Positions 1 to 32,297 of a stretch of 32,297 nucleotides of DNA are shown one piece after another; positions within the stretch are counted from its first letter, which is position 1; each line of letters starts with the position of its first letter. Both the position numbers and the translations under genes were made by a program. The stretch spans positions 1 through 32,297 of the forward strand of contig CAMYIO010000027.1 in the NCBI GenBank assembly GCA_947258515.1. Reading direction: 5' to 3'. The notes below the pieces were generated by a model. That model was given only the letters and a program-made list of their open reading frames with translations. It made no database searches and had not been told where the DNA came from. The DNA comes from an uncultured Ectothiorhodospiraceae bacterium (GTDB lineage: Bacteria; Pseudomonadota; Gammaproteobacteria; UBA9214).

Positions 1-143
1 CACACACCACTGACGGCAATACTGTCGCCGAGCATGACATCCGCCATGGCGAGTTTGCCCGCATTGATCGCAAGCCGCATGTCACCACCCTGTGGTTGCA
101 GTGATGCGATACTGCCGACGCCTTGTATGATTCCTGTAAACAT
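1..143 (-). CDS. ribE: Riboflavin synthase alpha chain, N-terminal fragment (cut by window edge)
   Basis: Only the first 47 codons are present; the gene continues past the left edge. The reverse-strand translation begins MFTGIIQGVGSIASL, the near-invariant start of riboflavin synthase, in which the extreme N-terminal MFTG(I/L)(I/V) segment opens the first lumazine-binding barrel. The enzyme dismutates two 6,7-dimethyl-8-ribityllumazine molecules to riboflavin plus the pyrimidine precursor. It lies downstream of ribD on the same strand, as in the common nrdR-ribD-ribE order, but an inverted REP pair sits in the roughly 95-base gap. The call rests on the N-terminal motif and the neighbours. Confidence 0.9.
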   Translation of the reverse strand, partial: MFTGIIQGVGSIASLQPQGGDMRLAINAGKLAMADVMLGDSIAVSGV

Positions 144-168
144 CTATATTTCCTGACATCCTATATTA

Positions 169-230
169 TAGGAGCGGCGTCTCGCCGCGAAGAATATTAA
201 AAAAACCATCGCGGCGAGACGCCGCTCCTA
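169..230. repeat. REP palindrome pair A (GTAG-type), heads outward
   Basis: Two units lie in inverted orientation, at 169-190 and 209-230, separated by an AT-rich spacer. Each unit reads TAGGAGC followed by the hairpin GCGGCG-tct-CGCCGC and then GA. The pair sits between ribD and ribE. It belongs to the same family as the units at 7761, 11839, 11931, 15641, 16212 and 24055, but with a different stem sequence. The long complementary arms could fold into one larger hairpin in RNA and affect ribE expression; that is inference. Confidence 0.85.
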
Positions 231-238
231 CAGGTTAA

Positions 239-1342
239 TCAACCTTTTACCGTTGCGCTGATTCGCCAGTCAGCACCTACCTCGCGTATGTCGTGTATCG
301 ACAAGTGCACTTTTTGCGCCATCGTAACCAGTCCGGGCAGGGCAAACAAACCACGCGCCGCATCTCCCATCAGGTGTGGCGCCATGTAGATCACCAGCTC
401 ATCGATCAGGCCGGCTTGCAGCAACGCACCACACAAGGTCGCACCGGCTTCGAGGTGCACCTCGTTCATCTCCAGGGCCCCCAGGTGCTGCATGACCGCC
501 GCAAGATCCAGCCGCTGGCCCTGCATCGGCAGCGTAACAAGCTCCACACCCTCGCGCATCAGCCGGGCGCTTTTTTCAGCATCAGTGACAGCGGTTATCA
601 CCAGTGTCCTGCCGGGCATCTGCAAAAGCTTCGCACCCGGCGGCATACGCAGCCGGCTGTCCAGAATGACTCGCAGCGGTTGCCGGGTTGACGCCGCTGC
701 AGCGTCTCCGGGTCGCGCCGTCAGTGACGGATCATCGGCCAGCACGGTGTCAATGCCCGTCATAATAGCTGAACTGCGCGCCCGCAACTGATGTACATCG
801 CGGCGCGCGGCCGCGCCGGTGATCCACCGGCTTTCGCCGCTGGCCATGGCCGTGCGGCCATCGACACTCATCGCCAGCTTGCAGCGCACCCGGGGGCGTC
901 CGTGACGCATGCGCATGACGAAGCCCGCGTTTAGCTGTTGCGCTTCCGCGGCGAGCACACCGCTACGGGTGTCGATGCCCGCCTCCTGCAACGCCAACAG
1001 GCCCTTGCCGGCAACGTGCGGGTTCGGGTCTTGCATCGCGACAACCACCCGCGCGACACCGGCAGCAATCAAAGCCTCTGTGCAGGGCGGGGTCCGGCCG
1101 TGATGACAACAGGGTTCCAGTGTCACATAGGCCGTGGCACCGGCCGCCTGTTCACCGGCCTGCTGCAAGGCATGTATCTCGGCGTGCGGCCCGCCGGCAT
1201 GCTCATGCCAGCCCTCGGCGACTATGTCATCCGCCTTTACCAGCACGCAGCCGACGCGTGGATTGGGATCGGTGCTTGTCAGGCCACGCTCTGCCAGACG
1301 CAGGGCACGTGCCATGTAGGCGTAATCGGTTGCAGGATCCAT
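239..1342 (-). CDS. ribD: Bifunctional riboflavin biosynthesis deaminase/reductase RibD
   Basis: This enzyme catalyses two consecutive cytosolic steps of riboflavin synthesis: deamination of the GTP-derived pyrimidine, then reduction of its ribosyl side chain. The product is 367 aa from the ATG at 1342. The N-terminal zinc deaminase domain shows TDPNPRVGCV, the HAE motif (H53) and PCCHHGRTPPC (C78 and C87 as zinc ligands). The C-terminal reductase domain begins near residue 155 with KLAMSVDGRTA. An in-frame TTG six codons upstream (1360) could add MHSLNS; neither start has a strong ribosome-binding site, and the ATG version matches family length and alignment better. nrdR lies 47 bases upstream on the same strand, suggesting co-transcription. 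Confidence 0.96.
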   Translation of the reverse strand: MDPATDYAYMARALRLAERGLTSTDPNPRVGCVLVKADDIVAEGWHEHAGGPHAEIHALQQAGEQAAGATAYVTLEPCCHHGRTPPCTEALIAAGVARVVVAMQDPNPHVAGKGLLALQEAGIDTRSGVLAAEAQQLNAGFVMRMRHGRPRVRCKLAMSVDGRTAMASGESRWITGAAARRDVHQLRARSSAIMTGIDTVLADDPSLTARPGDAAAASTRQPLRVILDSRLRMPPGAKLLQMPGRTLVITAVTDAEKSARLMREGVELVTLPMQGQRLDLAAVMQHLGALEMNEVHLEAGATLCGALLQAGLIDELVIYMAPHLMGDAARGLFALPGLVTMAQKVHLSIHDIREVGADWRISATVKG

Positions 1343-1389
1343 GCTATTCAGGGAATGCAACAGACAGGGAACGGCTACTGCCGGCGATG

Positions 1390-1890
1390 CTAGTCATCCG
1401 GCAATAGCGAGATCTGGTCCCTGGTGTCTTCCGCGGTCGGTTCCTTCTCAAGGCGTTCGATCTCCTCGCGAAACTCGTTCACATCCTCGAAGCTGCGGTA
1501 CACCGAGGCAAAGCGTACAAAGGCCACCTGGTCGAGCTGGCGCAACTCGTTCACCACCCACTCACCCAGTTGCCGGGAGGGTATTTCGCGTTCACCGCTG
1601 GCACGCAGGCGTTGCTGTATGCGCATGATGGCCGCGTCGACGCGTTCCGATTCCACCGGGCGTTTCTCAAGTGCACGCATCATGCCCGCAACAAGCTTGC
1701 CTTCATCAAACGGCTGACGTGCGCCACTGCCCTTGATAATGCGCGGCATCACCAGCTCCGGTGATTCAAAGGTGGTAAAGCGTTCGCCACAGTCCAGGCA
1801 TTCACGCCGGCGCCGCACCTGCGCACCCTCGCTGGCCAGCCGCGAGTCGATCACCTTGGTGTCCTGTTTTCCGCAAAAGGGGCAATACAT
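1390..1890 (-). CDS. nrdR: Transcriptional repressor NrdR
   Basis: NrdR is the ATP/dATP-sensing repressor of ribonucleotide reductase genes. The 166-aa product starts [17 protein letters not shown] and has the zinc ribbon cysteines C3, C6, C31 and C34, followed by an ATP-cone domain at about residues 49-139 containing [18 protein letters not shown]. The reading frame stays open 18 codons further upstream, but the zinc ribbon must start at the N terminus, so the ATG at 1890 is chosen. It sits 20 bases after glyA and ahead of ribD, a common gammaproteobacterial order. I saw no NrdR box in this window; its targets lie elsewhere. Confidence 0.97.
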
Positions 1891-1910
1891 AACGCTGTTT
1901 TCAATCCGGT

Positions 1911-3170
1911 TTAGCTGGACGCATACACGGGAAAACGCTTGCACAGTTCCAGTACCTTGCCACGCACGCTGGCAATGGTGTCCTGGTTTTCAACATCATC
2001 CATGACGTCACACATCCAGCCGGCAAGTTCACGTGCCTCGGTCTCGCCACAACCACGGGTGGTGATCGCGGGGGTGCCGACACGGATGCCGCTGGTGACA
2101 AACGGTGACTGCGGATCATTCGGCACGGCATTCTTGTTGACGGTTATATTGGCCGCATCCAGGGCCGCATCCGCCTGCTTGCCGGTAATACCCTTGTCGA
2201 TCAGGTCCACCAGGAACAGATGGTCATCGGTACCGCCGGATACCACCTTGTAGCCACGTGCCAGCATCACCTCCACCATGGCACGCGCGTTATCCAGTAC
2301 CTGCTGCTGATACTCCACGAAGGACGGCTCCATTGCCTCCTTGAAGGCCACCGCCTTGGCGGCAATGACGTGCATCAGGGGACCGCCCTGGATACCGGGA
2401 AAGATCATCGAGTTCAGTTTCTTTTCCACCTCGGCATTGGCACGCGCCAGGATCAGGCCGCCACGTGGACCACGCAGGGTTTTATGTGTCGTGGTGGTGG
2501 TGACATCGGCAATATTGACCGGGCTCGGGTAGATACCGGTTGCAACCAGGCCCGCCACATGCGCCATATCCACCAGCAGCCAGGCACCGACACTGTCGGC
2601 AATGTCACGGAAGCGTTGCCAGTCGACTTGCAGTGAATAGGCGGAAAACCCGGCGACCACCATCTTCGGCCGGTGCTCTTTCGCCAGTGCCTCGACCTGG
2701 TCATAATCGATTGCACCCGTTTCGTTATCCAGACCGTACTGCACGGCATTGAATAGCTTGCCCGAAAAGTTGACCTTCGACCCGTGGGTCAAGTGCCCGC
2801 CGGCATCCAGACTCATCCCGAGGATGGTGTCACCCGGCTGCAGCAGTGCCAGGTAGACCGCCGCATTGGCCTGCGACCCGGAGTGCGGCTGCACATTGGC
2901 ATAATCGGCATTGAACAGTGCCCTGGCCCGGTCAATGGCCAACTGCTCGGCAATGTCCACATACTCGCAGCCGCCGTAGTAGCGCTTGCCCGGGTATCCC
3001 TCGGCATACTTGTTCGTCAGCACTGATCCCTGCGCCTGCAACACCCTCGGGCTGGCATAGTTTTCGGAGGCAATCAGTTCGATGTGATCTTCCTGCCGTT
3101 GACGCTCGCCCTGCAGCGCGCCCCAGAGCTCATCGTCGTAGCCGGCAATCTGCATATCCTTATCAAACAT
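1911..3170 (-). CDS. glyA: Serine hydroxymethyltransferase
   Basis: GlyA interconverts serine and glycine with tetrahydrofolate, supplying one-carbon units. The product is 419 aa, the normal bacterial length. Visible signatures are IASENY (E36), the GGHLTHG segment, DMAHVAGL at 201-208, and the PLP-binding lysine K230 within [15 protein letters not shown]. The gene heads a minus-strand group with nrdR and ribD. The start has an AAGG about 10 bases upstream. No glycine riboswitch-like structure was recognised in the 93-base leader region. Nothing in the protein looks unusual. Confidence 0.98.
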
Positions 3171-3224
3171 TTCATATAACCTTATGATGTGGAGTAGAAA
3201 TATCCCGCTTCCGGGAGGCGCTAG

Positions 3225-3254
3225 ATAATAGCCGATCTGCCAGGGTCATGCGAA
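3225..3254 (-). promoter_or_regulatory. Possible sigma-70 promoter for glyA
   Basis: On the minus strand a TTCGCA (-35, at 3249-3254) is followed after 18 bases by TATTAT (-10, at 3225-3230), matching the consensus at 4 and 5 of 6 positions. The start of transcription would lie about 50 bases upstream of the glyA ATG. This is a by-eye match only. Confidence 0.3.
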
Positions 3255-3263
3255 CAGCCTGAC

Positions 3264-4241
3264 TCATTCCCCCAGCAACGCCTGCACGACTGCCGTCCAG
3301 GCCAATGCCAGGTTGCCCCGGTTATAGCCGCCACCTCCCATCACCAGCAGACGTCCCGCGCAATGCCGCCCGGCCAGTAGCCGCAGACGTTGCGCCGCAT
3401 GGCGGTGTGCCGCCGGGCTGTAGCGCAAGTGTGTTATCGGATCGCCGGCGATACTGTCCGCGCCGCACTGAAACAGGATAAATTCCGGTCGCCCTGCATC
3501 AATAAAGGTCTCGACCCGCTCCCAGGCCGTGAAAAATGCCGCATCGTCTGCCTGCGGCGGCATCGGGATATTCAGCTTGGTGCCACGCGCCACACCGCGA
3601 CCGGTCTCCGCTTCAGTGCCGGTGCCGGGGTATAGATAACGGCCGTCCTCATGCAGGTCGGCGAAGATCAGGTCCGGATCCTCTTCAAAGCTGTAGAACA
3701 CCCCGTCGCCATGATGCGCATCGATATCGACGTAGGCAATGCGTTGCAGGTGATGCTGGCTGCGCAGGGTCTCGATGGCAATGCCGCAATCGTTGAAGAC
3801 ACAAAATCCGGCGGCACTGTCACGGCGCGCGTGGTGCAATCCCGCTATCGGTACAAAGGCCTGCGCACACTCCTGTTGCAGTATGCGCTCGATCGCGTCC
3901 AGCACACTGCCGACGACATAGCAGGCAGATTCATAAATACCCACGGGTGCCGGGGTATCCCCACCATCCAGATAGCCTTCCCCTGTGGCCGACTGCCGGA
4001 TAACACGATCCACGTACGCCGCCGTATGAAAACGCTCCAGTACCGCGCGTTCGGCTGACACCGGCGTACACTGCTGCACACGCCGATCCAGTCCGGCAGC
4101 ACAGGCCTGCTGCCAGAAAGCACCCAGCCGGTCCGGGCCGAACGGGTGCCCCTCGCCGAAACCGTAACGGGCGAGATCATCACCAACGTAGACACAGGGC
4201 GCTGCTGGCATAAGCCTGTTTACCCATCTGTTATACGTCAT
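3264..4241 (-). CDS. Histone deacetylase-family (AcuC/HdaH-like) zinc hydrolase
   Basis: The 325-aa product belongs to the arginase/deacetylase superfamily, whose bacterial members remove acetyl groups from acetyl-lysine, acetylpolyamines or acetoin-related substrates. It shows the family motifs in order: FGEGHPFGPDRL near residue 28, GLHHARRDSAAGFCVFND with the catalytic histidine pair H136-H137, YVDIDAHHGDGV with zinc ligands D174 and H176, the third ligand D262 in QCGADSIAGDP, and GGGGYN with the transition-state tyrosine Y306. All catalytic residues are present, so it should be active. The true substrate cannot be read from sequence. A second possible ATG at 4211 would remove ten residues. 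It is divergent from ettA and upstream of glyA on the same strand. Confidence 0.9.
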   Translation of the reverse strand: MTYNRWVNRLMPAAPCVYVGDDLARYGFGEGHPFGPDRLGAFWQQACAAGLDRRVQQCTPVSAERAVLERFHTAAYVDRVIRQSATGEGYLDGGDTPAPVGIYESACYVVGSVLDAIERILQQECAQAFVPIAGLHHARRDSAAGFCVFNDCGIAIETLRSQHHLQRIAYVDIDAHHGDGVFYSFEEDPDLIFADLHEDGRYLYPGTGTEAETGRGVARGTKLNIPMPPQADDAAFFTAWERVETFIDAGRPEFILFQCGADSIAGDPITHLRYSPAAHRHAAQRLRLLAGRHCAGRLLVMGGGGYNRGNLALAWTAVVQALLGE

Positions 4242-4350
4242 TGCCGCATTCGCGCTAATGACCGAGAATTTTATTTACTTTATTAATATAAAGTTATGTA
4301 ACATTGATCATGTAATTACTTCAACATACATTCTTCTGATCCATTGTAGC

Positions 4351-4378
4351 TTGTCCGCCAGAAAGTGGCGCCTATAAT
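4351..4378 (+). promoter_or_regulatory. Sigma-70 promoter for ettA
   Basis: TTGTCC at 4351-4356, a 16-base spacer, and a perfect TATAAT at 4373-4378. It would start transcription near 4385, giving a leader of about 30 bases before the ettA ATG. It lies just downstream of a conspicuously AT-rich stretch (about 4250-4350). Confidence 0.55.
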
Positions 4379-4416
4379 GTGCGTCCATTGTTAAACGATC
4401 CGGGATTCGCAATACG

Positions 4417-6090
4417 ATGGCGCAATACGTATACACCATGAACCAGGTAGGCAAGGTCGTCCCGCCCAAACGCAGGATTCTTGAGAATATTTCGCTGTCT
4501 TTCTTTCCCGGCGCCAAGATCGGGGTGCTTGGTCTGAACGGCTCCGGCAAGTCCACCCTGCTGCGCATCATGGCCGGCGAAGACAAGGACATCGAGGGTG
4601 AAGCCCGCGCACAGTCCGGTATCAATGTCGGTTACCTGCCTCAGGAACCGGTACTGGACCCGGACAGGGATGTGCGTGGCAATGTTGAGGACGGACTCGG
4701 CGAAGTCAAGACCCTGCTGGATCGTTTCAATACGATCAGCGACCGCTTTGCCGAACCCATGAGCGATGACGAAATGAATGCCCTGCTCGAAGAACAGGGC
4801 AAGTTGCAGGATGCGATTGATGCCGCGGGTGGCTGGGAACTGGACCGCAAACTGGAAATTGCTGCCGATGCACTGCGCCTGCCACCCTGGGACGCCGATG
4901 TGAGTACACTCTCCGGCGGTGAACGGCGCCGCGTCGCGCTGTGCAAACTGCTGTTGAGCAACCCCGACATGCTGTTGCTGGACGAACCGACCAACCACCT
5001 CGATGCGGAGAGTGTCGCCTGGCTGGAACGCTTCCTGGTCGACTATCCAGGCACGGTTGTGGCTGTCACCCACGACCGCTACTTTCTCGATAATGCCGCC
5101 GGCTGGATCCTGGAACTTGACCGCGGTCACGGCATCCCCTGGGAGGGTAACTACTCGTCATGGCTGGAGCAAAAGGAACAGCGCCTGGAGATCGAGGAAA
5201 AACAGGCCTCCGCCCGGCAAAAGGCGATGAAGGCCGAACTGGAATGGGTGCGCTCCGGTGCCAAGGGCCGGCATGCCAAGAGCAAGGCCCGGCTGGCGCG
5301 CTTCGAGGAACTCGCCGCGCAGGAATCGCAACAGCGCAACGAAACCAAGCAGCTGTTTATACCCCCGGGTCCGCGACTCGGTGACCTGGTCATCGAGGCC
5401 AACCATATCAGCAAACGCTTTGGCGACACCCTGCTCTATGAAGACCTCAGCTTTAATCTGCCACGTGGCGGCATCGTCGGCATCATCGGTCCGAATGGCG
5501 CGGGCAAGACGACCCTGTTCCGCATGCTGACCGGCGCAGAGCAGGCGAATTCCGGTGAGTTGCGTATTGGCGAATCGGTCTCGATTGCCTGCGTGGACCA
5601 GAGCCGTGACAGCCTCGATGGCAGCAAAACCGTGTGGGAGGAAATCTCCGACGGGCAGGACATCATCACGGTCGGCAAACATGAGCTGAACTCGCGCACC
5701 TATGTATCGCGCTTTAATTTCTCCGGCTCGGACCAGCAGAAACATGTCGGCACCCTGTCGGGTGGCGAACGCAACCGTGTACACTTGGCGAAGCTGTTAA
5801 AGAGTGGTGGCAATGTGTTGTTACTGGACGAACCCACCAATGACCTGGATATAGAAACGTTGCGCGCACTCGAAGAGGCGTTGCTGGACTTCCCGGGCTG
5901 TGCCGTGGTGATTTCACACGATCGCTGGTTCCTTGACCGCATTGCAACACATATACTGGCGTTCGAGGGAGACAGCCAGGTTGTCTGGTTTGAAGGCAAT
6001 TATGCCGATTACGAGGCAGACAGAAAACGCCGACTGGGTGCGGATGCGGACCAGCCGCACCGGATAAAGTACAAACGACTGGATAGCTGA
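4417..6090 (+). CDS. ettA: Energy-dependent translational throttle protein EttA (ABC-F ATPase)
   Basis: EttA is a soluble ABC-F ATPase that binds the ribosomal E site and gates the first elongation steps according to ATP/ADP level. The 557-aa product has two ABC cassettes: Walker [10 protein letters not shown] at 39-47 with signature LSGGE at 165-169, and Walker [10 protein letters not shown] at 358-366 with a second [15 protein letters not shown] and [11 protein letters not shown]. Between them is the charged linker (about 240-320) with [20 protein letters not shown], the P-site-tRNA interaction motif. The N-terminal [19 protein letters not shown] is diagnostic of EttA among ABC-F proteins. 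A SPOR-domain gene begins 3 bases after its stop codon, so the two are probably co-translated. Confidence 0.97.
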
Positions 6091-6093
6091 TAC

Positions 6094-7737
6094 ATGTCAC
6101 AGGAACGCAAGCAAAAACAACGCAGGTTCGAGCAGAAGTTGCGTGATGAGGGTAGCGACGGATTTGCCGACGGTCCGCGTCCCTGGGAGCACTGGGATGA
6201 ATCCGGTCACCAGGCGAACGACCGCATCTGGGAAGGCAGTGCCAGACGCATTTACCCGGGAAGAAGGAAAACACGCAGCGTCGGTTATCGGTTGTTATCC
6301 GTGCTCGCAATGATTGCACTGACCACCCTGCTGGTCGGTATCGGTGGTGTTTATTTCTCTCATACGCAAACGCAACGGCTGGCACAGAACGGTGTTCCGC
6401 CGCTGCCCGCTACCCATCGACCCCTGCCGTCGATGCCAGCAACCGGCGGTGACGCCGTCATGACCGCAACAGCAACACGGACGGATGAACTGGGCAGACT
6501 GTCAGCACCCGCGGCCGGATCCGGTACAGCACGGTACCAGGCGCCAGCGGCTGTGGAAACAGCGCCTGCTGTCCACGACGCTACCGCGGTCACGGACGAA
6601 CCTGTGCCGGCACCAGTAATCGCCATGACAACGGCATCTGTGACGACCCCACCGGCAACAAGTGGCAGCGTTGATTCGGTCGCCATTGAAACCATCATTA
6701 CCGAGAAATCGGTCACCACGACGGTGTACACCCGTCATCCCCGGCAGGCAGAAGCGGAAATTGTCGCGGCCATCGAAACGTTGCCGCCACCTTTCGCGAT
6801 CGGGGTTGTTGATGCCGGGCAGCAAACGCCTGATGTCCTGCCGCCAACGGTGCACATAAGCGACGACAAGGCCATAATCGCGGCGGCATCAACAGCACCC
6901 CCCCCGGCGCTGCAGGCCGATGTTGCACAGACCGATAGCGTCGATGATTCAGACACTGCCGCAACAGACGAAGCTGCACTCACTCCGCTGCCGGACAGTC
7001 CCGCCACCGAGTCGGCCCAGGATGCCACGGTGTTGGTGACATTGGCTGAACCAGGCGGCACCACTGCCGCACCTGATTCACTCTCGACAAACATCGCCGA
7101 AGTCACTGCAGGGCAGAGCGATGCGCTGCCAGACACCGCGGCCGTACAACAGGCCGAAGCCGGCATGGCAGTTGCTGTGGCTGCAACGGGCAGTGCCATT
7201 GCCGTCCCGGAATCACTCGTGGAAACCGCACCCGAAGTCACGGACGGGCAAGCTGATGCACTGCCGGAGATCCAGGTCGTTGCAGTGAAGCACAGCACTG
7301 CCGCCACTGAATCTCCCGCAACACTCGTCCCCGAAGCCACCGGCGTGCAAGGTGATGCACTGCCGGAGATTCCGGCCACGCAACAGGCCGAAGCAGCCAT
7401 TAAGGTAGCAACAGCGGAAGCAGTCCTTCCAACGGCTACCGATGATGTCAATGCTGAACAGTCAATCGAGCGCGCGCAACCGCTCATGCCGGTTGCGAAA
7501 ACGGGCAACTGGGTTATCAACCTTGCGTCCTACACCTGGAAGTCAACAGCCAGCAGAAAACTGGCACTGTTTCAACAGCAGGGAGTCGATGCGGAAATTT
7601 TTGCCGTCACCATCAACGACAAACCCATGTACCGCATCAGGGTCACCGGCTTCGAAAACAGCCGCCAGGCAAAGGCCGGGATCCCGGCAATAGAAAAGGC
7701 ACTTGACCTGGAGGGTGCCTGGATTTCAAGGCGCTAG
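6094..7737 (+). CDS. SPOR-domain inner-membrane protein with long Ala/Thr/Pro-rich periplasmic region
   Basis: The 547-aa product has a charged cytoplasmic segment (1-62, with DGPRPWEHWDESGHQ), one transmembrane helix at about 66-88, a long low-complexity Ala/Thr/Pro/Asp-rich region (about 95-465), and a C-terminal SPOR-like domain (about 471-546, starting GNWVINLASY). SPOR domains bind denuded peptidoglycan glycans and recruit proteins to the division septum, as in FtsN and DamX. The disordered region holds three imperfect repeats at about residues 327, 372 and 405, each containing a (G/V)Q-x-DALP(D/E) core. It is coupled to ettA with a 3-base gap. A cell-envelope or division role is inferred from architecture; I do not recognise a named gene. 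Only the SPOR domain and helix are expected to be conserved. Confidence 0.85.
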   Translation: MSQERKQKQRRFEQKLRDEGSDGFADGPRPWEHWDESGHQANDRIWEGSARRIYPGRRKTRSVGYRLLSVLAMIALTTLLVGIGGVYFSHTQTQRLAQNGVPPLPATHRPLPSMPATGGDAVMTATATRTDELGRLSAPAAGSGTARYQAPAAVETAPAVHDATAVTDEPVPAPVIAMTTASVTTPPATSGSVDSVAIETIITEKSVTTTVYTRHPRQAEAEIVAAIETLPPPFAIGVVDAGQQTPDVLPPTVHISDDKAIIAAASTAPPPALQADVAQTDSVDDSDTAATDEAALTPLPDSPATESAQDATVLVTLAEPGGTTAAPDSLSTNIAEVTAGQSDALPDTAAVQQAEAGMAVAVAATGSAIAVPESLVETAPEVTDGQADALPEIQVVAVKHSTAATESPATLVPEATGVQGDALPEIPATQQAEAAIKVATAEAVLPTATDDVNAEQSIERAQPLMPVAKTGNWVINLASYTWKSTASRKLALFQQQGVDAEIFAVTINDKPMYRIRVTGFENSRQAKAGIPAIEKALDLEGAWISRR

Positions 7738-7760
7738 ATAATGCGTTCGTCTTTTGGTTC

Positions 7761-7824
7761 ATCGCGGATTCGATCCGCTCCTGCAATTATCTGAAACCAT
7801 GCAGGAGCGCTCCGCAAGCGCGAT
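7761..7824. repeat. REP palindrome pair B, heads inward
   Basis: Two inverted units lie at 7761-7785 and 7800-7824, between the convergent SPOR gene and purL. The left unit has stem GCGGAT-tcg-ATCCGC. The right one has GCGCT-ccgca-AGCGC, a different stem of the same design, and GCAGGAG instead of GTAGGAG as the head. The pair could also act as a bidirectional transcription barrier; no T tract is present. Confidence 0.75.
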
Positions 7825-7839
7825 CAAACCAGCAATCGA

Positions 7840-10800
7840 TTAATCCACCCACACCCGTGCATTGCGGAACATCCGCAGCCACGGGCCGTCCTCGCCCCAC
7901 TCGTGCGGATGCCAGGAATTCGTGACAGCACGGAATACCCGTTCCGGATGCGGCATCATGATGGTGACCCGACCATCGGTCGTCGTCAGGCCGGTGATTC
8001 CGAGCGGCGAGCCATTCGGATTCTGCGGATACCTCGTTGCCACGGCACCGCGGCCATCGACAAACTGCGCGCTAACAAGGCCGCTATCCATCACAGCTGT
8101 CGCTGTCGCCTCATCGGTAAATTCTGCACGTCCCTCCCCGTGTGCCACGGCAATCGGCAGCACCGATCCCTGCATGCCTGCGAAAAACAGCGCGGGTGAC
8201 TCCAGTATCTGCAGCTGTGAGAAGCGCGCCTCGAACTGTTCGGATTGATTACGCACAAAGCGTGGCCAGTGGTCCGCACCGGGGATCAGTTCTTTCAGCG
8301 TGGACAGCATCTGGCAGCCATTACAAACGCCCAGCGCAAAACTGTCCTGGCGTTCAAAGAAGGCGCTGAACATATCGCGCAGCTTGCTGTGAAACAGTAC
8401 CGACTTGGCCCAGCCCTGCCCGGCACCCAGCACATCTCCGTAGGAAAAGCCGCCACAGGCCACCAGCCCCCTGAAATCGTCCAGTGATTGCCGCCCCGAC
8501 AGCAGGTCGCTCATGTGAACATCGATCGCCTCAAAACCGGCGCGATCAAAAGCGGCTGCCATTTCAAGCTGGCCATTCACGCCCTGCTCCCTGAGGATCG
8601 CAATCCGCGGACGTACGCCGGTTGCGATCATGGGCGCGGCCACATCCTCGTTGATATCGAAGCCGGGCAACGGCCGGAGTCCCGGATCACCCGTATCCAG
8701 CAGGCCGTCATATTCTTCACGGGCACACGCCGGGTTATCACGCATTGCCTGCATCCGGTAGCTCGTCCCGGACCAGGCACGCTGCAGGTCGACTCGTGTT
8801 TCGGACAGCAGCATCTGGCCGTCAGCCGCAAACGTCACCCGGTTATCCGTCGTCACTGTCCCGATCAACTGTGTGGCCTGCTCCAGCCCGGCCCCTTTCA
8901 GGGCCGCGATCACGGCTGCCGTGTCCGTGCGCCGCACCTGGATTACCGCGCCCAGTTCCTCGGCAAACAGTGCCGCAACCGCATCGGGCGCATGCAACTG
9001 GATGGAGGCACCGCAATGCCCGGCAAAACACATCTCGCAGACACAGGCGAACAGGCCGCCATCGGAACGGTCGTGATAGGCCAGCAACTTGCCGGACGTG
9101 ATCAGCGACTGGATTATGGTAAAGAAGGCCTTCAGCAGGGCCGGATCATCGAGGTCGGGTGGTACCGAACCCAGCTGCTTGTAGACCTGCGCCAGGGCGG
9201 AACCGGCGAGACGGTTGTTGCCCAGACCGAGGTCAATCAGGATCAGGTCGGCATCACCGCAGTCGGTACGCAACTGCGGCGTCAGTGTCTGCCTGACATC
9301 CCGTACCGGCGCAAACGCCGAAATAATCAGTGACAGCGGCGCAGTCACCGCGCGGTCTTCCCCCTGCTCATTCCAGACGGATTTCATGGACATGGAGTCC
9401 TTGCCCACCGGGATGGCGATCCCCAATGCCGGGCACAACTGCTCGCCAACAGCCTTCACGGTTGCATATAACTTCGCGTCTTCACCGGGGTGACCGGCCG
9501 GCGCCATCCAGTTAGCCGACAACACGATCCTTCCGATCGCGTCGATACGGCTGGCGGCAATATTGGTAATTGCCTCGCCAACGGCCATGCGACCCGAGGC
9601 CGGGCCGTGCAGCAAGGCGACCGGGGTGCGTTCGCCCATGGCCAGCGCCTCACCGGTATAGCCGCAATAATCCGAGGCCGTCACGGCCACATCGGACACC
9701 GGCACCTGCCACGGACCCACCATCTGGTCGCGCGTCACCATGCCGGTCACCGAGCGGTCACCGATGGTAATGAGAAAGGTCTTGTCTGCCACGGCCGGCA
9801 GCCGCAACACGCGGTAGGCGGCTTCGCTGATATCCAGCGTTGCTGTTGAAAAATCCGTAAACCTCGTCGACAACTGCTGCACATCACGCAGCATCTTCGG
9901 CGGCTTGCCCAACAGCAGGCTCATCGGCAGGTCGATCGGGGTATTGTCGAAGTGACGGTCGCCGAGCACCAGTTGCTGCTGCGCCGTTGCCTCGCCGAGT
10001 ACCGCATAGGGACAGCGCTCACGCCGGCACAAGACTTCAAAATCCTCCAGGTGCGCGCGATCGATGGCCAGCACGTAACGCTCCTGCGATTCGTTACACC
10101 ACACCTGCATCGGTGACATGCCGGGGTCATCGTTGGGTATGGTGCGCAACTCGAAACGCCCGCCACGACCACTGTCGTTCACCAGTTCCGGAACGGCATT
10201 CGACAGGCCACCGGCACCGACATCATGTATCGAGACGATCGGGTTGGCCTCCCCGAGTGCCCAGCAGGCATCGATGACCTCCTGCGCACGCCGCTCCATT
10301 TCGGGGTTGCCGCGCTGTACCGAGGCAAAATCGAGATCTTCGGCACTGGCGCCGCTGGACATGGACGATGCTGCGCCCCCGCCCAGGCCGATCAACATCG
10401 CCGGTCCACCAAGTACAACAATCGGCGTGCCGGCCGGGATCTCGTTTTTGTTGACGTGTTCCGTTCGAATCAATCCGCAGCCACCGGCCAGCATGATGGG
10501 CTTGTGATAGCCGCGCACGGCGTAACCGTCGCCCTCGGGTACCTGCTCTTCAAAGGTACGAAAATAGCCGCACAGGTTGGGGCGGCCGAATTCATTGTTG
10601 AAGGCCGCCGCACCCAGGGGTGCATCGATCATGATATCGAGCGCCGACACAATCCGTGCCGGCTTGCCATGGTCGGTCTCCCAGGGCTGCTCATAGTCCG
10701 GTATACGCAGGTTGGATACTGAAAAGCCGCACAATCCCGCCTTCGGTTTGGCACCGCGTCCGGTCGCACCTTCGTCGCGTATCTCGCCACCGGAACCGGT

Positions 10801-11733
10801 GGCCGCCCCGGGAAACGGTGAAATCGCGGTCGGGTGATTATGCGTTTCCACCTTCACCACCAGGTGCGCCGCCTCTGCGCGCGCGCTGTAACGATGCGTC
10901 ACGGTATCCGCAAAGAAGCGCTCGACCTGGAACCCCGCGGTCACCGCCGCGTTATCGCTGTAGGCCGAGAGGATGTTATCCGGACTGGCAGTATACGAGG
11001 CACGAATCATGGCAAACAGGCTGTTGTCCTGCACGACACCGTCAATTGTCCAGTCGGCGTTGAAAATCTTGTGACGGCAATGTTCCGAATTGGCCTGGGC
11101 GAACATCATCAGTTCGATGTCGACAGGGTTGCGGCCAAGGCGGGTGAAATTTTCCACCAGGTAGTCGATTTCATCATCCGACAGGGCCAGACCGAGATCG
11201 TCGTTGGCTGTCGCCAGCGCTGACCGCCCGCCTGCCAGTACATCAACAACGTCATAGGGTGCGGGCACGGCGTGCCGGAACAGGACATCGGTATCGTTGA
11301 CATCGAACAGCACCGTCTCGGTCATGCGATCATGGATCAGCGGTAACACACACTGACGTTGTTGCGCGGTTAACACGGCATCGCCAGCGACCGTGAGCGT
11401 GTACACGATACCCCGCTCGACGCGTCGTACCTGCTCCAGGCCACAGTTTTGAACAATATCCGTGGCCTTGCTGGACCAGGGTGAGATGGTTCCCGGGCGC
11501 GGCACGACAATCAGGGTAATGCCTGTCGCCAGCTCGTCCGAACATGCCGGACCGTAGCTCAGCAACTTCTCGAGCACCGCCTGTTCACGATGATTCAGGG
11601 CCCCGGAGAGTTCGGCGACATGCAGGTATTCCGCATGGACTGCCGTCAGCGACGGTATCTGCACGGCAAGCTGCTGACGCAGCTTCTGCAAACGAAAATC
11701 GGAGAGTGCGGAACAACCACGCAAATGCAACAT
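7840..11733 (-). CDS. purL: Phosphoribosylformylglycinamidine synthase (large, single-chain PurL)
   Basis: PurL converts FGAR to FGAM in purine synthesis, using glutamine and ATP. The 1297-aa product is the long fused form typical of Gammaproteobacteria: N-terminal domain, linker, two AIRS-like synthetase halves, and a C-terminal glutamine amidotransferase. Recognisable segments include [33 protein letters not shown] and [13 protein letters not shown]. The amidotransferase nucleophile is C1137 in GVCNGCQML, with the catalytic MPHPERVFR segment near the end. GGAG lies 7 bases upstream of the ATG. In many relatives purC, not purL, occupies the place after bamC and the MBL-fold gene. Confidence 0.98.
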
Positions 11734-11838
11734 CAGGACTCCATAACAGCCAACGAATGGGAACGGGGAATAATACTGGATGGGCAGACGCGGGACAAAA
11801 TGTCATTATGGCGGTAACGACCATATTGCGAACTTTGT

Positions 11839-11995
11839 TCGCGGATGCGATCCGCTCCTACATGGACAAGCACAGGATAAAATGTCGTTTCCTGAATATC
11901 ACGGCCCTTGTGCCCTTGTGCGGCGATTGTTCGCGGATGCGATCCGCTCCTACAGCATAATCGATACACCTGTAGGAGCGGATCGCATCCGCGAT
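11839..11995. repeat. REP cluster C: one single unit plus one inverted pair
   Basis: Three units with the same GCGGAT-cgc-ATCCGC stem (read in either orientation) occur at 11839-11863, 11931-11954 and 11971-11995. The last two form a head-inward inverted pair separated by a 16-base loop. The first two are in the same orientation 91 bases apart, and each is preceded by a similar AAAATGTC-containing stretch (about 11797 and 11879), which suggests a local duplication. The cluster occupies much of the 278-base gap between purL and the MBL-fold gene, both on the minus strand; otherwise that gap shows nothing clear apart from the purL ribosome-binding site. Confidence 0.85.
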
Positions 11996-12011
11996 GGCTC
12001 TGCCCCGTGTC

Positions 12012-12773
12012 TCAGCTAATGCTGCGCCAGTCCAGTCCCGTCTCCTGCTCCGCGACAGCAATCCAGTCTGTCTCGCAATCCAGCACCCTGGCAAGCACAG
12101 CCTGCGCCAGCTGCGGGCGGTTGTTCTTGTCGCTGAGATGGGCCGCAACCAGGTGCTGCAGGCGCGAGCAATCCAGCCGCGACAACAGGCTGCCTGCCTG
12201 CGCATTACTGAGATGTCCCAGCGGCCCGCCAACGCGCTGCTTGAGCATCGCTGAATACGGCCCGGTCGCCAGCATATCCACATCGTGGTTGCATTCCAGC
12301 AACAGCGCATCGCAGGCATCGAGGCACTCGATGATGTGTGGTGTCATGCGTCCGGTATCAGTCAGCACACCGAGACGCAGTGCCTGATGTTCAAATACAA
12401 ACTGGCAGGGTTCCTGCGCATCGTGCGGCACGGTGAAAGGACGCACCTGCAATTCATCGATGCCGAAGTCCGCATGGCCGTCAAAATACTGCAGGTGTGG
12501 AATGTCATTATCACGCAACATGCGGTGTGTGCCGCGGGTTATCCACACCGGCAGCTCGTATTTACGCGCCAGCAATGGAATACCCCGTACATGATCGCCG
12601 TGCTCGTGGGTAACCAGCAAGGCCGTCAGATCCGCCGCTGTCCGTCCCAGTCGTGCCAGGCGCCGCTCGGTTTCGCGACAGGAGAATCCACAGTCGATCA
12701 TGACCAGCGTGGAACCCGCTTCAACCAGCGTGGCATTGCCACGACTGCCGCTACCAAGTGATGCGAAACGCAT
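12012..12773 (-). CDS. Metallo-beta-lactamase-fold hydrolase, YycJ/WalJ-like
   Basis: The 253-aa protein begins MRFASLGSGSRGNATLVEAG, typical of the YycJ/WalJ branch of MBL-fold enzymes, some of which are nucleases. The dinuclear metal site motif THEHGDHV supplies H56, H58, D60 and H61. Further family features are the LGVLTDTGR segment and the conserved LLLECNHD. The protein is soluble, with no signal peptide. In several gammaproteobacteria (for example Pseudomonas) this gene directly follows bamC after dapA, as here, although the functional reason is unknown. Here the gap to bamC is 129 bases and contains two short palindromes. The biochemical substrate is not established. Confidence 0.85.
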   Translation of the reverse strand: MRFASLGSGSRGNATLVEAGSTLVMIDCGFSCRETERRLARLGRTAADLTALLVTHEHGDHVRGIPLLARKYELPVWITRGTHRMLRDNDIPHLQYFDGHADFGIDELQVRPFTVPHDAQEPCQFVFEHQALRLGVLTDTGRMTPHIIECLDACDALLLECNHDVDMLATGPYSAMLKQRVGGPLGHLSNAQAGSLLSRLDCSRLQHLVAAHLSDKNNRPQLAQAVLARVLDCETDWIAVAEQETGLDWRSIS

Positions 12774-12817
12774 GGAAAATCGCTTTTGCCTGACCAGGAT
12801 GACCCTGAATAATCGTC

Positions 12818-12837
12818 ACCCCGGCAAAAGCCGGGGT
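12818..12837. repeat. Short intergenic palindrome, second family (copy 1)
   Basis: A perfect hairpin, ACCCCGGC-aaaa-GCCGGGGT, preceded by CGTC and followed by CCAGA. The layout resembles the CGTCA(t/c)CCC...GGG-tCCAG palindromes scattered through many proteobacterial genomes. It lies between bamC and the MBL-fold gene, downstream of bamC. Confidence 0.6.
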
Positions 12838-12870
12838 CCAGACTGTTGATTGCAATGGATGTTCTTTTTC

Positions 12871-12895
12871 GTCAGACCCGCTTTCGCGGGTATGA
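12871..12895. repeat. Short intergenic palindrome, second family (copy 2)
   Basis: A hairpin ACCCGC-tttc-GCGGGT flanked by GTCA on the left and TGAC on the right. It lies 40 bases from the first palindrome and directly beyond the bamC stop codon. It shares the C-rich stem layout of the other copy, with a different stem sequence. Confidence 0.55.
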
Positions 12896-12902
12896 CACGG
12901 TC

Positions 12903-14015
12903 CTAGGAGCCTGTCGGACTTAGGATTAATCTACTGCGCTGATGGGAGAACGGCCCAAATACCCCCGATTCCTCGTTGCGTAGGCCCACTATGCGCCTCG
13001 CCTGCAGCACGATTTGATACTGCATCCCCTCGGCATCATCATCCGATGACCACAGGCCCATCCTTGTAAAGAAGCCTTCCTTGTTCTGCCCGGCCAGCGG
13101 GTCGTTGTACTGGACATAATAGATACCATCCGTGCGGTTACGATCATCGACCGCAAAACCGACCCGATCAAGCGCCACGCCGGTGCGGCGCCAGGCACGC
13201 GAGAAGTCCTCGTTAATGACCAGGCTGTCGCCCGAGCGGTCAGAGACCAGCTGCGCGCGCGCACTTCGTTGCGTTTCCTGCGAGACCATGACCGCGGCTT
13301 TTTGCTCCTCGACGCCAAGGAACACCATCAGGCGCTTGAGCATCTCTGCTTCCAGTTCCGGGTCAGTCGGGCGTGGTTGCCATGTGGTGCCGGGGTCAAC
13401 AGCCGTGCCGGTCACGACCTCTTCCACGCCCCGGTGGGTCACGTAGATGTCGGTGAAACCGGGTTCAACACCACGCTCCAGCCGGGTGCGGTACTGGTCG
13501 CGTGTCGCTGCCGAGTAGGCGAAATCGATGGCCTTGCCGAGCGTGTTTCTGATCATTCCCTGGGGTATATCTGCGCGGTTCTCAAGCCAGCCGGTTTCCA
13601 GTATGCCGACGCGAGGATCTTCCATCTTTATGAGGAACCCTTCCTGCAACCAGAATTCCTTGACCTGTGGCCATACCTGGTCCGGCGCACCGTTCACCAC
13701 CAGCCACTGCTGGTCACCGTCACGCTCGACACGCATGCTGGCCTGATTCGGCAGCACGGCCGTCGCACCACCGTCCGGCAAGTCAGCCCCGTAGTCCATA
13801 TAGGTAGTGCCGGCAATATCGATCGACGCCGGCGCCTCATTGATGGTGTTTGATGACAGGTCCGGCGGTATTTCCAGCGTATCAGTCGGCCTGCTCTTCT
13901 TGTAATCGACCTTCTTGGCACCCGGCGCAAGCTTGTCATACATGCTGCAGCCTGACATCGACAACATGCCGGCGAGCGCCATCAGGAAGATTCGGATTGT
14001 TTTGGATAATTGCAT
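12903..14015 (-). CDS. bamC: Outer membrane assembly lipoprotein BamC, with atypical C-terminus
   Basis: BamC is a lipoprotein of the BAM complex, which inserts beta-barrel proteins into the outer membrane. The 370-aa product has a signal peptide ending in lipobox SMSGC (lipidated C23), an unstructured segment with the BamD-contacting region (KSRPTDTLEIPPDLS), and two helix-grip domains. The second domain proceeds normally to the strand MQYQIVLQ near residue 331. After that, where homologues carry a further strand and a terminal helix, this protein has an Arg-rich tail (ARRIVGLRNEESGVFGPFSH onwards) that looks unrelated. The tail runs straight into the repeat-rich intergenic region. Its ribosome-binding site overlaps the dapA stop codon (9-base gap), implying translational coupling. 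Confidence 0.93.
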   Translation of the reverse strand: MQLSKTIRIFLMALAGMLSMSGCSMYDKLAPGAKKVDYKKSRPTDTLEIPPDLSSNTINEAPASIDIAGTTYMDYGADLPDGGATAVLPNQASMRVERDGDQQWLVVNGAPDQVWPQVKEFWLQEGFLIKMEDPRVGILETGWLENRADIPQGMIRNTLGKAIDFAYSAATRDQYRTRLERGVEPGFTDIYVTHRGVEEVVTGTAVDPGTTWQPRPTDPELEAEMLKRLMVFLGVEEQKAAVMVSQETQRSARAQLVSDRSGDSLVINEDFSRAWRRTGVALDRVGFAVDDRNRTDGIYYVQYNDPLAGQNKEGFFTRMGLWSSDDDAEGMQYQIVLQARRIVGLRNEESGVFGPFSHQRSRLILSPTGS

Positions 14016-14023
14016 ACGTTGCC

Positions 14024-14905
14024 CTACTGTTCGAGTACACCGGCCTGCGCGAGCGCCTGCCGGACTGTGTCATGGTATTGGTCGGCCAACGGTGTCAGCG
14101 GCAAGCGTATGCCTGCCGGAATCAGGCCCATTTCATACAACGCCCATTTGACCGGTATCGGGTTCGATTCGACAAACAGGGTATGATGCAATATGTCCAG
14201 GCGCGAGTTAATTGCCGCCGCCGTGTCACGGTCACCGGCCACTGCGGCTGCACACAGTTCATGCATGGCGGCGGGTGCCACGTTGGCGGTCACGGAAATA
14301 TTGCCCTGCCCGCCGAGCAGCATCAGCCCCATTGCCGTGGCGTCATCGCCACTGTAAACATCGAGACGGTCTGCGCAACAATCAAGGATCGCGCGCGCGC
14401 GGTTCATGTCACCGGTGGCTTCCTTGATACCCACGATGTTGTCGATGGCTGCCAGCCGCTCCACGGTACCGGGCAACATGTCAACGGCGGTGCGTCCGGG
14501 CACATTGTACAGGATCTGGGCAACGGGTACCGCGTCGGCAACCGCCTTGTAGTGCCTGTAGAGTCCTTCCTGGGTCGGCTTGTTGTAGTACGGTGTCACC
14601 AGCAGACAGGCATCGACACCGGCCTCATGGGCACAGCGTGTGAGATCGATGGCTTCACGGGTCGAATTGGCGCCGGTGCCGGCGATAATCGCGATGCGAC
14701 CGGCCGCCATCTCCACCGCACGCCGAATCAGGTGACAGTGCTCTTCCTCATTCAGGGTGGCAGACTCACCGGTTGTACCGACGACAATCAGGGCATCGCT
14801 TTGATTCGCGACATGGAAGTCGATCAGGCGCTGCATGCTGGCCTCGTCGATATCGCCGCCTTCCCGCATCGGGGTAACCAGCGCCACCATACTGCCTTGA
14901 AACAT
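14024..14905 (-). CDS. dapA: 4-hydroxy-tetrahydrodipicolinate synthase
   Basis: DapA condenses pyruvate with aspartate semialdehyde, the first committed step towards diaminopimelate and lysine. The 293-aa product keeps the classical numbering: Schiff-base lysine K161 in GIKEATGD, Y133 in LYNVPGRT, T44-T45 in VVGTTGESATL, and Y107. The reading frame is open 44 codons further upstream, but the MFQGSMVALVTPM start at 14905 matches the family and has GGAGAG 10 bases upstream. The order dapA-bamC and the divergent gcvR-bcp upstream match E. coli and many relatives. No lysine riboswitch was recognised upstream. Confidence 0.98.
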   Translation of the reverse strand: MFQGSMVALVTPMREGGDIDEASMQRLIDFHVANQSDALIVVGTTGESATLNEEEHCHLIRRAVEMAAGRIAIIAGTGANSTREAIDLTRCAHEAGVDACLLVTPYYNKPTQEGLYRHYKAVADAVPVAQILYNVPGRTAVDMLPGTVERLAAIDNIVGIKEATGDMNRARAILDCCADRLDVYSGDDATAMGLMLLGGQGNISVTANVAPAAMHELCAAAVAGDRDTAAAINSRLDILHHTLFVESNPIPVKWALYEMGLIPAGIRLPLTPLADQYHDTVRQALAQAGVLEQ

Positions 14906-15073
14906 CACCGGTCTCTCCGTACCCAACAAAGATCGACATGGTACTGGCGCCACCCCGGACTGACAAGACAAACCACGACGAAAACGGTGTTTCGGCCCAC
15001 AACCACGGCATTGATGGTAGACTATCGAAAAACACATCCCATGGACACAAACGACCCCTAGAATCCCGGAGAT

Positions 15074-15625
15074 ATGAGCGAATTGTCTGCTGCAATTAAC
15101 AACCAGCTGGTGCTCTCCGCACTCGGAGAGGACAAGCCGGGCCTTGTGAACGAATTATCACGCAGCGTGCTGAATAGCGGCTGCTCCATACTTGACAGCC
15201 GCATGGCGGTACTCGGCGGCAATTTTGCCCTGCTGCTGCAGGTGGCCGGCAACTGGAACAACATCGCCAAGCTGGAAAACCAGATAACCACCCTGGAATC
15301 AGACCTCGGCCTGACCATCACCTCGCAGCGCACCTCCTTGCAGGCATCGGACACGGACCTGCTGCCCTACGGCATTGACGTGGTTGCACTGGACCAGCCG
15401 GGTATCGTGCATAACCTGGCAAAGTTTCTGTCACAGCGGCAGATCAACATCCAGGAAATGGTGACCTCGAGCTACCCGGCAGCACATTCAGGTACCCCGA
15501 TGTTTTCAGTACATATGACGGTCGACATCCCGGCCAGCACCCAGATCTCCGCGCTGCGCGAGGAATTCATGGAACTCTGCGACCAGCTGAACCTGGATGC
15601 CGTGATCGAACCGGCGAAGACGTAG
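15074..15625 (+). CDS. gcvR: Glycine cleavage system regulator GcvR (tandem ACT domains)
   Basis: GcvR, studied in E. coli, binds GcvA in the presence or absence of glycine to control the glycine cleavage operon. The 183-aa product is made of two ACT domains (about residues 10-85 and 94-172), with no DNA-binding domain. The first begins LVLSALGEDKPGLVNELSR; the second has VVALDQPGIVHNLAKFLSQR and NIQEMVTSSYPAAHSGTPMF. GGAG lies 4-7 bases before the ATG. It is divergent from dapA and followed by bcp, exactly as in enteric bacteria, which strengthens the assignment. No gcv genes or GcvA lie in this window. Confidence 0.92.
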   Translation: MSELSAAINNQLVLSALGEDKPGLVNELSRSVLNSGCSILDSRMAVLGGNFALLLQVAGNWNNIAKLENQITTLESDLGLTITSQRTSLQASDTDLLPYGIDVVALDQPGIVHNLAKFLSQRQINIQEMVTSSYPAAHSGTPMFSVHMTVDIPASTQISALREEFMELCDQLNLDAVIEPAKT

Positions 15626-15640
15626 TAACCGTGGACCAGG

Positions 15641-15705
15641 ATCGCGCGTGCGATCCACTCCTACCCACAAACGCTGAACCCGCAGGAGCGCATCACATGC
15701 GCGAT
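15641..15705. repeat. REP palindrome pair D, degenerate, heads inward
   Basis: Units at 15641-15664 and 15682-15705 lie between gcvR and bcp, both forward. The right unit has stem GCGCAT-cac-ATGCGC. The left unit is degenerate: its halves (GTGGAT and ACGCGC) no longer pair fully. It is still recognisable by the CTCCTAC head and the ATCGCG tail. Confidence 0.75.
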
Positions 15706-15736
15706 TTCTGTAAATAACAACAGGAAATGCATCCTT

Positions 15737-16204
15737 ATGAGCAAGGTTACCCTTGGCAAAAAAGTCCCGGATTTCAAGCTGCCTGCCACCGGCGAGCAGG
15801 ACATTGCCCTGTCTGACTTCAAGGGAAAAAATGTGGTGGTGTACTTCTATCCCAAAGACAGCACTTCCGGCTGTACCACGGAAGGCCAGAACTTTCGCGA
15901 CAACATCAACACCTTCAGACGCCGCAAAACCGTAATCCTCGGCATCTCACGCGACAGTGTGAAATCTCACGAGAACTTCAGGGAAAAACAGGCCTTCCCG
16001 TTCGATCTGCTGTCAGATGCCGACGAAAAGGCCTGCACCCTGTTTGATGTCATCAAGGAAAAAAACATGTATGGGCGCAAGGTGATGGGGATTGAACGCA
16101 GCACCTTCCTGATCGATGACGAGGGGATACTGCGTCGCGAATGGCGCAAGGTAAAAGTTGCGGGACATGTGGACGAGGTGCTGGAGGCGGTAAAGGAATT
16201 ATAA
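15737..16204 (+). CDS. bcp: Thioredoxin-dependent peroxiredoxin, Bcp/PrxQ family
   Basis: This 155-aa cytosolic peroxidase reduces hydrogen and organic peroxides. The fold-defining segments are VPDFKLPATG, VVVYFYPKDSTSGCTTEG with peroxidatic C46, and LGISRDSVKSHENF. In E. coli Bcp the resolving cysteine lies five residues after the peroxidatic one; here that position is Q51. The alternative resolving position in the next helix, just after SHxNF, is R82. The only other cysteine is C100 in DADEKACTLF. The enzyme may therefore work as a one-cysteine peroxiredoxin. It follows gcvR, with an intervening REP pair, as in E. coli. Confidence 0.95.
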   Translation: MSKVTLGKKVPDFKLPATGEQDIALSDFKGKNVVVYFYPKDSTSGCTTEGQNFRDNINTFRRRKTVILGISRDSVKSHENFREKQAFPFDLLSDADEKACTLFDVIKEKNMYGRKVMGIERSTFLIDDEGILRREWRKVKVAGHVDEVLEAVKEL

Positions 16205-16211
16205 ACGAAAC

Positions 16212-16275
16212 ATCGCGGATGCGATGCGCTCCTACGGGTTCGCGGATTACCGTAGGAGCGCATCGCATGCGCGAT
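16212..16275. repeat. REP palindrome pair E, heads inward
   Basis: Units at 16212-16235 and 16252-16275 lie between the convergent bcp and perM genes. The right unit stem is GCGCAT-cgc-ATGCGC. The left one, read in head-first orientation, is GCGCAT-cgc-ATCCGC with one mismatch, an apparent intermediate between the two stem types seen elsewhere in the window. Confidence 0.8.
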
Positions 16276-16342
16276 TCCTGCAACAAAACCTATCGCGCTT
16301 GCACCCGATTAATCGCCGGGCCTAAACAAATGCGCGCCTGCA

Positions 16343-17425
16343 TCATGATGCCGATGCCGACCCGACATCATCCACACGCGCGTCTTTCTCGGGCCACGCA
16401 CTCAGCACGGCCTGAACCAGCGTCGCCAGCGGGATGGCAAAGAACACTCCCCAGAAACCCCAGATGCCGCCAAAGATGAGGATGGCGATAATGATCGCCA
16501 CCGGGTGCAGGTCCACGACTTCGGAAAACAACAACGGCACCAGCAGGTAACCATCGAGCGCCTGCAGCACACCGTAGGCAAGCAGCAGCCAGCCAAGTTC
16601 CGGGCTCCAGCCCCACTGGAACCAGGCAATAATCGCAACCGGCACGGTCACAACGGCCGCACCGACGTAGGGAATAATGACCGACAGGCCGACCATGGTC
16701 GCCAGCAGCAGCGCATAATTCAATCCCATCACGGTAAAGGTGGCAAACGACACCACACCGACAATAAAAATTTCCCACACCTTGCCACGCACATAGTTCG
16801 CCACCTGCACATTGACATCATGGGCCACGACATCGACCAGACGGCGTTGTTTCGGCAGGCTCGTGTTGAACCAGGCAAGTATCCGCTCCTTGTCCTTGAG
16901 AAAGAAAAACACCAGCACCGGCACCAGGATGCTGTACACCATCAGGCTGATCAGGCCGAAAACCGCCGGCAGGGACAGCGACAGCACATGCTGGCTCATG
17001 GCCGTGATCTCGGCCCTGATCGCATTGATCAGATCACTGACCTGTGCCTCGGTGAACAGGATGGGATACTTTTGCGGCAACTGCAGCAATACCTCCTGCC
17101 CCTTCACAATAATGTTCGGCAGTTCCCGCACCAGTTGCGTCACCTGGTACGACAGGCGCGGTACCAGCCAGAGCAACGCAAACACCAGGAATGTCATGAA
17201 CAGTATAAACACCAGCGTCACGGCGGATATTCGCGGCGCGCCCAGCTGGTGGGTTTTCTCGACAGCACCATCCAGCAGGTAGGCGATGACGATACTCGCC
17301 AACACCGGCGCCAGCATCTGTCCAAAGGTCAGGATGACCACGAAGATGACAACCAGGGCCACCCCGAGGATCACCACCTGGGGATCAGAAATGTAATGTT
17401 CGTACCATTCGCGCAGGATATTCAT
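16343..17425 (-). CDS. perM: AI-2E family transporter / PerM-like permease
   Basis: This 360-aa polytopic membrane protein of the AI-2 exporter (TqsA/PerM) superfamily has about 8 hydrophobic helices: a pair near residues 17-50, one at about 60-85, a long soluble segment (about 95-150), then helices at about 155-180 and 205-330. The segments YLLDGAVEKTHQLGAPRI and the C-terminal LVPLLFSEVVDLHPVAIIIAILIFGGIWGFWGVFFAIPLA are typical. Despite the family name, substrates of PerM members are not established. It begins 3 bases after an upstream small gene whose end carries its ribosome-binding site, so the two form an operon. In E. coli perM also lies near bcp. Confidence 0.88.
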   Translation of the reverse strand: MNILREWYEHYISDPQVVILGVALVVIFVVILTFGQMLAPVLASIVIAYLLDGAVEKTHQLGAPRISAVTLVFILFMTFLVFALLWLVPRLSYQVTQLVRELPNIIVKGQEVLLQLPQKYPILFTEAQVSDLINAIRAEITAMSQHVLSLSLPAVFGLISLMVYSILVPVLVFFFLKDKERILAWFNTSLPKQRRLVDVVAHDVNVQVANYVRGKVWEIFIVGVVSFATFTVMGLNYALLLATMVGLSVIIPYVGAAVVTVPVAIIAWFQWGWSPELGWLLLAYGVLQALDGYLLVPLLFSEVVDLHPVAIIIAILIFGGIWGFWGVFFAIPLATLVQAVLSAWPEKDARVDDVGSASAS

Positions 17426-17428
17426 GCG

Positions 17429-17800
17429 TCAACCCTTGCTCCCTGACTTCAATTGCTCATAGTGTTCACTGAATATCACTTCCAGCTCGTCGATGACGCC
17501 GGCAGGATCAGAACCCTGCATGATGCTCGTTGCAACCAGTTCAGACGTGGCGCCCAGCATCACGGTCTTGTCGAGCATAGGATAACTTTTCGAGAGGCGC
17601 TTTAAAGCCCCGACAACCGACTCCCCCGCCGGCCGCTCGATAATTTCCGGTGCCGGCATCACCTCGGGCGCAGTCTTCACGGCAACAGCGGCTGTCCGGG
17701 TACGACTGGCAAGGAAGGCTGCGAAGTCAAGCAGGGTCGCCTGCTCAGCCGCACCAAGCTGCTTAAAAAGCGCTGTCAACTGCTGTTCGGCTGATGCCAT
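17429..17800 (-). CDS. Conserved-looking small protein of unknown function, coupled to perM
   Basis: I do not recognise this 123-aa soluble protein. The N-terminal half (1-35) is an amphipathic helical stretch, with QLTALFKQLGAAEQATLLDF. A Pro/Ala-rich linker (about 36-58) follows, and then a helical C-terminal domain with SVVGALKRLSKSYPMLDK, ATSELVATSIMQGSDPAGVI and ELEVIFSEHYEQL. There is no signal peptide, membrane helix or cysteine. It ends 3 bases before perM, and its coding frame provides the perM ribosome-binding site, so the two products may act together. Its own start has no clear Shine-Dalgarno. The reading frame looks real because of its codon use and placement. Confidence 0.7.
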   Translation of the reverse strand: MASAEQQLTALFKQLGAAEQATLLDFAAFLASRTRTAAVAVKTAPEVMPAPEIIERPAGESVVGALKRLSKSYPMLDKTVMLGATSELVATSIMQGSDPAGVIDELEVIFSEHYEQLKSGSKG

Positions 17801-17890
17801 CGGGGATCGATTCAGTGTCGTGCGTTAAATATTTCGGGCCGGACTCGCATCAGCAATAGCACGCCGCAACGAACCGGAAAGCAAGGCCGT

Positions 17891-18799
17891 TCAGTTCTCG
17901 TCCTTGTGAGACAAACAATAGGCACGTGCGAACTCCAGCAGTTCATCCATGGCACGCTGGCGGAATTTCTGCTTCTGATGCACAAAGGAAAACGGCCGCT
18001 CCATCGGTGGATCCAGTTCCAGCGCCACCAGGGTACCGAGCTGCAATTCCTTGTGGATGGTCACCTCGGATGCGATCGACACGCCCATACCGGCCTCCAC
18101 GGCTCCCTTGATCGCTTCCGGACTGCCGAGCTCCATGGCAATATGAATATCAGCGGGTTTTAACCCTGCATTGGTGATGTACTCCTGGATCACCTCGCGG
18201 GTACCGGAGCCTTCCTCACGGGCAATATAGGCATGATCCAGCAACTGCTTGAGCTTGACTACCTTGTTGCCGGCCAGTGCATGCCTTGGCGGGACAATCG
18301 CCACCAGCCGGTCATGACGGCAGTTCTCAACAACCAGGTTTTTGTTCAGCACCGGCGACTCCACCACGCCCAGATCGATGTCGTTATTCTCGACCATGGA
18401 GACGATGCCGTCTGAATTCGACACCTTCAGGTGTACGTTGACATCCGGGTACTTGCTTTTGAAATCCCCCAGCAGCGCCGGCAACATGTACTCGGCAATG
18501 GTGGTACTGGCACCGAGAATCAGCACCCCGCTGATTTCACCGGTCATGTCACGCACCGCGTTATCCATCTTCGCATACAGATCGAAGATCTGGTCTGCGT
18601 ACTCGTAGACGCGCTTGCCGGCCTCGGTCAGGCTGATACGGTTGTGGGTGCGGTCAAACAGGCGGGTATTGAAATATTCCTCGAGCTGGCGCACCTGGAA
18701 CGTCACGGCCGGCTGGGTCATGTGCAGGCTTTCAGCCGCCTTGGTAAAGCTCAGCAGGCGGGCAACGGTGTGAAAAACCTGTAATCTGCGATCAGCCAT
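17891..18799 (-). CDS. LysR-family transcriptional regulator
   Basis: The 302-aa protein has an N-terminal winged helix-turn-helix (about 4-62: VFHTVARLLSFTKAAESLHM then TQPAVTFQVRQLEEYF) and a C-terminal periplasmic-binding-like effector domain (about 90-295, with SGVLILGASTTIAEYMLP). The sequence is nearest in appearance to the CysB/CbbR/YeiE side of the family. The frame is open 48 codons upstream, but MADRRLQVFHTVARLLSF at 18799 is the natural start and has AAGAGA ahead of it. It is divergent from the LolA-like gene across a 351-base region that contains a candidate LysR-type dyad at 18981-18996, so it may control that pair. Its effector is unknown. Confidence 0.9.
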   Translation of the reverse strand: MADRRLQVFHTVARLLSFTKAAESLHMTQPAVTFQVRQLEEYFNTRLFDRTHNRISLTEAGKRVYEYADQIFDLYAKMDNAVRDMTGEISGVLILGASTTIAEYMLPALLGDFKSKYPDVNVHLKVSNSDGIVSMVENNDIDLGVVESPVLNKNLVVENCRHDRLVAIVPPRHALAGNKVVKLKQLLDHAYIAREEGSGTREVIQEYITNAGLKPADIHIAMELGSPEAIKGAVEAGMGVSIASEVTIHKELQLGTLVALELDPPMERPFSFVHQKQKFRQRAMDELLEFARAYCLSHKDEN

Positions 18800-18980
18800 A
18801 AGTCTCTTCTTGTACGAGCGGCGACGGATTCCACGCTCACAGTGATAAATTTTTGCGACTATAAAATAATTTTGGGCAAGACTCCATCCGCAACAGCAGA
18901 ATTTATAATGATCCTTCGTCCGGGAGCATTCGGCAATCCACACCCCGGGGACACCCGCTAGTTCATATCTGCTTATATTA

Positions 18981-18996
18981 TATGATTTTTATCATA
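18981..18996. promoter_or_regulatory. Perfect dyad TATGAT-tttt-ATCATA, candidate operator
   Basis: Two perfect 6-base half sites are separated by four T residues, in the divergent promoter region between the LysR regulator and the LolA-like gene. The placement and AT-rich symmetric form suit a LysR-type binding site. Binding by the adjacent LysR protein is inference. Confidence 0.45.
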
Positions 18997-19088
18997 AAAC
19001 AAGGCGATCCAGACGGCAGCAGCTTGTCCACTGGCTGCAGGCAGTGTTGCAGGATTGACGACTGCAATTACCCTGCCACTGCACTATT

Positions 19089-19112
19089 ATCCATACCGGT
19101 ATCCATACCGGC
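19089..19112 (+). repeat. Tandem 12-base direct repeat, ATCCATACCGG(T/C) twice
   Basis: Two head-to-tail copies of ATCCATACCGG followed by T (19100) and C (19112). They lie 39 bases upstream of the LolA-like start codon, within the likely leader or promoter. A repeat of 12 bases places both copies on nearly the same face of the helix, as is common for regulator sites. Confidence 0.5.
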
Positions 19113-19150
19113 CACGCTTCCTTGATTATCGATATTAGAGGAGAACAATA

Positions 19151-19936
19151 ATGACCCCAGTTAGAATTCTGCCAGCCATGCTGCTATGCCTGTTACCCGT
19201 TTGCGTACTGGCAGAGACAGCTGAAGAAAAAGCGCTGGCCATTGCCGTGGAAGCGGACAACCGGGACAGTGGTTTCGTCGATTACACCAATGACACACAA
19301 ATGATCCTGCGCAACAAGCAGGGGCAGGAAAGCACCCGGCTTATTCGCTCGAAAACACTGGAGGTGGATGGTGACGGCGACAAGAGCCTGACGATTTTCG
19401 ATGAACCGAATGACGTCAAGGGCACCGCCCTGCTGAGTTTTACCCACAAAGAGGGCCCGGATGATCAGTGGCTGTACCTGCCGGCACTGAAACGCGTCAA
19501 GCGCATCGCATCCGATAACAAATCCGGCCCCTTCATGGGCAGCGAATTCGCGTACGAAGATATCACTTCCCAGGAAGTTGAAAAATACACCTACAGGTAT
19601 CTGCGCGATGACAGCTTCGACGGCATGGACGTGTTTGTATTCGAACGCTACCCGATCGACGAGAAATCCGGCTATACGCGCCAGATCATCTGGATGGACA
19701 AGGAACATTACAAGGAACGCAAGATTGAATACTACGATCGCAAGGACACCCTGTTAAAGACCTTGCTGTTTACTGATTACCACCAGTACCAGGACCGTTT
19801 CTGGCGTGCGCACGTTATGTACATGGAAAACCACCAGACCGGGAAAAGCACCCGGCTGCTTCAGTCCGACTTTAAATACGGCACCGGACTGATCGAGCGC
19901 GACTTCGACAAGAACTCGCTGAAGCGCGCCCGCTAG
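19151..19936 (+). CDS. Periplasmic outer-membrane lipoprotein-sorting-like protein (LolA-like fold)
   Basis: The 261-aa product starts with a Sec signal peptide (cleavage after about VLAE, residues 20-22). It then follows the pattern of the LolA-like family usually annotated as outer membrane lipoprotein-sorting protein: SKTLEVDGDGDKSLTIFDEP, VKGTALLSFTHKEGPDDQWL, LPALKRVKRIASDNKSGPFM, GSEFAYEDITSQEVEKYTYR. Such proteins have an open half-barrel fold and are thought to carry lipids or hydrophobic molecules through the periplasm. They are commonly encoded beside RND/MMPL exporters. Here no exporter is adjacent; the partner is the outer-membrane barrel 12 bases downstream. A strong GAGGAG precedes the ATG. 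Confidence 0.82.
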   Translation: MTPVRILPAMLLCLLPVCVLAETAEEKALAIAVEADNRDSGFVDYTNDTQMILRNKQGQESTRLIRSKTLEVDGDGDKSLTIFDEPNDVKGTALLSFTHKEGPDDQWLYLPALKRVKRIASDNKSGPFMGSEFAYEDITSQEVEKYTYRYLRDDSFDGMDVFVFERYPIDEKSGYTRQIIWMDKEHYKERKIEYYDRKDTLLKTLLFTDYHQYQDRFWRAHVMYMENHQTGKSTRLLQSDFKYGTGLIERDFDKNSLKRAR

Positions 19937-19948
19937 GCAGCAGGCATT

Positions 19949-21184
19949 TTGAAGACGCTGCTCATTGCCGTCATCGGCCTGCTGCCGCTGGCCAATAGCC
20001 AGGCGGGCGAGTGGCGTGGTTATGTCGAGCTGGAGGGCACGGCCTTTTTCGAGGACCCGGCCTTTCCGGAGCAGAGTAACAGCGACCTGTCGATCGCGGC
20101 GGAACCCGAATACCTACAGGAATGGAATGATGGTGACGACATCTTCACCTTCAAGGCCTTCGGCCGGATTGACCAGCGCGACAACAACCGTACCCACGGT
20201 GACCTGCGCGAACTGTCCTGGATACACGCAGCAGACGACTGGGAGGTACTCGCCGGCGTCGGCAAGGTGTTCTGGGGCGTCACCGAGGCGGTACACCTGG
20301 TCGACATCATCAATCAAACCGACCTGGTGGAAAGCTTTGACGGCGAGGAAAAGCTTGGCCAGCCCATGATCGATCTCAGCCTCATCCGCGACTGGGGCGT
20401 GGTTGACCTGTTTGTGTTGCCCTGGTTCAGAGAGCGCACCTTCCCGTCAGAAGACGGGCGCCCGCGCTTTGCGATTCCCATTGATACCGATGACCCGCTG
20501 TACGAGTCGTCTGCCGAGCAACACCATGTTGACTTCGCCGCCCGCTGGTCCAACAGTATCGACGAATGGGATATCGGCCTGTCGTACTTTTATGGCACCA
20601 GCAGGGAGCCGCGCTTCGTGATCCTGCCGTCTGCCATCGACCCGGTGGCCGGCACTGTCAGCGAGACCAACCCGCTGTATGAAATTATCAACCAGGCCAG
20701 TATCGACCTGCAGGCGATCTATGGCAGCTGGCTGTGGAAGCTCGAGGCCTATACCCGCGGCGGACAGGGTGACCGCTTTTCAGCCGCTGCCGGAGGCTTT
20801 GAATATACTTTTGTGGGCGTGCGTGAATCGGCCATTGATGTCGGTGTGATTGCCGAGTACCTGTATGACGGCCGTGATGATGAAATCGGATCAACGACAA
20901 TCGCAGCGGGCACACCCTTCTCCACCAGCCCCTTTCAAAACGATCTCGTGCTGGGCACGCGCATTACCCTCAATGACATGCAAAGCACGGAGCTGCTTGT
21001 CGTCGGGATTATCGATCTCGAGGGTAACGGCCAGACCTTTTCAATGGAAGCCAGCCGTCGTATCGGCAATGACTGGATAGTCGCGCTTGAGGGGAATGCC
21101 TTCAGCAATGTGCCCGAGAACACCTCGCTGGTCAGTTTCAGGAAAGACAGCAATATCCGCCTGATGCTGACACGTTACTTTTGA
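19949..21184 (+). CDS. Outer-membrane beta-barrel protein paired with the LolA-like protein
   Basis: The 411-aa product has a signal peptide (about 1-19, cleaved after NSQAG), a series of alternating amphipathic strands, many aromatic girdle residues, and ends RYF with a C-terminal phenylalanine, the classic BAM recognition signal. The closest type I recognise is the DUF1302-like/porin-like barrels that accompany LolA-like proteins; no named function is safe. The start is TTG at 19949, because it gives a complete signal peptide beginning with Lys; no in-frame ATG precedes it, and AGG lies just upstream. The 12-base gap to the LolA-like gene indicates one operon. The pair could move a hydrophobic molecule across the outer membrane. 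Confidence 0.75.
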   Translation: MKTLLIAVIGLLPLANSQAGEWRGYVELEGTAFFEDPAFPEQSNSDLSIAAEPEYLQEWNDGDDIFTFKAFGRIDQRDNNRTHGDLRELSWIHAADDWEVLAGVGKVFWGVTEAVHLVDIINQTDLVESFDGEEKLGQPMIDLSLIRDWGVVDLFVLPWFRERTFPSEDGRPRFAIPIDTDDPLYESSAEQHHVDFAARWSNSIDEWDIGLSYFYGTSREPRFVILPSAIDPVAGTVSETNPLYEIINQASIDLQAIYGSWLWKLEAYTRGGQGDRFSAAAGGFEYTFVGVRESAIDVGVIAEYLYDGRDDEIGSTTIAAGTPFSTSPFQNDLVLGTRITLNDMQSTELLVVGIIDLEGNGQTFSMEASRRIGNDWIVALEGNAFSNVPENTSLVSFRKDSNIRLMLTRYF

Positions 21185-21210
21185 CTGCCACCCTCTGCCG
21201 CAGTGTTCAG

Positions 21211-21232
21211 GTGCCTTGCAACATCAAGGCAC
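21211..21232. terminator. Hairpin between convergent genes, possible terminator without T tract
   Basis: GTGCCTTG-caacat-CAAGGCAC forms a perfect 8-base stem. It lies 27 bases after the barrel gene and overlaps the stop codon of the convergent phosphopantetheinyl transferase. No run of T follows on either strand, so intrinsic termination is uncertain. Confidence 0.4.
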
Positions 21233-21979
21233 GACGAATTCATGAATGATTGCTTTTCCCGGCGTGTCTTCAGTTCGAATAGCGAGTGCCAGTACATGCT
21301 CTGTCGTGGGTTTCAGCAGCGCCAGTTGCCAGTGCCGGGCATCGTCATTTGACTGTGAATCAAAGCTGATTGCCCATTGCCCGGCAGCCGCCTCAACAAA
21401 GCAATAGTCTTTTTCCGAATGGGCAATCCCGACCCCGAGTGCCTTGCAGTAGGCTTCCCGTAGCGTCCAGTAGCAAAAGAAGCGCTCCGCAAAAGCCTGA
21501 CCATCGAGCGCCTTAAGGTCCTGCTGCTCATTAACGGCAAACATCTTTTCTGCAATTCCCGTCAGATTTCCACGTATCGACAGCCGCTCAACATCGATAC
21601 CACAATCCAGCTCGAGGTTCACCACACAGGCCACCAGTCCATTGGTGTGCGTCAGGTTAAATCGCAGGGGCGGCACGATATCCGGCGCGGATATTTCGGG
21701 CCGCCCGTGCCGGTTGCCGGAAAATTGCCAGTTTGACGGAGCAACATCAACGTAAGCAGACAGCGCCCTGCGCAACAGCGCGTGCGCCACCAGGTAATGA
21801 TGCCGGTCCCTGTCAAAATGAAAACGCCGATAACGTTGCCTTTCATCAGCCGAGAGCAATGACTGGTATTCCTGCAATTTGTCCGCGTCGCTAACGTCCT
21901 CCGGAGAAGCCAGCCATACATGCACTTCTTGCTGCAATCGCTGCAGTAACTGTGGATTATCGCTCTGTAAGGTAGCCAT
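21224..21979 (-). CDS. 4'-phosphopantetheinyl transferase, Sfp type
   Basis: The 251-aa enzyme transfers the phosphopantetheine arm of CoA to a carrier-protein serine. The family motifs are present: RFNLTHTNGLVACVV (H111), the Mg-binding CGIDVERL (D129, E131), and FFCYWTLREAYCKALGVG with E175 and K179. The N-terminal pseudo-repeat half (RYRRFHFDRDRHHYLVAHAL) is as in Sfp and HetI proteins, unlike the short AcpS. No polyketide, peptide-synthetase or carrier-protein gene lies in the window, so its target is unknown; in genomes lacking AcpS this type may also serve fatty-acid ACP. It is divergent from regB and convergent with the barrel gene. Confidence 0.94.
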   Translation of the reverse strand: MATLQSDNPQLLQRLQQEVHVWLASPEDVSDADKLQEYQSLLSADERQRYRRFHFDRDRHHYLVAHALLRRALSAYVDVAPSNWQFSGNRHGRPEISAPDIVPPLRFNLTHTNGLVACVVNLELDCGIDVERLSIRGNLTGIAEKMFAVNEQQDLKALDGQAFAERFFCYWTLREAYCKALGVGIAHSEKDYCFVEAAAGQWAISFDSQSNDDARHWQLALLKPTTEHVLALAIRTEDTPGKAIIHEFVVP

Positions 21980-22074
21980 CGACGGAACATTGTCTCACAG
22001 TTGCGGGGGATCATGGCTGCACACAGTCACACCGCAGGTCAGGCTGCGACATCTTGCCGCACCACGGACCCTGG

Positions 22075-22103
22075 TTGCCGTAACACGGCCGCCAGCGCAT
22101 TAT
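22075..22103 (+). promoter_or_regulatory. Candidate regB promoter giving a leaderless transcript
   Basis: TTGCCG at 22075-22080, a 17-base spacer, and CATTAT at 22098-22103, matching the sigma-70 consensus at 4 of 6 in each box. The ATG of regB begins 7 bases after the -10 box, where transcription would start. No Shine-Dalgarno is visible before the ATG, which fits. Confidence 0.35.
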
Positions 22104-22109
22104 TAGCGC

Positions 22110-23393
22110 ATGGACAGCATGCCAGTTGAGTCCCAGGATGAAGTCGCCCGCAGGATCCTGTGGCGACTGTTCCTGTTGCGCAACATCACGATACTGGGTG
22201 CCGCCACCGGCATTTTCATTGCCGACAGCTTCTTTGACCTGAGCCTGCCACTGCAACCCCTGATAGTCACGCTGCTGCTGCTGGCTGCCCTTAACCTGCT
22301 GACGTGGCTGCGGCTCAAGTCCCCGATGGTGATCAGCAATACAGAGATTTTCCTGCAGATGCTGCTGGACATCGCTGCCATCACCAGTTTGTTTTATTTC
22401 ACCGGCGGCGCAACCAACCCGTTCATCTGGTTCTACCTGCTGCCACTGATCATTGCCGCGACCCTCCTGCCCCGTGCCTATACCTGGTTCATGGCCGCAT
22501 TGACGGTTGCCTGTTATTCCGCCCTGTTTTATTACAAGGTGCCCCTGCCTCACAACGGCATGCATCACGATGGCGGCTTCCAGATGCATGTCTTCGGCAT
22601 GTGGCTGGGGTTTGTCATGAGCGCGGGGTTTGTCGCGGTGATCATTGTCGGACTCGCGCATAACCTGCGTGAACGCGACCGCAAGCTGGCCGAGGCCCGT
22701 GAACAGGCCCTGCAGAACGAGCGCCTCGTGGCACTGGGCACACTGGCTACCGGTGCCGCACACGAACTGGGCACACCGCTGGGCACCATGGCGATCCTGA
22801 CAGCGGAACTGGAACAGGAATATGTCGACAACAACCACAGTGATTTACACAGAAAACTGGGCATACTGCGAAAACAGATTGAACGCTGCAAGGAAGCCCT
22901 GTCAGTGCTATCGGCATCGGCCGGCGCTGCCCGGGCCGAGTCCGGCCATCGCATGCCGGTCGGCGCCTATCTCAGCCAGGTCATCAATGAGTGGCAGTCG
23001 CAGCGTCCGGATGCACTACTCGAGTCCCGTCCCGGAAAGACCAGCGAGAACAGCGAAATCATCGCCGAGCGCACCCTTACCCAGGCACTGATCAATGTAC
23101 TGAACAATGCAGCCGATGCATCACCCGAAGCCGTGCAGCTTGACGGTAGCTGGACAAGAACCGCGCTGTCACTGGAAATTTCAGACCGCGGCCCCGGCCT
23201 GAGTGCCGACCTTGTCGAGCAGCTGGGCAAGGCCCCTGTGACCACCAAGACAGAGGGGCTGGGTGTCGGCCTGTATCTCGCGCATGCCACCGTACAACGA
23301 CTGGGTGGAGAACTGTCGATAAAAAGACGTCGCCGGGGAGGCACAACCGTGCATATCACACTGCCTTTGATTACGGATACCGGCAATGCTTAA
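22110..23393 (+). CDS. regB: Redox sensor histidine kinase, RegB/PrrB/ActS family
   Basis: The 427-aa product has about six transmembrane helices (residues 20-190), with the quinone-sensing motif GGATNPF at 99-105. It continues into a cytoplasmic kinase: H box ALGTLATGAAHELGTPLGTM with H218, then an N box (NVLNNAADASPEAV) and G boxes (DRGPGLS, TKTEGLGVGLYL). C260 in IERCKEAL occupies the region of the redox-active cysteine described for RegB, though I cannot align it exactly. RegB senses the ubiquinone pool and oxygen and phosphorylates RegA. regA follows 70 bases downstream. In Proteobacteria this pair controls respiration, carbon fixation and sometimes sulfur oxidation. Confidence 0.93.
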   Translation: MDSMPVESQDEVARRILWRLFLLRNITILGAATGIFIADSFFDLSLPLQPLIVTLLLLAALNLLTWLRLKSPMVISNTEIFLQMLLDIAAITSLFYFTGGATNPFIWFYLLPLIIAATLLPRAYTWFMAALTVACYSALFYYKVPLPHNGMHHDGGFQMHVFGMWLGFVMSAGFVAVIIVGLAHNLRERDRKLAEAREQALQNERLVALGTLATGAAHELGTPLGTMAILTAELEQEYVDNNHSDLHRKLGILRKQIERCKEALSVLSASAGAARAESGHRMPVGAYLSQVINEWQSQRPDALLESRPGKTSENSEIIAERTLTQALINVLNNAADASPEAVQLDGSWTRTALSLEISDRGPGLSADLVEQLGKAPVTTKTEGLGVGLYLAHATVQRLGGELSIKRRRRGGTTVHITLPLITDTGNA

Positions 23394-23463
23394 GGATTCT
23401 CTGATTACTATTACAACTCTTGCAGGGATTCCCGTGGGGCAAGTGAATGCAGGATACAGGTGA

Positions 23464-24024
23464 ATGAACAAACAAGGCGAAGAACCGTCTACCGAGCACC
23501 CGGTGTTATTGCTGGTCGATGATGACGAGCTCTATTGCGAAGTACTGGGTGATGCACTGGTGAAACGCAATTATGCCGTTGCCACTGCACACAAGCTCGG
23601 CGATGCACTGCGGCTTGCCGCACAGGTGGAACCGGAGTATGCCGTCGTCGACCTGCGTATCGGCACAGAGTCCGGCCTGGAACTGGTTAAGCAACTCGCG
23701 GCACTCGATGAAAACACCCGCATTGTCATGCTGACCGGCTATGCCAGCGTTGCCACGGCAGTCGAATCAATCAAACTGGGGGCGATACACTATCTAACCA
23801 AACCGGCAACCGCCGATGAGATTGTCGCCGCATTGCACCGCAAGGAAGGCGACAGCTCCGTCAGCCCCGCGGAACAACCGCTGTCAGTGAAACGACTGGA
23901 ATGGGAACACCTGCAGAAAGTGCTCACCGAGCATGATGGCAATATCTCTGCGGCGGCACGCGCCCTCAACATGCACCGCCGCACCCTGCAACGCAAACTC
24001 GCGAAGCGGCCGGTGAAGGAATAA
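23464..24024 (+). CDS. regA: Response regulator RegA/PrrA/ActR family
   Basis: The 186-aa product has a receiver domain (about 14-130) with acidic pocket DDDE, phosphoacceptor D63 in AVVDLRIG, the conserved T in MLTGYASVATAV, and K in YLTKPAT. A short linker follows, then a Fis-type helix-turn-helix (about 140-182: EWEHLQKVLTEHDGNISAAA and LNMHRRTLQRKL), which is nearly invariant in RegA proteins. AGGTG precedes the ATG. Together with RegB it forms a redox two-component system. No senC/prrC gene, often linked, is present. An REP pair and an intrinsic terminator follow it. Confidence 0.95.
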   Translation: MNKQGEEPSTEHPVLLLVDDDELYCEVLGDALVKRNYAVATAHKLGDALRLAAQVEPEYAVVDLRIGTESGLELVKQLAALDENTRIVMLTGYASVATAVESIKLGAIHYLTKPATADEIVAALHRKEGDSSVSPAEQPLSVKRLEWEHLQKVLTEHDGNISAAARALNMHRRTLQRKLAKRPVKE

Positions 24025-24054
24025 CACCTGATATAAAAAATCCGGGGGGAATAC

Positions 24055-24120
24055 TGTAGGAGCGGATCGCATCCGCGATTTCAGCAGCTAATTTGATCGC
24101 GGATGCGATCCGCTCCTACA
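24055..24120. repeat. REP palindrome pair F, heads outward
   Basis: Units at 24055-24079 and 24096-24120 share the stem GCGGAT-cgc-ATCCGC and are near-perfect inverted copies of each other. They lie downstream of regA and ahead of the intrinsic terminator at 24155. Apart from pair A this is the only pair with the GTAG heads pointing outward. Confidence 0.85.
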
Positions 24121-24154
24121 GTGTTGTGTTTACCAGGCATTTAGGTAAAAAAAA

Positions 24155-24179
24155 GGCCATCATTCGATGGCCTTTTTTT
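24155..24179. terminator. Bidirectional rho-independent terminator (regA / FadL-like)
   Basis: GGCCATC-attc-GATGGCC (24155-24172) is followed by seven T residues on the plus strand and preceded by eight A residues, so it can terminate both regA and the convergent FadL-family gene. Confidence 0.9.
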
Positions 24180-24198
24180 GAGGACGCGTTGATAGCGT

Positions 24199-25680
24199 TT
24201 AGAAAAGGTATGAATAACTCAGATCAACAGCATTCTGACGCATCTTGATCTCACCCGGCATACCAAACGCGGTCTGTGAAGAACTGACCTTTTCCTCGAA
24301 GGCATGCATGTAGGAAAAGTTCCATTCACTCTTGTTACTGGGCCGATAGGTAAAGCCTACCGTGGCATGCACCTTCGGTGTTGCCGGTGCAAGAATATTA
24401 AACAGCACCTGGTCATCCGGAATCGGCTGGTCATTGTAGGAATAACCGGCACGGAAATTCCACTCGTTGTTATAACGGTAATCCGCTGCAATGCGGTAGA
24501 CGTTTATATCTTCCCAGCCAAATCCGAGGCCGTCATCCGTACCCAGCAGACCACCACCAGGAGGAATGCTCGGCCCAACGCCTGGCACAAAAACCGGACC
24601 CGCATTGGAAATTGAGTTTACACCTTCGTAGTAGATGCGCTGAAAATCAAAGGACAGGCTCAAGGCTGTCGTTGGCTTATAGGTAAGGCCGACGGTAAAG
24701 TTGGCCGGGATGTCGAATTTACCGTCTTCGGCAAACAACTCGTCGTAGTCATCGAACTCGGTCATGTACACCTTACTGGCAACCGCGGCACCCAGCGACA
24801 ACTTGGGCAACACCTCGCCAATCCACCCGACCCGTACACCGGCGCCGTAGGCCCAGTCATGGCCGTTGTTGGTTAAACCATTAGAGGGCTCGGCCGCATA
24901 CCCGTTCGGACAGGTAGCCGCATTAGCCGGGTTGGTAGCCACCGACTTGGTAAAACACTGGAAATTACCCAGGCCATAGGCACTGAAGCGCTGGATACCA
25001 ATCAGCAACGAGGCACCGATCATATGCTTCTCATGAACCTTGAATGACAAAGTCGGTGCGATAATACCCTGGGCAAGATCCACACCCAGTGTGTTGACGT
25101 CCTGTATAGGTGCAAAGTCTGATGCCCCCGTCCCTTCCGGCACCATGCTTGCCGCAGCTTTGCCAGCGGCCTGTATCTGTTCAGGTGTCACGCCGGGTAT
25201 CATGCTAGCAGCCTGCTGACCCTGCCCGTTGGCTCCTAATACGGCTGCCGCTTCATTGTAAATATTACGGTCATAAGTGGTGTTCATGCCACCGTTGCCG
25301 TACATGCTGATGCCCCAGGTCAACTTGTCGTTGATCTTGCTGGTATAACCGAGGCTCGGCACGAAAAACAGATTACGACGGCTCTTGTCTTCGACATCGT
25401 AAGTCGCACCGAATGCAGAGGTTTCCAGCCTGGCGCTGCGATCACCGGGGTTGAAGAACTCGATACCCGCATCGACACGCTCTCCGACCATGCCCATACC
25501 GGCGGGATTAACGGAAGCGGCCATGGCATCCTGCGGATTGGACACAATGGCGCCAGCAAGACCCATCGACTTGGCGCCGTAGCCCAGGCTGAAATAGCCT
25601 GTCGTTGCCGACGCTGTAGTGGTCACTGCCAGCGCAGAGATCATGGACGCCGCTATCAGCCAGCCATTTGTTCTGTTCAT
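24199..25680 (-). CDS. FadL/OmpP1/TodX-family outer-membrane channel (1)
   Basis: The 493-aa product has a Sec signal peptide (about 1-26, ending ASA-TTGYF). It then shows the FadL-family N-terminal hatch pattern GYGAKSMGLAGAIVSNPQDAMAAS with VNPAGMG, and many amphipathic strands, and it ends SYLF. FadL proteins let hydrophobic substrates (fatty acids, aromatic hydrocarbons) diffuse across the outer membrane. Unusual features are an Ala/Gln-rich insertion (about residues 142-190) and a loop with two cysteines, C242 and C257, probably a surface disulfide. GAGGGG lies upstream of the ATG. It is divergent from a second FadL-family gene, with which it shares a 270-base regulatory region. Confidence 0.9.
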   Translation of the reverse strand: MNRTNGWLIAASMISALAVTTTASATTGYFSLGYGAKSMGLAGAIVSNPQDAMAASVNPAGMGMVGERVDAGIEFFNPGDRSARLETSAFGATYDVEDKSRRNLFFVPSLGYTSKINDKLTWGISMYGNGGMNTTYDRNIYNEAAAVLGANGQGQQAASMIPGVTPEQIQAAGKAAASMVPEGTGASDFAPIQDVNTLGVDLAQGIIAPTLSFKVHEKHMIGASLLIGIQRFSAYGLGNFQCFTKSVATNPANAATCPNGYAAEPSNGLTNNGHDWAYGAGVRVGWIGEVLPKLSLGAAVASKVYMTEFDDYDELFAEDGKFDIPANFTVGLTYKPTTALSLSFDFQRIYYEGVNSISNAGPVFVPGVGPSIPPGGGLLGTDDGLGFGWEDINVYRIAADYRYNNEWNFRAGYSYNDQPIPDDQVLFNILAPATPKVHATVGFTYRPSNKSEWNFSYMHAFEEKVSSSQTAFGMPGEIKMRQNAVDLSYSYLF

Positions 25681-25950
25681 ATCGTTACCCCTCGTTTAGA
25701 TATCAGGACCAGGCGCCCTTCACTGTTCTTGTAGTTGTTTTTTTGCAACATGCAATGCCGCCGCCGAGCGCAACTGTGACAAAGGGTTAGGTAAAAGTCA
25801 ACAACAGGTGTTGTTTCTATGTTGCATGTGAAGTAGTGTATACCCCACAGTCCGGGGGGATGGATAAGCAATAGCTTCATAGAAAGCTAAAGCCTGCAGA
25901 AGCACCGCAGCAACCTCGCCGAACATAGCCAACCAAACGAGGAGATAACC
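25681..25950. promoter_or_regulatory. Shared divergent control region of the two FadL-family genes
   Basis: This region contains a perfect dyad AACAAC-aggt-GTTGTT at 25800-25815, a second dyad TTGCA-aca-TGCAA at 25743-25755, and the octamer TGCAACAT at 25744-25751 repeated in inverted orientation at 25819-25826. Ribosome-binding sites occur at both ends. I could not pick convincing -35/-10 boxes by eye. The dyads are candidate operators for common control of both channels. Confidence 0.45.
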
Positions 25951-27360
25951 ATGGCCAATGACCGCAGTGTTTCACGTCCATTACGCACCTGTGGTATCGC
26001 GGGACTACTCGCGCTATCAAGCAACGCTGCGTTTGCCAGCAGCTTCGCACTGATTGAACAAAGCGTCAGCGGTATGGGAAGCGCCTACGCGATTGGCTCC
26101 GCCGGTATCGATGATGCCAGTACCCTCTATTTCAATCCGGCCACCATGACACGCCTGCCCGGTTCGAACCTCACCGGCGGCCTGCAGATCGTCAATTCAA
26201 GAACCGATTTCAAGGGCAGCGCCGAGTACAACCCGAACAATGCAGCAAATGCAACGCCACCACCAAACGGTTTGGGTATCGCGGGATTTCCAATCAGTGG
26301 TGATTCCAAATCCAGCCTTGACCTCACCGCTGCGGTCCCCGCGGGCGCCATCTCCCACCAGCTCAACGAAAGGACCTGGCTGGGATTCACCGTTAACGCA
26401 CCCTTCGGTCTAAAAACGGATTATGATGATGACTGGGTCGGCCGTTACCACGCCATCAAGTCTGAACTGCTGACCTACAATTTCAACCCGAGCATCGCCT
26501 TTAAAATCAATGACCATGCAACCTTCGGCGTCGGTGTCAGTGCGCTGTATGCCGATGGTGAGCTTACACAAGCCGTAGATGGAGGCCTTGTTGCCGCACT
26601 GGGTGGCGCACCTATCGCCGGCTGGATACCTGGATCAAGCACCTATGACGGCAAGGCCAAGCTGACGGGGGATGATTGGGGCTGGGGTTATAACTTCGGT
26701 TTTATGCTGCAACCCTCGGACAACACACGACTCGGCCTGCACTACCGCTCCAAGATCGAGCTGACACTGGATGGCGATTCGAAAGTCTCGGGGTTACCAT
26801 CGGCACTGGGCCGTAATGGCAAGCAGGACGCCAAGCTGGATGTCACCCTGCCAGATAGCCTCTCCCTCAGCGGCTACCATGCCATCAACTCGAAATGGGC
26901 AGTCATGGCGGACTTCACCTGGACACAATGGAGCAGAGTCAAGTCACTGGATATCAAGCTCGAGGACGGCTCGCGCAGTATTGCGACATGGAATTACGAT
27001 GACAGCAGCCGTTATGCCATCGGTACCGAATACACCCATAGCAATAAATGGAAATACCGTGCCGGTCTGGCCCTGGACCAGACACCGGTACCCCACAACA
27101 GCGAGCGTTCCCCGCGCGTGCCGGATGCCGACCGTACCTGGCTGTCCCTCGGCCTGACCTACAGCCACTCGCGCAACCTCAGCTTTGACCTGGGCTATGC
27201 ACATCTGTTTGTGGATGATCCGAAACTAAATGACGTATCAGACAACAATGATCCGACCCTGCCCTTCCCGGTCGGCTTGACTGGCTTCCACTCGGTCTCC
27301 GGTAAATATGATGCAGCGGTGGATATTTTCGGTGCGCAGTTTAACTGGCGCTTTAAATAG
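25951..27360 (+). CDS. FadL/OmpP1-family outer-membrane channel (2)
   Basis: The 469-aa product has a signal peptide (about 1-29, ending AAFA-SSFAL). It carries the classic FadL signature SGMGSAYAIGSAGIDDASTL followed by YFNPATMTRLPG, better conserved than in the neighbouring paralogue. The mid-region WLGFTVNAPFGLKTDYDDDW and AFKINDHATFGVGVSALYADG are typical of long-chain fatty-acid transport proteins. It ends FNWRFK. A strong GAGGAG precedes the ATG. The protein resembles true FadL closely enough to suggest fatty acid or alkane uptake; substrate is inference. It is followed by an intrinsic terminator. Confidence 0.93.
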   Translation: MANDRSVSRPLRTCGIAGLLALSSNAAFASSFALIEQSVSGMGSAYAIGSAGIDDASTLYFNPATMTRLPGSNLTGGLQIVNSRTDFKGSAEYNPNNAANATPPPNGLGIAGFPISGDSKSSLDLTAAVPAGAISHQLNERTWLGFTVNAPFGLKTDYDDDWVGRYHAIKSELLTYNFNPSIAFKINDHATFGVGVSALYADGELTQAVDGGLVAALGGAPIAGWIPGSSTYDGKAKLTGDDWGWGYNFGFMLQPSDNTRLGLHYRSKIELTLDGDSKVSGLPSALGRNGKQDAKLDVTLPDSLSLSGYHAINSKWAVMADFTWTQWSRVKSLDIKLEDGSRSIATWNYDDSSRYAIGTEYTHSNKWKYRAGLALDQTPVPHNSERSPRVPDADRTWLSLGLTYSHSRNLSFDLGYAHLFVDDPKLNDVSDNNDPTLPFPVGLTGFHSVSGKYDAAVDIFGAQFNWRFK

Positions 27361-27382
27361 CTGGCTACTGAACCGCAGACAT

Positions 27383-27414
27383 AAAAAACCCCGGCACATG
27401 ACCGGGGTTTTTTT
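27383..27414. terminator. Bidirectional rho-independent terminator (FadL-like / tusA)
   Basis: AACCCCGG-cacatga-CCGGGGTT, with an A run before it and seven or more T residues after it. It serves both the FadL-family gene and the convergent tusA. Confidence 0.9.
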
Positions 27415-27437
27415 ATTCCTGATCGAAGAGAATTGCG

Positions 27438-27671
27438 CTAGCCGCCCTTCCTCATCAGAAACATAAACTTGCCGTCTTCTTCGGTAGATGACATCAATTC
27501 ATTGCCGGTCTGCTTGGCAAAGGCCTCAAAGTCCTTGACCGAACCCGGGTCCGTTGCAATGATGCGCAGCACCTTGCCAGCCTCAAGACCATTGAGCGCC
27601 TTCTTTGCGCGTAAAATAGGCAGGGGGCAATTCAGGCCCGTTGCATCAAGTTCGTCATCAAAATCTGCCAT
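27438..27671 (-). CDS. tusA: Sulfur carrier protein TusA family
   Basis: The 77-aa cytosolic protein has LDATGLNCPLPILRAKKAL, with the persulfide-bearing C15 in the CPxP motif, followed by the small two-layer fold ending KFMFLMRKGG. TusA proteins pass sulfane sulfur between enzymes, for tRNA thiolation, molybdopterin synthesis or, in sulfur oxidisers, the Dsr/Hdr pathway. A GTG directly precedes the ATG, but the ATG is better placed after GGAG (7-base spacing). The paired presence of sox genes nearby makes a sulfur-oxidation link attractive, but single TusA genes next to bepA are also common in ordinary gammaproteobacteria. Confidence 0.93.
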   Translation of the reverse strand: MADFDDELDATGLNCPLPILRAKKALNGLEAGKVLRIIATDPGSVKDFEAFAKQTGNELMSSTEEDGKFMFLMRKGG

Positions 27672-27894
27672 CACAACTCTCCTTCAAAATTTATAGTTTG
27701 TCGTTCCGGAAACCCGACACAATCAGGCCACCGGTATTTGCAATATCAGGGTACAATCGGAAAAACTATGATACCACGTCGTGAAAGGCAAGACCCCATC
27801 AGGGGGGGGTTGAAATATTGGCCAACTGACTAAACCTCAAGCACTAATACTTGTCTGACCCGCTGTCACCATAAAATAAACTCATCATTAATCT

Positions 27895-29343
<1,449 letters not shown>

Positions 29344-29373
29344 TCACAAATACTTATTAAGGAGATTCCCTGG

Positions 29374-29423
29374 TTGACCGTTCTGAATTTAGGTGCTAGT
29401 TTCAGTCACCGCGAGACTATAAT
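29374..29423 (+). promoter_or_regulatory. Possible promoter(s) ahead of the sox cluster
   Basis: Two incomplete possibilities lie in the 126-base gap after bepA. TTGACC at 29374-29379 with TAGTTT 17 bases further (29397-29402) has a good -35 but a weak -10. A perfect TATAAT at 29418-29423 lacks a recognisable -35. Either would leave a leader of about 40-65 bases before soxK. Confidence 0.35.
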
Positions 29424-29469
29424 TAATCAGGTTTCTTCTGCACTTATATATCAATACTGGAGTTAATCA

Positions 29470-29814
29470 ATGAAAAGACGCTTTCATGTCAAGCTGTTGT
29501 CAACCGCATTGCTGTCGCTGTGGCTGACAAGTGGTTGCGCAGACCAGTCCACCAAGAGTGAGGCCGCTGCTGCCAAGGCCAGCCCTGAAGCCACTGCCGC
29601 CATTACCAATGCGAGTGATGCCATCGCCATCGCAAAGAGCAATGACTGGGTCTGGCGTGACACAGAAAAATTTCTGGGCCAGGCACAGTCAGCCGCTGAT
29701 GCAGGCGATAATGCCAAGGCAATAATGATGGCAAACAAGGCCAGGTTCGAGGCAGAGGCCGCTGTTAAACAGTACAACCATGAAAAGACCCATCAGCGCG
29801 GATTACTAAAATAA
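29470..29814 (+). CDS. soxK: SoxXA-binding protein SoxK (lipoprotein)
   Basis: This 114-aa product has a signal peptide ending in lipobox LTSGC, so it is probably a lipid-anchored periplasmic protein. The mature part is an Ala-rich helical repeat with SPEATAAITNASDAIAIAKS, NDWVWRDTEKFLGQAQSAAD and AKAIMMANKARFEAEAAVKQ. That pattern matches SoxK/SAXB, the small subunit that binds the SoxXA cytochrome and stimulates thiosulfate oxidation. The position immediately before soxX supports this. Its place at the head of the cluster, rather than after soxA, is less usual. Without the sox context it would look like a generic small lipoprotein. Confidence 0.82.
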   Translation: MKRRFHVKLLSTALLSLWLTSGCADQSTKSEAAAAKASPEATAAITNASDAIAIAKSNDWVWRDTEKFLGQAQSAADAGDNAKAIMMANKARFEAEAAVKQYNHEKTHQRGLLK

Positions 29815-29872
29815 ACCTGCATTCTGCGCAAATCCATACCTGCATAACACGTAACCTTCAGGAGAAGACACA

Positions 29873-30253
29873 ATGCGGCAAACCGCGAGGATTTTTTTCA
29901 CAGCAACGTTTACACTGGCTGCCTTGCTGGGGGCACTGACACTAGCGTCGTTCCCGGCAACGGCAGCAGACGGCGCCAGCTCCGTCATCGAAAAAGGCAA
30001 GGCTGTCTCTGTTGACCGAAAGAAGGGCAACTGCCTGGCCTGCCACGCCATGGACGATGGCACACTGCCCGGCAATATCGGACCACCACTGATCGCAATG
30101 AAGGCGCGCTTCCCGGACAAGGCCAAACTACGTGCACAAATCTGGGATCCAACCGTGATAAATCCGAATAGCATCATGATCCCGTTCGGCCGCAACAGGG
30201 TGCTTTCAGAAGAAGAGATTGACCAGGTTGTAGAATATATTTACACACTATAA
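29873..30253 (+). CDS. soxX: Sulfur-oxidising cytochrome c subunit SoxX
   Basis: SoxX is the electron-accepting c-type cytochrome of SoxXA, which couples thiosulfate to SoxY. The 126-aa product has a Sec signal peptide (cleaved near ATAAD, residue 32), one haem-binding CLACH motif (C54, C57, H58), and the distal methionine M102 in NPNSIMIPFGRNRVL. The terminal helix SEEEIDQVVEYIYTL is typical. CAGGAGA precedes the ATG, 58 bases after soxK. The short monohaem form matches Sox systems with a separate SoxK. Confidence 0.96.
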   Translation: MRQTARIFFTATFTLAALLGALTLASFPATAADGASSVIEKGKAVSVDRKKGNCLACHAMDDGTLPGNIGPPLIAMKARFPDKAKLRAQIWDPTVINPNSIMIPFGRNRVLSEEEIDQVVEYIYTL

Positions 30254-30272
30254 ATACTTAGGAGAATAACTC

Positions 30273-30746
30273 GTGACAAGCATGAAACGCAGAATATTTC
30301 TGAAAGGCTCCCTGGCGACAGGCGCAGTGGGTATCGCTGTCAGCACCGGTTTGTTAACCCCCCGCGTGTCGCTCGCCGCCTGGTCCAAGGCAGCGTTTGA
30401 AGCCAAGGATGTTAACGGTGCGGTATCTGCACTTTTCAACACTTCCGACATGGCCAGCAGCGACAAGATCAGCATCAAGGCACCGGATATTGCAGAAAAT
30501 GGCGCCGTGGTACCGGTCTCGGTAACCACCAGCATTGATGGCGTATCTTCAATCAGCCTCCTCGCTGACAAGAATGCCACGCCGTTGACCGCCGAGTTCA
30601 CACTGGGTCCCGGCACTGAAGGCTATGTTTCCACCCGTATCAAGATGGGAAAGACGGCCAACGTCATTGCGGTGGTCAAGGCTGGAGACAAACTCTACAG
30701 CGCCCAGAAGGAAGTCAAGGTAACGATCGGCGGTTGTGGCGGTTAA
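30273..30746 (+). CDS. soxY: Thiosulfate-oxidation carrier protein SoxY
   Basis: SoxY covalently carries sulfur intermediates on a C-terminal cysteine. The 157-aa product begins with a twin-arginine signal (KRRIFLKGSLATGAVGIAVS) and ends with the invariant GGCGG, whose C155 is the swinging-arm carrier. SoxYZ is exported as a folded complex through Tat, with SoxZ lacking its own signal. The start is GTG at 30273, 8 bases after GGAG; an ATG three codons later would sit too far from that site. It follows soxX after 19 bases. Confidence 0.96.
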   Translation: MTSMKRRIFLKGSLATGAVGIAVSTGLLTPRVSLAAWSKAAFEAKDVNGAVSALFNTSDMASSDKISIKAPDIAENGAVVPVSVTTSIDGVSSISLLADKNATPLTAEFTLGPGTEGYVSTRIKMGKTANVIAVVKAGDKLYSAQKEVKVTIGGCGG

Positions 30747-30808
30747 TCACCCGCCCGTTGACGATAAATTTCAATATTAATATTTAAAGCGTACCAAGAG
30801 GATTAATC

Positions 30809-31120
30809 ATGGCAAGCATTAAAATGCGCGCAAAAATTACAGATGGCGTGACGACAATCAAGGCACTGGTCAGCCATCCCATGGACACCGGTCTGATGAA
30901 AGACAAAAAGACAGGCGAGACAATTCCGGCTCATTTCATCCAGGAAGTCGTCTGCAAGCACAAGGACACAACGGTAATGACCGCCAACTGGGGTGCTGCT
31001 ATTTCCAAGAACCCTTACCTGTCCTTCAAGTTTGCCGGTGCCGCCGCAGGAGACACGGTGAGCCTTAGCTGGGCCGACAACAAGGGCGAGAAAGATTCGG
31101 CCGAAGTGACGATCAAATAA
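30809..31120 (+). CDS. soxZ: Thiosulfate-oxidation protein SoxZ
   Basis: SoxZ is the partner subunit of SoxY. The 103-aa product begins MASIKMRAKITDGVTTIKAL followed by VSHPMDTGLMKDKKTGE, which is highly characteristic. It has HFIQEVVCKHKDTTVMTANW and ends DSAEVTIK. It has no signal peptide, consistent with piggy-back export with SoxY. GAGG lies upstream of the ATG, and the gene lies 62 bases after soxY. Confidence 0.97.
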   Translation: MASIKMRAKITDGVTTIKALVSHPMDTGLMKDKKTGETIPAHFIQEVVCKHKDTTVMTANWGAAISKNPYLSFKFAGAAAGDTVSLSWADNKGEKDSAEVTIK

Positions 31121-31151
31121 TGCAACCACTGACCTGTAGGGGAAACACTTA

Positions 31152-31988
31152 ATGAAGAAACTCCTGACTGCAATGATACTACTGGGTCTGCTTGGCAGCT
31201 TTACCCTGTCAGCACAGGCGACACCACAACAAGACCTGGCGGAATTCAGAGACTATTTCAAGAACCGCTTTCCCAAAACACCCTTCAATGATTACATCAA
31301 CGGTGTCTATTCCATTGATGCCGCTTCCAGGGAACAGTGGGAAGAAATCGAGGAATTCCCTCCATACGAGCTGAGTATCTCGAAAGGTGAAGAACTCTTT
31401 AACAAGCCCTTCGCAAACGGCAAAGGCTATGCCGACTGCTTCCCGAATGGCGGTATTGGCATTGCCGAGCGCTATCCTTTCTTTGATAGCAAATCCGGCA
31501 AGGTCATTACCCTTGAGTCAGCGATCAATACCTGTCGCCAGTCCAATGGTGAAGAACCCCTGGGATGGCAAAAAGGTGCGATTGCCGATGTCTCGGCCTA
31601 TATGCACTACACCTCACGGGGTAATATCATCAACGTTCAGGTACCGAATGACCCTGCCGCCCTCGCCGCTTATGAGCGTGGCAAGAATCATTTCTACGCC
31701 AAGCGCGGACAGCTCAACATGGCCTGTGCTGACTGCCACGTCTACAATTCCGGCAACAAGATCCGTGCCGACCTGCTGAGTCCCGCACTCGGTCATGTAT
31801 CACACTTCCCGGTGTATCGTTCGAAATGGGGTGGCATGGGTACACTGCACCGCCGCTATGGTGGCTGTAACAAGCAGGTCCGTGCCAAGCCATACCCGCC
31901 CCAGAGTGATGAATACCGTACCCTGGAGTACTTCACAAGCTATATGAGCAACGGACTGGAAAGCAACGGGCCCGGCGCACGCAAGTAA
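31152..31988 (+). CDS. soxA: Thiosulfate-oxidation cytochrome SoxA (monohaem type)
   Basis: SoxA forms, with SoxX, the enzyme that conjugates thiosulfate to the SoxY cysteine. The 278-aa product has a signal peptide (about 1-23, ending AQA). There is one CxxCH haem motif, CADCH (C192, C195, H196), and the active-site haem ligand C239 in RRYGGCNKQVRA. The place of the second haem of dihaem SoxA is taken by C96 (YADCFPNGG) and C128 (INTCRQ), which likely form a disulfide. The strong terminator 26 bases downstream ends the transcript, so soxB and soxCD are not in this operon copy. Confidence 0.96.
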   Translation: MKKLLTAMILLGLLGSFTLSAQATPQQDLAEFRDYFKNRFPKTPFNDYINGVYSIDAASREQWEEIEEFPPYELSISKGEELFNKPFANGKGYADCFPNGGIGIAERYPFFDSKSGKVITLESAINTCRQSNGEEPLGWQKGAIADVSAYMHYTSRGNIINVQVPNDPAALAAYERGKNHFYAKRGQLNMACADCHVYNSGNKIRADLLSPALGHVSHFPVYRSKWGGMGTLHRRYGGCNKQVRAKPYPPQSDEYRTLEYFTSYMSNGLESNGPGARK

Positions 31989-32013
31989 CACAGCGCTCCC
32001 CAGGCAACAGCTT

Positions 32014-32041
32014 AAGCCCGGCCTGTGCCGGGCTTTTTTTT
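32014..32041 (+). terminator. Rho-independent terminator of the sox operon
   Basis: AAGCCCGGC-ctgt-GCCGGGCTT (32014-32035) is a perfect 9-base stem followed by an uninterrupted run of eight T residues. It separates sox from the next gene. Confidence 0.93.
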
Positions 32042-32049
32042 ACTTCAAA

Positions 32050-32078
32050 TTGACATTCACGGCACAGAGGACGAGAAT
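32050..32078 (+). promoter_or_regulatory. Sigma-70 promoter for the gene at 32140
   Basis: A perfect TTGACA (32050-32055), a 17-base spacer, and GAGAAT (32073-32078; 4 of 6). It begins 8 bases after the sox terminator, so the following gene has its own transcript. Confidence 0.55.
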
Positions 32079-32139
32079 TATCGAAGCTGAATATAAACGA
32101 ACGCCTGCAATACCATAATAATTTCGAGGAGTTGCCACC

Positions 32140-32297
32140 ATGTCGAAGTACAAGAATCTCTCTCTGCTGTTCACCCTGATCTTGTCCAGCGGGCTGTCAT
32201 TCAATTCATACGCAGGCCCGTGCGTGGTTCCGGATTTCATTGGCTCAACCGAGCAACAGGTCATAGATGAAATTGAAGGAATCGACTGTTTAAATTA
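32140..32297 (+). CDS. Secreted protein, PASTA-like start (cut by window edge)
   Basis: Fifty-two codons are visible. The ATG at 32140 follows GAGGAG (32126-32131). Residues 1-25 form a signal peptide ending NSYAG. The mature part begins PCVVPDFIGSTEQQVIDEIE, which resembles the opening of a PASTA domain (VPDxxGxxxxxA), a fold seen in peptidoglycan-sensing proteins. Two cysteines are visible (C28, C50). The last two bases are TA, so the next codon could be a stop or a tyrosine; length is therefore unknown. It is not a known sox protein. Confidence 0.6.
   Translation, partial: MSKYKNLSLLFTLILSSGLSFNSYAGPCVVPDFIGSTEQQVIDEIEGIDCLN

Follow-up and report, generated by a model that had tools for sequence, protein, structure and literature searches.

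The bamC gene of an uncultured Ectothiorhodospiraceae bacterium, carried on a 32,297-nt contig (the window, that is, the whole stretch of DNA analysed), is read on the minus strand at 12903-14015 and encodes a protein of 370 residues whose last part is foreign to the BamC family. The locus thus raises the question of whether this end is a true protein terminus or was made during assembly. Up to about residue 339 (13001-14015, minus strand), the window protein is an ordinary BamC, as judged from its Pfam match and from an alignment with 13 homologues from related genomes, the closest of which (L033) is 77% identical to it. The match to the NlpB/DapX family (PF06804) is confined to residues 37-338, and in the alignment the window protein diverges from its homologues past IVLQA, which bears out the initial reading that it leaves its family near the C-terminus. 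After IVLQA come 31 codons, RRIVGLRNEESGVFGPFSHQRSRLILSPTGS, and a TAG stop, all within a repeat at 12903-13000.

The end that belongs in this place is well defined. In 12 of the 13 homologues, L033 included, the C-terminus is VIVN(N/D)xxGxRDxSSTAKRILTLLEEQL(R/Q) or a close variant, and the others that share it are 56-68% identical to L033; the thirteenth, L052 (35%), is divergent, yet its C-terminal end is complete. The normal end of about 34 residues is accordingly present in all 13 aligned homologues and absent from the window BamC. In the AlphaFold model of the closest homologue with an intact end (mean pLDDT 63; about 80 in the C-terminal part), the segment missing from the window protein holds a strand at 343-349 and a helix at 359-372. 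On this model the lost bamC end would encode the strand and helix that complete the second helix-grip domain, the very elements that the initial annotation had called missing, and alignment and model both agree with it on this point. A search for the lost end elsewhere in the assembly did not find it, as would be expected of a gap and equally of a real deletion.

The DNA that encodes the tail (12903-13000, minus strand) corresponds to the right half, 98 nt long, of a 168-bp hairpin miniature inverted-repeat element (MITE), intact 168-bp forms of which occur elsewhere. It has 14 other near-full matches in its own genome at 83-100% identity, mostly intergenic, so that the earlier suspicion of a dispersed, multi-copy repeat proved correct, and this repeat spans nearly all of the interval 12903-13013 to which that suspicion referred. 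The terminal inverted repeat (TIR) of 22 bp, CTAGGAGCCTGTCGGACTTAGG, lies at 12903-12924 on the plus strand, and its outermost bases form the stop codon of the bamC frame (12903-12905, minus strand). With up to 3 mismatches it occurs 33 times in the genome, against 0 for a reversed-pattern control, a recurrence far beyond chance. We counted about 23 copies of the element in this genome. The intact 168-bp copies (C19, C21 and C13:52999) are all divergent (89-91%); three right-half copies share an identical inner end, and a class of left-half copies stops 97-98 nt from the opposite terminus.

Intact elements measure 167-170 bp (rarely 180-189), have 22-bp inverted ends, and carry CTAG at each end in nearly all copies. 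They were recovered from G011 (same genus), Thioalkalivibrio, Pseudomaricurvus, Massilia, Nitrospirota, Zetaproteobacteria, Geobacteraceae and others, with relatives of the family in many phyla and about 70 TIR pairs in Massilia glaciei. The hairpin of near-constant length with the same 22-bp ends was seen at L013, L092, L095, L097, L106, L114, L118, L136, L144 and further loci. The element folds into a single long hairpin (DNA fold z = -12.2), and compensatory changes affect 39 of the 66 predicted stem pairs across 20 diverse copies; given this covariation, the entire hairpin seems to be under selection. A search of 44 intact copies found neither a conserved reading frame nor a transposase gene inside, and a coding element is ruled out, since the open frame is not kept among intact copies. 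Rfam covariance models gave no match at the gathering score at five loci with intact copies and, in the window, a single chance-level match outside the element; a structured RNA family was likewise rejected in view of the lack of an Rfam match. The element is short, has TIRs, occurs in many copies, contains no transposase gene and shares its ends with an autonomous element, and by these sequence features it is a MITE of a known kind. The family itself is apparently undescribed: no description of it was found in the open literature searched, its TIR core appeared in none of the papers searched, and plasmid records held no match to the element. At one locus (L210, G006:C33), the MITE at 1501-1667 is flanked by two 15-nt sequences, accgttctacctgcc and ggcaggtagaacggt, that are perfect inverted copies of each other, as if inserted into the tip of another palindrome.

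A candidate source of mobility is found in Massilia glaciei, where a locus (L361, G043:C260, about 1137-2831) encodes an IS1182 transposase, matched by NF033551 at 353 bits (cut-off 270 bits). Its ends, CTAGCAGCCTGTCGGCCTTTGG and CTAGCAGCCTGTCGGACATGAA, match the MITE end at 19 and 17 positions, respectively, out of 22 and likewise bear the CTAG, and this IS1182 element is the probable autonomous partner of the MITE. Because the transposase lies between MITE-like ends with the same CTAG, an enzyme of the IS1182 type likely mobilises the MITE. In the genome under study, a search for a DUF772 transposase found none, and the IS1182 model detected a weak remnant only (19 bits). With IS1182-family insertion sequences and IS-derived MITEs the element has in common its inverted terminal repeats and the CTAG at each end; unlike IS1182-family insertion sequences, it is geneless, near-constant in length and a hairpin over its full extent, with compensatory changes. 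IS1272 belongs to the IS1182 family. It is described as inserting by replacing target inverted repeats (PMC5678879). The inverted flanks at L210 resemble such palindromic targets, but they were present at just one inspected MITE copy, the others having plain flanks.

The inner boundary of the half element was then compared with the limits of the assembly. Contig ends inside the element lie 96-98 nt from its terminus, except in two cases with a private SNP: in C30, with the SNP at nt 13, the contig ends at 112, and in C40, with the SNP at nt 53, at 152, in both cases exactly 100 nt when counting starts at the SNP. Two further contig starts have exactly 99 nt in common. Together, these ends, their displacement by SNPs and the 99-nt overlap point to k=99: the assembly behaves as a de Bruijn graph of that k-mer size, its contigs running to the last unique 100-mer, and the contig ends inside the element are on this limit or no more than 2 nt away from it. 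With flanking bases and SNPs as the sole input, we predicted where the last unique 100-mer should end at 12 joins internal to contigs; 7 of the 12 predictions were exact and 11 lay within 1 nt. The exact cases (predicted/observed nt) are bamC (98/98), leuB/asd (98/98), C30 (98/98), C60 (97/97), C15 (97/97) and C35 (97/97 on one side, 98/98 on the other); C40 (98/97), accA (98/99), C62 (97/98) and C31 (99/100) are off by 1, and C36 (99/96) misses the rule by 3 nt.

A real fusion would place unique sequence past the seam, and the graph would pass through, leaving the position of the seam unrelated to k. The seam between repeat and bamC, at 13000-13001, instead falls exactly where the last unique 100-mer stops (98 nt into the element, both as predicted and as observed) and is a probable assembly join. 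The rule covers the element side only, the bamC-side contig stopping in unique sequence at least 100 bases short of the element. The initial annotation, which suggested that a repeat may have inserted into bamC and been fixed as a new terminus, is thus partly supported: the repeat is real, but its end on the bamC side lies at the assembly-graph limit, and other near-identical copies inside contigs are also broken, mostly at the same limit.

These other copies form a consistent set. Not one of the 13 near-identical copies inside contigs is whole, whereas all three divergent, graph-resolvable copies are intact at 168 bp, a split that chance would give once in 560. The core sequence is duplicated in C35 and C15, as if overlapping contig ends had been placed one after the other without being merged; a run of Ns interrupts the element in C8; and the remaining broken copies have lost between a few and about 90 nt, in most cases from the k limit onward. 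In the independent assembly of Thioalkalivibrio denitrificans (L354-L358), each of the five copies fetched has Ns inside the hairpin, which suggests that published assemblies commonly fail on this MITE. Joins of the same type have removed the start codon of asd and cut the ends of accA and of a metallophosphoesterase gene. Half copies at G000:C14:37590-37687 (L020), C13:35877-35974 (L003) and C40:36786-36882 (L024) lie in chimeric ORFs, which comprise an Asd with a MITE-derived N-terminus, an AccA bearing the same tail as the window BamC and a shortened metallophosphoesterase. The gene models of these three proteins should be distrusted.

On the far side of the element, the window encodes an MBL-fold protein (12012-12773, minus strand; PF12706/PF00753). 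The same gene comes next after bamC in the relatives L037-L040, L046 and L048, and because this order is conserved, the order of the scaffold is right and the gap alone wrong; a misjoin of distant loci is ruled out by the same adjacency. The two palindromes noticed earlier in the gap beyond bamC are indeed there on direct reading: CCCCGGCAAAAGCCGGGG at 12819-12836, separate from the element and terminator- or repeat-like, and ACCCGCTTTCGCGGGT at 12876-12891, also separate, a repeat-like hairpin. Situated between the element and the MBL gene, they apparently represent another dispersed hairpin repeat. In relatives such as L037, the gap between bamC and the MBL gene is nearly nil. A REP-like palindromic repeat, TCGCGGATGCGATCCGCTCCTACA, occurs between purL and the MBL gene at 11839-11862, 11931-11955 and 11970-11994, again at 24054-24121, and also at several of the genome's contig starts.

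Given the coincidence of seam and k-mer limit, we regard the BamC tail as very probably an assembly chimera and not a biological terminus, with a full MITE at or just beyond the bamC 3' end. In the proposed sequence of steps, a full 168-bp hairpin MITE with IS1182-like ends and CTAG at each end would sit at or just past the 3' end of bamC. With k=99, assembly of the short reads would have extended from the side of the MBL gene just 98 nt into the repeat, and a later scaffolding or gap-closing step, which we infer, may have joined the repeat end to a truncated bamC contig. Such a join would delete the rest of the element together with the last ~34 bamC codons and would leave a chimeric frame whose stop codon lies in the inverted repeat of the element. 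A native bamC end most likely exists in the cell. Losses of the same kind in accA and asd, unlikely to be tolerated so often, also favour the chimera. Some observations speak against it: the joins at bamC, accA and asd all fall in the element's longest open frame, a coincidence of about 1 in 27 by chance; C36 does not fit the rule; and the contig on the bamC side stops early.

The alternative that fares best, though we hold it to be unlikely, is a real event: the insertion of a full MITE at the 3' end of bamC or behind it, followed by a deletion that the hairpin provoked, through hairpin cleavage or replication slippage, and that cost the element one of its arms and the gene its last ~34 codons. 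BamC would then now end in a MITE-encoded tail. It is consistent with a contiguous sequence that has synteny on both sides, with a frame open up to the stop within the element, and with the in-frame joins at bamC, accA and asd; moreover, hairpins are known deletion hot spots, and BamC is dispensable in E. coli. It does not account for a seam that falls on the k-mer limit, nor for the breakage of all near-identical, presumably young copies while the divergent ones stay intact. It would also require both duplications and deletions to arise at that same limit, and accA and asd to have been damaged as well.

We give still less credence to the idea that the longest open frame of the MITE acts as a portable tag, central deletions having fused one half of the element in frame to bamC and accA at their 3' ends and the other half, also in frame, to asd at its 5' end. 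Rickettsia palindromic elements (RPEs) are inserted in frame in protein genes, and the present case resembles them in that a palindromic repeat is read in frame inside a protein gene. It differs from them in that the in-frame joins lie at assembly limits and that intact MITEs do not share a conserved open frame.

Hardly any probability attaches to a half element that is itself mobile and entered bamC as a 98-bp repeat. The same inner end in three right-half copies would suit such a unit; however, it is k that sets this inner end, the left-half class stops equally, 97-98 nt from the other terminus, the inner end has no terminal repeat, and the intact elements of other genomes are 167-170 bp long. 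A sequencing frameshift whose correction would restore the normal BamC end, an explanation that the abrupt end of BamC homology might invite and that the initial annotation had listed as a refuting condition, is ruled out with near certainty, since VIVN...LLEEQLR is encoded in no downstream frame and the tail DNA is a repeat identical to copies elsewhere.

The locus illustrates that short-read assembly of a hairpin MITE can yield plausible in-frame gene fusions flanked on either side by conserved synteny, and that comparing the position of the seam with the last unique k-mer offers a base-exact test to unmask them. Were the fusion true, a mobile hairpin would be rewriting the ends of conserved proteins; were the open frame a portable tag, one mobile element would have given several conserved proteins of a single genome new C- or N-termini. 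The MITE family, in any case, is real, spread as it is over many phyla with a near-constant 168 bp and a covarying stem, and it merits a study of its own.
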